NCBI RefSeq assembly: GCF_014695385.1
Contig: NZ_JACJOD010000034.1
Span: 1-64,000, forward strand
DNA from: Trichocoleus sp. FACHB-46
GTDB lineage: Bacteria > Cyanobacteriota > Cyanobacteriia > FACHB-46
Reading direction: 5' to 3'
DNA length: 64,000 bases
Below, piece after piece: positions 1-64,000 of the stretch. How positions within the stretch are numbered: position 1 is the first letter of the stretch; each line of letters starts with the position of its first letter. The notes beneath the pieces were generated by a model that worked only from the letters and a program-made list of their open reading frames with translations, had not been told where the DNA came from and made no database searches. The translations under genes and the position numbers were made by a program.

Positions 1-270
1 CACTTCTTCTTGGGTGCATGGCCTGTGATTGGCATCTGGTTCACGTCCTTGGGCATCAGCACGATGGCGTTCAACCTGAACGGGTTCAACTTCAACCAGT
101 CGATCATTGACTCACAGGGTCAAGTGATTGGCACTTGGGCCGACGTGCTGAACCGCGCGAACTTGGGAATGGAAGTGATGCACGAGCGCAACGCTCACAA
201 CTTCCCCCTTGACCTAGCTGCGGGCGAAGCTGCTCCTGTAGCGCTAAGCGCTCCTGCAATCCACGGTTAA
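1..270 (+). CDS. psbA: Photosystem II D1 protein, 3' part (5' end outside window)
   Basis: This is the C-terminal 89 residues of D1, the reaction-centre core subunit of photosystem II in the thylakoid membrane. The frame is open from base 1, so the start lies upstream. The segment covers the end of the last membrane helix and the lumenal tail. It keeps the Mn4CaO5-cluster residues of the canonical tail (the [13 protein letters not shown] stretch, equivalent to His332, Glu333, His337, Asp342 and Ala344). The remaining residues after that Ala ([16 protein letters not shown]) are the 16-residue extension that the CtpA protease removes during maturation. Presence of all these ligands argues for a functional water-oxidising D1 and against a chlorophyll f synthase or another rogue D1. 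Residue 130, which separates the D1:1 and D1:2 forms, is not visible. A hairpin terminator follows. Confidence 0.98.
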
Positions 271-294
271 TCTTCAGCTAGTCTCTAGCGAAAC

Positions 295-327
295 AAAGGG
301 CGCTCTCTGCAAGGGGGGCGCTTTTTG
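295..327 (+). terminator. Rho-independent terminator of psbA
   Basis: GCGCTCTC pairs with GGGGGCGC (two G-T pairs) around a short loop, and the stem is followed by TTTTT. It lies 25 bases after the psbA stop codon, in the orientation expected for psbA. Confidence 0.75.
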
Positions 328-382
328 CATGGCTGACCCTCAACCCTGCTAAAATCAGAGTTTCTGAGTTATGTAAAGAAAT

Positions 383-1471
383 ATGGGCAACACCTTCGGC
401 CATTTATTCCGCATCACAACCTTTGGCGAATCTCACGGCGGTGGGGTAGGTGTCGTGATTGATGGTTGCCCTCCGAAGCTAGAGATCTCTGCTGAAGAAA
501 TCCAGTTTGAACTCGATCGCCGTCGGCCTGGACAGAGCAAGATTACCACTCCTCGCAAAGAAGCCGATACCTGTGAAATTCTCTCTGGCGTCTTTGAAGG
601 CAAGACCTTAGGTACTCCGATCGCGATCTTGGTACGGAATAAGGATACCCGATCGCAAGACTATGACGAGATGGTGGAGAAGTACCGTCCTTCTCATGCC
701 GATGCTACTTATGATGCCAAATATGGCATTCGCAACTGGCAAGGAGGTGGTCGCTCATCCGCACGGGAAACCATTGGTCGGGTGGCAGCAGGGGCGATCG
801 CTAAGAAGATTTTGCAGCAGGTTGCTGGCATTGAAGTCTTAGGTTATGTCAAGCGGATTAAAGATTTAGAGGCGGTGATTGATTCCAAAACCGTCACTTT
901 AGAGCAAGTTGAAAGCAACATTGTGCGCTGCCCTAACCTAGAATGTGCCGAGCAAATGATCGCCCTTGTGGAATCAGCTCGCGATCAAGGTGATTCTCTA
1001 GGTGGGGTGGTTGAATGTGTGGCTCGCAGCGTTCCTAAAGGGCTTGGTTCTCCCGTGTTTGATAAGTTGGAAGCCGACTTAGCCAAGGGAGTAATGTCCC
1101 TACCCGCTACCAAAGGCTTTGAGATTGGCTCTGGATTTTCTGGCACCTTAATGATGGGCAGCGAGCATAATGACGAATTTTACATTGATGAAGCTGGTGA
1201 AGTTCGTACAGCCACTAACCGTTCTGGCGGTGTTCAAGGTGGCATCTCTAACGGGGAAGATATCGTGATTCGGGTTGCCTTCAAGCCCACCGCCACGATT
1301 CGTAAGGAGCAGCGTACTGTTACCACGGAAGGTGAAGAAACGACGCTTGCTGGTAAAGGTCGTCATGATCCTTGCGTTTTGCCAAGGGCAGTACCAATGG
1401 TAGAAGCGATGGTTGCCTTGGTGCTTTGCGATCATCTTTTGCGGCAGCACGGTCAATGTAAGGTGTTGTAG
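383..1471 (+). CDS. aroC: Chorismate synthase
   Basis: A 362-residue protein that converts 5-enolpyruvylshikimate-3-phosphate to chorismate, the last step of the shikimate pathway, using reduced FMN. The N-terminal FGESHG motif (residues 14-19) and the [10 protein letters not shown] signature (about residues 120-130) are diagnostic, and the length matches the family. It starts at ATG 383 without a strong Shine-Dalgarno sequence; an extended -10-like TGCTAAAAT sits at 347-355 about 30 bases upstream, so it probably has its own promoter beyond the psbA terminator. A clear terminator follows at 1504, so it looks monocistronic. pheA, which uses the chorismate-derived prephenate, lies 2 kb away on the other strand. 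Confidence 0.98.
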
Positions 1472-1503
1472 GCGATCGCTCCACTGGAGACAACAACAAT
1501 TCG

Positions 1504-1536
1504 CCTGGAGAAGACCTAGAGTTTCTCCAGGTTTTC
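1504..1536 (+). terminator. Rho-independent terminator of aroC
   Basis: A perfect 9-bp stem, CCTGGAGAA with TTCTCCAGG, closes a 10-base loop and is followed by TTTTC. It lies 33 bases after the aroC stop codon and between two convergent genes. Confidence 0.75.
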
Positions 1537-1557
1537 TATAGCTTGCTAGAGGTCAGG

Positions 1558-2025
1558 TTACGGAACCCACCTGAGGAAACATCGATGACCGTGTTGCTCT
1601 GTAATATCTGCACCCAGTCGGTGATAGAAACTAAGTCCGCGAATATTGCGAGCATCAGCATTCCAGGCAAGATGAGTACAGTCATTTTCCTGAGAAATTT
1701 GAGCTAGACGAGTCATTAACGCCACACCTATACCTTGGCTTCTCATCGCCTCATCTACATACAGATCGTCGAGCCAAATACTGGGTTGACCCGCAAACGA
1801 TGAGTATCTGAATCCATACAGGGCAAAGCCGACTTCACATCCTGAAAGCTCTGCGAACAAGATGTAAGAAAAGGGAACTACGCCAAAAAGTGTTTTGTAT
1901 ATTTTTTCTTCGGAGGTCTGCAAGTTACCGGAAAAAGCACCGATATTTCGATCAAATTCTGCCTTCTTCTGAATGAACGAGAAAATTAGTGCCACGTCAT
2001 CGGAGTTGGCGGATCGGATTCTCAC
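1558..2025 (-). CDS. GNAT family N-acetyltransferase
   Basis: A 155-residue protein of the GCN5-related acetyltransferase fold. It shows the acetyl-CoA pyrophosphate-binding loop RSQGIG at residues 95-100 after the beta-4 strand (WLDDLYV, 84-90) and the AWNADARN...FYHRLGA segment of motif B. The overall pattern resembles the spermidine/diamine acetyltransferase-like (SSAT) branch, but the acceptor cannot be told from sequence. The likely start is GTG at 2025. A 35-codon ORF (1997-2104) overlaps the start in another frame, so translation may be coupled. It is convergent with aroC. Confidence 0.85.
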   Translation of the reverse strand: MRIRSANSDDVALIFSFIQKKAEFDRNIGAFSGNLQTSEEKIYKTLFGVVPFSYILFAELSGCEVGFALYGFRYSSFAGQPSIWLDDLYVDEAMRSQGIGVALMTRLAQISQENDCTHLAWNADARNIRGLSFYHRLGADITEQHGHRCFLRWVP

Positions 2026-2203
2026 TCATTAAATCCTCAATCACCTCAAAACCAGTAGGATAATCTGTCTCAGCTTGATAATCCTGTTTTAGTGCCTTCG
2101 GCATACGGATTGATCCGTATTTTGCAAACTAACCTTTCCTAGAAAGCACTTGAAGTTCTTGCTACAAAAGGCTTTCTGCGAGAAGATAGAAAACAAATTT
2201 AAA

Positions 2204-2274
2204 AGGCGGCACCCAGATTCGAACTGGGGGTAAAGGATTTGCAGTCCTCTGCCTTACCACTTGGCCATGCCGCC
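2204..2274 (-). tRNA. tRNA-Cys (GCA)
   Basis: Read on the minus strand this 71-base segment folds into a full cloverleaf: acceptor stem GGCGGCA/TGCCGCC, D arm GCC...GGC, anticodon stem GAGGA/TCCTT with loop CTGCAAA (anticodon GCA, cysteine), and T arm CCCAG-TTCGAAT-CTGGG. The discriminator base is T (U in the RNA), as expected for Cys. CCA is not encoded. There is no intron. Confidence 0.97.
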
Positions 2275-2510
2275 AACCTTTCAGGATTACAAGTATATCA
2301 AATCTTTTCACAAATTCATCATCTGAATTTGATTTTATTTCAAACATGCATATTTCAGTTCATGAGCATCTACCAGCAGAGATCACCTGCTGGCTGTTTA
2401 GTTGTATACCGTTCGTCAATAGGTTGGGAACAAAGGGGTGGGGACTGCACCTTCACTAGGGAACCTGCCTCTGCACCCCCTTTAAGAACTCAGAAAATCA
2501 GTGGAATGGA

Positions 2511-2861
2511 TTAGCCAAACCAACTGGAGGGAGCAGAGCCTGAGGTAATTTCTGGAGGAATGTGGTGGCTCACCCAATCTGCGTTTTTTTCAACCAGGCG
2601 CTCAATTCCCTCTCTCACCATTAACCGCAGGCGATCGCGCAAGGGCCGAGGCACTAAGGTTGGGTCTGCTTCTAAATCGCTGTGCTCCTCAATCATGGCG
2701 TAGCAAGCTGGCACACAATTGAGCACATAAGCGATGAGTTGCTCGCGTAATTCTGGTATCGCAAACGCTTGGCGGTAGGGATGGTAGTGATAGGTATCTA
2801 AAACGTTTTCGATCTCCAAAGAAACTAATGGCAGCGTTAGATTGGCGATAGTTTTGGACAT
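2511..2861 (-). CDS. ComFB-like protein
   Basis: A 116-residue soluble protein. The segment around residues 43-57 (AYVLNCVPACYAMIE) fits the ComFB family core (a helix ending in LN-x-x-P-x-x-Y), and a second helical segment follows at 74-95 (RDRLRLMVREGIERLVEKN). Cyanobacterial ComFB-family proteins have been reported as cyclic-di-GMP receptors; whether this divergent member binds a nucleotide is not visible. The ATG at 2861 has GGAG and AGGA sequences just upstream. It ends close to the tRNA-Cys region with a 236-bp gap. Assignment rests on pattern recognition only. Confidence 0.6.
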   Translation of the reverse strand: MSKTIANLTLPLVSLEIENVLDTYHYHPYRQAFAIPELREQLIAYVLNCVPACYAMIEEHSDLEADPTLVPRPLRDRLRLMVREGIERLVEKNADWVSHHIPPEITSGSAPSSWFG

Positions 2862-3139
2862 TTTCCTAACTCCAGCTTTCTTAAAGGCATGGAATAATCG
2901 GCAACGACCTCACACCATTTGAGAAAATTTTCTAGAGCAAAAACTGTAGCAAGATGCTCTAGAACTTTAATTACAGGATAGTTTCTTTCATAAGAGGCAG
3001 AAAAGCCTTTAACATTTATTATTTTCTTTTTAGGCTGTATGTTATAGCAATCTAATCGAAACTGAGGCATTAATGGTGCCATAGTTAACAGCGTGTCTCC
3101 AAACAGAGAGCCAGCGGTGCCTCGAAAATAAAGTTGCAT
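2837..3139 (-). CDS. Doubtful hypothetical protein
   Basis: An open frame of 100 codons that overlaps the first 25 bases of the ComFB-like gene, which would put both in one transcript. Its first residues (MQLYFRGTA) resemble the start of DUF4278 proteins, but the rest does not follow that family. The DNA is more AT-rich than neighbouring genes, and no domain or membrane segment is evident. It could be a short real gene, a decayed DUF4278 gene, or chance. Confidence 0.3.
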   Translation of the reverse strand: MQLYFRGTAGSLFGDTLLTMAPLMPQFRLDCYNIQPKKKIINVKGFSASYERNYPVIKVLEHLATVFALENFLKWCEVVADYSMPLRKLELGKCPKLSPI

Positions 3140-3306
3140 CTAAATCTGGGAAAGCTCTGGCTGGGTTGACTTACGAGCTATGCTCAGCCGTGTTACAGCA
3201 TCAATGGCCAGCCCTAAGAATTTCAAGGCTACTCTTACTCAATTTATTACTCAGACTCTAGCAAGCTGAATATGAAGTATCACTCAAGTTGATAAGAACT
3301 GAGGTT

Positions 3307-4173
3307 TTAGATCTGCGAGGATAGAGTCTCTAGTTGAATATTTTTTACCGAGTAACTACCGAAGATTTTAAAAGTTTCAGTATAGTTTTTTAGTTCTACT
3401 AAAGCAGCTTGAACAGACGGTTCTCGCAAGTCTGCTTCAAAATCCATAAAAAATAAATAGTCACCGAGCGATCGCTTAGTGGGGCGCGATTCAATCCGAC
3501 TCAGATTGATTCCCCGTTCGGCCAAAACTTGTAAAGGCTTTACCAAAGCTCCAGGTACATTAGCCGCAACACTAAACCCAAGCGAAGTATGAGTACCACT
3601 AGGGGCAGAATCTAAACTCAAAACCCAAAAGCGGGTGCAATTGCCTGGGTAGTCATTAATGGGATGAGCCAACATGGGCAAGTTATAGAGTTGGGCGGCT
3701 CTTGGAGAGGCGATCGCACCAATGGTGGGGTCATCATCCAAAAGCTGCAAGGCTTCAGTAGTGGAATTGTTAGCAATGAGTTGGGCGTTCGGTAGAAACT
3801 TTTCTAGCCACTCCTGGCACTGAGCCAAGGCTTGAGGATGAGAATAGACCGTCTTGATTGTTTCTAAATTCTTTGCTCTTGACAGTAGCGCATGCACAAT
3901 TGGCAAAACCAAGGCTTGCTGAATCTGCAATTGATCGAACTGCCAAAGTGTATCTAATGTAATTGTGACAATCCCTTCAATTGAGTTCTCCACGGGTACA
4001 ACTGCCATCTGGGTGTCGCCTTGAGCTACAGCTCGCAGAGTTTGCCCAATGTTGGAGTAGGGACAAAGCAGGGTAGATTGGCCTGTCGATTGGGTCAAAT
4101 GGTGCGAAAAAGCCAATGCTGCTGTCTCGGCATTGGTGCCAGAAGGCCCCAAATGCGCAATTGATACCGCCAT
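3307..4173 (-). CDS. pheA: Prephenate dehydratase
   Basis: A 288-residue monofunctional prephenate dehydratase making phenylpyruvate from prephenate for phenylalanine synthesis. The catalytic PDT domain (residues 1-185) contains the VPVENSIEG segment (59-67) and the TRF motif with the catalytic threonine (180-182). A C-terminal ACT domain (about 197-275) carries GAL (208-210) and ESRP (228-231), the regions that bind phenylalanine for feedback inhibition. There is no chorismate mutase domain, as is usual for cyanobacteria. The gene is divergent from the DUF1997 gene, with a 178-bp shared upstream region. Confidence 0.97.
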   Translation of the reverse strand: MAVSIAHLGPSGTNAETAALAFSHHLTQSTGQSTLLCPYSNIGQTLRAVAQGDTQMAVVPVENSIEGIVTITLDTLWQFDQLQIQQALVLPIVHALLSRAKNLETIKTVYSHPQALAQCQEWLEKFLPNAQLIANNSTTEALQLLDDDPTIGAIASPRAAQLYNLPMLAHPINDYPGNCTRFWVLSLDSAPSGTHTSLGFSVAANVPGALVKPLQVLAERGINLSRIESRPTKRSLGDYLFFMDFEADLREPSVQAALVELKNYTETFKIFGSYSVKNIQLETLSSQI

Positions 4174-4351
4174 AAAGTCTATCTATTACTTTGTAAGTCT
4201 GGAGCTAAGTAACTAGTTTTATGAAGATTCTTAAAAGTCAAATTTAATCACCTATCATCATTCGTTGACGAAAACCTGGACTATACAAGGGTGAAACTAC
4301 TTGTTCTCTCAAAAGCCTGAGATTCAGACTATAAAAAAACTGTAAAATTCA

Positions 4352-4969
4352 GTGAATAGCAACAGCACCTTTACTTATCCTCACATGTACACTCGCTTCG
4401 TAGCATCCCAAGGGGTGGAAATCGCTGTTCCAGAACAGCCTATTCCCATTCAACACTATTTACGCCAACCTCAACGCCTCGTGAATGCATTAGCCGACCC
4501 TAGTCGAGTTGAGCTACTAACAGAAGAGTGCTTCCGCTTAAAGATGCGTCCTCTGTCCTTCATGAACCTAAGCATTCAACCCACTGTTGACATGAGAGTA
4601 TGGGCTGACAGTGACGGAACCGTACATCTAGAGTCTATTGCCTGCGAGATTCGGGGAGTGGAATACATCAATCAACGATTTAGACTCAATCTCGCAGGCC
4701 AACTCTCTCCAGTGTTGTTGTATGGAGTCACTCACCTAAAAGGGCAGGCAAATTTAGAGGTTAACGTAGAGCTGCCGCCACCTTTTTCATTCATGCCTCG
4801 CCCATTACTCGAAGCTACAGGTAATGGTCTATTGAAAAGTGTATTGCTCACCATCAAACAAAGATTAATGCATCAGCTGTTGTCAGATTATCGACGCTGG
4901 GTTCAGGCTCAAGCGGCAAGACCAACAGCACCACCCGCTACTTTGCCCATCAATAGCCCGACAACCTAG
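4352..4969 (+). CDS. DUF1997 family protein
   Basis: A protein of up to 205 residues belonging to a family found in cyanobacteria and plastids (DUF1997). Features matching the family are the QPIPIQHYLRQPQRLV segment near the N terminus, the FRLKMRPLSFM region, the EIRGVEYINQRF segment and the C-terminal RLMHQLLSDYRRW. Function is unknown; no membrane segment is visible. The frame opens at GTG 4352; an in-frame ATG at 4385 (MYTRFVASQ) is a good alternative and fits the usual family start. Neither has a clear Shine-Dalgarno sequence. The last 18 residues are Pro/Thr-rich and probably disordered. Confidence 0.85.
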   Translation: MNSNSTFTYPHMYTRFVASQGVEIAVPEQPIPIQHYLRQPQRLVNALADPSRVELLTEECFRLKMRPLSFMNLSIQPTVDMRVWADSDGTVHLESIACEIRGVEYINQRFRLNLAGQLSPVLLYGVTHLKGQANLEVNVELPPPFSFMPRPLLEATGNGLLKSVLLTIKQRLMHQLLSDYRRWVQAQAARPTAPPATLPINSPTT

Positions 4970-4997
4970 TCTTTTGCTGCACTAATCATCCGGATAG

Positions 4998-5696
4998 TTA
5001 AAGTTCTAATTGAGTGCAGGTGGGCGCGATCGCCTCAAGTACGGACGCAGTGCTAGACTCGCGCACCCGACAAGGAGCAAACGAACGGCGGTGCAAGGGA
5101 GAAGGTCCTAGCCGCTGCAAAGCTTGGCGATGTCGAGTAGTCCCATATCCTTTGTTAGCCAGCAGATCGTAAGCTGGATAATGAGCTGCTAAACGAGCAA
5201 TGAATTGATCTCGCGAAACCTTGGCAACAATGCTAGCTGCCGCGATCGCAACCGAGTTTTGGTCGCCTTTGACTAAGGTCTGTTGAGCAATGGCTAGCCT
5301 CGGAATTTTTTGATTACCATCAATCAAACACAAGCTTGGCTGAACTTGTAACTTCGAGATAGCTCTGTGCATGGCTAACAGCGAAGCTTGCAAGATGTTG
5401 AGTCGATCAATTTCGGCCACAGAAGCAAGGCCGATTTGACAGGCGATCGCAACTGTCCGAATGTGACCCGCTAATTGTTGTCTCTGCCCGCTCGACAGTT
5501 GTTTGCTATCGGCAACACCCACCTGAACTAGAGACGAAAGTTTGTTAGGTGGCAAAATCACGGCTGCCGCTACCACAGGCCCAAATAAAGCGCCTCGGCC
5601 TACTTCATCCACACCAGCAATCAGTTCCTGAGTGTAAAGGAAATCTGGTGCTTCTAGAAGTTTAAGCTGCTTAGCCTGCATTGCCACCTTAGCCAA
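4998..5696 (-). CDS. rnhB: Ribonuclease HII
   Basis: A 232-residue RNase HII, which cuts the RNA strand of RNA-DNA hybrids and removes misincorporated ribonucleotides from DNA. The GVDEVGRGALFGPVVAAAV motif gives the catalytic Asp30-Glu31 pair, with later conserved segments LIDGNQ and the KVSRD motif (AAASIVAKVSRDQF). It lies 12 bases downstream of rne in the same orientation, so rne-rnhB is very probably one transcript, the arrangement known from other cyanobacteria. The first 20 residues form a short extension typical of cyanobacterial proteins. Confidence 0.97.
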   Translation of the reverse strand: MAKVAMQAKQLKLLEAPDFLYTQELIAGVDEVGRGALFGPVVAAAVILPPNKLSSLVQVGVADSKQLSSGQRQQLAGHIRTVAIACQIGLASVAEIDRLNILQASLLAMHRAISKLQVQPSLCLIDGNQKIPRLAIAQQTLVKGDQNSVAIAAASIVAKVSRDQFIARLAAHYPAYDLLANKGYGTTRHRQALQRLGPSPLHRRSFAPCRVRESSTASVLEAIAPTCTQLEL

Positions 5697-5708
5697 ACGC
5701 CAAGCCCC

Positions 5709-7952
5709 CTAGCTTTCAGCCTTGTTGGAAGCGTCAGCAGCAGAGGAGCGCCGACGCCGACGCCGAGCCGGTCCTAGGTTATCTTCCTCCGCTTCGGTAG
5801 TAACAGGTATTACCTCAGCCTCATTTATCTCAGACTGAAGCGGTTCTACTACATCCTCCGAGACGGGTGAGACTGTTGGAGGTGCAGTTTCTACAGTAGC
5901 TGGGGTGTTTCTAACCGGAGGAGCAACCCGCGGCACTTCAGCAGAGCGAGGGGAAGCAAATTCGACAGCCGACGAGGAAGTCGCGCCATTCTCGGTCGGA
6001 GTAACAGGTGCGCTCGGTACAGGCGGTGCTTCTCCAGGCAAAGTAACCTGAATAATCGTAGATTTAGGGTCTTTGACTTCTCGGTTCACTAAAACCAAGG
6101 GGGAAATACCCATTAACGCAAACACATCCTGTTCTTCTGGCGTCATCTCAACGGTGACAACTTCAGGAGGTTCAACAACGGGCTTAATAAACTCTCGCTT
6201 GGTAGTTTTTACCCGCTCTGGTCTTTCAGATTCAGCTTCCTTGGGGACAATGACGGGAAAGTCCTCTAAAGGAGACACTGTTTCGGCTTCAGCAATAAAC
6301 TCCGCCTTAACTGCGATCGTTTTAGCCGGAATAATCTCTCTAGGATTAATTGGTCCCTTGGGAGCAACTTCCCCTTCACCTAAAGTGATGCCAATCCGCC
6401 GACGGCGACGGCGACGGTTGTTACCAGGACCACCCCGCTCCTGATAATTGGGATGGTTCATCAAATCTGGCTCTAGCGGATCGCTGCCACTGTCAAACTC
6501 TAAGTCATCACTCCGTCCCTCCCAAGGACTAAAGGTAGCGGGTTCAGGATTCAGGGGTTCTCTGTTAATCGGTTCTCTGTTAATCAGTTCGCGATTGATT
6601 GGCTCCCGATTGATTGGCTCGCGAATTCGCACACGCAGCTCTGTACTAGGAGCGGCAGATTCTCTCATCCCAAAGGTGCCCGATCGCTCTGCTACATCAG
6701 CGTCGTATTGAGGCACTTCTCCGGGTAAATGAACCGTGTGCCCTAAACCGCCACAAGTTTGGCAAGTGCGACCAAACAGTTCATAAATATTTTGACCCTG
6801 ACGCTTCCGGGTCAGTTCAACCAAGCCTAGCTCTGACAGTTGGGCGATTTGAGGTCTGGCTTTGTCTGATTTCAACGCTTTGTTAAAGTGCTCCAGAACT
6901 TGCATTTGGTCCCGCCGAGTATCCATGTCGATGAAGTCAACAATGATTACACCAGCCAGATTACGCAGGCGGAGTTGACGCGCAATTTCAGTTGCAGCTT
7001 CGCAGTTGGTCCAAAGTACAGTCTCGCGGGCTGTGGCCGATCGCGTGAACGAGCCAGAGTTCACGTCAATGACAGTCAAAGCCTCAGTCGGCTCGATGAT
7101 GATATAGCCACCGGAAGGCAAGTCAACTCTGGGCTTCAGAGCTTCGCGAATTGCAGCATTAACTCGGAAGTACTCTAAGACAGAAATGCGATCGCGATGC
7201 TGATCAATCAATACCCCCTGCGGCGATCGCCCACCGCTCCAGTTGATCAAGTGCTGCTTCACCCGCTTGAGACCAGTGTGAGAATCTACGACAATCCGAT
7301 TCACCTCACCACTGTACGTATCTCGCAACACCCGCTGAATGAAGTCATCATCGCGGTTCAGCAACGCAGGGGCTCTAGTGGAGCTAGCTTCTTGTAAAAT
7401 AGACTCCCACTGCTTTTGGAGTGCTTCTAAATCTTCCAGAATCGCTTCTTCAGCCATTCCTTCTGCTTCAGTTCTGACCAGCAACCCCATCCCAGCAGGT
7501 TTAATTAAGATGGCGAGGGCTCTCAAACGGTTGCGCTCGTTTTCGTTGCGAATCCGTCGCGAGAGGTTCACCCCTTTACCGTAGGGCATCAAGACCAAGT
7601 AGCGTCCTGGCAGTGTGATATTCCCTGTGAGTCGAGGCCCTTTGTTGCCTGTCGGCTCTTTCATTACCTGAACTAAGACTTTTTGCTGGGGAGCCAATAG
7701 TTCCGTAATGGAAGCGGCGGAGCGCCTTAAGCGCAGTGGGCCTAGGTCTGTCACATGGATGAAGCCATTCCGCTCAGAATCGCCGATGTTCACAAAGGCA
7801 GCGTCAATGCCAGGTAAAACATTCTCAACGACACCCAGGTACACATCACTAATCTGATGGCTACCTGTGGCAACAATCAACTCTTGGATTTGATCTTCAG
7901 AAAAAACAGCAGCGATGCGATGCTGCTCAGCGATAATAATTTGTTTTGGCAT
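5709..7952 (-). CDS. rne: Ribonuclease E/G
   Basis: A 747-residue endoribonuclease central to mRNA decay and rRNA processing. An S1 RNA-binding domain occupies about residues 36-115. The DNase I-like catalytic core has the metal-binding aspartates in VIDVNSGSFT (about 295) and VDFIDMD (about 340). CQTCGG (about 398) supplies the zinc-link cysteines. The C-terminal half is disordered and acidic/proline-rich, with a pentapeptide tandem repeat (REPIN-type, about 444-468), an internal run of seven arginines, and a terminal ARRRRRRSSA motif. In cyanobacteria that terminal nonapeptide-type motif is known to bind polynucleotide phosphorylase. A 611-bp gene-free region lies upstream and probably holds a long 5' UTR; autoregulation through the 5' UTR is known for rne elsewhere. 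Confidence 0.97.
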   Translation of the reverse strand: MPKQIIIAEQHRIAAVFSEDQIQELIVATGSHQISDVYLGVVENVLPGIDAAFVNIGDSERNGFIHVTDLGPLRLRRSAASITELLAPQQKVLVQVMKEPTGNKGPRLTGNITLPGRYLVLMPYGKGVNLSRRIRNENERNRLRALAILIKPAGMGLLVRTEAEGMAEEAILEDLEALQKQWESILQEASSTRAPALLNRDDDFIQRVLRDTYSGEVNRIVVDSHTGLKRVKQHLINWSGGRSPQGVLIDQHRDRISVLEYFRVNAAIREALKPRVDLPSGGYIIIEPTEALTVIDVNSGSFTRSATARETVLWTNCEAATEIARQLRLRNLAGVIIVDFIDMDTRRDQMQVLEHFNKALKSDKARPQIAQLSELGLVELTRKRQGQNIYELFGRTCQTCGGLGHTVHLPGEVPQYDADVAERSGTFGMRESAAPSTELRVRIREPINREPINRELINREPINREPLNPEPATFSPWEGRSDDLEFDSGSDPLEPDLMNHPNYQERGGPGNNRRRRRRRIGITLGEGEVAPKGPINPREIIPAKTIAVKAEFIAEAETVSPLEDFPVIVPKEAESERPERVKTTKREFIKPVVEPPEVVTVEMTPEEQDVFALMGISPLVLVNREVKDPKSTIIQVTLPGEAPPVPSAPVTPTENGATSSSAVEFASPRSAEVPRVAPPVRNTPATVETAPPTVSPVSEDVVEPLQSEINEAEVIPVTTEAEEDNLGPARRRRRRSSAADASNKAES
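6553..6625 (-). repeat. 15-bp tandem repeat inside rne (REPIN pentapeptide)
   Basis: About five imperfect copies of a 15-bp unit encode R-E-P-I-N, R-E-P-I-N, R-E-L-I-N, R-E-P-I-N, R-E-P-L-N in the disordered tail of RNase E. The repeat keeps frame because its unit is a multiple of three. It looks like a recent slippage expansion in a region under weak constraint. Confidence 0.85.
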
Positions 7953-8563
7953 TCAATTTCCTCAAAAATTGGCAGCAGTAAAGGCACCACAACACTTACG
8001 CCTCTAACACTTTGCTGGCTTTAAGCTGACGTCGGAGAAAAGTAGACTGGGTGCATCTCAGCCGGGTGAGGTGCAGACCGCCTACAAAACAATCGAATGA
8101 AAGAATCGATGATTGAGTGAACAATCAGCAATCAGGCGCTAACGAGTGCAGTAATCTAAAACAGAACCTTCCTATAAAGGTTTAGGTACTGAAATCGGCG
8201 GAATCGCAGGCGGCAGAAAGTCTTTCAGAAGTAGGCTAGAACATCCTTTCTTAGGCCACTACTCAGCGGCAACTTTCAAGGCTCTTGTTCTTCAACTACT
8301 TCTATCTGAGAAGCATTATAGCGTGCAGATACTTCGATGCTACCCCGTTAGGTTGGCAGCGATTAAAAATAAGCATACACCTTAATTCAGGAAAAGCTTT
8401 CAATCTTTAGGACTTCCTGAGTTGCAGTTTATAAAGTTACGTTCCGAAGGTTGAGAAATAAACCGAATACTATCAGTTTGATTAGAAATCGCAATACTTT
8501 AAAGAGTGGTTGCCCTTGACCATTGAGTGGGCAGGCACCAGACCTGCCCTTAAAGAGACCTAA
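7953..8563 (-). promoter_or_regulatory. Gene-free region, likely rne promoter and long 5' UTR
   Basis: There is no convincing ORF in these 611 bp. A 7-bp hairpin at 8529-8549 (GGGCAGG/CCTGCCC) just after the radical SAM gene could attenuate or end its transcript, though no T run follows on the minus strand. The rest is expected to hold the rne promoter and leader, by analogy with the long leaders of cyanobacterial rne genes. No individual regulatory element could be defined. Confidence 0.45.
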
Positions 8564-11278
8564 TTACTGAGCTGACGTGGCCAAACCGAGTTGATTGCGG
8601 TGGGTATGTAAGAGCCGTAACTCTCTTTGAGATACCTGTTCCAACATATAAAGCACCTGCTCTGGTTTCAGCAAAGTGCCATCGTTACGGCAGCTACCTA
8701 CAAAGCGTAGGACGATTGCAGCCTCGCCTAACTCTGGATGAGCAGGCATCAACGCTAGCTCAAACAAGCGATCGCGCAAGTTGATGGTTTGCACTTTGCC
8801 AGATTTGGTTGTCTGTTCCCAAGCAATCGTATCTTGAGCTTTAATTGCGTTAATCCAAGCTTGCCACTGCTCAGGAGGGGGGTAGCTAAGACTCGCTAGT
8901 TCTTCATCCCCAGCAACCGTGACTGTAATCCAGTATTCAGCTTGCTCTAGCAACTGCGTGGCCGAGGGCGTTTTGAGATCCACGACTTCCGCGCGGTAGA
9001 TTGGAATGTCAGCGGGCAGACAAGCAGTCAGCTTTTGTTGAAAGACATCCACATCAACGGGCTTAGTCAATTCGAAGTCAACGATTTCTCCAGCACTTGT
9101 GGCACCCAAAGGCAGCGCATTGGCGATGGAAATGCGAGGCATGGGGTGAAAGCCACCCGTAAAGGCAATCGGTAGTGCAGCCCGGCGGATGATTCGATCC
9201 CAAAGCCGCACCAAGTCCAAGTGGCTGACCAAAGCCATGTCGCCTTGTTTGCCAAACCAAACCCGGATTCGTTGCGAGCGCTCTTGATTCGGCGTGAAGT
9301 GACCTTGAAAATCAGGGATGGGCGGCGGTGCGATCGCCACGTTATGACCAAAGTCTGGCCCACAAACCCCACAGTGAGAGCAGCCTTCAAACGAGCAGTC
9401 GGGCACGATCGCTGTTGCTAAAGCCCGTAGCAAGTCTTCTTTGAGCCACTTTTTATCAATGCCAGTATCGAGGTGGTCCCAAGGCAGTGGAGCGTCTAAG
9501 CGTGCGTCTGTATAATCATTGCTAACCATCGGATCGTCTGCACTGGGGGCCCCAGAAGCGAGTTCATGAGCAACCGACTCATTTATTGCCATGAGGCTCC
9601 ATTCGCCTTGCTCCACTTGGCGGTATTTCCAAGACAAGCCTGCCTCAGCGATCGCCTGAGTCCAAGCCCCAAACGCACGCTCTAGGCTTTCCCACCAGGA
9701 ATCCATCCCTGCGCCTAGTTCCCAAGCTCGCCGCACGACAGCAGATAGACGGCGATCGCCCCGACCCACAAAATCTTCCATCGCCGAAATTCGAACATCG
9801 GTGAAGTTAACCTTTAACCCCCGAATGCGCCGGAACTCCTCCCGGAGTAAGGCTTGTTTGCGCTCAAATTCCGTAGTTGAAACCGAGTGCCATTGGAAAG
9901 GCGTGTGGGGCTTAGGAGTGAAGTTGGAAATGGTCAGATTGAAGCTGAGGGATTTGCGGCCCTTGCTGCGGCATTCTTGCTGCAACCAACGCACGGTTTC
10001 GACAATACCAATCACATCAGCATCGGTCTCACCTGGCAAGCCAATCATGAAGTAAAGCTTGACCTTATCCCAACCTTGGTCGTGGGCAGTTTTCACGCCT
10101 CGCAGTAGTTCTTCGTTGGTTAAACCTTTATTAATAATGTCGCGGAGGCGTTGCGTTCCTGCTTCCGGGGCAAAGGTCAGCCCCATTTGGCGCGTACCGC
10201 CAATCATGTTGGCAATATTTTCGTCAAAGCGATCGACGCGCTGGCTCGGCAAAGAAAGAGAGATATTTTCATCTTTGAGCCGATTCTTAATCTCCACACC
10301 TACGGCAGGCAGCGCTAAATAATCGGAACAACTCAAAGACAATAAGGAAAACTCGTTATAGCCTGTAGCTCGCATCCCTTGCTCGATCGCCTCTACCACC
10401 TGTTCGGGTTCTACGTCTCTAGCTGGGCGAGTCAGCATTCCCGGTTGACAAAAGCGGCAGCCACGGGTGCAACCACGGCGTACCTCAATGGTGAGGCGAT
10501 CGTGAACCGTTTGGACGTAAGGCACCAAGCCAATCGAATAAGCTGGAAGCGGCACAGCAACCCGCCGTAAAACGCGCTCGGGCACACCGGGACGATTGGG
10601 ATGCACCGAACCATCCGCCGCCATATCGTAGAACTGGGGTACGTAGACTCCCGGAACCTGAGCCAGATCTAGAAGTAGTTGTTCTCGGTTTAGCCCTACC
10701 GCTTTGCCTTCTTCTAGAACTAGGCCAATTTCGGGCAACAGTTCTTCACCATCGCCTAAAGCAATAAAATCGAAAAATTCTGCGTAAGGCTCTGGGTTAG
10801 AGGTAGCCGTTTGCCCACCCGCAAAAATCAGCGGGTAACTACCTTGTTGGACGTTCCAAGGTTCTGTTGTGGCTCGTTCTCGCCAGGTCAGCGGGATACT
10901 TGCCAAATCAAGCATTTCTAAAATATTGGTAGCCCCTAGCTCGTAGCTGAGGCTGAAGCCCAAGATATCAAAATCAGTCAGCGATCGCCGCGACTCTACA
11001 GCAAACAACGACGTTTGGGTACTGCGTAGCTTACTTGCCAAATCTGGCGCAGGCAAATAAGCGCGATCGCATAGCTGCCGAGGTTGGGTGTTGAGAATGT
11101 TGTAGAGGATGATGTGGCCTAAGTTAGACGCACCTACCTCATAGATTTCTGGATATGTCAGCACCCAGCGTACCGAGGCGCTGTCCCAACCTTTATGGAA
11201 AGCTCCCAGCTCATTGCCCAGGTAGCGGGCTGGTCGCAAAATTTCAGGAGTCAGTAATTCTTCGATTGCAACTGCCAC
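8564..11278 (-). CDS. B12-binding-like radical SAM protein with C-terminal DUF2344 domain
   Basis: A 904-residue protein combining two units that are separate genes in many bacteria. Residues 1 to about 630 are a TIGR03960-type radical SAM protein: a cobalamin-binding-like N-terminal domain (about 30-200) and a radical SAM core with the CxxxCxxC cluster motif in RRGCTRGCRFCQ (about 270-280). After a cysteine-containing linker (CSFEGCSHCGVC, about 635-645), residues 675-890 form the TIGR03936/DUF2344 domain (VSHLDLVRLWDRIIRRA, FTGGFHPMPR). The exact reaction is unknown; an RNA modification role is an inference from the family's frequent linkage to RNase E/G, seen here too since rne is the next gene downstream. 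The extra cysteines may bind a second metal site. Confidence 0.9.
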   Translation of the reverse strand: MAVAIEELLTPEILRPARYLGNELGAFHKGWDSASVRWVLTYPEIYEVGASNLGHIILYNILNTQPRQLCDRAYLPAPDLASKLRSTQTSLFAVESRRSLTDFDILGFSLSYELGATNILEMLDLASIPLTWRERATTEPWNVQQGSYPLIFAGGQTATSNPEPYAEFFDFIALGDGEELLPEIGLVLEEGKAVGLNREQLLLDLAQVPGVYVPQFYDMAADGSVHPNRPGVPERVLRRVAVPLPAYSIGLVPYVQTVHDRLTIEVRRGCTRGCRFCQPGMLTRPARDVEPEQVVEAIEQGMRATGYNEFSLLSLSCSDYLALPAVGVEIKNRLKDENISLSLPSQRVDRFDENIANMIGGTRQMGLTFAPEAGTQRLRDIINKGLTNEELLRGVKTAHDQGWDKVKLYFMIGLPGETDADVIGIVETVRWLQQECRSKGRKSLSFNLTISNFTPKPHTPFQWHSVSTTEFERKQALLREEFRRIRGLKVNFTDVRISAMEDFVGRGDRRLSAVVRRAWELGAGMDSWWESLERAFGAWTQAIAEAGLSWKYRQVEQGEWSLMAINESVAHELASGAPSADDPMVSNDYTDARLDAPLPWDHLDTGIDKKWLKEDLLRALATAIVPDCSFEGCSHCGVCGPDFGHNVAIAPPPIPDFQGHFTPNQERSQRIRVWFGKQGDMALVSHLDLVRLWDRIIRRAALPIAFTGGFHPMPRISIANALPLGATSAGEIVDFELTKPVDVDVFQQKLTACLPADIPIYRAEVVDLKTPSATQLLEQAEYWITVTVAGDEELASLSYPPPEQWQAWINAIKAQDTIAWEQTTKSGKVQTINLRDRLFELALMPAHPELGEAAIVLRFVGSCRNDGTLLKPEQVLYMLEQVSQRELRLLHTHRNQLGLATSAQ

Positions 11279-11430
11279 GGCAAAAAGCTCTCTTTTGGTT
11301 CCAGCAACTGCGACTGTCTTTCAGTTAGTAGTTCGCCCTACTACTATACTGAAATGTCTTGAGCAACCGTTCGAGCAGTTGTGGAACCTAAGAATTTAGT
11401 GGCTGTGGGCAGAGCTAGCAGCCATAGGAG

Positions 11431-11775
11431 CTAAGCAGTAACGGCGATCGCTGCTTCAAAGGAAGCTCGATCCTCAAAGATTTCAAATACGCGATCGAGC
11501 TGAGTCAACTCAAAAATAATCCGGATAGGAGCAGACATACAGCAAAGGCTAAAGCGGTGGTTGAAGCGTTGAGCCGAGCTGAGAGCAGACACTAAGGTCA
11601 TCAGCCCTGTGCTATCTAAAGACTCTACCTTGCTCATGTCAATCAACACGACTTGAGGTTGTCGAGAGGAGACAGCGGTCGTTAGTTGCTGCTGCAACTC
11701 AACGGAATTTGAAGCATTGATATGGCCTTGAGGCTGCACCACTGTAACTTGAGGCTGAAGCAGAACAGTTTTCAT
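11431..11775 (-). CDS. STAS domain protein (anti-sigma-factor antagonist type)
   Basis: A 114-residue single STAS domain, the fold used by SpoIIAA-type antagonists that bind partner-switching kinases. The DMSKVESLDSTGLMTLVSA segment contains the D-S-x-G-L motif whose serine is phosphorylated by anti-sigma kinases in well-studied members, so partner switching is chemically possible here. The frame extends to a TTG at 11805, but ATG 11775 (MKTVLLQPQVTVV) matches the usual start of such proteins. No kinase or phosphatase partner is adjacent. A second STAS gene at 20802 lacks the serine. Confidence 0.85.
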   Translation of the reverse strand: MKTVLLQPQVTVVQPQGHINASNSVELQQQLTTAVSSRQPQVVLIDMSKVESLDSTGLMTLVSALSSAQRFNHRFSLCCMSAPIRIIFELTQLDRVFEIFEDRASFEAAIAVTA

Positions 11776-12672
11776 AACCGCAATCCCGTAAGCACTAAAA
11801 ATCAAAAAGAACTTTAATACGATGTTTAGACCATAGTCGGTCGCCTTTCCGTTCGCCTACTGCCCTAAGGCTAATTTGCGGAATCTTCATGCGATCGCCC
11901 CATATGTTTAAAGTTTTGGGTAAGTGTTATTACGGAATGGTATGACAGACTACTAATTTCCGGTTTTCTGGGCCGATCTGAGATGAATCCTAAAATATTG
12001 CTCCTTTAGCTAACGCTTTTTTCAGAGTAGACCTCCTTACAAGCAGTTAAAATTTACTCAATTAGATATACAAAAAAATTTTGCCCTGCCCGAGTAGGGA
12101 AGTTAAGTAGCAGAAAATCCGATGAGGGCATGCTTAAAATGGAAACTTGTGGAAAAATTCAGCGCGTCTAGGAAAACCACACTCAAAGCTAAACCTTGGA
12201 ATAGCTAGCCTTTCAGCGTCCGCAGTATGATTCCATTCTTTAATGGCCGCCATAATTAGCTATCCTGAACTAAGGCTTAACTCTAAAAACTAAATCTACG
12301 CATCTTTCAGAGAAGAGCTTTAGTTTTTTATGGTTGTCAATCATCCAATGGCATGATTTTACTGTTCTTTAAGCTAAATCTTTTTCTGGAGTAAAGTTGT
12401 TGCCTAGAGTACAGTCATAGATTAAAAGCCGTAGTAGCACTGCTAAAATACTTAAATGTAAATCTGCTAGTTTTAATCTTTCGTTAACCTTATTAAAACT
12501 ATTTAAAGACATTGTGTTTTGCTCAAATTCAGCCTAGACAAGACTTCCCTTAAAACACGGAAGATTTCGAGCAAAATCGTGACGAGGATCACTTAAAAAT
12601 ACGGTTTGCGATCACCTTTTTACTTACAAGCTCGGTAGAGAATTCTAAGTATGAAGTTCTAGTAATCCTGCC
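11776..12672. other. Gene-free stretch of about 0.9 kb
   Basis: This AT-rich stretch between the STAS gene (minus) and the 64-residue gene (plus) contains only very short ORFs (up to 28 codons, none with a clear Shine-Dalgarno sequence). It must contain the promoters of both neighbours. Its length is unusual for this dense window, and a non-coding RNA is possible, but I found no recognisable RNA family or terminator. Confidence 0.5.
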
Positions 12673-12867
12673 ATGCAAGCAACTGCTGTTATTCGACATT
12701 TAGTAGAAAAAGCTTTGTATTTCAAAAAGTTGACGCCTGATATTGAGAACGAAATCAACTACGAGCTAACTCGCCGGGGTTACATTTCCGATGTAGATTA
12801 TGAAGCCCTTGAACTACTGATGGCTGAGATGGATGCAGGCCGAATTCAGTTAGTTGCTAGTCCCTAG
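12673..12867 (+). CDS. Conserved small cyanobacterial protein
   Basis: A 64-residue, mostly helical protein (ATAVIRHLVEKALYFKKLTP, ELTRRGYISDVDYEALELLMAEMDAG). It has the look of a conserved cyanobacterial family of unknown function: evenly charged, no membrane segment, no cysteines. The starting ATG follows a long gene-free region, and no partner gene is adjacent. The composition and codon pattern resemble neighbouring real genes, which supports coding. Function is not known to me. Confidence 0.75.
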   Translation: MQATAVIRHLVEKALYFKKLTPDIENEINYELTRRGYISDVDYEALELLMAEMDAGRIQLVASP

Positions 12868-13100
12868 CGTTTCTCAATTAGTAGTAGCTAAAGTCAAGTA
12901 AATTTTTTATTTGTTAGTTTTGCGATCGCGGCCTTAATTCGCTGAGAAAGCGATTTGTCGAAAAAGCAAAATGATTGTAGTAAGGCTTTGGACTTAAAGG
13001 CGCTGTGAATTCGCGGTGCATCTGAATAGCGCTAGAACACCAAACCAAGGACTGTGTACTGGTGAACCGTAAAATCTCTATAAAATCTGATGTAGAATTT

Positions 13101-13505
13101 TTAGGCTCGAAAGGCTTCTGGAGCCGCTGCCCAAATTTGGTGCATGAAATGCCTGAGCCGTTGATGAGCTACCTGAGCAGTTTCTGGGTAAGCCTCAGTC
13201 TCTGAAGCGTAGAGGGTGCTTAGTAGTGGCATGACCTCAGTATCTAAAGCAGGCTGAAACAATAACGCAGGCCAAAGCAGGTCGGGCGCTTGACGTAAAT
13301 CATAAATGGCTGACTCGCTCGTCTCCCAGATAGGTTGGTAGTGACCAACGGTAGGATAACAAGCAACATCCGTGACAAGGGCTAGAGGCCGAGACCAATA
13401 CATTTGACGCGATACTATTTGCTGAATTAGCTCAACATAAAGGCGATCGCGATCGTGTTGCAGATAAAGAATTTGATGTGGCTGAAAATCGTTAGGGCGG
13501 TCCAT
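13101..13505 (-). CDS. Conserved hypothetical protein
   Basis: A 134-residue soluble protein, rich in Tyr, Leu and Gln, starting MDRPNDFQPHQILYLQHDRDRLYVELIQ. I do not recognise a defined domain; the pattern, an N-terminal beta-rich half with LYVELIQQIVSRQMYWSRPLAL and a helical C-terminal half (AHQRLRHFMHQIWAAAP), looks conserved rather than random. The frame extends four codons upstream to a TTG at 13517, but ATG 13505 is the likelier start. It is divergent from clpS across a 320-bp region. Confidence 0.7.
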   Translation of the reverse strand: MDRPNDFQPHQILYLQHDRDRLYVELIQQIVSRQMYWSRPLALVTDVACYPTVGHYQPIWETSESAIYDLRQAPDLLWPALLFQPALDTEVMPLLSTLYASETEAYPETAQVAHQRLRHFMHQIWAAAPEAFRA

Positions 13506-13825
13506 CAACACAGACAACAGAAGAACTACAAGTTCTGCGTTCTCCTATTTTAGAAGTTAGAATCCCATCTTGTAGAAGAGTAATTTCCCTGACAGGGGTC
13601 ACGAGATTAGGGAATTTAAGTATTATTAAGTAGACCTAGCAATGAACTGCCTGATTGTTTCAGTTAGCAACAGACTCATAAGTTGTGATACTCCAAGCTC
13701 CAAGAGAACTTTGCTAACCAACTCCAAGCCTAGCCTACACAAAGTAGTTTAGGTGGCAGGTCAACCATTAGAGCCGCTAAAGCCAATCAGTCTTTATAGT
13801 CCGTTTATTAGAAGAGAGGAGAGCA
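13506..13825. promoter_or_regulatory. Divergent upstream region of clpS and a hypothetical gene
   Basis: No ORF of note lies here. The region must contain promoters for both flanking genes. A good Shine-Dalgarno sequence (AGAGGAGAG) lies directly before the clpS ATG. I could not define a -35/-10 pair with confidence. Confidence 0.4.
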
Positions 13826-14107
13826 ATGTCTGTCGAGACCATTGAACAACGTTCAACGGCCCGTAAGCTTGCACCACGCTACCGGGTTTTACTGCACAAC
13901 GATGACTACAACTCTATGGAGTATGTGGTGCAGACCTTGATACATACAGTTCCTAGCCTGACTCAGCCACAGGCGGTTAGCATCATGATGGAAGCCCACA
14001 GCAATGGCATGGCTCTAGTCATTACCTGTGCCCAAGAGCATGCTGAGTTCTATAGCGAAACTCTCAAAACGCACGGCCTTAGTAGCACAATTGAGCCAGA
14101 CGAGTAA
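13826..14107 (+). CDS. clpS: ATP-dependent Clp protease adaptor ClpS
   Basis: A 93-residue N-end-rule adaptor that delivers substrates to the ClpCP/ClpAP protease. The core HNDDYNSMEYVV (residues 28-39) supplies the conserved Asn/Asp residues that hold the substrate's N-terminal amino group, and MEAHSNGMALV contains the conserved histidine of the binding pocket. It resembles the canonical ClpS1 type rather than the more divergent cyanobacterial ClpS2. A strong ribosome-binding site (AGAGGAGAG) precedes the ATG. The CPBP protease gene follows after only 23 bases, suggesting co-transcription. Confidence 0.95.
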   Translation: MSVETIEQRSTARKLAPRYRVLLHNDDYNSMEYVVQTLIHTVPSLTQPQAVSIMMEAHSNGMALVITCAQEHAEFYSETLKTHGLSSTIEPDE

Positions 14108-14130
14108 AAGCCACAAAAGACGTTCCTAAC

Positions 14131-15024
14131 TTGAAGCTCCATCTGACTCGCCTAGCTCATTATCCTGCCCCAATTCGCTTAGCAATTTTCGTAGTCTCCC
14201 TGCTGCTGGTTTGGCTACCTGTAGCAGGGCCGATTTATTGGTTGCTAGATGATCAGAATCTGATTAGCATTCTGACTCTGACATTGCTGTACGTCGAGTT
14301 TATTTTGCTAGCGCGGTTCTGGGGGCGACGGGTTTACCAAGACACAACCATTCTGCAAAGTTATGGCCTAAAGCTTTCGCGACAAAACGGGCTAGAGCTG
14401 CTGGGGGGTTTGGGGATAGGCGTATGCAGCTTGTTAGGGATGTTTTTAGTTAAAGGAGCGCTAGGGTGGCTAAATTGGCGATCGCCTTCTGTGTTTCTGC
14501 TTCAAATCATTTTGGAAGGGTTGCTGGTTTCTTTAGGAATTGGGTTTGCGGAAGAACTATTTTTTCGCGGTTGGTTGTTACATGAGTTAGAGCGAGATTA
14601 TCGACCCACTACAGCACTTGGGGTTGCTAGTACCGTATTTGCTCTGGCCCACTTCATCAAACCGATCGCTGAAATTCGCCGCACTTGGATCAACTTTCCC
14701 GCTTTAGTGTTGCTCGGTTTAGCTTTGGGTTGGGCTAAGCGAGCAACTCACGCCAAAGCAAGTTTAGATGAACCATCTGATCGAGCCCGACCTCGTTTTC
14801 AAGGTCAGCTAGGGCTACCTACTGGCTTACATACAGGACTAGTTTGGGGCTACTACATCATTAATGTTGGTGGGTTAATTCGCTACTCTAACCGCATCCC
14901 AGAGTGGATTACAGGGATTGATAGCAATCCTCTAGCTGGAGCAATAGGAATTTTGTGCTTGAGCTTGATTGCCCTAGGCATGAATCTAGCGGCTAGAAGA
15001 CGGCAAGCGATCGCCAAACGCTAA
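14131..15024 (+). CDS. CPBP family intramembrane metalloprotease
   Basis: A 297-residue membrane protein of the CAAX/CPBP (Abi) glutamic protease family. Several hydrophobic helices span the protein (about residues 16-36, 46-64, 89-111, 125-145, 190-205 and a C-terminal one). Motif 1 is EELFFRG (about 141-147, the E-E-x-x-x-R pattern), motif 2 is the FALAHF histidine segment, and a third conserved histidine occurs in GLHTGLVWGYY. Substrate is unknown. It starts at TTG 14131, 23 bases after clpS, so the two may form an operon. Confidence 0.88.
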   Translation: MKLHLTRLAHYPAPIRLAIFVVSLLLVWLPVAGPIYWLLDDQNLISILTLTLLYVEFILLARFWGRRVYQDTTILQSYGLKLSRQNGLELLGGLGIGVCSLLGMFLVKGALGWLNWRSPSVFLLQIILEGLLVSLGIGFAEELFFRGWLLHELERDYRPTTALGVASTVFALAHFIKPIAEIRRTWINFPALVLLGLALGWAKRATHAKASLDEPSDRARPRFQGQLGLPTGLHTGLVWGYYIINVGGLIRYSNRIPEWITGIDSNPLAGAIGILCLSLIALGMNLAARRRQAIAKR

Positions 15025-15079
15025 CCTCTAGACTTAAACCCACTCTAGTCCCAGTTCTAGTTCCGATAGCCTCAAGCAA

Positions 15080-15736
15080 TTATCGATTCTGAGCCGCAGG
15101 TGCCAGGGCATCCAATGCAGTTCCTAATAAGCAAGTGCTTGCCAAATTCACACCATTCAAGTTGGCATCTTTGAGTTCAGCACAGAGCAAGTTAGCCCCG
15201 CTCAAGTTAGCTCCTGCCAAATTAGCGCCTTGTAAGTCGGCTTCTTCTAAGTTCGCTTCACTCAGTAAAGCTCCTTGTAAATCGGCTTGACTCAGGTTAG
15301 CGCCTTGCAGATTGGCTCCACTTAGGTTAGCGCCTCGCAAGTCGGCACTCCGCAAGTCCACTCCTTGCAAATTCACGCCAACCAAGTTGGCCCCGCTGAG
15401 AAAAGCACCTGTGAAAATGGTCTGAGTTAGCTTAGCCCGCATTAAGTTAGCGCCTCGCAGGTTGCTGCCTCGGAGGTCTGCCCCTGTGAGATCCGCCTGC
15501 ATCAGATTGGCCCCTAGCAGATTAGTCCGCAAATCTGCCCCTACCAATTGCGCCCCAATTAAGTTGGCACCGTCCAAACGCGCTCTCGCTAGCTTAGTGC
15601 GATTAAAGTTAACCCCCACTAAAGACGCACCTGCTAAGTTAATTCCACTTAGATCCAGGTTAGAGAGGTCTTCATCTTCCAGATTAACTCCCGCCAGCTG
15701 CTTCAACTGCCCAGAGCGAATTGACTCAATGTCCAT
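15080..15736 (-). CDS. Pentapeptide repeat protein
   Basis: A 218-residue protein built almost entirely of A(D/N)LxG/x pentapeptides from about residue 22 to 205, about 36 repeats, which fold into a right-handed quadrilateral beta-helix. The first 20 residues (MDIESIRSGQLKQLAGVNLE) form a cap. No signal peptide or membrane segment is present, so it should be cytosolic. The ATG overlaps the last 11 bases of the upstream DICT-domain gene, so the two proteins are translationally coupled and may work together. The helix could serve as a scaffold; no function can be assigned from repeats alone. Confidence 0.95.
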   Translation of the reverse strand: MDIESIRSGQLKQLAGVNLEDEDLSNLDLSGINLAGASLVGVNFNRTKLARARLDGANLIGAQLVGADLRTNLLGANLMQADLTGADLRGSNLRGANLMRAKLTQTIFTGAFLSGANLVGVNLQGVDLRSADLRGANLSGANLQGANLSQADLQGALLSEANLEEADLQGANLAGANLSGANLLCAELKDANLNGVNLASTCLLGTALDALAPAAQNR

Positions 15737-17207
15737 GAGTGCCTCCTACAGCTGCGGTCTTTTCGGAATTTCCAGTGTCACTGGAGAAGGGATAGGCTGC
15801 TTCTTCTAATCGAGCATCCAGTAACCACATCCCAGAGGTGACGCGATGGGGGGTAAGCGGTAAACTGAGACCCTGCTGTAACCCACACACCATCAAGGCG
15901 AGAACCTCTACCAGCTTGGGGTCCCAACGAGTGCCTTGATAAGTTTGGCATTCAGCTAAAACTTGCGAGAGGGCTGCTTCTAAATTGAATGCGCGATCGC
16001 CCTGAGAGCCACCCTGAACATAAGCCAGTCGCAAATCAGCTACTCGCCGTTGAAAAGCTTCTACCAAGCCTAAAATCCGCGATTCTAGAGGAATTTCATC
16101 ACCCGCCAAGCCAGCAGGATGACCAGAGCCATTCCACCACTCGGTTTGGTGATTAATAATCGTGGCGATCGCACTGAGACGAGGCAGAGTTCTGAGAACT
16201 TGGGCACCCGGCACTAAGGGACAACTTAACGGACAACTAGGCGCTTCCTCTTGGGCCTGGAGGGCATGTCCTCCAGATAAGCTCTCTGCTTCCTGCATGG
16301 GAGCAATGCGGTGCAACATGCCAGCTAAGCGGAGACGGTGCAGTTGCCACGCGGGTAAATCCAGCAGTTGGCCCATCATTTCGGCCAAGGCCGCTACCTC
16401 AGCTGCTGCCATCGGATTTTTAATATCTGTCAGGTCGCTGAGTTGGGCAATTCGCAGAAATGCCTGTAGCTCATTTGAGATTAGATTGTGGTCTAGAACG
16501 TCGGGGTGAAGCTCTTCGGTAAAGGGAAGTTGGCCTAAATCTTGCTGACTGGCTTTGAGGTAGTCAACCACCCGTGAGACCACCCCACAAAGATCGTCTG
16601 ATTCGGCTTGCGTTGCTTCATTGGCGATCGCAGTCATTTGAGCTTGGAGAGTTTTTTGCAGCTCTGGATCGTAAGGACCAAGATGAGCGATCGCCAACTC
16701 CACAGTTTCTTGCACCAAGTTCGGTTCAAAGGTCCAGAAGCCATAAAACTTTCGCTCGCGGTCCTCTGTCGGCAAACCCCCAGGGCCGTAGTCAGCCGCA
16801 GATAACTCTTGGCACAACACCATCGCCGTGTAGGTGGGTGACAGAATGATCAGGTGCCACTCTTGGGCCACTGGGTCTGCTGGCTCTAGACCAACTATCG
16901 CTACATTCTCGCGCTGACTAGTGGGGTGTTCGGTAAAGCCTGAGTCAGGCGCAGCCATAATTACCACTTGCCGCGATCGCGCTGCTAGGTCGCCATAGCG
17001 ATCTGCTTCTTGCAAATACCATTTACCCCGCTGAAAGGCGGTAATCACCAACGGGGGGCTACTACAGCTAAGAATGCAGTCCTCCAAGGCGTGGCACAAA
17101 GCAACTAAAGTGTTTTTGTAATAAACCCCAAAGCTCAGAGGGCGCTTTCCTGTCTCACCTGTTTGATGAGCCGCCTCTAGCTTTTGCAGAATAGAACCTT
17201 CTAACAT
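15726..17207 (-). CDS. DICT sensory domain protein with degenerate HD-GYP-like domain
   Basis: A 493-residue soluble protein. The N-terminal portion (about 1-180), with FGVYYKNTLVALCHALED and WHLIILSPTYTAMVLCQEL, fits the DICT sensory domain found with cyanobacterial two-component and cyclic-di-GMP proteins. The C-terminal part (about 240-440) has an HD-GYP layout: LRLAGMLHRIA where LLHDIGK is expected, and HQTEWWNGSGHPAGLAGDEIP matching the GYP region with GHP instead. Thus the metal-binding Asp of the HD pair is replaced by Arg, so phosphodiesterase activity is doubtful and a binding or scaffold role is likelier. It ends inside the start of the pentapeptide-repeat gene, implying coupled expression. 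Confidence 0.8.
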   Translation of the reverse strand: MLEGSILQKLEAAHQTGETGKRPLSFGVYYKNTLVALCHALEDCILSCSSPPLVITAFQRGKWYLQEADRYGDLAARSRQVVIMAAPDSGFTEHPTSQRENVAIVGLEPADPVAQEWHLIILSPTYTAMVLCQELSAADYGPGGLPTEDRERKFYGFWTFEPNLVQETVELAIAHLGPYDPELQKTLQAQMTAIANEATQAESDDLCGVVSRVVDYLKASQQDLGQLPFTEELHPDVLDHNLISNELQAFLRIAQLSDLTDIKNPMAAAEVAALAEMMGQLLDLPAWQLHRLRLAGMLHRIAPMQEAESLSGGHALQAQEEAPSCPLSCPLVPGAQVLRTLPRLSAIATIINHQTEWWNGSGHPAGLAGDEIPLESRILGLVEAFQRRVADLRLAYVQGGSQGDRAFNLEAALSQVLAECQTYQGTRWDPKLVEVLALMVCGLQQGLSLPLTPHRVTSGMWLLDARLEEAAYPFSSDTGNSEKTAAVGGTHGH

Positions 17208-17307
17208 GATTGAAATATCACTAGGAATGCGTAGTTCAAGCGTACGGTGGTAAATGCGCCTTAGTCATAAGTAAAACTACTTCTTTAGCGCTCAATTGTT
17301 ATAGATG

Positions 17308-18885
17308 CTATGAGGCAGAAGTCGCTAGTTGTTTCTCCGTCGGAGCAATCGGGGCTGTCAATGCTTCCTCTAGGTCAGCTCGGCCTAGCTTACTTTCGAG
17401 AATGCGCATTACCTCTCGACCAAAATCGTTCGGGTTTTGCTTCCAAGCTTGTAGACAAACCTCACCAAAGAATGACCCCATCGGTTCGGGATTCCAGAGC
17501 AGTTTCTTCGCCGTCCAAGGCATCAAGCTCATGGGGTCGTAACCCGCCTGCAAAATGCCTTTGTCTAGGGCGTACTCTTCTAAATGAGTATGGGGTTGCA
17601 AGCCAATAAAGAAGATGGCAGGCTCTACCTTATCTGCGCCGAAGATACTCTCTAACTCGCGGTGATAGGCGATCGTTTGGCGAATCGTGTCCGGACGCTC
17701 GTCAATCACGTTAAATGAATAATTCACAGACACAACATCCTTAAAGCCCGCTGCCTTGAGGTCACGACAGTTTTGCAGTACTGTCCGCAAGTTGTAACCC
17801 ATCCGCATCTTCCGCACGAGTTCTTGAGAACCGCTGGTGATGCCGATCTCGAAGTAATTCATGCCAGTTTTGACCATGAGGTCACACAACTGCGGATTCA
17901 GGTTGTCAGCTCGGATGTAGGCAGCCCAGTGAACGTCCTCCATACCCGAATCAACAATTTTTTGCAGCAGCTCGATCGCGTCATCAATGTATTTGCGGGC
18001 AGGAATAAACTGAGCGTCGGTAAACCAGAAGTTGCGAATGCCGCGATCGTAGAGTTGGCGCATCTCAGCCACCACTTCATCGGCTGGATTCACCCGGACT
18101 TGCTTTCCTTCCACCACGGTATAGACGCAGTAGCAACAGTTATGAGGACAGCCCCGCTTGGTTTGTACCCCCACATAGAAGTCACTTTCTTGGAAGTAGT
18201 ATTCAAATTCAGGCCAGATGCCGCTGATGTAGTCGTAGTCGCAAGCTGTTTTCTGGATTGGCGTGGGCCACTCATGAATCAAGCGATCGCGCGGTTTGGC
18301 TTCTCCCACGACATAACAGCGCTCATCTCGAAACTCTTGGCCTCGAAGCAGCTTCTCTAGCAGCGTTTCACCTTCCCCCACAGACACAATCGTCCCGGCG
18401 GGCAACTTCTTGCCTAACTGCTCGTAGAAGACGCTAACTGCTCCGCCACCCACGACTAGGCGAGCTTCAGGATGATATTTTTGCGCCCGTCTCAAGCCAC
18501 GCTTAATCAAGCCTAAATTTCGCCAAAGCTCTGTATAGTAGGCGCTGGTAACTCGAAATCCTCCCAAAGCTCCTCGTAGCTTCACAAAGGGATTACGAGC
18601 GTAGAAAAACTCAAAGGCATATTGCAGAGGATTGCCGCCACGCCCCCCGACAGGAGCATAAATCTGAATGTCTCGCCACGAAAAAACCAGTAACGTGGGT
18701 CGAAACTGATCCACACAAGCATCTAAAGCTGAAGCGAAATCTAGGGGTGGCACCGTTCCCAAGTCAAAAATTCGTTGTTCTAAGCTAGGAAACAGCTTGT
18801 GCAGGTGATCAGCTAAATAGACAACGCCAAGGGGAAAAATCGGATTACAAGGAAGGCGAACGTAGAGAACTCGATGGTGCATCAC
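17308..18885 (-). CDS. Cyanobacterial B12-binding-type radical SAM protein
   Basis: A 525-residue enzyme with a cobalamin-binding-like N-terminal domain (about 1-200, including VVGGGAVSVFYEQLGKKLP and VSVGEGETLLEKLL) and a radical SAM core. The cluster motif is RGCPHNCCYC (about 246-255), with an additional vicinal cysteine. Later conserved elements are WAAYIRADNL and FEIGITSGSQELVRKM. The sequence closely fits a strongly conserved cyanobacterial family that databases name photosystem II high light acclimation radical SAM protein; I recall that name but cannot confirm it, and the reaction is unknown to me. It is preceded by a 516-bp gene-free region and appears monocistronic. Confidence 0.85.
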   Translation of the reverse strand: MMHHRVLYVRLPCNPIFPLGVVYLADHLHKLFPSLEQRIFDLGTVPPLDFASALDACVDQFRPTLLVFSWRDIQIYAPVGGRGGNPLQYAFEFFYARNPFVKLRGALGGFRVTSAYYTELWRNLGLIKRGLRRAQKYHPEARLVVGGGAVSVFYEQLGKKLPAGTIVSVGEGETLLEKLLRGQEFRDERCYVVGEAKPRDRLIHEWPTPIQKTACDYDYISGIWPEFEYYFQESDFYVGVQTKRGCPHNCCYCVYTVVEGKQVRVNPADEVVAEMRQLYDRGIRNFWFTDAQFIPARKYIDDAIELLQKIVDSGMEDVHWAAYIRADNLNPQLCDLMVKTGMNYFEIGITSGSQELVRKMRMGYNLRTVLQNCRDLKAAGFKDVVSVNYSFNVIDERPDTIRQTIAYHRELESIFGADKVEPAIFFIGLQPHTHLEEYALDKGILQAGYDPMSLMPWTAKKLLWNPEPMGSFFGEVCLQAWKQNPNDFGREVMRILESKLGRADLEEALTAPIAPTEKQLATSAS

Positions 18886-19401
18886 AGTGTGGTGTTAAGA
18901 ATTTTTGAGTCTCACAATCAAGCACAAAAAAGAAATTTCAGATTAAGACGAGTAATCAAGCAAACCAGAACCCAGCTGAGGAGCATGACACAGCCTGAAT
19001 GTCACTAGCAGTTCTCAAGTTCAAATCCCTGGAGACAAACTCAGCAACATCTGCATGCCTACAGGAATTCTGAAAATTGTTTTATATAACTTTACGATAC
19101 CATTGGCCTTCCTAGTTAGCATGGTGATTTTTCGCTCTCACCCGAAAAAGTAATGCACCTGGAGCTTAAAGAAGTTTCAATAAAGTAGGCCTGTAGGTTT
19201 GTAAAGCTTGTCAGTTCAACAATCCCCCAAAAGCCTTAACCAGCAGCTCTTTAGGTTGGTTCCACTCTACCTATTGGTAGAGATATTGATGAAGATCTAC
19301 AAGGGACAAACTGGATGGTAGTCATGTTTACAGCTACCGGGGATCGGGGGTGATAGTGTTCCGAATATAAATCTACCTACGGCTTTAAGCTCCTCAAAAT
19401 T
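18886..19401. other. Divergent gene-free region with one possible tiny membrane peptide
   Basis: This 516-bp region separates the radical SAM gene and the DUF1830 gene. The only notable item is an ATG-started 32-codon frame at 19055-19153 predicted to encode one hydrophobic helix with a basic tail. Otherwise it should contain promoters for both neighbours. Confidence 0.4.
19055..19153 (+). CDS. Possible 32-residue single-helix membrane peptide
   Basis: The frame encodes a peptide with a continuous hydrophobic stretch (residues 5-26, about ILKIVLYNFTIPLAF then LVSMVIF) followed by RSHPKK, the shape of the tiny subunits found in thylakoid complexes. No Shine-Dalgarno sequence lies at a proper distance (GGAG is over 20 bases upstream) and it matches none of the Psb, Psa, Pet or Ndh small subunits I know. 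It may be chance. Confidence 0.22.
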   Translation: MPTGILKIVLYNFTIPLAFLVSMVIFRSHPKK

Positions 19402-19752
19402 ATGGCTCAACTCCTTGATCCAGTTCCTTCTGATCAGCCTGATCCTATTTTTTGCTGCTATGTCAATGCCACGAGTCAGATTCAGATCGCACGAATTACC
19501 AATGTAGCGAATTGGTACTTTGAGCGGGTTGTGTTTCCCGGCCAGCGCTTGCTGTTTGAAGCCCCACCAGAGGCTCAATTAGAGATTCATACAGGCATGA
19601 TGGCTAGCGCTATTTTATCGGACAATATCCCCTGTTCCGAGCTGTGGATTGAAGCTGAAGTGTACCCAGGCTTGGACACAGCGAGTGAGCAACGTAAAGA
19701 AGAGAAAAATGAAGGGCTCGGCGTCGTAGAACCTCTAGCCGCCACCGCTTGA
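19402..19752 (+). CDS. DUF1830 domain protein
   Basis: A 116-residue protein of a small cyanobacterial family (DUF1830). The conserved core runs from FCCYVNATSQIQIARI to WYFERVVFPGQRLLFEAP and LEIHTGMMASAILSDNIPC (about residues 17-78). Two adjacent cysteines (18-19) and one at about 77 are conserved-looking and could bind metal or form disulfides. The tail after residue 88 is charged and likely disordered. Function is unknown. ATG 19402 is used; there is no clear operon partner, and DUF4079 follows 146 bases later in the same direction. Confidence 0.85.
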   Translation: MAQLLDPVPSDQPDPIFCCYVNATSQIQIARITNVANWYFERVVFPGQRLLFEAPPEAQLEIHTGMMASAILSDNIPCSELWIEAEVYPGLDTASEQRKEEKNEGLGVVEPLAATA

Positions 19753-19898
19753 CGCAAATTCATCCTGATGGATAGTTGCATGTAAACAAGCTGAATTAAA
19801 GATTTAGGGGTTCCGCTCGCAGGAGTCCAACTTAATACATAGGTTAGTTTCCCTGAAATGATGATAATAGGAAGACAAAAGTCATCCTGTAAATAGTT

Positions 19899-20336
19899 TT
19901 GAATCTACCCTCATTCCTCTGGCTGTGGAGAGCCGCTGCTTGGTCAATGGGCTTCTCGCTCTTGGCATATGTGCTTTTGGCCATGACTGGCGTCTGGATG
20001 TTCCAAGTTCGCTCTAACGGTCAACCTTATCCAAACTGGCTGCGATCGCTGCATTACCTGATTGGCGGCATCCTCGCGTTCCTAGTGCTGTTCTTGCTAG
20101 CAATCGGCTTGGTAGGCACCGTGGGGCATTACGGCTCTTTGGGGCATTCAACCCATTTGCCTGCTGGCTTAATAGTGGTGGCTTTAGTCGCGATTTCTTT
20201 CTGGAGTGCGACCCAAATCAACCCTGAACGTGGTTGGGCGCGAGCGCTGCATATAAGCACGAACCTAATTTTGTTCCTAGGGTTTATTTGGGTCTCAGTC
20301 ACAGGCTGGGACGTAGTACAAAAATATCTACCTTAG
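19899..20336 (+). CDS. DUF4079-type four-helix membrane protein
   Basis: A 145-residue integral membrane protein with four predicted helices (about 12-34, 52-74, 85-104, 116-136). The loop GHYGSLGHSTHLPAG and the late segment ARALHISTNLILFLGF contain several histidines placed near helix ends, a pattern reminiscent of small haem-binding membrane proteins, but that is inference. The pattern fits DUF4079, a cyanobacterial/plastid family. The start is TTG 19899, giving MNLPSFLWLW. A strong nested hairpin with a T run follows, suggesting the transcript ends there. Confidence 0.75.
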   Translation: MNLPSFLWLWRAAAWSMGFSLLAYVLLAMTGVWMFQVRSNGQPYPNWLRSLHYLIGGILAFLVLFLLAIGLVGTVGHYGSLGHSTHLPAGLIVVALVAISFWSATQINPERGWARALHISTNLILFLGFIWVSVTGWDVVQKYLP

Positions 20337-20390
20337 ATAGAGGTCAGAAGAAAACGACAGTCTTGAGTAGTAGGGCTCAATAACCATAGC

Positions 20391-20436
20391 TTCCGTAGAA
20401 ATCCCCCACTTGGGGGAATGCCATTTACGGAATTTT
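20391..20436 (+). terminator. Nested stem-loop terminator after the DUF4079 gene
   Basis: An inner 5-bp CCCCC/GGGGG hairpin with loop ACTT is enclosed by an outer TTCCGTA/TACGGAA stem, and TTTT follows at 20433-20436. It lies 55 bases after the DUF4079 stop and 50 bases before the next gene. Confidence 0.6.
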
Positions 20437-20485
20437 CAGTAAATATGCTGAATATCAATTAATACTCTGCTTTTAGTTCCGAGCT

Positions 20486-20755
20486 ATGTCTTACCGTCCT
20501 GTTTCTCGTGGGTTTGTGGTAATTGATCCAAATGGCATGCCTCTACTAGAAGCATCTCAACAAGGACGCTACGCTCTAGTATTTTTAAGCCAAGCAGATG
20601 TCATTCGCTATCGCGAACGAGTAACCGAAGTTCGCCAAGCCACTAAACAGGACTACGCGATCGCTGCGATGCCCATGCATCGGATTCAGCGCTTGCTCAG
20701 CCAAGAGAAAGTAGGCTTTTGCGTGATTCAAAACTGGGATGCGATCGCTGCTTGA
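20486..20755 (+). CDS. Conserved small cyanobacterial protein
   Basis: An 89-residue soluble protein beginning MSYRPVSRGFVVIDPNGMPLLEASQQGRYALVFLS. It looks like a compact alpha/beta domain with regularly spaced hydrophobics and a DVIRYRERV helix. I do not recognise a named domain. One cysteine lies near the C terminus (VGFCVIQNW). It is convergent with the STAS gene at 20802, with a 46-bp gap. Codon use resembles its neighbours, supporting a real gene. Confidence 0.7.
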   Translation: MSYRPVSRGFVVIDPNGMPLLEASQQGRYALVFLSQADVIRYRERVTEVRQATKQDYAIAAMPMHRIQRLLSQEKVGFCVIQNWDAIAA

Positions 20756-20801
20756 TAGGTTGGCAGCAAATAGCAGCAAGTTGGCGATCGCTCAGGAACC
20801 A

Positions 20802-21092
20802 CTACTTCTGTTTGAAGTGCTGCAAAATTCCAGAAAGTTCTAAAATCACTTTGACTTGTGGCTTCACACCTTTTAGAGCAAACTTAGTCCCCTGCTGTCG
20901 AGACTTCATCAAACCTTCTAGGATCACCTTTGTCCCTTCCGGATCAAGAAACTGAGTTGCACTCAAATCAAGCACAATACCTTCACCTGCTTGAATCTTT
21001 GTTTCTAGGTCTTGAGCTAAAAAGGCAGCAGTACAGCAGTCAATTCGTTTTGGTGCACGGACAATAACAGGAACGCTTGCAGAGTTAGACAT
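20802..21092 (-). CDS. STAS domain protein lacking the phosphorylatable serine
   Basis: A 96-residue STAS domain (VPVIVRAPKRIDCCTAAFLAQDLE, then IVLDLSATQFLDPEGTKVILEGL). Where the usual motif is D-S-x-G, this protein reads D-P-E-G, so the serine that anti-sigma kinases phosphorylate is absent. It could act as a constitutive binder, or use another signal. Paired cysteines sit at residues 19-20. A GAGGTG ribosome-binding site lies about 10 bases before the ATG. It is divergent from the membrane-protein/ABC pair at 21351. Confidence 0.85.
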   Translation of the reverse strand: MSNSASVPVIVRAPKRIDCCTAAFLAQDLETKIQAGEGIVLDLSATQFLDPEGTKVILEGLMKSRQQGTKFALKGVKPQVKVILELSGILQHFKQK

Positions 21093-21350
21093 AGGGCATC
21101 ACCTCATAGTTCTGATCTAACTCGGTGAGGCAGCCGAAGCACATCCGTAAAAATCGAATTTGTATTCTACGCTACTAGAATCCGCCTCAGTATGATTGCG
21201 GCCACTCTGTGACAACTCGAATTACATCCGAGCAAGTCTAGGTTTGCTGCCTTGGGGGCTAGCAAAATGCAGCTTCGAGCAGCGTAACGAAAAGAGTTAG
21301 CCTACAGTTGAGAGAGACTAATTACTTAAGAGCGATCACGAGATTGAACT

Positions 21351-21971
21351 GTGTCTTTAGAGCCCCCTCCTGATTTGTCTGTGGTGTCAGAGCCTTCTGC
21401 AACCCCAATCCAGCCCTTGGAGCCATCTAGCTTTGGCATTTCACCATTGATTCGTCTGACCCTCCTAGGGCTCTACGTTGCTTTAACCATACCCTTGCCT
21501 TTTTTGACTCAAGTGACTAGTGCTCCAGTGCCTGCCAGTTGGCTCTGGATTGGCATTACGATTGGCGCGATCGCCCTTTATGCCGCTTTGAGCGAGCGAG
21601 TGGTATTAGACCAGGATGGGATTCAAGTGACCTACCCCCGTTGGGTCCCTAGATGGTTACGCCCAGGTTGGGTGCTACCTTGGCAGGAAGTTCAAGCTTT
21701 GAAGCCACGCTCAACTGGGCAAGGAGGCTTGGTTTACTACTTTTTGACTCACTCTGGTAAAGCTTACTTGCTGCCGATGCGCGTCTCTGGATTTGCCAAG
21801 TTAGTGCAGCAGGTGCAACAAAAAACAGGCATTGATACAAGCGATGTGCGGCCCCTCGCTCAACCCTGGATGTACTTGATCTTGTTAGGGTTAACGCTGA
21901 TGCTACTAGCAGTCGATAGTTGGACCATTTGGACAGTTTGGACCCAGGGATACCCATCTCCCTTAAACTGA
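21351..21971 (+). CDS. Conserved membrane protein, three predicted helices
   Basis: A 206-residue protein with a Pro/Ser-rich N-terminal tail (1-30), two close helices (about 31-52 and 62-82), a soluble domain (about 85-170) including RVVLDQDGIQVTYPRWVPRW and VLPWQEVQALKPR that looks like a PH-type or bPH2 beta-sandwich, and a last helix near 174-194. It starts at GTG 21351. Only 11 bases separate it from the ABC ATPase gene, so they are probably one operon, and it could be associated with that transporter, although it does not look like a permease. The PH-like reading is inference from hydrophobicity. Confidence 0.75.
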   Translation: MSLEPPPDLSVVSEPSATPIQPLEPSSFGISPLIRLTLLGLYVALTIPLPFLTQVTSAPVPASWLWIGITIGAIALYAALSERVVLDQDGIQVTYPRWVPRWLRPGWVLPWQEVQALKPRSTGQGGLVYYFLTHSGKAYLLPMRVSGFAKLVQQVQQKTGIDTSDVRPLAQPWMYLILLGLTLMLLAVDSWTIWTVWTQGYPSPLN

Positions 21972-21982
21972 ATTGACGGTCT

Positions 21983-22759
21983 ATGGACGCAAAAATAGTA
22001 CCTCTGCCAATGGAACAAACTGCACAAATGCGCTTGCAGCAGGTTAATTTAGCCGCTTCGGTTGGAGCCCACTATTTACTGCAAAACATTTCTTTTGAAG
22101 TGTTTCAGGGCGATCGCATTGTTTTGGTGGGGCCATCTGGAGCGGGAAAAACCTCGCTACTGCGTCTACTAAATCGGCTGAGTGAGCCCACTCAGGGAGC
22201 CATTTACTTAGACAATCAAGAAATTCGGCAAATTCCCGTCATTCAGTTGCGACGGCAAATTGTTTTAGTGCCCCAAGAGTCAAAACTTTTGGGAATGACC
22301 GTAGAAGCGGCTCTAACCTATCCCCTGACGCTACAAGAACTTCCTCGCACCACAATTGCCCAGCGTTTGCAGTACTGGCTAGAACAATTACACATTCCCT
22401 CCGAGTGGCTAGACCGTACTGAGTTGCAACTCTCAGTGGGTCAGCGGCAATTGGTTGCGATCGCGCGATCGCTAATGCTTCAGCCCAAGATTTTGCTTCT
22501 AGACGAACCCACCTCAGCTCTAGATGCAGGGCGAGCCGCACATGTGCTTAAAGTTCTAACCGATTTAGCAGAAAGTGGGCAAACCACTCTCTTAATGGTG
22601 AACCATCAACTTGATCTAGCTCAGGAGTTTTGTACCAGAGTCCTCTATTTACAGCAAGGTCAACTTCTCAAAGACTCACCTAGCCCAGCCATAGACTGGA
22701 TTGACTTACGCAATACCTTGATTCAGGTAGAAACTGAAACTACTCAAGAATGGATGTAG
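21983..22759 (+). CDS. ABC transporter ATP-binding protein
   Basis: A 258-residue nucleotide-binding subunit. Walker A is GPSGAGKTS (about 52-60), the Q-loop lies in VLVPQESKLL, the signature reads LSVGQRQL (about 151-158, V instead of the usual G), Walker B is ILLLDEPTSALD (about 172-183) and the switch histidine is in MVNHQLD. The family pattern resembles the YbbL/FetA-type ATPases, but no YbbM/FetB permease is adjacent; the only co-directional neighbour is the membrane protein 11 bases upstream. Substrate is therefore open. Confidence 0.88.
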   Translation: MDAKIVPLPMEQTAQMRLQQVNLAASVGAHYLLQNISFEVFQGDRIVLVGPSGAGKTSLLRLLNRLSEPTQGAIYLDNQEIRQIPVIQLRRQIVLVPQESKLLGMTVEAALTYPLTLQELPRTTIAQRLQYWLEQLHIPSEWLDRTELQLSVGQRQLVAIARSLMLQPKILLLDEPTSALDAGRAAHVLKVLTDLAESGQTTLLMVNHQLDLAQEFCTRVLYLQQGQLLKDSPSPAIDWIDLRNTLIQVETETTQEWM

Positions 22760-22812
22760 CCTCGACCTAACGCTCTGTCAAAACCACGAATTGACCACGC
22801 CAAAATTCCCGC

Positions 22813-23604
22813 TTAGAAATGGCGACCATCGCTAGTAGCCATGCGGAAAGCAGTTGGGTCAGCAGGGATAGCTCCCTGTCTCGCATGAGAGCGCTCTGCT
22901 AATGCTGCAGAGTTAGGCGTCAGAACTTCCAGATTGAATCGATAGCCCACATTTCGAACGGTTTGAATCAAACTGGGTTGGCGGGGATCGGTTTCAATTT
23001 TTTTCCGCAAAGATAGAACATGTGTATCCACTGTTCTAGGGTTGTCAATTTCATCAGGCCAAGCCCGACGCAGCAGCTCCGATCGGCTCAAGGGAGCACC
23101 CCCCGCTTGGGCTAGGATGTACAGCAGACTGAACTCTTGCGGTGTCAGGTCAATGAATTCGTCTTGAAAACGAGCTCGGCGCTGCACCAAATCAATGGTG
23201 AGATCCCCATACTCTAACTGGAGTGGCGCTACCACTGCTCTAGTACGCCGAGTGAGGGCTTCAACTCTGGCCTGAAACTCTTGCATACCAAAAGGCTTAG
23301 TCAGGTAATCGTCGGCCCCCGCTTTCAGGCCTTCCACAATATCTGCTTCTGTATTACGAGCCGACAACATCAAAATCATTGATTGCTGTTGTTGCTGTAA
23401 CCAGCGACAGAACTCCAATCCATCTCCACCAGATAGGTCGGAGTCAAGCACAACGAGGGTTGGTTGGCGGCTTTGAAACACCTCTCTCGCTTGGTGGATA
23501 TCGGCTGATTGATAAACCCAGTACCCTGCCTGCTGCAGATGCCAACCGAGCAGCGATCGCAGGTGCGGATTTCCTTCCACTATTTGAACGCAGACAGCTC
23601 CCAC
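22813..23604 (-). CDS. OmpR/PhoB-family response regulator
   Basis: A 263-residue transcription factor. The receiver domain (about 5-115) keeps the phospho-acceptor Asp in VVLDSDLSGGDG (about 54), the Ser in MLSARN and the Lys in LTKPF. The acidic pair at the start of receivers is E-G (QIVEGNP) instead of the usual D/E-D/E, so Mg binding may be weakened. The winged-helix DNA-binding domain spans about 125-225 (LTPQEFSLLYILAQ, RAWPD, VDTHVLSLRKKIE, IQTVRNVGYRF). A roughly 35-residue tail follows. The start is GTG 23604. No histidine kinase is adjacent, so its partner and regulon are unknown. Confidence 0.92.
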   Translation of the reverse strand: MGAVCVQIVEGNPHLRSLLGWHLQQAGYWVYQSADIHQAREVFQSRQPTLVVLDSDLSGGDGLEFCRWLQQQQQSMILMLSARNTEADIVEGLKAGADDYLTKPFGMQEFQARVEALTRRTRAVVAPLQLEYGDLTIDLVQRRARFQDEFIDLTPQEFSLLYILAQAGGAPLSRSELLRRAWPDEIDNPRTVDTHVLSLRKKIETDPRQPSLIQTVRNVGYRFNLEVLTPNSAALAERSHARQGAIPADPTAFRMATSDGRHF

Positions 23605-23994
23605 AGAGGCGCAGTTTCCTTCGAGTGATTGTCCTCCAACTTAACAGAGCATTTGTCATGGGTTTGTAACCCCTGCTACTCACGTCCTCGTGCGGAACCA
23701 ACAAATCATCGTATCTGTCCCTGAGGCTATGACTTCTGGCCCATAGGACATCTACAGGTTAAGGGTAGAATAAGAGTATCAACATCCCTAGCTGCTCAGC
23801 TCACTTCCACTCGTAGAATTCTTAACACTCACTAGGGTTTACCCGTTGAAGGTGGTGAAGCATTACCAACAGCGCTTGTAGTACTGAGTCAATTAGGCCA
23901 ACTCCGAAGCGAAAGCCCCGCGATCGCCCTAGCCAAATCGGTCTAAATAAACGTCCATACTATTCCCGCCAACTAAGGACTTAACCTAAAGATT
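23605..23994. other. Divergent gene-free region
   Basis: The 390 bp between the response regulator and the small 80-residue gene hold only short frames without ribosome-binding sites. Promoters of both genes must lie here. No repeat or RNA structure stands out. Confidence 0.4.
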
Positions 23995-24237
23995 ATGCTT
24001 CAAGACACTCTGACTATCCGCTACTACCAAAAACTCTCCGATGCTCTAGGCGAACTTTGGAATCGGGGGTATCGTTTCGATGACTTGCGCCTTTATGTGG
24101 ATGGCTATTTAGCAGCGCTTCGACATGCAAATACAATCGAACCCTATCAAATTCATCGGCTAGAAGAAGAAATTACTCGTTACCTCTACGACTCTTCTAA
24201 CTTTGAAAGCCTAGAGTCTCAGACAGACTACTACTAA
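23995..24237 (+). CDS. Small conserved cyanobacterial protein (DUF6761-like)
   Basis: An 80-residue helical, acidic protein. The segments IRYYQKLSDALGELWNRGYRFDDLR and YVDGYLAALRHANTIEPYQIHRLEEEITRYL fit a cyanobacterial small-protein family that I recall as DUF6761; this name is from memory. No cysteines, no membrane segment. ATG 23995 follows a GATT context without strong Shine-Dalgarno, common in cyanobacteria. No operon partner is evident; the next genes are on the opposite strand. Confidence 0.8.
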   Translation: MLQDTLTIRYYQKLSDALGELWNRGYRFDDLRLYVDGYLAALRHANTIEPYQIHRLEEEITRYLYDSSNFESLESQTDYY

Positions 24238-24360
24238 CCGTTGCTCTATACCAAGTTCTAAACCATTAGTCCGTAACTAGATGGTGGGTTCAGTCGAGCT
24301 GTAGGGAAAGTAGGTATATAGAAGGGCAAATTTAATTTTAATTGACTGAAAAGATTGCAC

Positions 24361-24387
24361 AAAAAAGGGCAGATTAAAAGCTGCCCT
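24361..24387 (-). terminator. Rho-independent terminator of the bolA-grxD unit
   Basis: On the minus strand AGGGCAG pairs with CTGCCCT across an 8-base loop and is followed by six T. It is located about 50 bases after the grxD stop codon. Confidence 0.75.
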
Positions 24388-24438
24388 ACAAATATTTTGT
24401 CTTACCTTCAGTGAGTGGCTGATTCAATCACGAAAGTT

Positions 24439-24762
24439 TTAGGAAGCCAGAGCGACTTCTACCATCTGCTGAAGTTCGCCTTTTTGGTAAAGTTCAATCA
24501 AAATATCCGAGCCACCAACAAACTCCCCGTTGATATAGACCTGAGGAATTGTGGGCCAGTTAGAGTATTCCTTAATGCCTTGACGAACTTCGTGATTTTC
24601 TAAAATATCAACGGTTTCATAGGGTACACCCATTGAGTTCAGAATCTGAACTACGTTGTTAGAGAAACCACATTGAGGCATTAGCTTTGAGCCCTTCATA
24701 AACACCACAATTTTGTGCTGTTTGAGCAAAGCGCCGATCTGTTCTTGCAATTCTGGAGTCAT
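24439..24762 (-). CDS. grxD: Monothiol glutaredoxin (Grx4/GrxD type)
   Basis: A 107-residue monothiol glutaredoxin. The active site is CGFS (residues 32-35, in MPQCGFSNN), and [19 protein letters not shown] supplies the glutathione-binding TVP-like and GGSD elements. Proteins of this type bind a glutathione-coordinated 2Fe-2S cluster as dimers or as heterodimers with BolA proteins and take part in iron-sulfur cluster transfer and iron sensing. The bolA-like gene is directly upstream on the same strand (148-bp gap), which supports that partnership. Confidence 0.97.
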
Positions 24763-24910
24763 AGCTGTTCCTAAACAATCTTTGCGATGTCCTCTATAAC
24801 TAGTGTACTGGTTGGTTTTCCAGGACGACTGCCAACCCTAACCAGAGTTATCAGAGATGCATTGGCGAGCTGGCTGTAGCAAGTTTGCTAAAACGTTCTT
24901 GAGCCACTAG

Positions 24911-25171
24911 TCAAAGAGATTGACCCAAAGTAGCCCAAGTTTGAGGGGTGAATGTTTTCAGAGACAGCGCGTGAATGGCTTCGGTAGACATTGCCTCCCG
25001 GAGAGCGCTGTAGACCAACTGATGCTGCTGCACCAAGCCTTTTCCTTCAAACTGAGATGAAATGATCGTGGCCTGGTAATGGTCACCACCACCTGTCAGG
25101 TCTTGGATTTGAACCTGCGCGTCGGGCAAGGCTGCTTTGATCATCGTTTCAACTTGATCTCGGCTAATCAT
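24911..25171 (-). CDS. BolA family protein
   Basis: An 86-residue BolA-type protein. The core (LTGGGDHYQATIISSQFEGKGLVQQHQLVYSAL, split here between residues 25-57) has the helix-turn-helix-like BolA fold, with His31 (GGDHY) and the later His in VQQHQLVY as the likely cluster ligands used with monothiol glutaredoxins. It lies just upstream of grxD in the same orientation, so a BolA-Grx 2Fe-2S complex is a reasonable prediction. Confidence 0.93.
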   Translation of the reverse strand: MISRDQVETMIKAALPDAQVQIQDLTGGGDHYQATIISSQFEGKGLVQQHQLVYSALREAMSTEAIHALSLKTFTPQTWATLGQSL

Positions 25172-25370
25172 TCATACTCCTCTGCATGTTCTCAGACTGA
25201 TCTAGTCTAGCTTTAGCTGGATACTTGACCATTAAGCAAGTTAGAGCAACGCTGGCTAGTTAGGTGCCAAGCATGTGGTAGATGCTGAGCTAGATTGATT
25301 TAGGAAATAGGAAAGCCTCAGTTTGTCAGTCCGCTGAGTTAGAAATTCTTCAGTAATTGAGTCGCTGCCG

Positions 25371-26060
25371 TTAACGAGGAGCCGCAGGCGTAGAAGACTG
25401 TTGCTCGCCTCCAGCCCGTGGGAACTGGGCATCCACAAACCCGAGTTCAAACAGTTGCTGGTAAGCTTTTTTGCCCAGGTCACGAGTTGGCTGTTGACTG
25501 CGAATGATCTGTACCAAGAGAGGGACTGCCAATTCGGGTTGATTTTGAGCACGATGCACTAAAGCCAACTGGTAAGTAGCTTGATCCCTTAGCTGAGCTG
25601 CATCTAGAGCTTTACGGCGTTGGCTATCAGCTACACGGTTGTCAATACCAGAGAAGCTCGAAGCTAAGTCTTGATAGAAATTGGAAAGCTGGTTGTAAAC
25701 TTGGCGGGCTTCTTGCAATTTCTGAGTCGCCAGAGAATAGTTTTGAGCTGAAACAGCATTACTAGCTTCATCCATTAAACGCTGGCCACCGGGTAGGCTC
25801 AGCACGCCAGAAGATTGGCTTAAGGGACGTATATTATTGGGGTCATTGGGGTCAAGCGGTTGAGCCTGGCCACCCGATGGGGGGAGAGAAGGAACCTGAG
25901 CCTGAGCAGCCAGCGGACGTAGCAGCGTGAAAGCTACGGCAAGTTGCAGAGAAACTAAGCCTGTCAAGCGAAGGAAGCGAACAGAGCCAGAGGAGATCAT
26001 GGAGTAACTTTGCGAATTTGCAACAAACAGGACAGATTCAAACTTCGGGTATCTTACCAT
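25371..26060 (-). CDS. Predicted exported protein with helical repeats
   Basis: A protein of up to 229 residues. An internal ATG at 26000 (MISSGSVRFLRLTG) begins a typical signal peptide ending near LAAQAQ, so the mature protein would start with a Pro/Gln-rich linker (SLPPSGGQAQPLDPNDPN). The frame extends upstream to ATG 26060, which has a better ribosome-binding site (GAGGA) but adds 20 residues before the signal. The mature part is helical, TPR-like (LMDEASNAVSAQNYSLATQKLQEAR; RDQATYQLALVHRAQNQPELAVPLL). Function is unknown; a periplasmic or thylakoid-lumen location is inferred. Confidence 0.7.
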   Translation of the reverse strand: MVRYPKFESVLFVANSQSYSMISSGSVRFLRLTGLVSLQLAVAFTLLRPLAAQAQVPSLPPSGGQAQPLDPNDPNNIRPLSQSSGVLSLPGGQRLMDEASNAVSAQNYSLATQKLQEARQVYNQLSNFYQDLASSFSGIDNRVADSQRRKALDAAQLRDQATYQLALVHRAQNQPELAVPLLVQIIRSQQPTRDLGKKAYQQLFELGFVDAQFPRAGGEQQSSTPAAPR

Positions 26061-26402
26061 TGGCGGTCCTCGGTAGGTTTAAGTAACTACCAAAGCCTCT
26101 GCCAAGCTGAACAAGCGCCTGTAAAGGTTTCAGCACAGCTCAGCAGAAATACCACTGTTAAGCACGCACCCAACTTTTACTGACTCGCAATTGTTGGAGT
26201 TAGCATTAATTCGGTGCCCAGTGGATTGGAAAAAATACTCCCAAGTTTGAGTAAAGGAGACTATGATTTTTGGGCTTGAGTTCCCTAGCCCAGCAGAGGT
26301 ACGGTTTTTGGGAAAGATGAAATCACCCCTTTGAAGTAAGGAGATATGGCTGAATCTATGCCCTAATTTTGGTTAGCAAGTGCAGCTCAAGGAGCCAGTC
26401 TC
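26061..26402. promoter_or_regulatory. Divergent region with two mini-ORFs before the protease
   Basis: This 342-bp region lies between the exported protein (minus) and the protease (plus). It contains two very short frames, each with a strong ribosome-binding site: 26263-26334 (23 codons, after AAAGGAGACT) and 26346-26366 (6 codons, after TAAGGAGAT). The protease ATG at 26403 has its own AAGGAG. The mini-ORFs could be a translated leader. Confidence 0.4.
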
Positions 26403-28517
26403 ATGACCCATGATGCAAACCGACCCAGTGCTTCTAACTCAACTCCAGGTTCGGGAGTGCCTGAGAGTAGTACCGGGATTATTTTGCAGCGCGGGGGCGA
26501 AGAGTTGCTGCTAGAGAAGGTGAGCGATCGCTTCACGGTTCATCCCTCGTCGCCAGAGGCGGTGCAGCACTTAGCGCAGCAAATTCCCGCCGAGCTACAT
26601 CGGAACGTGCCTCCTGCTCAGTCAGCCGAATTTATTGTTGACCCATCCCAGCGGGACCAGGTGATGCAAACGGTGCGATCGAGCAGTGGCGTGGACTTTG
26701 CCAGCCATGTGTACCGAGTTAAAAATAACCCTGGTTCGCTGATTTACCTGACAGATAAACTCACAATTCAATTTGCGGCTCAGGTTAATCTAGCAACTAG
26801 GAACGCGATCGCCACAGAACTAGGTTTGCAAGAAGTGCAGCCTGTTGTGGGAATCCCCAATACGTTTGTGTTTCAAGTCACCGCTCAAGCTGCAGCCAAT
26901 CCAGTCAAGATCGCCAATCAGCTAACTCGGCGATCGGAGGTATTGATGGCTGAACCAAATATTGTCGTCAGAACCCAGGCCCACTACCGCCCCAGCGACC
27001 CGCTATATCCAAAACAGTGGTACCTCAACCACAATGGTGGCCCTGACTTGGCCTCAGGTTCCCATATTTCGGCTGAAAAAGCTTGGGACATCACTAGAGG
27101 GAGCCGTTCCATTGTGGTGGCAGTAGCAGATGACTCTTTTGATCTAAACCATCCTGACTTTCAAGGTCAAGGCAAGATTGTCGCCCCTAGAGATTTGAGA
27201 GATCAAGACTTTTTACCCCTCCCAGACGATACAGAAGCTAGCCACGGTACTGCTTGTGCAGGCGTAGCTGTAGCAGAGGAAACGGGTAGTGGCATTGTTG
27301 GCGTGGCTCCTGGATGCGCCTTAATGCCCATCCGCACCACAGGCTTTCTAGACGATGAAACGATCGAACAAATCTTTGACTGGGCTGTGGTCAATGGTGC
27401 AGCGGTAATTTCTTGTAGTTGGGGGCCAAGCGCTGTTTACTTTCCGCTGTCCCTGCGGCAGAGCGCTGCCCTCACTAGAGCTGCTAAAGATGGTCGCAAT
27501 GGCAAAGGTTGTGTAATTGTTTTTGCTTCTGGCAACGCCAATCGTCCGGTCAATGGCGCGATCAACGAACAAGGCTGGCCCAACAGTGTGCTACGCGGAC
27601 CCACGACTTGGCTGACTGGATTTGCAGTTCATCCCGATGTGATGGCGGTTTCGGCCTCTACCAGCTTGAACAAGAAAGCTGCCTATAGTAACTGGGGCAC
27701 CAATATATCAGTTTGTGCACCGAGCAATAACGCTCCGCCCGGAATGTGGCTGCAAGAAACCGGGTTTGTCAGTACACCTCCAGAAGTTCGGGTGTTTCTA
27801 CCAGGACAAAGCGTTTTCACAGCTGATCAACTCGGAGCCGCAGGCTATGACCCCGGAGACTTTACCGGAGATTTTGGTGGTACTTCCAGCGCTTGCCCCA
27901 CCGTGGCAGGCGTGGCGGCTCTGGTTCTCTCGGCCAACCCTGATCTTACGGCGCAGGAAGTACGTCAAATTCTGCAACAAACCGCAGACAAAATTGTTGA
28001 CCCTGACCCCGATCCGCAATTTGGGTTTCGTAAAGGCACCTACGAAGCAAATGGCCGTTCGGAATGGTTCGGTTTTGGTAAAGTGAATGCGTTTAAAGCG
28101 GTTCAAGCAGCTCAGCGACAAATGGCTGCACCTTTAAGTAGCTCTCAGCAAGTTCAAGGGCGCAATGATAGCAGCGTGGCAATCCCAGATAACGATTTCA
28201 ACGGCATCAAAAGCGCGATTCAAATTAACGACCCCAGCTTAGTGCGGGATATTCAAGTCACCGTCAATCTAGAGCACAGTTTCTTGGGTGATTTGGAAAT
28301 TAGCGTGATTGCACCTAAAGGCCAAACAGTGTTGTTGCAAGGCCGCACGCTGGGTCGCCGGACGCAGTTGCAAAGCAACTATTCTCTGCAAAATACACCC
28401 CTACTGCGTAAATTGCTGAATCAGTCTGCCGCCGGACGCTGGCAACTGTGGGTTATCGATCGCGCGGCAATGGATACAGGCACACTCAAAAACTGGCGAC
28501 TAACCCTCGGTATTTGA
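26403..28517 (+). CDS. Subtilisin-like (S8) serine protease with P domain, PrcA-like
   Basis: A 704-residue protease. An N-terminal region of about 200 residues (propeptide-like, no signal peptide) precedes the catalytic domain (about 225-555). The triad is visible: Asp in VADDSFDLNHPDF (about 242), His in SHGTACAG (about 280) and Ser in GGTSSACPTVAG (about 494). The C-terminal 120 residues (PDNDFNGIKSAIQI to TLKNWRLTLGI) are a proprotein-convertase P domain. The layout matches the calcium-dependent protease PrcA of Nostoc/Anabaena. The last 18 bases overlap the end of the convergent acyltransferase gene. Confidence 0.92.
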   Translation: MTHDANRPSASNSTPGSGVPESSTGIILQRGGEELLLEKVSDRFTVHPSSPEAVQHLAQQIPAELHRNVPPAQSAEFIVDPSQRDQVMQTVRSSSGVDFASHVYRVKNNPGSLIYLTDKLTIQFAAQVNLATRNAIATELGLQEVQPVVGIPNTFVFQVTAQAAANPVKIANQLTRRSEVLMAEPNIVVRTQAHYRPSDPLYPKQWYLNHNGGPDLASGSHISAEKAWDITRGSRSIVVAVADDSFDLNHPDFQGQGKIVAPRDLRDQDFLPLPDDTEASHGTACAGVAVAEETGSGIVGVAPGCALMPIRTTGFLDDETIEQIFDWAVVNGAAVISCSWGPSAVYFPLSLRQSAALTRAAKDGRNGKGCVIVFASGNANRPVNGAINEQGWPNSVLRGPTTWLTGFAVHPDVMAVSASTSLNKKAAYSNWGTNISVCAPSNNAPPGMWLQETGFVSTPPEVRVFLPGQSVFTADQLGAAGYDPGDFTGDFGGTSSACPTVAGVAALVLSANPDLTAQEVRQILQQTADKIVDPDPDPQFGFRKGTYEANGRSEWFGFGKVNAFKAVQAAQRQMAAPLSSSQQVQGRNDSSVAIPDNDFNGIKSAIQINDPSLVRDIQVTVNLEHSFLGDLEISVIAPKGQTVLLQGRTLGRRTQLQSNYSLQNTPLLRKLLNQSAAGRWQLWVIDRAAMDTGTLKNWRLTLGI

Positions 28518-29336
28518 TTCCGCTGGCGCGATCGCGGGCCAAGGATGAGCCGCCAACAAATTGCTGGTTAGCTCTTGCAGCGATGATTCTAGGTCAGCTG
28601 TCAAGCGCTTAGCACTCACTTTAGGTTGTTCTAAATCATAATTGGCAGCTTTTAGCGGCTCGCCAATACGAATTGCTACCTGAGAACGCCATCCGGGCAC
28701 AGCCTGGCTGTAGTGCAAACTAATCGGCACAATCTTGACTCCCAAACCCGGTTGATTGGCTTCTGCTTGTAGCGCTAAGCGGGCCAATCCGGGCTTCAGA
28801 GAATGCACCTGGCGATCGCGAAAAATCCCTCCCTCTGGGAAGATTACCAAAGATTCGCGGTTTTCTAGTAACTCCACCCCATGCCGCAAGCTAGCGATCG
28901 CCGGACGCTTTGGGTCAATCGGAAACCCGCCTAAGCGCCGGATAAACCACCCTTGCAGTCCCTTTACCTCATCCGCCGACACCATGAATCTTAAATCGTG
29001 CCCCGTAATGTCGCGACCCGCCGCATAAGGCACGAGCAACGCATCCCAGCGCGAACGATGAGTCGGCGCTAGAATCACTGGCCCATCCGTCGGCAAATTC
29101 TCCTGACCGCTGACCTCAATCCGCCCAAAGTAAGTAGGCAAAACCACATGACGACCCAGCGGATAGACCCAAGGCATGAGCCACGGGGAAAAGCGAGAAA
29201 TACCCGTTGCAGGTTTCTTGGGTGGAGAAGAACTTGCGTGAGTGGTTATCTCCATGTCCTGTTTTGGTGCTGGAGGAGTATCGCTAGAGTCACGGCCAAA
29301 AGAGTTAAGCGAAATCATGGAGTCGAACGAGATCAT
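28500..29336 (-). CDS. Lysophospholipid acyltransferase family protein (PlsC-like)
   Basis: A protein of about 278 residues of the 1-acyl-glycerol-3-phosphate acyltransferase family, which attaches a fatty acid to a lysolipid. The catalytic motif is HRSRWD (H-x4-D), with the second block FPEGGIFRDR (substrate binding) and the later IVPISLHYS. The frame extends to a TTG at 29363; ATG 29336, ATG 29318 or a further internal ATG are possible starts, so the N-terminal 40 residues, which are Ser/Pro-rich, are uncertain. A hydrophobic patch (WLMPWVYPLGRHVVLPTYF) could anchor it to the membrane. Three glycerolipid steps need such enzymes, so the substrate is not fixed. Confidence 0.87.
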   Translation of the reverse strand: MISFDSMISLNSFGRDSSDTPPAPKQDMEITTHASSSPPKKPATGISRFSPWLMPWVYPLGRHVVLPTYFGRIEVSGQENLPTDGPVILAPTHRSRWDALLVPYAAGRDITGHDLRFMVSADEVKGLQGWFIRRLGGFPIDPKRPAIASLRHGVELLENRESLVIFPEGGIFRDRQVHSLKPGLARLALQAEANQPGLGVKIVPISLHYSQAVPGWRSQVAIRIGEPLKAANYDLEQPKVSAKRLTADLESSLQELTSNLLAAHPWPAIAPAESNTEG

Positions 29337-29449
29337 AGTGACAGCGGGAGACGAGAAACGCAAGAATCAAGCCGGATAATGCCTGCTTGAACCTAACGTA
29401 AAGGCTTTTATTTGAGTTGTCTTCTGCCACAAGGACACTTCCGTCGCTG

Positions 29450-29974
29450 TCATGAGGTAGAAGCCGAGTTAGGTGAGTGCCGCGATCGCCGCCGTTCGGC
29501 AAACCAATCCTGTAACTGCGTCCTACAAGGCGTTTCCAGAATCCCACCTAAAACCCTGAGCTGGTGAAACGAACAAGTGCTATCCGGTAAATTCATCACT
29601 GTCCGCACCGCACCAGTTTTCGGGTCGTCCGCCCCGTACACCAACAACCCCAACCGCGCCTGCACAATCGCCCCCGCACACATCGGGCAAGGCTCAAGCG
29701 TCACATAAAGCGTGCATTCATTCAAACGCCAGTTTTGTAACACCTGCCCCGCCGCCCGCAAAGCCAAAACCTCCGCATGAGCCGTTGGGTCGCGATCGCG
29801 CTCCCGCCGATTTTCTCCCTCAGCGATCAACTCTCCATCTGGCCCCACAATCACCGCTCCCACAGGCACCTCCCCTGCCGCACCCGCCGCTTCAGCCAGC
29901 TCCAGCGATCGAGCCATCCAGCGATGGTGCACTAGGTATTTGGGGTGAGAAAGAACAGGAGGGGGAAGTTGCAA
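29450..29974 (-). CDS. tadA: tRNA adenosine(34) deaminase
   Basis: A 174-residue deaminase that converts A34 to inosine in tRNA-Arg(ACG). Zinc-ligand motifs are HAEV (about 66-69, with catalytic Glu68) and PCPMC (about 94-98). The VPVGAVIV and GADDPKTGAV segments fit TadA rather than cytosine or riboflavin deaminases. The first 15 residues form a short extension that may not be translated (an internal ATG, MARSLELAE, exists at residue 20). The Arg/Ser-rich tail is non-conserved. A 69-bp double-hairpin repeat lies upstream. Confidence 0.95.
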   Translation of the reverse strand: MQLPPPVLSHPKYLVHHRWMARSLELAEAAGAAGEVPVGAVIVGPDGELIAEGENRRERDRDPTAHAEVLALRAAGQVLQNWRLNECTLYVTLEPCPMCAGAIVQARLGLLVYGADDPKTGAVRTVMNLPDSTCSFHQLRVLGGILETPCRTQLQDWFAERRRSRHSPNSASTS

Positions 29975-30071
29975 GGATGAAGGATGAAAGGGAAGGAAGT
30001 CAAAAGTCAGAAGCTAGGAGATTGAGGCAATAAAAACAAAAGGCTCGAAACGCCTAAAGATCAACTCGTTT

Positions 30072-30140
30072 GGAGGGGGTCTGGGGGACGCAACCGTCCC
30101 TCAGCGGGGGTTTGGGGGCGAGTGCCCCCAAGGCTCGGAT
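30072..30140 (+). repeat. 69-bp double-hairpin repeat, copy 1
   Basis: The element contains two stem-loops: GGGACG/CGTCCC with loop CAAC, and TTGGGGGC/GCCCCCAA with loop GAGT. A reverse-complement copy at 33792-33860 matches at 66 of 69 positions by direct reading. It sits between tadA and grxC, outside coding sequence, and could also end transcripts. It resembles a REP-like or miniature palindromic element; no transposase is present. Confidence 0.92.
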
Positions 30141-30147
30141 TAAGCTA

Positions 30148-30468
30148 TCAAATTTCAAGAGCAGACTGCATCAAAAGCGAGTCTAACTGTCCCTGGCGAT
30201 CCAACGCATACAGATCATCACAGCCACCGACATGCTCATTATTAATAAAAATCTGCGGCACCGTCCGGCGACCATTCGCCCGCTCCCCCATCTTGACTCT
30301 AGCCGCCCCATCCCCATCAATCTTGTACTCCGTAAACTTCACCCCTTTCCACTGCAACAACACCTTCGCCCGAATGCAGTAAGGACAAGTTTGCCAAGTG
30401 TAAATCTCCACATGAGCCTTTACCTGCTCAGGGTGCCGACCGAAAAACCGATTGAGAAATTCGAGCAT
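30148..30468 (-). CDS. grxC: Glutaredoxin 3 (dithiol)
   Basis: A 106-residue dithiol glutaredoxin with the CPYC active site (residues 28-31 in WQTCPYCIRAK), the TVPQIF cis-proline segment and the GGCDDLYAL glutathione-binding end. It reduces disulfides and glutathione mixed disulfides using glutathione. An N-terminal extension of about 17 residues (MLEFLNRFFGRHPEQVK) precedes the fold. It probably shares a transcript with the small membrane protein 79 bases upstream on the same strand. Confidence 0.96.
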   Translation of the reverse strand: MLEFLNRFFGRHPEQVKAHVEIYTWQTCPYCIRAKVLLQWKGVKFTEYKIDGDGAARVKMGERANGRRTVPQIFINNEHVGGCDDLYALDRQGQLDSLLMQSALEI

Positions 30469-30547
30469 GTTTTCTCAGAATTGCACTGCTATCTTAAGCA
30501 TACTATTCGCACCCTCAGCCAAATAGAACCAATCCATCGCTCCAACC

Positions 30548-30799
30548 TCAATGCAGCGGGAACGGAAAAACTACTAAAAGACTAAAACCCGCGATCGCCA
30601 GCCCCAGAGAAACCGCCGTTAATTTCACACGATTCTGCCAGTCTGGTATCCCTGGCGATCGCTCCCCATCAGGTTTGGAAGCCTTACTACCTGATCGAGG
30701 CACCAGCCACAACAACAGACTCCCCAACGTCATCAAGCTACCCAGAATTGCCAAACTGCCACCGACCCAAGCCACCAGGAACCAAGCCATTTGATTCAT
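30548..30799 (-). CDS. Small two-helix membrane protein
   Basis: An 83-residue protein with two predicted membrane helices (about 5-34 and 60-80) joined by a charged, Ser/Pro-rich loop. A GGAG sequence lies about 8 bases before ATG 30799. No domain is recognisable. It is co-directional with grxC. The even hydrophobic pattern and ribosome-binding site make it a plausible real gene, but the family is unknown to me. Confidence 0.55.
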   Translation of the reverse strand: MNQMAWFLVAWVGGSLAILGSLMTLGSLLLWLVPRSGSKASKPDGERSPGIPDWQNRVKLTAVSLGLAIAGFSLLVVFPFPLH

Positions 30800-31109
30800 C
30801 GTGATGCTCCGAACTCAAAAAACTTCCCAGCGATCGCCAGATAGAGATAAAGCCAGCTCTAGCCCACCGCTTCAAAAATAGCTGAATCACGCTTGGAGCC
30901 AAGCGCCTGTCTCCACTGTAGCCTTGCTCAATCTGGGTTACTGGAAGCAATTTGTAACGAATTCCTTAAGTTCTGACACACCCAAACTGCCACTCTTGCC
31001 GCTCAACCCAAAATCTTTCTGTCAAGGGTATACCCGCACTTTGGTAGGATTGAGAACTGAAATTGCCAGTTAAAACGACGCAAAATCAGCCGTTTGGAGG
31101 AAACACCTC
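30800..31109. promoter_or_regulatory. Divergent upstream region of glpX
   Basis: A 310-bp region between the small membrane protein and glpX without convincing ORFs. It holds the promoter of glpX, whose GTG start is preceded by a strong TTTGGAGGAAA ribosome-binding site at 31093-31103. No -10/-35 pair could be assigned with confidence. Confidence 0.4.
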
Positions 31110-32153
31110 GTGGAAAACACGCTCGGTCTTGAGATTATTGAAGTAGTAGAGCAGGCCGCGATCGCCTCTGCTCGCTGGATGGGCAAGGGCGAAAAGAACA
31201 TCGCTGACCAAGTTGCTGTAGAAGCAATGCGGGAACGGATGAACAAAATTTACATGCGAGGCCGTATCGTGATCGGGGAAGGGGAGCGCGATGACGCCCC
31301 CATGCTCTACATCGGGGAAGAAGTGGGAATTTGCACCCGCGAGGATGCTAAAGAATACTGCAACCCAGACGAGCTGCTCGAAATTGACATTGCGGTTGAC
31401 CCGTGCGAAGGCACCAACCTCGTCGCCTATGGTCAAAATGGCTCTATGGCCGTGCTGGCTATTTCTGAAAAAGGTGGTTTGTTCGCAGCGCCCGACTTCT
31501 ACATGAAGAAGTTGGCAGCTCCGGCGGCAGCCAAGGGCAAAGTGGACATTCGCAAGTCTGCGACCGAAAACCTCAAGATTCTATCCGAGTGCTTAAACCG
31601 CTCTGTGGAAGAACTAGTGGTTGTCGTCATGGATCGTCCTCGGCACAAGGAATTGATCCAAGAAATCCGCCAAGCTGGAGCTAGAGTTCGCCTGATCAGC
31701 GACGGTGACGTGTCTGCTGCCATTTGTTGTGCTTTCGCTGGCACCAACATCCACGCTCTGATGGGCGTTGGCGCAGCTCCTGAAGGTGTGATCTCCGCTG
31801 CTGCAATGCGTTGCTTGGGTGGCCACTTCCAAGGCCAATTAATCTACGACCCCGCAGATGTCAACACTCCCGAAAGCAGCAACTGGAACCGGGAAGCCAA
31901 CATCGCTCGTTTGAAAGAAATGGGCGTTGATGACCCCGATCGCATCTACAACGACGATGAGCTAGCGTCTGGTGAAACCGTCCTGTTTGCCGCTTGCGGT
32001 ATCACTCCTGGCACCTTGATGGAAGGCGTGCGCTTCTTTAGCGGTGGCGCTCGGACTCAATCTCTGGTCATTTCCAACCAGTCCAAAACGGCTCGCTTTG
32101 TGGACACGATTCACCTGCTCGACGGACAAAGCAAATCCCTGCAATTGCGTTAA
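31110..32153 (+). CDS. glpX: Class II fructose-1,6-/sedoheptulose-1,7-bisphosphatase
   Basis: A 347-residue GlpX-type bisphosphatase, the bifunctional F/SBPase that serves the Calvin cycle in cyanobacteria. Characteristic segments are [38 protein letters not shown] (metal-binding Asp/Glu), DVDPCEGTN-type motif ([14 protein letters not shown], catalytic metal site) and [14 protein letters not shown]. The length matches the family. The GTG start at 31110 is set by the strong TTTGGAGGAAA sequence just upstream. Two hairpins follow the gene, the second a proper terminator. Confidence 0.97.
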
Positions 32154-32494
32154 TTTGCAGTTTCTTAATTGCTAACGGCAGGATTTCAGACAGGGGTATG
32201 GCAATGCTATGCCCCTGCTGAACTTTAAGCCTGAAACAGCATTAACCCTGGAGAAGTGCCACACTAAAGGTAGAAGCGATCGCTGACGTAGATCGCTTTT
32301 TCATGCCTATCACTTTGGGTCTCCAGCTAGATGAACTTTTCCTAACTTGCCTACTTTAGGTACTCCTTTAGTTTTAATTTAGATTTCTAAAGATCCATTG
32401 ATTGAGACTGCTAGACGCCTGCTGGTTATCAAAAACGTTTTTTACATCAATCGCTCCGTCTGGCTTGGAAGACGACAACTCTTAGGGAGGGAAG
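32154..32494 (+). other. Region between glpX and hemA with two hairpins
   Basis: The 341-bp gap contains a strong 12-bp hairpin at 32191-32217 (CAGGGGTATGGC/GCTATGCCCCTG, loop AAT) without T run, then the terminator at 32274. The remainder, AT-rich, presumably carries the hemA promoter. No ORF longer than about 18 codons is present. Confidence 0.5.
32274..32301 (+). terminator. Rho-independent terminator of glpX
   Basis: AAGCGATC pairs with GATCGCTT around a 9-base loop and is followed by a T run. It overlaps a HIP1-like GCGATCGC motif. Confidence 0.7.
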
Positions 32495-33790
32495 ATGAAT
32501 ATTGCCGTTGTGGGCCTGAGCCACAAGACAGCCCCCGTTGAAGTGCGCGAAAAGCTTAGTATTCCAGAACATCAACATGAGGCGGCGATCGCTCACTTGC
32601 AGAGCTACAGCCACATTGAGGAAGCTGCCATCCTCAGTACCTGTAACCGCCTAGAAATTTACATTGTCACCACCGAGTCGGAGCACGGCGTGCGGGAAGT
32701 GACGCAATTCTTGTCTGAGCACAGCAAGTTACCCATTCCGGCGCTACGGCCTCACCTATTTGTGCTGTTACACCAAGATGCAGTCATGCACTTGATGCGG
32801 GTGGCTGCGGGTCTGGATAGCTTGGTTTTGGGCGAAGGGCAAATTTTGGCCCAAGTAAAGCACACTCACAAGCTGGGCCAGCAATACAAAGGCGTAGGCC
32901 GCATTCTCAATCAACTGTTTAAGCAAGCGATCTCGGCGGGTAAGCGCGTTCGCACAGAAACCAGCATTGGTACTGGAGCTGTTTCGATCAGTTCAGCTGC
33001 GGTGGAGCTAGCCCAAATTAAGGTGCCCAACCTCGCTGCTTGTCGAGTTGCCATTATTGGGGCAGGCAAAATGGCGCGACTGCTGGTGCAGCACTTAATC
33101 TCCAAGGGAGCAGTGCAAATTTGTATTCTCAATCGTTCTTTGGAGCGGGCAGAGGAACTAGCCAGCCAGTTTACAGAGACGCAACTCAAGCTCTGCTTGC
33201 TGTCTGAGTTGTCGGAAGTGCTGACCTGTTCAGATTTGGTATTTACCAGTACCGCTTCGACTCAACCGATTTTGGATCGCGCCAAGCTAGAAAACTGCTT
33301 GGAGCCAACTCAACCTTTGATGCTGATCGACATTTCCGTGCCCCGGAACGTCGATGCGGATGTCAATGACTTGGAATGTGTCCAGGTGTTCAACGTTGAT
33401 GACCTGAAAGCAGTAGTAGCGCAAAACCAAGAAAGCCGTCGGCAAATGGCAATGGAGGCGGAAGCCCTACTAGAAGACGAGCTAGATGCCTTTGATGTTT
33501 GGTGGCGATCGCTAGAAACCGTCACGACCATTAGCTGCTTGCGGGAAAAAATTGAAACCATTCGCGAGCAAGAGCTAGAAAAGGCGTTGTCTCGCTTAGG
33601 TAGCGAGTTTGCGGAGAAGCACCAGGAAATTATTGAGGCGTTGACTAGAGGGATTGTAAACAAGATTTTGCATGACCCGATGGTACAACTCCGGGCGCAG
33701 CAGGATATTGAGGCGCGGCGGCGAGCGATGCAGTCGCTGGAGATGCTGTTTAACCTCAATCCAGAGGCGCGATCGGGGGAGGCAATTTAG
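32495..33790 (+). CDS. hemA: Glutamyl-tRNA reductase
   Basis: A 431-residue enzyme reducing glutamyl-tRNA to glutamate-1-semialdehyde, the first committed step of haem, chlorophyll and bilin synthesis. The N-terminal catalytic domain has [15 protein letters not shown] and STCNRLEIY (catalytic cysteine, about 50); the NADPH-binding domain has [12 protein letters not shown] (about 186-197); a C-terminal dimerisation helix ends the protein. GGGAGGGAAG directly before ATG 32495 is a strong ribosome-binding site. It makes precursor for the bilin product of pcyA in this window. The double-hairpin repeat lies right after its stop. Confidence 0.97.
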
Positions 33791-33791
33791 C

Positions 33792-33860
33792 ATCCGAACC
33801 TTGGGGGCACTCGCCCCCAACCCCCCGCTGAGGGACGGCTGCGTCCCCCAGACCCCCTCC
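33792..33860 (-). repeat. 69-bp double-hairpin repeat, copy 2 (inverted)
   Basis: This is the reverse complement of the element at 30072-30140, differing at three positions and keeping both stems (CTTGGGGGC/GCCCCCAA and GGGACG/CGTCCC). It starts right after the hemA stop codon and lies 34 bases before the UPF0182 gene, so it may also act as a transcription or mRNA-stability element. Confidence 0.92.
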
Positions 33861-33893
33861 AGAAGTGGGGTTATTTTTTTGGGGTGAAGGCTG

Positions 33894-36800
33894 ATGGGTA
33901 AGAGCTGGTTCCGCACAGTTTCTCAGGTTGTTGTCTTCCTGGTTGGATTGTGGTTGGCATTTGATTTGCTAGCTCGTCTAGGGGGAGAGGTGCTTTGGTT
34001 TCAGGAATTGGGCTATTCACCCGCGTTTTTACTGCGGGTCTGGACTAAAGCCTGTCTCTGGACGATCGCCTGCTTGGTGACGGTCGGGTTTTGGTTTGGT
34101 AATTTTGCGATCGCCCAACGCTTGCAGTACCAGAGGCCGCAAGAGCAAGATCTAAGCCCCAAGGACATTTTGTTGGGAAATCGGGTGGCTCGGCCTCGCG
34201 GCTTAGGGGTGACTAAGTTGCTGCCGCTGGCGGTGGGGTTAAACCTGTTGGTAGGCGTGATGCTGCTTTACTACGCTCAGGTGGCGGGACGCTATTGGCA
34301 TCCTCCTAGCTGGCTGGGCAAGGCTTTTGCTAGCTTTTCCAATGCATCACTGCCGTCCCCTCAGCGCTTAGAACCAGAAATCATATGGCAAATCTTGGTG
34401 CAATTGCCGACTCACCTGCCGCAGGCGGCAGTGTTGGGTGGGCTTGTGCTGGGGCTAACAATTGCCCCTCGGTTTTGGTTGCGAGCGATCGCAGTGGTTT
34501 TAGCAGTGGGGTTTGGGGTCACGCTGGATGGCCACTGGGCACAGGTTTTGCAGTACTTCTATCCCACGTCGTTTAACAGTACTGATCCGCTTTTTGGTCG
34601 CGACATTAGTTTTTATGTCTTCACTCTGCCAGTCCAGCAACTCCTTGCCTTTTGGCTGACAGGTTTAACCCTGTATGCCTTAGTGTCAGTAACGCTGTGG
34701 TACCTCCTATCGGGAGAAAGCTTGAGTGAGGGCAACTTTCCGGGATTCTCGGCTCCGCAAGTTCGCCACTTACAGGGCTTGAGCACTAGCCTGATGGTCG
34801 CGATCGCTTTTAGTCACTGGCTCAGTCGTTACGAGTTGCTGTACTCCTCTAGAGGCGTGGTTTATGGCGCTAGCTACACGGATGTAACGGTACAGTTGCC
34901 GATTAACACTGGCTTGAGCTTTTTGGCCTTGGCGATCGCGGTTTTTCTACTTTGGCGGACGATAGTCGGCTCGAAGCGAGCGAGCCAATCCGCTCCTTGG
35001 CTGTATGGGTTGAGCTTGTACGTTGCGGTTGTGGCGATCGCGGGCATCGCTTTACCAGAGGCAGTGCATCGTTTTGCCGTACAGCCTAACGAGCTAGCAC
35101 GGGAACGTCCTTATATCGAGCGCAGCATTACCCTAACCCGTCAAGCTTTTGACCTGCAAGCCATTGATGCTCAAACCTTTTCCCCCACTGGAGAACTGAC
35201 CCGCACTGACCTGCAAGCCAACCAACTCACCCTCCGCAACATTCGGCTCTGGGACACACGACCACTCCTACAAACCAATCGGCAGCTACAACAAATCCGG
35301 TTGTATTATCGGTTTCCAGATGCGGATGTCGATCGCTACACGCTTTTGAAGGATGAAGGCGGAAGAACGTTCGCGAAGCGTTCCGAAGGAAGGGATGATA
35401 TTGCTTCTTCTCTCCTCACTCCTAACTCCACCCTGCAAGAACGCTTTCAGCGAACACCCTTCACTACCGAAAAGCAGCAGGTTCTAATTTCGGCGCGGGA
35501 GTTAGATTACAGTGCGGTGCCGCAACAAGCTAAAACTTGGGTGAATGAGCACTTGGTCTACACCCACGGCTATGGATTTACGCTTAGCCCAGTGAATCGG
35601 GTGGGGCCAGGGGGTCTGCCAGATTATTTCGTTAAAGATATTGGGGTCAACCCAGCCGATGATAATGCTAGCTCTTTGACGACTTCCAGCGCTGGAATTA
35701 GAGCCAGTATCCCCATTGGTCAGCCTCGACTCTACTACGGGGAGATTGCTAATACCTATGTCATGACTGGGACGAGAGTCAAGGAGTTGGACTATCCCAG
35801 TGGAAACGACAACGTTTACAACACCTACGGGGGGCGCGGTGGTGTCTTCCTGAATTCTCAATGGCGACGGTTGCTATTTGCCAAGTACTTAAATGATTGG
35901 CAGATGGTGTTAACTCGCAACTTTACGCCCCAAACCAAGGTGCTGTTCCGTCGCAACATTAATCAGCGGATTCGGGCGATCGCCCCTTTTCTGCGTTATG
36001 ACAGTGAGCCTTATTTGATTACGGCTGACACCAACCCAGAGGCTAATGCTGGCGATGATTCAGCCGACCAAAATTATCTTTATTGGATGGTCGATGCCTA
36101 TACCACGAGCGATCGCTATCCTTACTCAGACCCTGGCAATCATCCGTTTAACTACATTCGTAACTCGGTCAAGGTGGTAATCGATGCTTACAATGGTTCG
36201 GTTGATTTTTATGTCGCTGACCTGACAGACCCAATTATTCAAACTTGGGCCAGAATCTTTCCAGGATTATTCAAACCGATCAGTGATATGCCCGCTGCCC
36301 TTCTCAGCCACGTCCGCTATCCAGTCGATTTTTTCAATGTGCAATCAGAGCGGTTGCTGACCTACCACATGACTGATCCGCAGGTATTTTATAACCGGGA
36401 AGATCAATGGCAGGTTCCGGTAGAAATATATGGCAGTAAACCGCAGTTAGTGGAACCCTATTACCTAATTACTAGCCTGCCCGGGAGCGATACAGAAGAA
36501 TTCATTTTGTTGCTGCCCTTTACGCCGCGACAGCGCAATAATCTGATTGCTTGGTTGGCAGCGCGATCGGACGGAGAAAACTATGGCAAGCTGTTGCTCT
36601 ACGAGTTTCCTAAACAGCAATTGGTCTACGGGCCAGAGCAAATTGAAGCGCGGATTAACCAAGACCCGATTATTTCTCAGCAAATTTCCTTATGGAATCG
36701 GCAAGGTTCACGGGCGATTCAGGGCAATCTGTTAGTGATTCCGATCGAGCAGTCATTGTTGTATGTTGAGCCTCTATATCTGGAAGCTGAGCAAAACAGC

Positions 36801-36974
36801 TTGCCTACTTTAGTCCGAGTCATTGTGGCTTACGAAAACCGTATCGTCATGGCCGAAACGTTTGACCAAGCTCTAGCAGCCGTGTTTGAAGCTAAAGCAC
36901 CCACTGCCCCAGTGGTGCGTCCCGTAGCCGCTCCCACACCTCCGACTCCATCGCCTGTCCCCTCAACGCCCTGA
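33894..36974 (+). CDS. UPF0182 family membrane protein
   Basis: A 1026-residue protein of the UPF0182 family. The N-terminal third holds seven or more membrane helices (from about residue 8 to 400) and the family segment [22 protein letters not shown] large domain follows with [30 protein letters not shown] and the [21 protein letters not shown] and [11 protein letters not shown] blocks. Function is unknown. Compared with the family pattern, the stretch about 484-520 (after DRYTLLKDE) carries extra residues that derive from a short palindromic sequence. The C terminus is Pro-rich. The next gene begins 21 bases downstream, implying co-transcription. Confidence 0.92.
35358..35394 (+). repeat. 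Repeat-like palindromic insertion inside the UPF0182 gene
   Basis: GAACG and CGTTC arms flank TTCGCGAA within a GGAAG...CGAAGGAAGG context, translating to [12 protein letters not shown]. Short palindromes of this look are common dispersed repeats in cyanobacterial genomes; I see no second copy in this window. The frame stays open. Confidence 0.5.
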
Positions 36975-36995
36975 ACCGTATTAGGATTTAGCCAC

Positions 36996-39900
36996 ATGGC
37001 AACCATCCGTGAAGCGTTTGTTAGCGCCGTTCAGCATCACGAAGCTGGGCAGTTGCATCAAGCCGAGCAGCTTTACCGCTTAATTTTGCAGCAAGAGGCT
37101 AATTATTTCCCTGCCTTGCATGGCCTAGGGCTAATTGCTTACCAAGCTGGTTACATTGAGGAGTCGATCGCGCACTACCGCCAAGCGATCGCCCTCAAGC
37201 CTGAGGTTGCTGATGCTTACAACAATCTAGGATTGGCTTTGGTTGCCAATGGTGAATATGCGGCGGCTGTGGCTAGCTACCAGCAAGCGATCGCTCTAAA
37301 TCCCCGCTACCCAGAAGCCTACAACAACTTAGGCCATGCCCTGCGGCATCAAGGCAAAGTAGCTGAGGCGATCGCAGCTTATGACAAAGCGATCGTGCTG
37401 AAGCCAGAATTTGTCTCGCCTCATTGGAATCGGTCTCTGGCTTTGTTGCTGGGTGGAGATTTAGGCCAAGGCTTTGCGGAATATGAATGGCGCTGGCGAC
37501 GCGAAGGCAAACAACTACGCCCATTTCTCCAACCTCTCTGGGATGGCTCAAACCTATCGAGACGGCGGATTCTGCTATATGCCGAGCAAGGGTTCGGCGA
37601 CACGATGCAATTTATTCGCTACGCCACCTGGGTTGCAGAACAAGGCGGGCAGGTGGTGGTAGAGTGCCAAGCTCCCTTAGTTCGCTTAGTCCAAACGGTG
37701 CCCGGAGTGCAAGCCGTTGTCGCTCAAGGTGAAGCTTTACCCGCCTTCGATGTGCAGAGACCGCTGATGAGCTTACCTTGGCTCCACGGCACCACCCTAG
37801 AAACCGTTCCTGCTCAGGTGCCCTATCTTCAGGTTCCTAGCTCTAGCTCGATCACCTTGGTCACCCCTCCAAGCACCCAGTTAAAAGTAGGGTTCGTCTG
37901 GTCGGGCAATCCAGAAAATCGCAATAATCGCAATCGCTCCTGTACAGCGGGTGACTTCCGCCCTTTGCTAAATATCCCTGGCGTAACGCTTTACAGCTTG
38001 CAAAAAGCAGCCCAACCAGAAGAACTGGCTCAACTGGGTGCACTGAGCGATCGCATCCAAGATTTAAGCCCCCAGTTACAAGATTTTGGTGATACAGCCG
38101 CCGCGATCGCGCAACTTGATTTAGTTGTCACGGTAGATACAGCAGTCGCTCATTTGGCTGGAGCTTTAGGTAAACCTGTCTGGGTATTGCTTTCGTTTGC
38201 TCCCGATTGGCGCTGGATGCTGGAGCGAGAAGACACGCCTTGGTATCCCACCATGCGGTTGTTTCGGCAAGCTCAATTTGGTGATTGGGCAGGTGTGTTG
38301 ACGCGAGTGGTGGCAGCACTGCGGGAGGCGATCGCTCAACCGCAAAAATATTTACTAGATAAAAGCCAAACCTCACCCCTAGCCCCTCTCCTACAGGAGA
38401 GGGGTGCCGCAGGCGGGGTGAGGTCAGCCAATGCTCTACCCGAGCAAGATTGGGCAGCACTCCTAAAAACTGCTATCCAGCACTATCAATCAGGTCGTTT
38501 GGCGGAAGCCGAGCAAGTTTATCAGCAAATTTTGCAAGCACAACCCAACCAAGCCGAGGTTTGGCAGTTGCGGGGGGCATTAGCCGCCACTGAGAAACGT
38601 AACTCTGACGCGATCGCCTACTACCAAAAAGCCTTAGCCCTTAAACCCAACTTTCCGGAAGCGCATAGTAACTTGGGCGTAGCGCTCAGCCAAACCGGGC
38701 AAATTGAGGCGGCAATTTTTCATTACCGACAAGCGATCGCCCTGAATCCTGGAGCCGCTGAGTTGCACCACAACTTGGGGGCCGCGCTGAAAGAACAAGG
38801 CCAAGTTGATGCCGCGATCGCGCATTACCAGCAGGCGATCGCGCTGAATCCCAACTACGCCATGACCTACAACAACTTGGGCACAATCTGGGAGGCCCAA
38901 GGTCGCTATAGCGAGGCAATGGTTTGCTACAACCAAGCGCTAGCCGTTAATCCTGAGAATGTCGACGCCCGCTTTAGCAGAGCGATCGCGCTATTACGGA
39001 TCGGTGACTTGAGGCGAGGTTTTGAGGAATATGAGTGGCGGTGGCGACGACCAGACATGAAGCCACAACCATTCAAACAACCAATTTGGGATGGCTCTGA
39101 CTTGTCAGGAAAAACCCTGCTGATTCATACAGAGCAAGGGTTTGGCGACACGATTCAATTCATTCGCTATGTAGCCTTAGTAGCGCAGAAGGGAGGCCGC
39201 ATCCTTGTGGCTTGTCAGCAAGCGTTATCCACGCTGGTTCAGCCCCTCCCCCAGATTCAGCAATTTATCGTCGAGGGTCAGGCCATCCCCAAGTTTGATG
39301 TCCATGCGCCACTATTAAGCTTGCCGCGAATTTTAGACACCAGCCTGGAAAACATTCCTGCCCAGGTGCCCTACTTGCAGCCTCCAACCTCCAGCCTGAC
39401 TTTAGTCGCCCCACCAGCCACGCAACTCAAAGTTGGCTTGGTTTGGTCAGGTAATCCTACCCATCCGCACAACAATCAGCGCTCTTGCCCCCTCCAGCAG
39501 TTTTTGCCTCTGCTAGAGCTGCCTGGAGTTGCGTTCTATAGTTTGCAAAAAGGCCCGCAAATTGCTGATTTAGCGCAACTCCCCTCTACGGCAATTCAAG
39601 ATTTAAGCCCCCAGTTACAAGATTTTGGCGATACAGCCGCCGCGATCGCCCAACTCGACCTCGTGATTGCCATTGATACCTCCGTGGCTCATTTAGCGGG
39701 AGCCTTAGGCAAGCCAGTTTGGTTGCTGCTCGACACCTCCCCTGACTGGCGCTGGCTCACCGATCGCGAAGATAGCCCTTGGTACCCGACAATGCGGCTA
39801 TTTCGGCAAACCACTGCGGGAAATTGGCCTGAAGTCATTGAGCGAGTCAGTCAAGCACTGCAAAAATTATTAGCCAGTTGCCTGCCTACACCTCTGAGTG

Positions 39901-42530
39901 ATTTGGAGGCGGCGATCGCTACTGCCCTCCAAAGGCACCAAACTAATCAACTAGAGGCAGCCAGCACCATTTACTTTCAGGTATTGCAGCAAGACCCCAA
40001 CCACCTAGATGCCTTACATTTGCTAGGAGTGATCGCGCACCAAAAACGCCAATTTGACCAAGCGATCGCTTACTACAAGCGGGTGTTGGCGATCGCGCCC
40101 AACTTTGCCGAAGCCCATGCCAACCTCAGCGCCACGCTGCGGGAACAAGGCCAGTTTGCGGAGGCGATCGTCCATTGCCAAAAAGCTTTGGCGATCAACC
40201 CCAACTTCACGAACGCTTATGCCAGCTTGGGCTTAATTTACCGTCAGCAAGGCAAGTTGGATCAGGCGATCGCAGCCTACAACCAGGCTCTAGCTAAAAA
40301 TCCTGACGATATTGAGACTCATTGGAATCGCGCTTTGGCTTGGCTGATCAGCGGAGATTTCCAGCAGGGATTTGTCGAGTACGAATGGCGCTGGCGACGA
40401 CCCCACCGACGGTCTCGTCCTTTTGCTCAGCCACTATGGGATGGCTCAGACTTGCAAGGGCAAACTATTTTGCTCCATGCAGAGCAAGGCTTTGGCGATA
40501 CGATTCAATTCATTCGCTATGCGGCTTTGGTCGCTGAGCGCGGCGGACGGGTGATTGTGGAATGCCAAGCCCCACTGCTGCGCCTATTGTCTGGGATGGC
40601 TGGCATCGCTCAACTCGTGGCTCAAGAAAACCTACTGCCCGTCTTTGATCTGCACACACCACTGCTGAGCTTGCCGCGCTTGTTGGGTACCACGGTAGAC
40701 ACCATCCCTGCCTCAGTTCCCTACATTGTCCCTCCGACACAATCCGCCGTAAAGCTCAGCGCACCTGCTGGCCATCTGAAAGTTGGCATCGTTTGGTCGG
40801 GCAGCCGCACGAATCAAAACAACCATCATCGCTCTTGCTCACCGCACTGTTTTCAACCATTGCTGACGATACCAGGAGTCAGCTTCTACAGCTTGCAGAA
40901 AGATGCCTCAGTTGCAGAACTCGCCCAACTCACCAGTGACGGTGCAACCGTAGAGAATTTAAGTTCGCAGTTGCAAGACTTTGCTGATACAGCCGCCGCG
41001 ATCGCTCAACTGGATTTAGTGATTACCGTGGATACTTCTGTGGCTCACTTGGCAGGCGCAATGGGCAAACCTGTGTGGGTGCTGCTCACCTTTGCCCCTG
41101 ATTGGCGTTGGCTGTTAGAGCGAGAAGATAGCCCTTGGTATCCCACGATGCGGCTGTTTCGTCAGCAACAACCGGGTGACTGGGCAGCTGTGATCAGCCA
41201 TGTCCAAGAAGCATTGCAAACATTAGTAGAGACACCATCGCCATCAACCCATTCTCTTCCTGCCATGCCCCAGCCTTCTCCTGAATTCGCAGCAGCTACT
41301 CCACCCGACAATTCTACTAACGTCACTCCCCCACCTCCCACCGCAAACACTAAGCCAGTGAGACCCATTGGTATCGGCTGGCAACTGAGCTTAATGACAG
41401 GATGGGGAGTTTACGGCATCAACTTCACGCTCCAGTTGCAGCAGCATCCTCACTTCGCTCCGATGTTGCTGACACCCGCCTCAGTCACCTCAGAACTGCT
41501 CAATCCGCTACACCAAGTGCTGTTGCGTCCTGCGATCGCCCAACAGGGAAATCTACAAAACCTGCTGGCTAACTACCCCAAGCAACAAGTCGGCTTAGAT
41601 ATCCCCATCTTCTACGCCTTGGGCAAAGATTTTGACTCTAAACTGTTACCGCGAGTCTCCGGTCAGCGCAATTTCGGCGTGGTGTTTTTTGAAGATACGG
41701 CCCTAAAACCAGAAGCCATTGCCAAGGCTAAAACCTATGATGCGATCGTGGCAGGCTCAACTTGGAACGCCCAAGTATTGCAAAGCTACGGCCTAGAAAA
41801 CGTCTACACCGCCCCTCAAGGCATTGACCCAGCGATTTTTCATCCTGCTCCCAAAGCCAATTTGTTTCGCGATCGCTTCGTGATTTTTTCCGGCGGCAAG
41901 TTGGAGTACCGCAAAGGTCAGGATATCGTGATTGCAGCTTTCAGGGCGTTTCGCGATCGCCACCCAGACGCATTACTCCTCACGGCTTGGCATAATTTCT
42001 GGCCACAATTCATGTTGGGGCTGGAGCAATCAGGTCACGTCCAAGGTATGCCAGCTATTCATGCTGATGGTCGCTTACGAGTAGTGGAATGGCTCGTTGC
42101 AAATGGGATTCCCGCCGATGCCTGTATTGATGTTGGCCCCATTCCCAATCACATGGTGGGGCAGATTATCCGTGAAGCCCACGTTGCGGTATTTCCCAAT
42201 CGCGCAGAAGGCGGCACCAACTTGGTAGCAATGGAAAGTATGGCTTGTGGGCTACCCACGATTCTCTCAGCCAATACGGGCCACTTAGATTTGATTGGGA
42301 GCGATCGCTGCTACGCCCTCACTCATCAAAAACCTGCTAAATCAATTCCCATTTTCCAAGGTGTAGAAGGCTGGGGCGAATCAGACGTAGAAGAAATCGT
42401 GGAAGCTCTAGAACAGGTCTACACCGACTACCAAACCGCTCAAGCCAAGGGCCAAGCCGCCGCCCGCTTCATGCAAAATTGGATCTGGGAAAAACAAGTG
42501 CAACGCTGCCTCACCGGACTCAACCTATAA
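36996..42530 (+). CDS. Giant TPR protein with three GT9-like modules and a C-terminal GT4 domain
   Basis: An 1844-residue protein. Three consecutive modules of about 470 residues each consist of TPRs followed by a glycosyltransferase-like domain of the TPR-linked GT9/heptosyltransferase type, marked by EYEWRWRR, EQGFGDT.QFIRY and LVWSGNP, then DLVVTVDTAVAHLAGALGKPVWVLL and DWRWMLEREDTPWYPTMRLF. Module 1 covers about 1-455, module 2 about 480-960, module 3 about 965-1405. A Pro/Ser-rich linker (about 1405-1455) leads to a GT4-type glycosyltransferase (1455-1844) with GKLEYRKGQDIVIAAF and the EGGTNLVAMESMACGLP donor-binding segment. No membrane helices or signal peptide, so cytosolic. Acceptors and sugars are unknown. 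Similar DNA in modules 1 and 2 implies internal duplication or conversion. Confidence 0.9.
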   Translation: MATIREAFVSAVQHHEAGQLHQAEQLYRLILQQEANYFPALHGLGLIAYQAGYIEESIAHYRQAIALKPEVADAYNNLGLALVANGEYAAAVASYQQAIALNPRYPEAYNNLGHALRHQGKVAEAIAAYDKAIVLKPEFVSPHWNRSLALLLGGDLGQGFAEYEWRWRREGKQLRPFLQPLWDGSNLSRRRILLYAEQGFGDTMQFIRYATWVAEQGGQVVVECQAPLVRLVQTVPGVQAVVAQGEALPAFDVQRPLMSLPWLHGTTLETVPAQVPYLQVPSSSSITLVTPPSTQLKVGFVWSGNPENRNNRNRSCTAGDFRPLLNIPGVTLYSLQKAAQPEELAQLGALSDRIQDLSPQLQDFGDTAAAIAQLDLVVTVDTAVAHLAGALGKPVWVLLSFAPDWRWMLEREDTPWYPTMRLFRQAQFGDWAGVLTRVVAALREAIAQPQKYLLDKSQTSPLAPLLQERGAAGGVRSANALPEQDWAALLKTAIQHYQSGRLAEAEQVYQQILQAQPNQAEVWQLRGALAATEKRNSDAIAYYQKALALKPNFPEAHSNLGVALSQTGQIEAAIFHYRQAIALNPGAAELHHNLGAALKEQGQVDAAIAHYQQAIALNPNYAMTYNNLGTIWEAQGRYSEAMVCYNQALAVNPENVDARFSRAIALLRIGDLRRGFEEYEWRWRRPDMKPQPFKQPIWDGSDLSGKTLLIHTEQGFGDTIQFIRYVALVAQKGGRILVACQQALSTLVQPLPQIQQFIVEGQAIPKFDVHAPLLSLPRILDTSLENIPAQVPYLQPPTSSLTLVAPPATQLKVGLVWSGNPTHPHNNQRSCPLQQFLPLLELPGVAFYSLQKGPQIADLAQLPSTAIQDLSPQLQDFGDTAAAIAQLDLVIAIDTSVAHLAGALGKPVWLLLDTSPDWRWLTDREDSPWYPTMRLFRQTTAGNWPEVIERVSQALQKLLASCLPTPLSDLEAAIATALQRHQTNQLEAASTIYFQVLQQDPNHLDALHLLGVIAHQKRQFDQAIAYYKRVLAIAPNFAEAHANLSATLREQGQFAEAIVHCQKALAINPNFTNAYASLGLIYRQQGKLDQAIAAYNQALAKNPDDIETHWNRALAWLISGDFQQGFVEYEWRWRRPHRRSRPFAQPLWDGSDLQGQTILLHAEQGFGDTIQFIRYAALVAERGGRVIVECQAPLLRLLSGMAGIAQLVAQENLLPVFDLHTPLLSLPRLLGTTVDTIPASVPYIVPPTQSAVKLSAPAGHLKVGIVWSGSRTNQNNHHRSCSPHCFQPLLTIPGVSFYSLQKDASVAELAQLTSDGATVENLSSQLQDFADTAAAIAQLDLVITVDTSVAHLAGAMGKPVWVLLTFAPDWRWLLEREDSPWYPTMRLFRQQQPGDWAAVISHVQEALQTLVETPSPSTHSLPAMPQPSPEFAAATPPDNSTNVTPPPPTANTKPVRPIGIGWQLSLMTGWGVYGINFTLQLQQHPHFAPMLLTPASVTSELLNPLHQVLLRPAIAQQGNLQNLLANYPKQQVGLDIPIFYALGKDFDSKLLPRVSGQRNFGVVFFEDTALKPEAIAKAKTYDAIVAGSTWNAQVLQSYGLENVYTAPQGIDPAIFHPAPKANLFRDRFVIFSGGKLEYRKGQDIVIAAFRAFRDRHPDALLLTAWHNFWPQFMLGLEQSGHVQGMPAIHADGRLRVVEWLVANGIPADACIDVGPIPNHMVGQIIREAHVAVFPNRAEGGTNLVAMESMACGLPTILSANTGHLDLIGSDRCYALTHQKPAKSIPIFQGVEGWGESDVEEIVEALEQVYTDYQTAQAKGQAAARFMQNWIWEKQVQRCLTGLNL
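38371..38423 (+). repeat. 53-bp palindromic repeat inserted in frame between modules 1 and 2
   Basis: Outer arms CCTCACCCC and GGGGTGAGG enclose an inner hairpin CCCCTCTCC-TACA-GGAGAGGGG. The element lies inside the giant TPR-glycosyltransferase gene and is read as SPLAPLLQERGAAGGVR at about residues 460-476, the linker between modules. Palindromes of this type are, from memory, dispersed in many cyanobacterial genomes; only one copy is seen here. Confidence 0.85.
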
Positions 42531-42573
42531 ATTTGAAGTTCTTTATGACTCAGGTGGGCACTCTAGGTGAGCT

Positions 42574-42601
42574 AATTTGACATATAGAATTTGACATATA
42601 G
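42574..42601 (+). repeat. 14-bp perfect tandem repeat
   Basis: AATTTGACATATAG occurs twice head to tail just before the gene fragment at 42610. Each copy contains TTGACA, but the spacing to TATAGA (14 bases) is not that of a standard promoter. Confidence 0.8.
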
Positions 42602-42609
42602 AAACAGAT

Positions 42610-42750
42610 ATGAAGCTAATTCATGTGCATGGGTTTACAGAGCTTCAGCCAGAATCACTTATTACCAATCAATATCGAAAGTTTGCCAAGAAACTTCATT
42701 GGAGTTTGGAAATTCAAGAGTTTAAGTGGAACACTCTACTCTCGTGCCGT
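42610..42750 (+). pseudogene. Possible 5' remnant of an alpha/beta-hydrolase-like gene
   Basis: About 47 residues from ATG 42610 read like the beginning of a hydrolase: MKLIHVHGFTELQPES has a strand followed by an HGF oxyanion-type turn, then a helical segment (NQYRKFAKKLHWSLEIQEFKWNTL). After that the frame continues to 42888 with unstructured sequence that overlaps the opposite-strand membrane protein gene, so a full hydrolase is not present. A truncated gene is the most economical reading. The family call is tentative. Confidence 0.4.
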
Positions 42751-42781
42751 GGCGTGTTATCTAGAACTTGTGCAAAAACTA

Positions 42782-43228
42782 CTATAAAACAAACCGTAGT
42801 AATAGCAATATCAAAACAACGGCTAAAATCCAGACTAATGGTAACCACCATCTCGCTTGTTTCATCCCATCTCGTACCGCTCGGTTGAAATGAGGCTTTT
42901 CAGCGCTGTACAGGCAAATTGCAACTAACATGTTGAGGATGCTTCTGCCAGGAGCTAGAAAACGTATACCAGAAGCAGAAGTGAACATTTCAACAACTAG
43001 AAGTACCACTGATAATATGGCGATCGCTCTACCTCGCCATAAATAGCCACGACGAAATACATTAATACTGTATAAAAGTGTACCAATTCCAAAATCAAAA
43101 AAGATGCAATAAGCGGCTAGGGCTCTAGGACTGTAAAGAGGAGCTTTGGATAGTATCTTGGCAGATATTTGTTCAGCATGGTCTTGCACCCACAAGCTGT
43201 ATCCTAAGAAATTAATATGTTTAGACAT
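42782..43228 (-). CDS. Hypothetical membrane protein
   Basis: A 148-residue protein with about three or four predicted helices (about 36-56, 68-86, 93-108 and a strong C-terminal helix at 127-147, LPLVWILAVVLILLLLRFVL). The soluble N terminus begins MSKHINFLGYSLWVQDHAEQ. I do not recognise a family. The DNA is somewhat more AT-rich than its neighbours. Its end overlaps the 3' part of the fragment frame at 42610 on the other strand. Confidence 0.65.
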   Translation of the reverse strand: MSKHINFLGYSLWVQDHAEQISAKILSKAPLYSPRALAAYCIFFDFGIGTLLYSINVFRRGYLWRGRAIAILSVVLLVVEMFTSASGIRFLAPGRSILNMLVAICLYSAEKPHFNRAVRDGMKQARWWLPLVWILAVVLILLLLRFVL

Positions 43229-43308
43229 GCTAAAGCCCTGTTGAGCCTAATAGAAATAGAGTTTCATACTTGACAAGTCAACTTGAGATATCACGAAATC
43301 TCTAAGGT

Positions 43309-44703
43309 TTATTTCTTTGCTAAATTTGCCAGGTCAGTTCTTGCAACGGGCAAATCTAACCAACTGCTTAGTTCGTAAGCCAACCAGTCAAGCTCTGGCT
43401 TTGTCAGGCGGCCTCTACCACCCAACTCAAATTCTTTAGTTCCAGCCCAAAGTTTTATTTGAGGAGGAACAATAATGATATTTCCCTCTAAATCCTTTCG
43501 CCGAAAAATGTGCGTTAGTTCGAGTTCAAAAATATTGTGTCTAGCTTCACTAAGATATAAATATTTCCACCCAAGTATCTCATGGGACAAAGAGACTTCC
43601 AGTTGAGTCAAGCAGAACCTAACTTGAGCAAAGAGAGTGTGGAAAATGCCCCCAATTGTTACAAAAACTGGAAGAAGTACAATTGGCCAAAAGATCTGAA
43701 TATCAATTATGGCGGCAGGCAAAATCAAGGTCGCTCCTGCTATTAATCCAATCCATGCTTTAGCGATAAGTTCAACAACATCGAAGCCCTTAGGTGGAAT
43801 CAAAATCTCTAACATTTGTCTGGTATTTCTAACTGTGACCTTGCTACCAGCAGGTTTCCTAGCGCCTGCCGATGACAAACCATATTTCTGTAAATCAGGT
43901 GTTTCTAAAGCTTCTAACGCCTGATTTGTAGATTTGGGGCGTAGCTCTACATCCGGTTCTGTCATCCACTTGAGCCAATCTCTAAGTGATTGGCTGAGGT
44001 TAGTACGATCCTCAAACAGAATTTGCATCTTCCGCTGCGGCAGTTGGTTGGGGTGTTGGCCTGTTGCTAAATAAATTAGCGTTGCTCCCAAAGCATAGAG
44101 ATCAGAAGCAGGCGTGGTTTGTCCTCCAAATTGCTCAAATGGCATGTAGCCGTAGGTGCCAACAATGGTTCTTGTCCCATCCTGAACTGTGGTTTGGACA
44201 GAACCAAAGTCAATCAGGTAGATTTGTCCCAGACTATGACCACTGCGATCGCCTAGCAAAATATTGCTGGGTTTAATATCTCGATGCACAACCGCAGGCT
44301 GGCGGCTATGGAGGTAGTCTAAAATTCCTAGAAGTTCTTTCGCGATCGCTTTGAGTTCTGCCTCGCTAAAAGTTCGTCCAGACTGTACCCAATCCTGTAA
44401 AGGCTTCGACTCAATGTAAGTTTGAACCAGCGCAAAACCCTTGCCTAATTCAGTTTCGACGTCAAAGTAGTCAAGATATTTAGGGATAGCTGAATGATTC
44501 AGGGATTTGAGGACTTCCGCCTCTCGTTCAAAAAGTTTTAGATCTTGCCAAGTAAAGCTAGGGCCAAAGAGCAATAACTTGATAACAACAGGTAACTTTG
44601 TTTGCAGATCCTTTGCTAGAAAAGTTTTACGACCAGCCTGATGGCCTAGCAGAGATTGAATGCGGTAGCGATCGCACAAAACTTGGTTAACGAGTTGATC
44701 CAT
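43309..44703 (-). CDS. Serine/threonine protein kinase with membrane-spanning C-terminal domain
   Basis: A 464-residue Hanks-type kinase. The kinase domain (about 12-285) shows the VIKLL lysine, HRDIKPSNILL (about 138-148) with the catalytic Asp, DFGSV (about 163) and a GTYGYMPFEQF activation segment end, so it should be active. The glycine-rich loop reads LGHQAGRKT, less canonical than usual. After a linker, two hydrophobic helices (about 315-330 and 336-358) are embedded in a C-terminal region that ends with EFELGGRGRLTKPELDWLAYELSSWL. The same terminal block occurs in the kinase at 57783, which lacks the helices. The physiological signal is unknown. Confidence 0.93.
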   Translation of the reverse strand: MDQLVNQVLCDRYRIQSLLGHQAGRKTFLAKDLQTKLPVVIKLLLFGPSFTWQDLKLFEREAEVLKSLNHSAIPKYLDYFDVETELGKGFALVQTYIESKPLQDWVQSGRTFSEAELKAIAKELLGILDYLHSRQPAVVHRDIKPSNILLGDRSGHSLGQIYLIDFGSVQTTVQDGTRTIVGTYGYMPFEQFGGQTTPASDLYALGATLIYLATGQHPNQLPQRKMQILFEDRTNLSQSLRDWLKWMTEPDVELRPKSTNQALEALETPDLQKYGLSSAGARKPAGSKVTVRNTRQMLEILIPPKGFDVVELIAKAWIGLIAGATLILPAAIIDIQIFWPIVLLPVFVTIGGIFHTLFAQVRFCLTQLEVSLSHEILGWKYLYLSEARHNIFELELTHIFRRKDLEGNIIIVPPQIKLWAGTKEFELGGRGRLTKPELDWLAYELSSWLDLPVARTDLANLAKK

Positions 44704-44835
44704 TGCTTTAGGAACGTAGCAGGGCGAAGAATTCAGCTAAATGTTTGTCTGTTCATTCGCCAACTATTTCGTCTTCTGCAATAACTCGTTACACTTGGTC
44801 CTGAGCTTAGTGCAGAGTGGTCAATCAAGAAAAGC

Positions 44836-45387
44836 TTATTCTGCGGTTCGTTGCCACCAAGGTTGTTTTAGGCTGGGGAATCGTTGCATTGCCTGACTGA
44901 GCAATGAATTGACTGCCTCAACCGGAGGTAAAATTCCATCTACCGTGATGACATTTTCTTCGGGGCTAATGGAGTCAAAGGCAGCGATTTGGCTTTGCAG
45001 CATGGCAGACTGCATGTAGTGATTTTGTCGTTGAGTGAGGCGGCGCTCCAGTTCTGTATGCGGTACTTCAAGGTAAACCAGTTGGACACGCCCTGAAGCG
45101 GCTAGGTGGTTGCGGTAGGAGAGTTTGAGCGCAGAACAAGTGATGACCGTCTCTCGATTGCGATCGCCAGCGCGTTGAATATCATCCTCGATTTCTAAGA
45201 GCCATTGTCGACGGTCTGCGTCTTGCAAAGGTTGGTGGGACAGCATTTTGAGGATGTTGGCCTGGGGATGGCGGCGATCGCCCTCTAAAAAGTCACTTTC
45301 TAAGCGCTCGGATAGCAATCGCCCTACTACCGTCTTCCCTGATCCAGCTACCCCCATCATGATCCAGACCAATGGACAGTCGTTCAT
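44836..45387 (-). CDS. gntK: Gluconokinase, GntK/IdnK type
   Basis: A 183-residue P-loop kinase phosphorylating D-gluconate to 6-phosphogluconate. Walker A is GVAGSGKTVVG (13-23), followed by FLEGDRRHPQANILKMLSHQPLQ (written as two adjacent blocks at 34-56), ITCSALKLSYRNHL (the CSALK motif) and QRQNHYMQSAMLQSQ (lid). The length agrees with the family. GDRRHP replaces the usual GD.LHP, a small change. The gene starts 20 bases after the GT2-FkbM gene's... orientation-matched partner is downstream at 45408-47063, so both are on the minus strand and could be co-transcribed with it as the first gene. Confidence 0.93.
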   Translation of the reverse strand: MNDCPLVWIMMGVAGSGKTVVGRLLSERLESDFLEGDRRHPQANILKMLSHQPLQDADRRQWLLEIEDDIQRAGDRNRETVITCSALKLSYRNHLAASGRVQLVYLEVPHTELERRLTQRQNHYMQSAMLQSQIAAFDSISPEENVITVDGILPPVEAVNSLLSQAMQRFPSLKQPWWQRTAE

Positions 45388-45407
45388 TTCTGCCTCACAA
45401 CCTGAAG

Positions 45408-47063
45408 TTAGACACGAGTAAATAACAGGTTAAATACCTTAGTGGTGTCGCAATATTGGTTAGGTTCTAGCTTAACTAAATTGGGCGAACTAGCTTGCAT
45501 TAAATAAGCGTCATATCCGAGCGATCGCATCCATTCTCGCAGTTCAGTTTCGTTGGTTCCCATTTGCTGTAAACCGAAACGATTGACTTCAGAAATAATG
45601 TAAGGAACTCGATGAGTTTTCAGAATGTTTATACTGCCCTTCAAAACTTGCAACTCTGCGCCTTCGGTGTCAATTTTAATCATCTTAGGCGGGATAGAGT
45701 TTTGGTCAGTCAAGGCTTGGTCTAGCGTGGTAACACTAACCTTCTTTGTTGCTTGGCTCATCCGACTTTTTTGATTAAATTGGTGCGCTCCCACATTCCA
45801 CAAAGCATGACCACCATCATTATCTAAATTGACAAAAAATTGGGCTTCTTTTGTTTCAGCTCCTAAAGCAACATTAAAAACCTTGAGATTTGGGAGTTGA
45901 TTCAGTTCAATGTTTTCTAAGATCTTTTTGTAGTTCGCCGACTCCATTTCAAAAGCCAGCACACTACCCGAACCACCAACCAAAGTAGCTGCTAAAAGAG
46001 AGAAATAGCCCACATGTGCCCCAATATCAATAAAGCGATCGCCGGGACGCAACGTTTGAATCAAAAAATCAGAAACTTCTGTTTCATACAGCTTGCCAGC
46101 GCTAAAACGCGACAGCATGAGTTGCTGGGTATATTTTTCCGCATCCAAGTACAGCTTTAACTGTTTGGTTTCTTGGTTACTAGTAATTGATAAATTCACC
46201 ACTTGGGTTTTAGTGGGCGAAACGGCAGGTTGCCTGGTAGGGGCGATCGCGCCATTGGCATCGTTGAAGATCGTAGGCCGACCAATCGGAGACAAGCCAG
46301 GTTGCAAAGTCACAGGACCATGCATGACTGTGGCAATTCTGCGAGCATCGGCTTCTCGATATGGGGCGGTTCTGCCAAACAAATCCATATCTCGTCGCAC
46401 CGCAGGCTTAAGATTTCCCTGAGAGTCCACCTGCTTGAACTCGTAAGTGGAATCAATTTCAGCCTTGCCATAGCCCCAATGCAAATGCTCTGTCAACACA
46501 TCGGGAATGTAGTGCAAGCGCCCGACTCGCTTGGCAATATCCATAATCCACAGATCATCATACAAACACTCAAAAATGCCTGTAATGAAGTAGCCCAACG
46601 TTAAACACCATTTGCGGCTGACAATGGGGAAGGTGCATAGCTTCTCGCCCCAGTGACCTTCGTTGAACCACATGCAAAAAATCTCATCTGGGAATTTTGC
46701 GGTTTCTTGGTCGAGTCGCGTATCCCACCCTGCGTCGTTATAAATTTGGTCATCAGCGGCCATGACTAGAAGATCGCCTTGGGAAGCAGTCGCCAAGGCA
46801 TTCCAGGCTTTAGAAACCCCAATTGGCTCGTTGACCATCAAGAAGCACTGCTTTAAGCGGTTGAGTTCTGTTTTATGAGCTTTCAGTTGCTCCACGTAGT
46901 CCAGTTTGGTGGAGTCGTCGGTATCTACATAAAATAAAACCTCGACTCTTTCCGGATGGTGCGCGGTTTTCAGCACACTTAAGACGAGACGGAGGGCTTT
47001 ATCAGGTCGTCCTCGCGTGGGGCAAAGCAAGGAGATCGTTTTCAGCGGCGTTGACATGCTCAA
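45408..47063 (-). CDS. GT2-type glycosyltransferase fused to FkbM-family methyltransferase
   Basis: A 551-residue bifunctional protein. The N-terminal part (about 8-235) is a glycosyltransferase-2-like domain: ISLLCPTRGRPDKALRL, EVLFYVDTDDS and a DDQIYN acidic site in LLVMAADDQIYND. A linker (about 235-330) leads to a FkbM-type SAM-dependent methyltransferase (about 335-545), with IDIGAHVGYFSLLAA (motif I) and MIKIDTEGAELQVLKG (the IDVEGxE-type hallmark). Such fusions typically build or decorate surface glycans. It is divergent from the TPR/O-GlcNAc-transferase-like gene at 47374 and is followed by gntK 20 bases on. Confidence 0.9.
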   Translation of the reverse strand: MSMSTPLKTISLLCPTRGRPDKALRLVLSVLKTAHHPERVEVLFYVDTDDSTKLDYVEQLKAHKTELNRLKQCFLMVNEPIGVSKAWNALATASQGDLLVMAADDQIYNDAGWDTRLDQETAKFPDEIFCMWFNEGHWGEKLCTFPIVSRKWCLTLGYFITGIFECLYDDLWIMDIAKRVGRLHYIPDVLTEHLHWGYGKAEIDSTYEFKQVDSQGNLKPAVRRDMDLFGRTAPYREADARRIATVMHGPVTLQPGLSPIGRPTIFNDANGAIAPTRQPAVSPTKTQVVNLSITSNQETKQLKLYLDAEKYTQQLMLSRFSAGKLYETEVSDFLIQTLRPGDRFIDIGAHVGYFSLLAATLVGGSGSVLAFEMESANYKKILENIELNQLPNLKVFNVALGAETKEAQFFVNLDNDGGHALWNVGAHQFNQKSRMSQATKKVSVTTLDQALTDQNSIPPKMIKIDTEGAELQVLKGSINILKTHRVPYIISEVNRFGLQQMGTNETELREWMRSLGYDAYLMQASSPNLVKLEPNQYCDTTKVFNLLFTRV

Positions 47064-47373
47064 GATCCTCGATCAGGCAAAATTCTAGGGGATTAGCAAA
47101 GTGGGGCAACTCACTTTAGCGAGTGGCAAAGGCTCAAGCCATTCGTTCAACTCAACAACAGCTAGCCTCTATTTCTCTTGATCATTCCCAACATAATGTC
47201 TATCTGAAAGCGCAACTCAGCTTTTGTGAGGCAATCTGGGACCGAGTTTTGATATTGAGCTTTGAGATGCGGGGTTGGGTAGGGAATGCTGGAGTCGGTG
47301 TAGCGTTAAAGTTACAGACTTGAGATGAGACAAGTTTGCAGGCAAGATTCAGTGGAGCAAGGCATTGGGCGGT
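47064..47373. promoter_or_regulatory. Divergent region between two glycosyltransferase genes
   Basis: These 310 bp separate the GT2-FkbM gene and the TPR/OGT-like gene. The open frame of 66 codons here has no ribosome-binding site or protein-like composition and is not called. Promoters for both genes should lie here. Confidence 0.35.
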
Positions 47374-49233
47374 ATGGTGAATATTTCTGAAGCTTCGGCG
47401 ATCGCACTCCAACATTTTCAGGCCAAGCGGTGGTCTGAAGCTGAGCAAATCTATCGGCAAATTTTGCAGCAGCAACCCAACCAAGTTGAGGCTCTGTCTC
47501 AGTTAGGGCTGATTGCTCAACAACAAGGGCAGATTCAAGCGGCAACTCAGTATTGGCACCAAGCGGCAACCCAATATTGCCAGCTGGCTCTGGCCTGCTT
47601 CAACCGTCGCCAACTCGATCAAGCGATCACTTACTACCAGCAAGCGCTAGCCCTGCAACCTACCGCCTCCGACATTCATACCAACTTAGGTAATGTTTAC
47701 CAAGACTTGGGCCAAGCGGAAGCCGCGATCGCCTCTTACCAGAAAGCTCTAACTCTCAAGCCCGATTCGGCTGAGGCCCACAACAACCTCGGCAATATGT
47801 ACAAACGCCAAGGTCAGTTGGCAGAAGCCAGCACCCACTACCAGCGAGCAGTAGTGCTACGCCCTGACTTGGCCGAAACCTACAACAACTTGGGCAACGT
47901 GCTCAAAGACCAAGGACGGATGACGGAGGCGATCGCGGCTTATCGGCAGGCGATCGCGATGAAACCCGGTTTGATGGAAGCGAAGAGTAATCTGCTGTTC
48001 TCGCTGCACTACGACAGCACCCACGACCCGGAGACAATTTTTGCTGAGCACAAACGCTGGGCCGAACAGTATGCCGAGCCGCTGACTCAAGCGGCGACGC
48101 CACACTTAAATGATCGAACTCGCGATCGCCGTTTGCGGATTGGTTATGTCTCCCCAGACTTTAACGCCCATCCGGTGGGATTTTTCATCGGCTCTGTACT
48201 CGCGGCTCACGACCATGCCAACTATGAGGTGTTCTGCTACGCTAATCTGCTGGCCGCTGATGGCTTGACCGAGCAATTCCGCCGCTTTGCTGATGGCTGG
48301 CGCGACATTATTAGCCTTAGTGACGAGCAAGTAGCCCAGTTGGTCCGCCAAGACCAGATTGATATTTTGGTGGATTTAGCAGGACATACGGCTGGCAACC
48401 GCATTTTGGTGTTCGCGCATAAACCTGGGCCGATCCAAGTGACTTACTTGGGTTACCCCAACACCACAGGCTTGTCAGCGATCGATTACCGCCTGACTGA
48501 TACCTGGGCCGATCCCGTAGGAGTGGCTGATACTCGTCACACCGAGAGCTTAGTGCGGCTACCCCGTGGCTTTCTCTGCTACCAAGCAGCACAAAACGCC
48601 CCAACTGTAGAAGCATTGCCCGCGCTGACGAAGGGATACGTCACCTTTGGCTCCTTTAATAACTTGGCCAAGGTGACACCAGAAGTGATTGCAACTTGGG
48701 CCAATATCCTCAAGGCCGTACCCCAATCTCAGATGGTTTTGAAATACAAAGCTTTGACTGATGCGGCTACTCGTCAGCGCTTTCATGATTTGTTCACTCA
48801 ACATGGCGTGACTAGCGATCGCATCCACCTACTAGGGCACGTCTCTTCTTTTGCCGAGCACTTAGCCCTTTATCACCAAATCGACATTGGCCTTGACAGC
48901 TTCCCCTACAACGGCACTACCACCACCTGTGAAGCGCTATGGATGGGGATTCCGGTGATTACTCTGGCTGGCAAAAGTCATGCGGCTAGGGTGGGGATGA
49001 GCTTGTTAGCCAATCTAGGGCTGACCGATTTGATTGCTGTGTCTTCAAACGAGTATGTAGCATTGGCCAAACGTTTAGCCGAAGACCGCGATCGCCTACG
49101 CTATCTCAGATCCAATTTGCGCTATCTGATGTCGCGATCGCCTCTAACAAATGGGCGCGGTTTTACTCAAACGCTCGAAAGCCTGTATCGGCAAATGTGG
49201 CATCGCTGGTGTGACGCGCCAAGCAAGCCGTAG
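47374..49233 (+). CDS. TPR protein with O-GlcNAc-transferase-like (GT41) domain
   Basis: A 619-residue protein. At least five TPRs (about 5-200) include repeated NLGNVYQDLGQAEAAIASYQKAL-type units, here ending in ALTLKPDSAEAHNNLGN. The C-terminal catalytic region (about 240-610) is of the SPINDLY/OGT family: RLRIGYVSPDFNAHPVGFF, DLAGHTAGNRI, VTYLGYPNTTGL, YVTFGSFNNLAKVTP, HLLGHVSS and LDSFPYNGTTTTCEALWMG. It is cytosolic. Bacterial relatives glycosylate proteins or lipids; the acceptor is unknown. The frame extends to TTG 47365 but ATG 47374 is preferred (MVNISEAS), with GGAG and AAGG upstream. Confidence 0.92.
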   Translation: MVNISEASAIALQHFQAKRWSEAEQIYRQILQQQPNQVEALSQLGLIAQQQGQIQAATQYWHQAATQYCQLALACFNRRQLDQAITYYQQALALQPTASDIHTNLGNVYQDLGQAEAAIASYQKALTLKPDSAEAHNNLGNMYKRQGQLAEASTHYQRAVVLRPDLAETYNNLGNVLKDQGRMTEAIAAYRQAIAMKPGLMEAKSNLLFSLHYDSTHDPETIFAEHKRWAEQYAEPLTQAATPHLNDRTRDRRLRIGYVSPDFNAHPVGFFIGSVLAAHDHANYEVFCYANLLAADGLTEQFRRFADGWRDIISLSDEQVAQLVRQDQIDILVDLAGHTAGNRILVFAHKPGPIQVTYLGYPNTTGLSAIDYRLTDTWADPVGVADTRHTESLVRLPRGFLCYQAAQNAPTVEALPALTKGYVTFGSFNNLAKVTPEVIATWANILKAVPQSQMVLKYKALTDAATRQRFHDLFTQHGVTSDRIHLLGHVSSFAEHLALYHQIDIGLDSFPYNGTTTTCEALWMGIPVITLAGKSHAARVGMSLLANLGLTDLIAVSSNEYVALAKRLAEDRDRLRYLRSNLRYLMSRSPLTNGRGFTQTLESLYRQMWHRWCDAPSKP

Positions 49234-49384
49234 TTTCCTTTCAGAACCGTGTTTACCGACAGCTTATGGACGCTTGAATCTTTGTCAAAGATTTTATTCG
49301 CTCGGTAAAAATACGGTTGTAGCTCAGGCTGATTCTTTCGATAAATGAGTGAAGTTGATTGTACAGCCATACCCCTGCCTCTCT

Positions 49385-49729
49385 ATGACTGCAAATTCTG
49401 GATCACCCTCAGAACCCCCCAAAGGACAAGGATTTAAAGTAACCCTAACTCAGGGCATTATTGGTGCTGTCTCGCTGGCTGGTACGACTGCCATTCCCCT
49501 GCTAGTCAATCGGTATCTAGCTCCTCCAACTGCCGCAGAAAGCCCCGCTCCAGCCGCTCAAGTATCGCCTGCGCCAGCTACAACTCAGGCATCGCCTTCA
49601 GCGGTTCCTGCTGCGGCTCCTGGTCAGGTAGTTCCAGGACAGACAGTCCAAACGCAAACCGGAAGCGTCATGCAACTGCCAGTAGAGCCCGTAGAAGGCA
49701 AAAACGGCAAAAAGAAAAAGCACGACTAG
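49385..49729 (+). CDS. Single-helix membrane protein with Ala/Pro-rich tail
   Basis: A 114-residue protein from ATG 49385 (MTANSGSPSEPPKG); the frame opens further upstream at GTG 49349. One helix is predicted (about 22-42, LTQGIIGAVSLAGTTAIPLLV), followed by a low-complexity tail of Ala, Pro, Gln, Val and Ser, ending in a lysine cluster (KNGKKKKHD). No family is recognisable. The tail could span the periplasm or simply be disordered. A hairpin terminator lies after it. Confidence 0.6.
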   Translation: MTANSGSPSEPPKGQGFKVTLTQGIIGAVSLAGTTAIPLLVNRYLAPPTAAESPAPAAQVSPAPATTQASPSAVPAAAPGQVVPGQTVQTQTGSVMQLPVEPVEGKNGKKKKHD

Positions 49730-49813
49730 GGTCAAGCAACTCAAGCCGCAAATTGCTACAAGGCTTCTCTCAAAGGGTGCATCACAACTAGTTTGCAGAA
49801 AATTTGAGCGTTG

Positions 49814-49848
49814 GAGGTGGGTGTCAAAACTCACCTCTTCGTGTTTTT
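49814..49848 (+). terminator. Probable rho-independent terminator
   Basis: GAGGTG pairs with CACCTC (plus further weak pairs) and TTTTT occurs at 49844-49848 after a few bases. It ends the transcript of the single-helix membrane protein. Confidence 0.5.
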
Positions 49849-49879
49849 AAGGCACTTTCGGGATGAGTACCTGTTGCCC

Positions 49880-50740
49880 TTACTGCCCCAGATAAGCCTC
49901 TAAAACTTCGGAGTTCGTTTGAATTTCACTAGGACTGCCCACTGCCAAATTGCGGCCTTCTGCCAAAACCCAAACGCGATCGCACAGCGACATAATCACG
50001 TCCATATTGTGCTCAATAATCAGGAACGTCAGCCCTTCACGATTCCAGGTAGTGATGTGTTCGCAGATTTGGTTGATCAGGGTAGGATTCACGCCAGCCG
50101 CAGGTTCGTCCAGCAAAATCAGTTTGGGCTGCACCATCAAAGCACGCGCCATCTCTAGCAATTTGCGCTGACCACCGGAAAGCGCTCCTGCATACTCATG
50201 GGTCATATGCGTCAAGCCTACCGACTCTAAAATGGCGTAGGCTCGCTCCTTTAACTGCTTTTCTTCCTTAGCCACCTGGCGAAACTGCAAGCAAGCGCTC
50301 CAGAAATTTTCTCCCGTCTGATGTTGAGCCGCCAGCAGCATATTTTCTAGCACCGACAGCCGGGACAACACCCGCGCTACCTGGAAAGTACGAATCATGC
50401 CTTGCTGAGCAATTTGATGGGGTTGTAGTTGTTGAATCGGTTCACCATCAAAAATCACCCGCCCTTGATCGGGGCGAATAAAGTTAGACAGCAAGTTAAA
50501 CAACGTTGTTTTACCCGCACCATTGGGGCCAATTAGTCCAGTGATACTACCCTGAGCCACCTCGATCGCGGCATTATCCACGGCTTTGATGCCGCCAAAG
50601 CTCTTGGAGAGGCCACTCGCTGCTAAAAGGGGAACCTGGGGTTGGGGTCTCCGGTCTTCCACCTCGGTCAAAATTTCTTCTAAGCCTTGCTGCGGCACTG
50701 CTTCCGGCAAAACATCGGGAGACTTGGGATCATCGACCAA
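49880..50740 (-). CDS. Branched-chain/neutral amino-acid ABC transporter ATPase (LivG/NatA type)
   Basis: A 286-residue ATP-binding subunit of a HAAT-family transporter. Walker A is GPNGAGKTT (about 72-80), the signature LSGGQRK (about 189-195), Walker B LILLDEPAAGVNP and the H-loop IIEHNMD. The LivG-type QGMIRTFQVARVL segment is present. The N terminus has about 40 extra residues (acidic, Gln-rich). It overlaps the permease gene by 11 bases. In other cyanobacteria the homologous NatA works with NatB-E in neutral amino-acid uptake; the LivF, LivH and binding-protein genes are not in this window. Confidence 0.92.
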   Translation of the reverse strand: MVDDPKSPDVLPEAVPQQGLEEILTEVEDRRPQPQVPLLAASGLSKSFGGIKAVDNAAIEVAQGSITGLIGPNGAGKTTLFNLLSNFIRPDQGRVIFDGEPIQQLQPHQIAQQGMIRTFQVARVLSRLSVLENMLLAAQHQTGENFWSACLQFRQVAKEEKQLKERAYAILESVGLTHMTHEYAGALSGGQRKLLEMARALMVQPKLILLDEPAAGVNPTLINQICEHITTWNREGLTFLIIEHNMDVIMSLCDRVWVLAEGRNLAVGSPSEIQTNSEVLEAYLGQ

Positions 50741-52034
50741 GGGTTAATTCCTCCTTTTTACCTAGAATGCCTTGGGGTCGCCACATCATCACGACAATCA
50801 AGATCAAGCCAATGATCATGACGCGGAATGCGCCTAATCTCGCATCGTCTAGCGGCACAATGTCTTTCAGGACAAACCGCGTTAACGTGTTGTAGGCCCA
50901 GAAAATTGTCCCACCCAGCAAGGTGCCGACGTTATTCCCAGCGCCACCCAAAACCACAATCGTCCAAGCTTGAAATGTGATTAGGGGAATGAAGCCGTCG
51001 GGGTTGATGAAGGTGAGCTGCCAAGCGTAGAAGGCTCCCGCGATACCAGCGATCGCGCCCCCTAGCATTAGTGATTGCAGCTTGTACCAAAACACATTTT
51101 TGCCTAGGGCTTTGGCAACTTCCTCATCTTCTCGAATCGCCTTCAACACTCGGCCCCAAGGCGATCGCACCAGCCACTCTAACAAGCTAAACAAAATCGC
51201 CAGCACCACCACCAGCAACAACATCAGCCCTGCCTTGTAGGAGTAGTTGTAGAGGGCGTTCGCACCAATGCTATACATCCACAAGCCTAAAATCGAGCAC
51301 AAGGAGACGCTAAACAAAGCCAAACCTGCGGCCCATTCTGACAAGCGAGCCACTAGGGTTTTAGCGATCGCGATGTAAACCCAGCCTACCCCGACCAAAG
51401 CGATCAACAGGCCCAAGCCTAACAGCTCTGGCGAAAGGGCACGGCTTAGTTTGAGCTGTTGCATCACAACTCCGACTCCCCCTAGGAGCAAGACGAGTGA
51501 GCCCGTGTAGCCACCCCAAACCAACGCATTTCTAATCGCGGCGGGACGAGACACTGTCTTGAGGCGTTGCTGCACCCACTGCCAAAGCTTCCAGTAGGCC
51601 AAACCGACCACTACCGTCAGCAGAGCAATCATGCCGCCTCTCGTGAAGGCATTCGGGTTAAATTTGTCCAGCGGTAGGGGATAGCCATACACACCCCGCG
51701 CTCCTCGCGTTAGCCACTCTTCATTCAGGGCTACGAGTCGCACCACTTCAGACACGCCAATTGTCACGATCGCCAAATAGTCTTCTCGTAAGCGGAGGGT
51801 AGAAAAGCCGATCAACAAGCCTAGCAAGGCAGCCAAAGCCGCACCAGCTAAGACTGCAATGGGTAGGGGTATCCCAGTTAGCGTCAGTAAAACGGTGGTA
51901 TAGGCTCCGACCGTCATAAAGGCAACATGACCAAAGTTGATCAGACCTGTAAAACCCCACTGCAAATTCAAGCCCAAGCTAAAGAGAGCATAGGTTGCAG
52001 TGAAAATAATTAACTGGACAATGTAGCCTTCCAT
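50730..52034 (-). CDS. Branched-chain/neutral amino-acid ABC transporter permease (LivM/NatC type)
   Basis: A 434-residue permease with about ten membrane helices. GLNLQWGFTGLINFGHVAFM near the N terminus and the late LVRSPWGRVLKAIREDEEVAKALGKN loop (coupling helix for the ATPase) are LivM hallmarks, as is GAIAGIAGAFYAW. It is about 80-100 residues longer than typical bacterial LivM, the extra part lying around 140-280 with added hydrophobic segments, a form I associate with the cyanobacterial NatC group. The LivG-type gene overlaps its end. Confidence 0.92.
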   Translation of the reverse strand: MEGYIVQLIIFTATYALFSLGLNLQWGFTGLINFGHVAFMTVGAYTTVLLTLTGIPLPIAVLAGAALAALLGLLIGFSTLRLREDYLAIVTIGVSEVVRLVALNEEWLTRGARGVYGYPLPLDKFNPNAFTRGGMIALLTVVVGLAYWKLWQWVQQRLKTVSRPAAIRNALVWGGYTGSLVLLLGGVGVVMQQLKLSRALSPELLGLGLLIALVGVGWVYIAIAKTLVARLSEWAAGLALFSVSLCSILGLWMYSIGANALYNYSYKAGLMLLLVVVLAILFSLLEWLVRSPWGRVLKAIREDEEVAKALGKNVFWYKLQSLMLGGAIAGIAGAFYAWQLTFINPDGFIPLITFQAWTIVVLGGAGNNVGTLLGGTIFWAYNTLTRFVLKDIVPLDDARLGAFRVMIIGLILIVVMMWRPQGILGKKEELTLGR

Positions 52035-52194
52035 GCCAAAGTTGACAACAGCAATAGGGGAACAGAAATCGTGGAATCGGTGGAGTCTGAGTCGAGCGAT
52101 CGCCCTAAGCGCCCTAAAAAGTTACAGCGATCAGGGGGAAGCTGGGCAATCGGATTGTACCGCAGTCCGAGAGCAGACAAGTATCAAGGGCAAC

Positions 52195-52890
52195 TTACAC
52201 CTCCTGATCCTTCAACCACTTCTCATACAAATCGGGGCGGCGATCGCGAGTGCGTTGAATCTGCTGTTCTTGTCGCCAGCGATCGATTTCAGCATGGTTT
52301 CCAGAGCGCAAAACGGCCGGCACTTCCCACTCGCGGAACACGGCGGGTCGAGTGTAGTGCGGATAATCAAGTAGACCCGCTTCAAAGCTTTCTGCCTTAA
52401 GGGATTCCTCTTTACCCACCGTTCCAGGCAGCAAACGCACCGTACCATTCAGCAGCGTCAGCGCCGGAATCTCACCACAGGTCAGCACAAAATCCCCTAA
52501 TGACACCTCACGAGTCACGAGGTGCAAGACTCGCTCATCCACTCCTTCGTAATGGCCACAAATCACCACCAGTTGGTCATAATTCGTTCCCAACTCCTGA
52601 AACATCGCCTGGTTCATCGTTTGGCCTTGGGGCGTCATTAAGATCACCTCTCGCCTCGGTAAAACAGGCAGGGATTCCACCGCCGCAAAAATTGGCTCTG
52701 GCTTCATCAACATGCCAACCCCACCTCCGTAGGGTTCATCATCCACACGTCGATGCTTGTCAGTCGCAAAATCACGCGGATTTGTGAGATGCACCGTAGC
52801 AATTTCTTTCGCTAAAGCCTTGCCTAACAAGCCCGAACTCAGCGGTGACGTAAAGAAGTCAGGAAACAAAGTAACAATGTCGAATCTCAC
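52195..52890 (-). CDS. trmD: tRNA (guanine-N1)-methyltransferase
   Basis: A 231-residue SPOUT-class enzyme making m1G37 in tRNAs, which prevents +1 frameshifting. It starts MRFDIVTLFPDFF; the trefoil-knot SAM site includes VVICGHYEGVDERV (about 108-121) and SLGDFVLTCGEIP (about 131-143). The LTGGE-type segment reads LTCGEIP, as in many cyanobacteria. The C-terminal domain has HYTRPAVF and SGNHAEIDRWR. The length is normal. It is upstream of the LivM-type gene on the same strand with a 160-bp gap. Confidence 0.97.
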   Translation of the reverse strand: MRFDIVTLFPDFFTSPLSSGLLGKALAKEIATVHLTNPRDFATDKHRRVDDEPYGGGVGMLMKPEPIFAAVESLPVLPRREVILMTPQGQTMNQAMFQELGTNYDQLVVICGHYEGVDERVLHLVTREVSLGDFVLTCGEIPALTLLNGTVRLLPGTVGKEESLKAESFEAGLLDYPHYTRPAVFREWEVPAVLRSGNHAEIDRWRQEQQIQRTRDRRPDLYEKWLKDQEV

Positions 52891-53064
52891 AAAACCCTAA
52901 CTTTTGAGAATGCAAATCTTGCCGAGACTGCTGACTATACCCTGAAACTGGCGCATACTTCTGATCGAGAGAGGCATTTGGCGATCGCTAGTGGGTAGCT
53001 CTCATGCCACCTTAAGAGCCGTCAGAAGAAATTAGGCAGTGATTTCTGAATTTCTTAAATTATG

Positions 53065-53093
53065 TTTAAATAATCTGACATTATGCCTATATT
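53065..53093 (+). promoter_or_regulatory. Possible promoter of cphB
   Basis: TTTAAA and TATATT hexamers are spaced by 17 bp, an acceptable sigma70-type arrangement, about 36 bases before the ATG at 53129. No NtcA consensus (GTA-N8-TAC) was noticed nearby. Confidence 0.35.
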
Positions 53094-53128
53094 AGTTAAG
53101 CTCCAGGGTTAAAACTGCATGGCACTGG

Positions 53129-54058
53129 ATGAACAGAAGCGGCATCCCTATTTCAATCAATCGGTTACTGGAGCGTCTGGTTCATTTTATGTCCAGGAGT
53201 AGCGTCGTGCCGCAGCTAGAATCTCAAACCCTCAAACAACAGATGCCTCAGTCCACGAAAACCGCTGTGATGATTATTGGGGGAGCGGAAGATAAAGTCC
53301 ACGGCAAGGAAATCTTGACTTCCTTTTTTCATCGGTCGGGCGGCACAGATGCTCGGATTGCCATCATTCCCTGCGCCTCGCGAGAACCCGCCACGATTGG
53401 CGAACGGTACCGCACCATTTTTGAAGACATGGGTGCTAAGGCGATTGAAGTCCTAGATATCCGCGAACGAGAGCAGTGTGAGGACTCTCTCTGGCGTGCT
53501 TTTCTAGAAAGCTGTACAGGCGTTTTCATGACTGGGGGCGATCAGTTACGGCTCTGTGCGCTGTTGGCAGACACAGAATTGATGGCAGAAGTGCGGCGAC
53601 GGGCCGTAAAAGGTGAGATCACGCTGGCAGGCACGAGTGCTGGGGCAGCGGTCATGGGGCATCACATGATTGCCGGCGGTGGTAGTGGTGAGCATCCCAA
53701 TCGCTCGCTGGTAGACATGGCTACCGGGTTAGCCATCATCCCAGAAATTATCGTGGATCAGCATTTTCACAATCGCAATCGCATGGCCCGACTGATGAGT
53801 GCGATCGCGGCTTACCCGGATAAGCTGGGCATCGGCATCGACGAGGATACTTGTGCCCTATTTGAGGGCGATGGCTTGCTACACGTCCTGGGCAAAGGCT
53901 CTGTTACCGTCATTGACCCTGTTGATCTCAACTATACGAACCAACCTGATGCAGATGCGACAGAGCCACTGAGTATTCATAACTTGCGGGTGCATATTCT
54001 CAGCTATGGCGATCGCTACCAACTCTACCAACGTCGGATCATGTCTCGCGAACCATAA
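53129..54058 (+). CDS. cphB: Cyanophycinase
   Basis: A protein of up to 309 residues that cuts cyanophycin to beta-Asp-Arg dipeptides. It is a serine peptidase of family S51: the nucleophile is Ser in GTSAGAAVMG (about 170-178), and MIIGGAEDKVHG and VFMTGGDQLRL are further family blocks, with VDQHFHNRNRMARLMSAI downstream. The first 40 residues are not conserved; in-frame ATGs at 53189 (MSRSSVVPQ) and later (MPQSTKTAVM) are alternative starts. It lies directly upstream of cphA, though with a 593-bp gap. Confidence 0.95.
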   Translation: MNRSGIPISINRLLERLVHFMSRSSVVPQLESQTLKQQMPQSTKTAVMIIGGAEDKVHGKEILTSFFHRSGGTDARIAIIPCASREPATIGERYRTIFEDMGAKAIEVLDIREREQCEDSLWRAFLESCTGVFMTGGDQLRLCALLADTELMAEVRRRAVKGEITLAGTSAGAAVMGHHMIAGGGSGEHPNRSLVDMATGLAIIPEIIVDQHFHNRNRMARLMSAIAAYPDKLGIGIDEDTCALFEGDGLLHVLGKGSVTVIDPVDLNYTNQPDADATEPLSIHNLRVHILSYGDRYQLYQRRIMSREP

Positions 54059-54651
54059 AATCAGATTCCTGCGAACCTCTGGCTTAATGCTGATTTTGAA
54101 AAGCATTCAGCCTGAATTTGTCATACCCGAAGGTAGTCTCGGCTCCCCATTACTTACCTTAGTATTGACTTCATGCTAGCCAGCAACTCTCAAACTTTTT
54201 TAACTAAAACTGCTCAATATGAACAGTTTTGCAGGTTCTTAAAGCTTGAAACTGCAAAGAACAGCTATCAGGTCAAGAGCTAAGCTTTGACTGGTTTTGC
54301 TATGTCGATTGTTTTTTGTATTGGTATGCTGATTTTATTGGGTAAATACCAGCCACCCTGGTAATACAGCGGCAGTTCCTCGATCCTCTACCTCAAAAAG
54401 AGCCAAGTAGTTCAGGCGATCGCTGCTACGCTGTTTTTTAAGTTTGACTCTAAATCTGCTGAACTTTGATTTGTTCTGATTTGTTGTAATTCATACTGGC
54501 AGAGATTGTAGTTTATCGAGCACCAAACTGTTCTTGGTAAACAATTTGAGGCTTATTGAAGCGAGAAACTGGATAGTTGCTTCCTTAAAGTCACCTCAAC
54601 TCGTTATTGCATCTGCGTCCTCCCCACCCCCGAATACCCTCGGATAGCGTT
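54059..54651 (+). promoter_or_regulatory. Intergenic region between cphB and cphA
   Basis: This 593-bp stretch is long for a cphB-cphA pair. It contains an AAAACTG/CAGTTTT hairpin at 54206-54230, and a tiny hydrophobic frame (20 codons) at about 54302 that I do not call. It should hold a separate cphA promoter. I found no GTA-N8-TAC NtcA site. Confidence 0.4.
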
Positions 54652-57408
54652 ATGAAAATACTCAAGATCCAGACACTACGCGGCCCTAACTACTGGAGCA
54701 TTCGTCGTCATAAGCTGGTCGTGATGCGTTTAAATTTGGAGGACTTGGCAGAAAAGCCTTCCCACCAAATTCCTGGGTTTTATGAGGGGTTGGTGACAGC
54801 GTTGCCCAGCTTAGACGATCACTTTTGCTCGCCAGGATGCCGGGGGGGATTCCTGAGCCGAGTCCGCGAAGGCACCATGATGGGGCATATCGTGGAGCAT
54901 GTGGCTCTGGAGCTACAAGTGCTATCGGGTATGGAAGTTGGTTTTGGCCGCACCCGGGAAACGGCTACCTCTGGCACTTACCAAGTGGTGATCGAGTACT
55001 TAGATGAGCAGGCAGGTCGTTATGCCGCTAGAGCAGCAGTGCGCCTGTGCCAAAGCATTGTAGAAACGGGGAGCTATCCTAAAGCTGAGCTAGAACAAGA
55101 CTTGCAAGACTTGCGAGCTTACTGGGCTGATGCTTCGTTGGGTCCCAGCACCGAGTCTTTGGTGCGCGAAGCAGAAGCGAGAGGCATTCCTTGGTTGCCA
55201 ATTCCGGCTCGCTCCATGATTCAACTGGGGTATGGGGCGCATCAAAAACGGATTCAGGCAACCTTAAGCAATCACACTGGCATTTTAGGCGTAGAGCTGG
55301 CTTGCGATAAGGAAAGTACCAAGCAAATTCTCCACGAATCCGGTGTACCTGTGCCACGGGGTATTGTAATTAACTACATGGACGAGCTGGAAGAAGCCGT
55401 AGAGCAAGTCGGTGGCTTTCCAATTGTCATCAAGCCGCTCAATGGCAATCATGGGCGTGGCATTACGCTCAACATCGACTCCTGGAAGATGGCCGAAGAA
55501 GCCTACGATGCGGCCAAGGAAGTGTCGCGATCGCTGATTGTGGAGCGGTACTACACAGGGCGCGACCATCGTGTATTGGTGGTGAACGGTAAACTCGTGG
55601 CCGTGGCTGAGCGCGTCCCCGCCCATGTGGTGGGTGATGGCCGCTCCACCATCGAACAATTGATTGAGTGGACTAATCAAGACCCCCAACGGGGCGAAGG
55701 TCATGACAATGTTCTGACCAAGATCACGGTCGATCGCACGAGTTGGAAGCTGCTAGATCAGCAAGGCTATACCCTGCAAACCGTACTGCCTCTGGGAGAA
55801 GTTTGCTATCTGCGGGCCACCGCCAACCTCAGTACCGGAGGGATCGCGATCGATCGCACCGATGATGTCCACCCAGAAAACATTTGGCTGGCCCAACGAG
55901 TCGCCAAAATCATCAACCTCGATATCGCTGGCATCGACATTGTCACCTCTGATATTTCCCGACCACTGCGCGAAACCGGCGGTGTAATTGTTGAAGTCAA
56001 CGCTGCTCCTGGCTTCCGGATGCACGTTGCGCCCAGCCAAGGCATTCCTCGGAATGTGGCAGAGTCGGTGATTAATATGCTGTTCTCGCCTGGGGCTCCT
56101 AGCCGCATTCCCATCATTGCGGTTACGGGCACCAACGGCAAAACTACCACGACCCGTTTGATTGCTCACATCTTTAAGCAAACCCAGCGCGTCGTGGGCT
56201 ACACCACCACTGATGGCATCTATATCGATGATTATTTGGTGGAAAAGGGAGATACCACTGGGCCTCAAAGCGCCCAACTGATTCTACGAGATCCCACTGT
56301 GGAAGTAGCAGTTCTAGAGTCCGCACGTGGCGGCATCTTGCGCTCTGGCCTAGGCTTCGATGCCTGCGATATTGGCGTGGTGCTCAATGTTGCGGCTGAC
56401 CACATGGGGCTAGGAGACATCAACACGCTAGACGATATGGCGCGGGTGAAAAGTGTGGTGGCAGAATCCGCCATGCCCAACGGCTACGCGGTGCTGAATG
56501 CTGATGATCCTCTCGTTGCAGGCATGGCTCGTAATGCCACAGCCCAAGTAGCTTACTTTGCCATGAATCCTGACAACGAAATTGTCCGGGCTCATGCTCA
56601 GCAAGGAGGTCTAGCCGCCATCTATGAAAATGGCTATCTATCGATTCTTAAGGGTGACTGGACGCTCCGCATCGAGCAAGCCATCCATGTGCCGCTGACA
56701 ATGGGGGGACGTGCGCCCTTCATGATTGCTAATGCTCTCGCTGCGAGTTTAGCGGCGTTTGCCCATGGGGTCAGGATCGAAGACATTCGTGCTGCCTTAA
56801 TGAGCTTCCAAGCTTCAGCTGACCAAACACCAGGACGAATGAATTTGTTTGACCTCGGTCACTACCATGCCTTGGTGGACTATGCTCACAATCCTGCCAG
56901 TTACGAAGCACTAGGAGGCTTTGTGAAGAATTGGACGGGAGAGCGGATTGGTGTAGTCGGGGGGCCAGGCGATCGCCGCAATGAGGATTTTGTCACTCTG
57001 GGTAGACTGGCAGCGGATATGTTCAATCGCGTGATCGTCAAGGAAGATGACGATACTAGAGGGCGAGCCAGAGGCGAAGCGGCGGAGTGGATTTGCCGAG
57101 GGCTGGAAGCAGCCAACCAAAGATGCCCTCACGAAATCATTCTGGATGAAACCAAAGCCATCAACTCTGCCCTCGATCGAGCTACACCAGGGAGCTTGGT
57201 TGTCATTCTGCCAGAGAGCGTGACTCGCGCTATTCAGTTGATTGAGGCCCGAAATCCTGTCGGCCATACCACAGCCACGCAGACGGCAGATCAGAATGGA
57301 GCCAGTACGTTGACCAATGGTCAAACTGTAAACGTCGCTTCAGTTGAGGTAAGCCAGTCCAACTCAGGCACAGCTCAAACAGAGTCTCAGTCTGCCTACA
57401 CTTTTTAG
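54652..57408 (+). CDS. cphA: Cyanophycin synthetase
   Basis: A 918-residue enzyme that builds the Asp-Arg polymer cyanophycin, a nitrogen store, from aspartate and arginine with ATP. The N-terminal domain (1-160) begins MKILKIQTLRGPNYWSIRR, as in known CphA1. An ATP-grasp domain (about 215-475, VIKPLNGNHGRGI and EVNAAPGFRMH) adds Asp; a Mur-ligase-like domain (about 490-875) with ATP loop GTNGKTTTTR adds Arg. The true start is ATG 54652; the frame runs 15 codons further upstream without family support. The last 45 residues (Thr/Gln/Ser-rich) are an atypical low-complexity extension. Confidence 0.97.
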   Translation: MKILKIQTLRGPNYWSIRRHKLVVMRLNLEDLAEKPSHQIPGFYEGLVTALPSLDDHFCSPGCRGGFLSRVREGTMMGHIVEHVALELQVLSGMEVGFGRTRETATSGTYQVVIEYLDEQAGRYAARAAVRLCQSIVETGSYPKAELEQDLQDLRAYWADASLGPSTESLVREAEARGIPWLPIPARSMIQLGYGAHQKRIQATLSNHTGILGVELACDKESTKQILHESGVPVPRGIVINYMDELEEAVEQVGGFPIVIKPLNGNHGRGITLNIDSWKMAEEAYDAAKEVSRSLIVERYYTGRDHRVLVVNGKLVAVAERVPAHVVGDGRSTIEQLIEWTNQDPQRGEGHDNVLTKITVDRTSWKLLDQQGYTLQTVLPLGEVCYLRATANLSTGGIAIDRTDDVHPENIWLAQRVAKIINLDIAGIDIVTSDISRPLRETGGVIVEVNAAPGFRMHVAPSQGIPRNVAESVINMLFSPGAPSRIPIIAVTGTNGKTTTTRLIAHIFKQTQRVVGYTTTDGIYIDDYLVEKGDTTGPQSAQLILRDPTVEVAVLESARGGILRSGLGFDACDIGVVLNVAADHMGLGDINTLDDMARVKSVVAESAMPNGYAVLNADDPLVAGMARNATAQVAYFAMNPDNEIVRAHAQQGGLAAIYENGYLSILKGDWTLRIEQAIHVPLTMGGRAPFMIANALAASLAAFAHGVRIEDIRAALMSFQASADQTPGRMNLFDLGHYHALVDYAHNPASYEALGGFVKNWTGERIGVVGGPGDRRNEDFVTLGRLAADMFNRVIVKEDDDTRGRARGEAAEWICRGLEAANQRCPHEIILDETKAINSALDRATPGSLVVILPESVTRAIQLIEARNPVGHTTATQTADQNGASTLTNGQTVNVASVEVSQSNSGTAQTESQSAYTF

Positions 57409-57434
57409 AGTTTCAGTTTCCCCGGAGAGAGGTT

Positions 57435-57484
57435 AAACACATCTAGACAGTTGTCTGTGAGCTGTCTAGATGTGTTTGTTTTTG
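57435..57484 (+). terminator. Strong rho-independent terminator of cphA
   Basis: A 16-bp perfect stem (AAACACATCTAGACAG with CTGTCTAGATGTGTTT) and an 11-base loop, followed by a T-rich run. It lies 26 bases after the cphA stop and 30 bases before the end of the convergent tatA, so it may act for both strands. Confidence 0.85.
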
Positions 57485-57514
57485 CTCTAAGAATTAGGGT
57501 CTGGCTGGGGCTAG

Positions 57515-57691
57515 TTATTCCTGGTCTAAATCTGTAACATCATTCTCAGCATCAGGTTTCTGGACTTCTTCCTTAAACCCCCGTAGCGTTTTGCCTAGGG
57601 CACTCCCTAGCTCAGGAATTTTCTTGGGACCAAAAATCACAATTGCCGCGATCGCAATAATCGCTACTTCCGGCCATCCTAGACCAAACAT
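57515..57691 (-). CDS. tatA: Twin-arginine translocase subunit TatA/TatE
   Basis: A 58-residue protein that is easy to overlook for its length. It has one N-terminal membrane helix (PEVAIIAIAAIVIF, residues 7-20), the hinge GPKKIPELGSALGK and an amphipathic helix (TLRGFKEEVQ), then an acidic tail. This is the exact TatA/Hcf106 layout of the pore-forming subunit that exports folded proteins over plasma and thylakoid membranes. GGAGAGGGAGAGGG precedes the ATG. It lies 91 bases after the kinase gene at 57783 on the same strand. No tatC is in the window. Confidence 0.95.
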   Translation of the reverse strand: MFGLGWPEVAIIAIAAIVIFGPKKIPELGSALGKTLRGFKEEVQKPDAENDVTDLDQE

Positions 57692-57782
57692 AGCCCTCTC
57701 CCTCTCCTGTCAACCATGCTTCACTCATTAACTATAGACGGGAGGAACGTCCGGTTTTGCAGAACTCGCCGATTTAGATGGA

Positions 57783-58958
57783 TTAGGATTTGGTAAGCGG
57801 AATCTTGAGCCAAGTACTGAGTTCATAAGCTAACCAATCCAATTCTGCCGCTGTGAGAGATTGCGGCCCGCCTAGTTCATATTGCTGAGAGCCGACCGCG
57901 ATCGCCAGCCTGGGTGCATCACCAGATTTTGTATAGGTCACGCTGCGAATTTCTTGCCTGCGCCCCACTTGAGGCCGCCCTTTGGAAAGCCCCAACCGCT
58001 TTTGAGCTAGTGAGATTTCTTGGGCATCGATCCGCAAGCGAGTTTGGCCTAATAAGGCTGGCATAATGATTTCCAAAGCATTAGCATCTTTGCTCAGCGC
58101 TACTTTGCTATCAGTGGGTTTAGCTACCACTGCCGCTGCTGCATTTCGGGTTTGGTCTTGTTCGAGGGCTTGTAAAGCACCCTGAGCCGAGGTGAGCCGC
58201 CGCTCTAAGCTAGATTCAGTCATCCAACTAAGCCAATCGGCAAAGGCCGGGCTCAAATCAGCCACTTGACCAAAATCAATTCGGGAACCACGCCGAGGCA
58301 AGCTAGAAGGGTGAGTGCCTGTGACCAAAGTGATTAAGGTTGCCCCCAAACTGTAAAGATCAGATGCCGCGATCGCCCTGCCACTGAACTGTTCTGGCGG
58401 CATATAGCCATAGGTGCCGACCACTGTAAAGTTGGTATTCTCCTCCGGCGTTGCAGCCCTGACTGAGCCAAAATCTACTAAATAGACTTGAATCGGGCGA
58501 TCGCCAGAGGTATCGGTGAGCAAAATATTTTTCGGCTTGATGTCTCGGTGGATTACGGGGGGTTGCTGACCGTGGAGGTAAACCAAAATTTCTAGCAGTG
58601 CTTTGGCAACTTGCTTTGCTTGTGCTTCAGTCAAGGTTTTGCCGCCTTGGAGCAAGGTTTCCAAAGATTTCCCATGCACATAGGTTTGGATTAAAGCAAA
58701 GCCTTTACCATTGCGGAGGTTCAGCTCAAAGGAATTAAGGTATTGCGGAATCGCCGGATGGGACAGGTTCTTGAGCGTGTCGGCTTCGCGCTCAAATAAC
58801 TTCAAATCGTCCCATTCAGTTTCATTGTCAAAGGACAGCAACTTGATCACCACAAACCCCTGAGTTTGCAAGTCACGAGCGAGGAGAGTTCGCCGTCCTG
58901 AGTTCTTGCCCAGTTGCTTTTGGATCTCGTAGCGATCGCCTAAAACTGGATTTGGCAT
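57783..58958 (-). CDS. Serine/threonine protein kinase with conserved C-terminal domain
   Basis: A 391-residue Hanks-type kinase. The kinase domain (about 8-270) has VIKLL, HRDIKPKNILL (about 131-141), DFGSV and a GTYGYMPPEQFSG activation segment; the P-loop is QLGKNSGRRT. A linker is followed by a small beta-rich C-terminal domain (about 300-391) ending QYELGGPQSLTAAELDWLAYELSTWL. It is a paralogue of the kinase at 43309 with the same order of parts, but without the two membrane helices, so it should be cytosolic. The tatA gene lies just downstream. Confidence 0.93.
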   Translation of the reverse strand: MPNPVLGDRYEIQKQLGKNSGRRTLLARDLQTQGFVVIKLLSFDNETEWDDLKLFEREADTLKNLSHPAIPQYLNSFELNLRNGKGFALIQTYVHGKSLETLLQGGKTLTEAQAKQVAKALLEILVYLHGQQPPVIHRDIKPKNILLTDTSGDRPIQVYLVDFGSVRAATPEENTNFTVVGTYGYMPPEQFSGRAIAASDLYSLGATLITLVTGTHPSSLPRRGSRIDFGQVADLSPAFADWLSWMTESSLERRLTSAQGALQALEQDQTRNAAAAVVAKPTDSKVALSKDANALEIIMPALLGQTRLRIDAQEISLAQKRLGLSKGRPQVGRRQEIRSVTYTKSGDAPRLAIAVGSQQYELGGPQSLTAAELDWLAYELSTWLKIPLTKS

Positions 58959-59070
58959 TTTCTTCCGCCGTTATTGCCCTTAGAAATTCTTATAGCTTTG
59001 AATTCGTGCCCAAAGCAAGCTGATATTCTGAACCTACAACAGCATTCTTTAACAACTTCCAGTTTTTACC

Positions 59071-59805
59071 ATGTCAGCGACCTCAACCCCCTCTCTCCGC
59101 GAACAACAACATCCTTTAATCCGTCAACTCGCAGACGCGATCGAGTCTGTTTGGCACCGCCATTTGGATTTATCTCCTTATCCTTTCCCGGCTGAGTTGG
59201 GGTATGTCGAAGGGCGACTAGAAGGGGAAAAACTGGTGATTGAAAATCGCTGCTACCAAACTCCTCAATTCCGGAAGTTGCACTTAGAATTGGCACGAGT
59301 TGGGAGCAATCTTGATATTTTGCATTGCGTCATGTTTCCTCGCACCAATTACGCTCTGCCCATGTTCGGCACCGACCTGGTAGGGGGTCGAGGACAGATT
59401 AGTGCCGCGATCGCAGATTTATCCCCCCTCAACGCCGACCGAACTCTCTCGGAGGCATATCGCACCGCCTTGTCAGCCCTACCCAATCCTGAGTTTTCCC
59501 AAGCTCGGGCTTTGCCAGACTGGGGAGATATTTTCTCGGATTTTTGTCTGTTTATTCGCCCTGGCAGCGCTGAAGAAGAACAACAATTTCTCAGCCGAGT
59601 CGAAGGTTTTTTAACAGTTCACTGCCAACAGGCGATCGCGGCTATTGCGGTGACTTCAGAGCAAGAAACCGAAATTCTCCAGGCTCAACGTTACTACTGC
59701 ACCAAACAGCAACAAAACGACAAAACCCGCCGCGTCCTTGAAAAAGCTTTTGGCGTAGATTGGGCAGACTATTACATGACCACTGTCTTGTTTGACTGCG
59801 CCTAA
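59071..59805 (+). CDS. pcyA: Phycocyanobilin:ferredoxin oxidoreductase
   Basis: A 244-residue ferredoxin-dependent bilin reductase that makes phycocyanobilin from biliverdin IX-alpha, the chromophore of phycobilisomes and phytochromes. Recognisable blocks are [12 protein letters not shown] (with the catalytic Glu), ILHCVMFPR (catalytic His), and [11 protein letters not shown] (catalytic Asp), and the C-terminal [21 protein letters not shown]. The length matches the family. It starts at ATG 59071. The next gene follows at once in the same direction and could be co-transcribed. Confidence 0.96.
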
Positions 59806-59885
59806 GCAACTCTGGCAACCTCCGAGAGCGCTTGGCGAAACACAGCAATAAGCGTGGGTTGCGATCGCTAAAAGGAGATGCCATC

Positions 59886-60377
59886 GTGCTACAGGGCAAT
59901 CAGCCTACCGCCTGGCAATTTGATGCCAGGGACGCCTATGTACCTATCACCCATGAGGGAGCTGTAGTTGGGCTTTGCAAGCCTGATTATGCGGCTCAAA
60001 TTGCCGCAGCTATGAACCAAGACCGCAAGTTGCGCCAAGCGTTGTATTTGGCATGCTATGACTTGGTTAGCCGCTCCGGGGGACACAACAGCCAGATTGA
60101 CGGCTTGGTGCAGAAGTACTTAAATAAAACCGAGCCACCTAAGCAAGGAACAGCACTCATTGCGACCCTCCTCAAGCATCGCCAAGCTGAACTTGATTTG
60201 AACGATGATGAGTTCGCTCGCTTTTGTGACTCTTATCGGCTCTCCTACGGAGAACTGAAGAATATTTGGGTCGGCAAAGACATAGAACAACGACAACTGG
60301 GACCTTTGGCGCGGATTCTCGGCCAATCAATTGATGAAGTGATTGAAGCTTGGAAAGGCCCAGATGAAGATGATTGA
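59886..60377 (+). CDS. Hypothetical protein
   Basis: A soluble protein of about 163 residues, helical in its second half. No domain is recognisable, though the end (FARFCDSYRLSYGELKNIWVGKDIEQRQLGPLARILGQ) looks like a small helix-turn-helix-type bundle of the kind seen in XRE-like proteins; this is uncertain. The start is chosen at GTG 59886 because AAAAGGAG lies 8 bases upstream; the frame runs further up to TTG 59832. It lies 80 bases after pcyA and may share its transcript. Confidence 0.7.
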   Translation: MLQGNQPTAWQFDARDAYVPITHEGAVVGLCKPDYAAQIAAAMNQDRKLRQALYLACYDLVSRSGGHNSQIDGLVQKYLNKTEPPKQGTALIATLLKHRQAELDLNDDEFARFCDSYRLSYGELKNIWVGKDIEQRQLGPLARILGQSIDEVIEAWKGPDEDD

Positions 60378-60477
60378 TGACTTTGCTATCAATCTCTTAC
60401 GTTGTTGCAAGGCGCGTCATGCTTTGCAGGATGAAAAGCGTCTAGTTAACTTGTAGCTGACGAATCAATATATTTTG

Positions 60478-60518
60478 AAATCCTTAAAGTCATCTTTGAT
60501 AGGTGACTTTAAGGATTT
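60478..60518. terminator. Bidirectional hairpin between convergent genes
   Basis: A perfect 15-bp stem, AAATCCTTAAAGTCA with TGACTTTAAGGATTT (17 bp with T-G and C-G), loops at TTTGATA. The stem ends in AAA/TTT, giving short T runs on both strands, as expected for a terminator shared by the convergent genes at 59886 and 60664. Confidence 0.65.
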
Positions 60519-60663
60519 ATAGAGACTGGTATAGCAAATATAAAACCCACCTATATGCAGCAATTAAAAAATATTGGCTGGGTTAGCTGATGAAGCTTGA
60601 TCGATGGTCAAGGTGGTGGGGCTTCTAGAGCGCGATCGCCACTGCTATAACTTTCTATGACTT

Positions 60664-61482
60664 TTAGCGATGCGCTAAAGTGCGGTTAGTTCGGAAGGTA
60701 ACGTTCGTGCCGTCAGTCGTTTGCTCTAGCACCAGCATTGGCGTAGGCTTCGCTTTCTGATCCCAATGAATTTGAGCAATGCGACCCTGAATGGTAGGTT
60801 GCCAGGTGTCGTTCTCCTCATGGGCAGGGCTGAGGTAGGTTTCTAAGCAGTCAATAATTTGGCTAATTGTGACCGAGGTGGGCTGAGTCGGCAGTTTCGT
60901 CAGCTTGATTTGAATCCGGAACAACACCCGCTTCGTGCCCTTTGGTAGGTCGCCCGGTTCGTATTCCACATCAAATACTTCATCTACAGCCCGACCTGCA
61001 CTGGCAATTCCTACAGAACCCTGCTGGGCTTGGCTGGGTCGCAGAGCTAGGGAGATTTTTTCTTTAACTTTAATTTTAATTTGATTGACGATGGCAAAGT
61101 GGAAGACCTCTTCCGCCATCCGCATGCGCAGGTAGTCTAAGTTAAATTCTCTGGAGTGAATTAGGTCGGGGTTCTTTTCCATCTTGCCGATGGTTTCCAG
61201 AGCCATCTTCAGCTTCTTCTGCATCTCCTTATTCTTCAAGTCGGCAAATCGCACCTGCTTTTGCAACTTACTCGCTTGCAAGTGAGAATAAACTCCTAAC
61301 CCAACCAATAGGAGAAACAACCCGCCAGTGGTCATCATCCACGGCTGCATAGCACTATCATCAGGCTGCACAGGCTGAGGGGGAGGCACAGCCACTTTGG
61401 TTTTAACGGTTTTGACAGGTTTCGCAGTCTTGACAGGAGCTTGAGCCAACCAAGGTTCTATGAGAAAAAGAGGGGTTGACAT
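60664..61482 (-). CDS. Conserved single-helix membrane protein
   Basis: A 272-residue protein from ATG 61482 (MSTPLFLIEPWLAQAP). A Pro/Lys-rich N-terminal stretch precedes one membrane helix (about 48-68, TTGGLFLLLVGLGVYSHL), then a charged coiled-coil-like segment (about 70-110, KLQKQVRFADLKNKEMQKKL) and a soluble domain (about 115-270). The frame continues upstream to TTG 61593, overlapping the M15 gene, but that stretch contains a hairpin (61522-61536) and reads poorly, so I prefer ATG. It lies just downstream of the M15-type peptidase gene on the same strand, suggesting a shared task. Function unknown. Confidence 0.7.
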   Translation of the reverse strand: MSTPLFLIEPWLAQAPVKTAKPVKTVKTKVAVPPPQPVQPDDSAMQPWMMTTGGLFLLLVGLGVYSHLQASKLQKQVRFADLKNKEMQKKLKMALETIGKMEKNPDLIHSREFNLDYLRMRMAEEVFHFAIVNQIKIKVKEKISLALRPSQAQQGSVGIASAGRAVDEVFDVEYEPGDLPKGTKRVLFRIQIKLTKLPTQPTSVTISQIIDCLETYLSPAHEENDTWQPTIQGRIAQIHWDQKAKPTPMLVLEQTTDGTNVTFRTNRTLAHR

Positions 61483-61580
61483 AGTAAATCCAGGCCCAAC
61501 GGTGACTTCTATTTTCAGAGTGCCCCGAAGCGGGGCTGTTGCATCACAAGCCGCAGCGAAAATACAGGTATCTAAAAATA

Positions 61581-63248
61581 CTAGCGGAGCCAACGGGCTC
61601 GGTAGCTGCGAGCATCAATGTGGCTGAGATAGGGGAAGCTAGCGTATCGGCCTAGCCCCCCTGGCCACCAGGAATCTAGGAACCAGTAGAGCTGATCGCC
61701 TGTAAGCCCGTCGCAATAAAAGTCGATCGCGTCCCCAACAATATGGCGGCTGTTAGACACACCACCGACTCTAGCATTGATTTCTGGGGGGCGGTACCAA
61801 CTAGTGACCTGGAAAGGACGACCAATCCGCTCCCGGGCTTGTTGCGCTAGACGAGCAATACGGACAATCGCATCGACTGTGGTTTGGTCAGGGGGCATGC
61901 GAGTGCCGCCGTGAGTGGCCTCAGCCCAGCTAAAAGTCCCATTGGGAATGATGGAGGCATAAAGCTGAATATTGCCAGGAGTCCAGCGGGCAGGACGCTT
62001 GGGCAAGATCAACGGTTTCGGTTTGGGGGGGGCTTCTGGGGCATCTCGACGCGCTTGCTGCATCCGCCTCACGTCTTCAAACAGCGATCGAATGGTTTGG
62101 TCACGAGTAGTCAACCCGCGCCAAAGCTGCACCAAACGAATTAATGCTTCTCGTTGCTCTTCAGTTTCTTGGTACTCACCCGGAATCCGCTCAATAAATT
62201 CGAGCAGTTCGCGATCGAGCTGAGTCGCTGCGTCGGTGAGAGCAGTTTTATTGGTAGTGCTAGCAGACAATGTGTTTGGGTTAATGCCTAATGCAGCCAG
62301 AGCCGTGGTGCGCGAATCAAGACCCCGCCACAGCCGAAAAGCTTCTGTTAGAGCATTTCGTTGCTCTCCTTTACCCTGGTAGTACTGAGGCAAACGCTGG
62401 GCAAAGGCAACTAGAGCGGGATCAATGATTTTTAATCCTGGCTCTGGGGAGGTGTCTTTTTCTAGAGAGGCGATCGCAGCTTCCCGAGAATCGAGTTGTC
62501 GCCACAGTTGAGTCAGGCGAACTAAAGCTTCGCGCTGATGAGGGTAGCCTGAATAGTTGCGAGAAATGCTTTGCATAAACTGAATCAGCGCTTTGTCTAG
62601 GTAAGACTCGTCTACAGATTCAGGGTCAGCATTAACGGGCGTTTTCAGGTTGAGAGAGGCGATCGCAGCCTCACGGGAATCGAGTTTGCGCCAAATCCGT
62701 AGGGCTTCTAGAAAAGCATCTCTTTGGTAAGGCAAGCTTCTGTAATAACTAGGTAGGCGATCGACTAAAGTCAGTAGTGCACTGTCTAGGTAAGCCAGGT
62801 TTTGTGGCAATCCTTCGGCTTTGAAGTCAATGGCTAAATCGTCCAGGTAAGCTTGCAGCAGAGCTTGAGGGTTTGAGGATTCTAGGCGGGCGGAGGCTTC
62901 GTTATTGGCTGGCGGTGTATAACCTGCTGCTACCGCTTGAATAAATCTGTTACCGTAGCGTCCTGCTTCGTTACTCCATAGGTCAGTGGCTTTCCAGCCT
63001 TGGGCGACTAGGCTATCGGTGATGCTGCGAATCGTGTTAGCGGCATATTGCACTTGAGCCGCAAAAGTATTGACTTGCCCGAGGGGAATCCGGTTGGCAG
63101 GTGCAATCCCTAGTCCAGTTTCGCCATCTTCCAGCGTTGGCTTACCTTGAACCTGATAAAGTGCTGCCAGGATGGGTTTATGAATTCCGGCTCGTTCTGC
63201 CTCTAATAAGTAAAGGTAGTTGCGCTGGTCTGGTGTCAGTTTTGCCAT
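61581..63248 (-). CDS. M15-type D-Ala-D-Ala carboxypeptidase-like protein with four 45-residue repeats
   Basis: A 555-residue protein. N-terminal domain (about 1-115, helical, lysozyme-like only by weak impression). Four repeats of about 45 residues (154-199, 217-262, 276-320, 344-389), each with the pattern L-D-x-x-L...Y...QR-x-A-L...LWR-x-LDSR-x-x-A-I-x-S-L, fold probably as helical pairs. A Pro/Lys-rich linker (about 395-425) leads to a peptidase M15A domain (440-555): FQVTSWYRPPEIN, SRHIVGDAIDF (His and Asp zinc ligands) and LSHIDAR (last His). No signal peptide, so export route is unclear. A role in cell-wall remodelling is inferred from the M15 domain. Confidence 0.85.
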   Translation of the reverse strand: MAKLTPDQRNYLYLLEAERAGIHKPILAALYQVQGKPTLEDGETGLGIAPANRIPLGQVNTFAAQVQYAANTIRSITDSLVAQGWKATDLWSNEAGRYGNRFIQAVAAGYTPPANNEASARLESSNPQALLQAYLDDLAIDFKAEGLPQNLAYLDSALLTLVDRLPSYYRSLPYQRDAFLEALRIWRKLDSREAAIASLNLKTPVNADPESVDESYLDKALIQFMQSISRNYSGYPHQREALVRLTQLWRQLDSREAAIASLEKDTSPEPGLKIIDPALVAFAQRLPQYYQGKGEQRNALTEAFRLWRGLDSRTTALAALGINPNTLSASTTNKTALTDAATQLDRELLEFIERIPGEYQETEEQREALIRLVQLWRGLTTRDQTIRSLFEDVRRMQQARRDAPEAPPKPKPLILPKRPARWTPGNIQLYASIIPNGTFSWAEATHGGTRMPPDQTTVDAIVRIARLAQQARERIGRPFQVTSWYRPPEINARVGGVSNSRHIVGDAIDFYCDGLTGDQLYWFLDSWWPGGLGRYASFPYLSHIDARSYRARWLR

Positions 63249-63294
63249 AAGCTACAGCACTTAATTGACCTAATCATTACAGTTACTAACCAAA

Positions 63295-64000
63295 ATGCCT
63301 TTAACGCTACTGTCTCAGGCTTTAGTCGCTAATTCCCTTAAGAATGTTTGCCTAGTGGCCACCGACATGGACGGCACACTGACGCAGAATGGCAAATTTA
63401 CGCCCACCTTACTACAAGCTTTGGAGCAGTTAGCTGCGGCGGAAATCCAAGTTTTGATTGTCACTGGGCGATCGGCAGGTTGGGTGGGTGGCTTGGTCAA
63501 CTATTTGCCCATTTGGGGAGCGATCGCGGAAAACGGCGGTATGTTTTACGCTAGCCAAACTGAGACTCCAATCGCGTTGGTGACGATTCCTGATTTAGCC
63601 TTGCATCGCCAAAAGCTGGCCCAAACTTTTCAGCGCCTACAAGCCGATTTTCCGCAACTACAAGAATCTGCCGACAATCGTTTTCGCGTCACAGATTGGA
63701 CATTTGATATCGAGGGACTGAGCTTACCGGACATTCAAGCCATTAATGCCTACTGCCAAGATCAAGGCTGGGGCTTCACCTACAGCAATGTCCAAGGTCA
63801 CATCAAGCCAATTGAGCAGGACAAATCGACCGGGTTACGCCAAGTTCTAGGTCAGTACTTTCCTGAGCATACGGCTCAGCAGGTTGTCACAGTGGGCGAT
63901 AGTCCCAATGATGAAAGCTTGTTTGATGCCGACCAATTTCCCCTATCCGTGGGGGTCGCTAATGTTAAACACTATGCGGATCAACTCGTGCAGCAACCGA
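63295..64000 (+). CDS. HAD-superfamily hydrolase, subfamily IIB (3' end outside window)
   Basis: The 5' 235 codons of a HAD phosphatase. Motif I is ATDMDGTLT (about 24-32) with the nucleophile Asp, motif II VTGRS (about 62-66), the cap region follows, motif III appears as HIKPIEQDKSTGL (Lys before the substrate) and motif IV GDSPNDESLFDAD (about 201-213). This matches Cof-type sugar or sucrose-phosphate phosphatase-like proteins; the substrate cannot be fixed. The gene is cut by the window edge. ATG 63295 is 46 bases from the divergent M15 gene start. Confidence 0.9.
   Translation, partial: MPLTLLSQALVANSLKNVCLVATDMDGTLTQNGKFTPTLLQALEQLAAAEIQVLIVTGRSAGWVGGLVNYLPIWGAIAENGGMFYASQTETPIALVTIPDLALHRQKLAQTFQRLQADFPQLQESADNRFRVTDWTFDIEGLSLPDIQAINAYCQDQGWGFTYSNVQGHIKPIEQDKSTGLRQVLGQYFPEHTAQQVVTVGDSPNDESLFDADQFPLSVGVANVKHYADQLVQQP

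Follow-up and report, generated by a model that had tools for sequence, protein, structure and literature searches.

A single-chain, probably multi-catalytic glycosyltransferase with three TPR-GT9 modules and a GT4 domain in Trichocoleus

A gene in the 64,000-bp window (the whole stretch of DNA analyzed) encodes, in one chain, three tandem modules, each a TPR superhelix followed by a GT9-like GT-B domain, and a C-terminal GT4 domain. Residue conservation and selection indicate that this is probably a real, conserved, multi-catalytic enzyme. The favored function, with a probability of about 0.5, is that of a soluble cytoplasmic multi-site glycosyltransferase acting on a surface protein that is held by the TPRs.

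The gene and its modules

Three tandem TPR-glycosyltransferase copies with their own motif blocks, followed by a GT4 domain, had been proposed by the sequence-only reading and were borne out by the open frame, which contains neither an internal stop nor a frameshift, by Pfam, and by an alignment of modules 1 to 3 from end to end (Table 1). The threefold repetition is far above chance and visible in the DNA as three copies, 60 to 77% identical, with spacings of ~1548 and ~1350 nt. The GFGDT block is at residues 199-203, 715-719, and 1165-1169 of modules 1, 2, and 3, respectively, the DT(A/S)VAHLAGA block at 381-390, 894-903, and 1346-1355, and PDWRW at 403-407, 916-920, and 1368-1372. The modules are unequal in size, with about one extra TPR in module 2, which is preceded by a linker of ~40 aa.

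Pfam assigned ten TPR stretches to the 1844-aa chain, all above the cut-off. Glyco_transf_9 (PF01075) reached 65.5 bits for the whole protein (cut-off 22) in three stretches and 29.0, 25.7, and 22.3 bits for the single modules; Glycos_transf_1 (PF00534) reached 42.5 bits (cut-off 26.4). The GT41 profile PF13844 was absent among the 25 best Pfam families of the chain (E up to 7e-6). A PDB sequence search with the GT9 profile gave no credible match.

The model of module 1 (pLDDT 96, pTM 0.93) was a TPR superhelix plus a GT-B domain, and its best Foldseek matches were SPINDLY and OGT, which are protein glycosyltransferases. WaaC and TibC were not among the 50 Foldseek rows listed for the TPR-containing model, which were filled by TPR proteins. 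The model of module 3 plus GT4 reached a pLDDT of 88, with a disordered linker before GT4 (pLDDT 32-35), and its top Foldseek row was PDB 8qoy, with a TM-score of 0.27 by query length. The GT4 fold matched BshA, sucrose-phosphate synthase, and HepE with Z values of about 30 (2jjm: Z 30.4, rmsd 3.0 over 319 residues).

TABLE 1 Features of the gene and its neighborhood (positions in the window; res, residues)
Feature	Position	Strand	Basis and remarks
UPF0182 membrane protein gene	33894..36974	+	Pfam; 21 nt upstream of the 1844-aa gene; close likewise in both congeners
Whole gene, [TPR-GT9]3-GT4	36996..42530	+	ATG at 36996, stop 42530, 1844 aa; open frame, Pfam, module alignment
Module 1 TPR superhelix (res 1-150)	36996..37445	+	Pfam TPR; model pLDDT 96
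Module 1 GT9-like GT-B domain (res 151-448); D202, D381, H386	37446..38339	+	Pfam, model, residue conservation
Fast-evolving linker 1 with palindromic insert	38340..38453	+	dN/dS 0.5; 21-29% identity to congeners
Module 2 TPR superhelix (res 487-690)	38454..39065	+	Pfam, module alignment
Module 2 GT9-like GT-B domain; D718, D894, H899	39066..39881	+	Pfam, module alignment, residue conservation
Module 3 TPR superhelix (res 967-1116)	39894..40343	+	Pfam, module alignment, model
Module 3 GT9-like GT-B domain; D1168, D1346, H1351	40344..41240	+	Pfam, model, residue conservation
Disordered linker, module 3 to GT4 (res 1416-1454)	41241..41357	+	pLDDT 32-35; fast-evolving
GT4 domain (res 1455-1844); invariant K1635, R1639, K1640, E1738, E1747	41358..42527	+	Pfam, fold match, alignment
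GT2-FkbM fusion, possible partner	45411..47063	-	Pfam; in Laspinema and Oscillatoria, split homologues are next to the family gene
TPR-GT41 protein (SPINDLY/OGT type), possible partner	47365..49230	+	Pfam; not syntenic in congeners

The host genome (6.56 Mb) is cyanobacterial according to its relatives, of which 428 were found. Both available congeners possess the full-length gene, about 83-84% identical and at the same position behind HemA and UPF0182. In linker 1 of the window, an inverted repeat, ACCTCACCCC...GGGGTGAGGT, is inserted at 38369-38422 and translated in frame as SPLAPLLQERGAAGGVR; the whole genome contains the left arm only once. The palindrome resembles a short palindromic repeat that is common in other cyanobacteria.

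Conservation of the sites

The invariant residues were intact in all three modules of the window. In a set of 281 modules from relatives, the Asp of GFGD, the Asp of VDT, and the His of AHLAG were all kept in 277, the GFGD Asp being present in 280 and the VDT Asp in 279. Most of 16 further tabulated positions were nearly invariant, so that the near-invariance covers D, D, H, W, R, and Y positions. In heptosyltransferase I (WaaC), D13 and D261 are essential (PMC5713226). The residues D381, D894, and D1346 aligned with the DS...H block of the canonical GT9 protein of the genome (E 0.0012; hhalign probability only 19%), and by this low-probability profile alignment the VDT Asp maps to WaaC D261 as its putative counterpart. 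The GFGD Asp would be the counterpart of D13 by its place in the GFGD block; the profile alignment with the canonical GT9 covers the C-terminal half only.

Both donor-motif glutamate residues of GT4, E1738 and E1747 (42207-42236), were invariant across the 41 family sequences aligned. They are separated by eight residues (E-X8-E) across the family; the usual GT4 donor motif is E-X7-E. When the gene was compared with both congeners, dN/dS was 0.08-0.12 in every TPR and GT9 block and 0.04 in GT4, and the linkers had diverged to 21-45% identity. These intact residues and the purifying selection support the earlier suggestion that one soluble chain has four potential sites for sugar transfer.

Distribution of the family and origin of the modules

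A search of 291 genomes of the class with the GT4 domain as the query found it in 37 genomes, belonging to 26 of 130 genera, in open frames of about 400 to 4169 aa. The architecture was read in 40 unnamed and 80 named loci and can be written as [TPRm-GT9]n-GT4, with n from 1 to 7. One module is present in Phormidesmis, FACHB-471, UBA2566, Roseofilum halophilum, and others; two in Planktothricoides and FACHB-1515; three in Trichocoleus, the genus of the window, Leptolyngbya DLM2, Laspinema D2d, and several others; four in Laspinema palackyanum; five in most sampled genomes of Microcoleus, Tychonema, and Lyngbya and in Trichodesmium; six in genome G007; and at least seven in a frame of G020, where the 5' end of the gene is cut off at the locus edge. 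The “3+1” architecture on which the sequence-only reading had focused was thus found in the genus of the window and in others, and it is not fixed. TPR numbers are constant by position, namely 8-6-10-7-3 in most Microcoleus-type loci. The family gene is split into several frames in Okeania, Hormoscilla, and some MAGs, for which decay or assembly errors are possible causes.

A few chains contain additional domains. In one of 3724 aa (L063:1532-12703), a TPR-GT41 module precedes five TPR-GT9 modules and the GT4 domain, which places two TPR-glycosyltransferase types in one polypeptide. Other chains of the family carry added GT2-FkbM or GT47 domains. In two small-genome cyanobacteria (L069:9233-15409 and L072:8771-14887; Pfam for L069 only), GT47 (exostosin-like) is fused to TPR-GT9 and GT2 to GT4. 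The genome of the window encodes on contig C10 (L167:6679-9937) a second, single TPR-GT9 protein of 655 aa, which is 51% identical to module 2 and adjoins a GT2-TPR protein.

In a tree of 142 modules, the three modules of the window and those of the congeners formed one clade (SH-aLRT 94, short search), inside of which the modules grouped by position with full support. The same pattern of clade first and position second appeared in Microcoleus and other lineages, and the modules of one protein tended to be each other's closest relatives. This grouping indicates that module multiplication took place for the most part separately within the single lineages, after which the order of the modules was kept.

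Neighboring genes

The UPF0182 gene is likely co-transcribed with the 1844-aa gene. The nearby glycosyltransferase genes had been taken as a sign of a glycan-related locus, and this did not hold: the GT2-FkbM and TPR-GT41 genes were absent from the flanks of the congeners as far as these were read, so that a conserved glycan locus around the gene was not found. These flanks keep HemA and UPF0182, in one congener also a membrane protein and a kinase. In Laspinema and Oscillatoria, the family gene has split homologues of GT2-FkbM as neighbors (69-72% and 54-56% identical), in G051 a fused one, and an FkbM gene adjoins the family gene in L150 and L153. GT2-FkbM as a partner of the enzyme is only suggestive, because the flanks read in the congeners do not contain it. 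Family genes of Microcoleus reside among housekeeping genes; in FACHB-471, genes for an ABC-transporter-like ATPase and a GT2 protein are near the family gene. CHAT-domain genes are situated some kilobases from the family gene in Microcoleus and Planktothricoides loci. Profiles of defense systems matched nothing relevant.

Evidence for a proposed protein acceptor

Outside of the cyanobacteria, GT4 is mostly encoded by a separate gene, which in several loci is near free-standing TPR-GT9 genes (a deltaproteobacterium, Verrucomicrobia, Geminicoccaceae, and Chthonobacter). This proximity of separate genes supports an assignment of GT4 and TPR-GT9 to one pathway. Three non-cyanobacterial loci, all in MAGs, contain an adjacent flagellin gene, which is positioned between TPR-GT9 and GT4 in L156, adjoins GT4 in L147, and closes the order flgL-like gene, TPR-GT9-GT4, FkbM, and flagellin in L150. 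Flagellin genes were present in 15 of 15 non-cyanobacterial carrier genomes, a count not corrected for kinship. Of 288 genomes sampled from the G303 phylum, only 30 encoded flagellin, and both GT4 carriers of that sample (G303 and G434) were among them, again uncorrected for kinship. Flagellin was not found in ten cyanobacterial genomes tested, that of the window and nine others, so that the acceptor there must differ, and no conserved acceptor gene was located beside the cyanobacterial family genes.

Two alphaproteobacterial loci (L154:9914-21118 and L158:9875-21073) share one gene order, which comprises [TPR-GT9]3, a lone TPR-GT9, a GT4 gene of its own, and the gene for an RTX protein, the latter adjoining [TPR-GT9]3. 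RTX neighbors are also present in the cyanobacterial loci L063, L066, and L138. With dozens of RTX repeats per genome, three neighbors among ~45 independent loci are about background, and on this count an RTX acceptor is not claimed for cyanobacteria. Glycosylated RTX surface proteins of cyanobacteria are known, for example SwmA and oscillin (PMC3034196); proteins of this type had no convincing linkage to family genes at the loci examined.

Possible mode of action

We infer the enzymatic activity itself, the protein acceptor, the order of action, and the donor sugars. In each module, the TPR superhelix would keep the acceptor protein, or its glycoform as this grows, next to the GT9-like GT-B site, which would transfer one sugar; the three sites may work one after the other or at the same time. 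A further sugar would be added in a retaining reaction by GT4 on its flexible tether, and FkbM and GT2 partners would probably complete the glycan. The acceptor would be a protein that is secreted or on the cell surface: in flagellated relatives flagellin, and in cyanobacteria another surface protein, for which a protein of the RTX/S-layer type is one candidate. The assembly line for an oligosaccharide or the processive action suggested by the sequence-only reading is hypothetical; a protein acceptor is the better-supported target.

Alternatively, the modules may extend a carbohydrate, such as a lipid-linked or LPS-type oligosaccharide or an exopolysaccharide repeat, with the TPRs holding partner enzymes only. 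GT9 (heptosyltransferase) and GT4 are classic families of LPS and EPS synthesis, HepE of Anabaena and WaaG are among the nearest GT4 folds, the multi-domain capsule enzyme 8qoy was the top Foldseek row for module 3 plus GT4, and FACHB-471 has the ATPase and GT2 neighbors. However, no wzx/wzy/Wzt set is conserved beside the family genes, those of Microcoleus being surrounded by housekeeping genes; the TPR-GT-B layout is that of protein glycosyltransferases, and the flagellin association outside of the cyanobacteria would be left unexplained. Such an assembly function is unlikely.

It is also rather improbable that the modules share one reaction and serve many sites of a repetitive acceptor, in which case a higher n would raise throughput and not set glycan length. 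Positions fixed within a genus, constant TPR numbers, and the deep divergence between positions speak against identical tasks and suggest differentiated roles of the modules, although modules within one protein tend to be closest relatives, n changes freely between lineages, and the donor-side halves of the modules are more alike (64-66%) than the acceptor-side halves (54-57%). A colinear, template-free assembly line, in which a protein-linked oligosaccharide would have its length and composition set by the number and kind of modules, is a speculative and rather improbable reading. Lineages would then alter the glycan through duplication or loss of modules (n = 1 to 7, sometimes plus GT41), in a manner that would parallel modular peptide or polyketide synthases. 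A scaffold with GT4 as the single live enzyme and the GT9-like units as degenerate binding domains would agree with their weak Pfam similarity (22-29 bits per module, limited to the C-terminal half) and was rejected as very improbable, since the D, D, H, W, R, and Y positions are nearly invariant in the 281 modules, the catalytic residues, whose loss in relatives the sequence-only reading had linked to a scaffold, are intact in 277 of them, and dN/dS is similar across the modules at ~0.1, with 0.04 in GT4.

Single TPR-glycosyltransferases and two-domain glycosyltransferases are already known; a description of a one-chain family with a module number of 1 to 7 was not found in the open-access literature. 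The range of n provides a natural series for relating module number directly to product. The enzymes for glycosylation of cyanobacterial surface proteins are, to our knowledge, largely unassigned, and the family is a candidate route for such a glycosylation in the cytoplasm.

Comparison with known systems

The capsule multienzyme of Actinobacillus pleuropneumoniae serotype 3 (PDB 8qoy) likewise has several catalytic domains per chain, but its product is a capsule polymer and the structural match is partial (TM-score 0.27 by query length). In dGT1 of Streptococcus parasanguinis, one polypeptide with two glycosyltransferase domains performs successive steps on an adhesin (PMC5063993). The Trichocoleus protein resembles it in the combination of several such domains in one polypeptide, whereas dGT1 is composed of DUF1792 and GT-A domains, contains no TPRs, and has two sites only.

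The GT9 heptosyltransferases (WaaC) and the BAHT autotransporter heptosyltransferase TibC (PMC5713226, PMC4358343) share with the modules a PF01075 match above the cut-off and the DT...H block as aligned to the canonical GT9 of the genome; unlike these enzymes, the modules are fused to TPRs and arranged in tandem, and their N-terminal half is not alignable by profile. With respect to the ADP-heptose route, the domain I kinase of rfaE is present in the genome and gmhA had no match there. OGT and SPINDLY (GT41) also combine a TPR superhelix with a subsequent GT-B domain and gave the best Foldseek matches, but the modules match GT9 and not GT41, are repeated 1 to 7 times, and are fused to GT4.

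In FlmG of Caulobacter crescentus, the TPR domain binds flagellin and a GT-B domain of 288 aa glycosylates it in the cytoplasm (PMC7591256). FlmG is a single module without GT4, the tested cyanobacteria contain no flagellin, and the likeness is one of layout. It includes the N-terminal TPRs followed by a C-terminal GT-B domain of ~290 aa, and relatives adjoin flagellin genes. This precedent, together with the flagellin association, favors a soluble enzyme from which a TPR-bound surface protein would receive several sugars.
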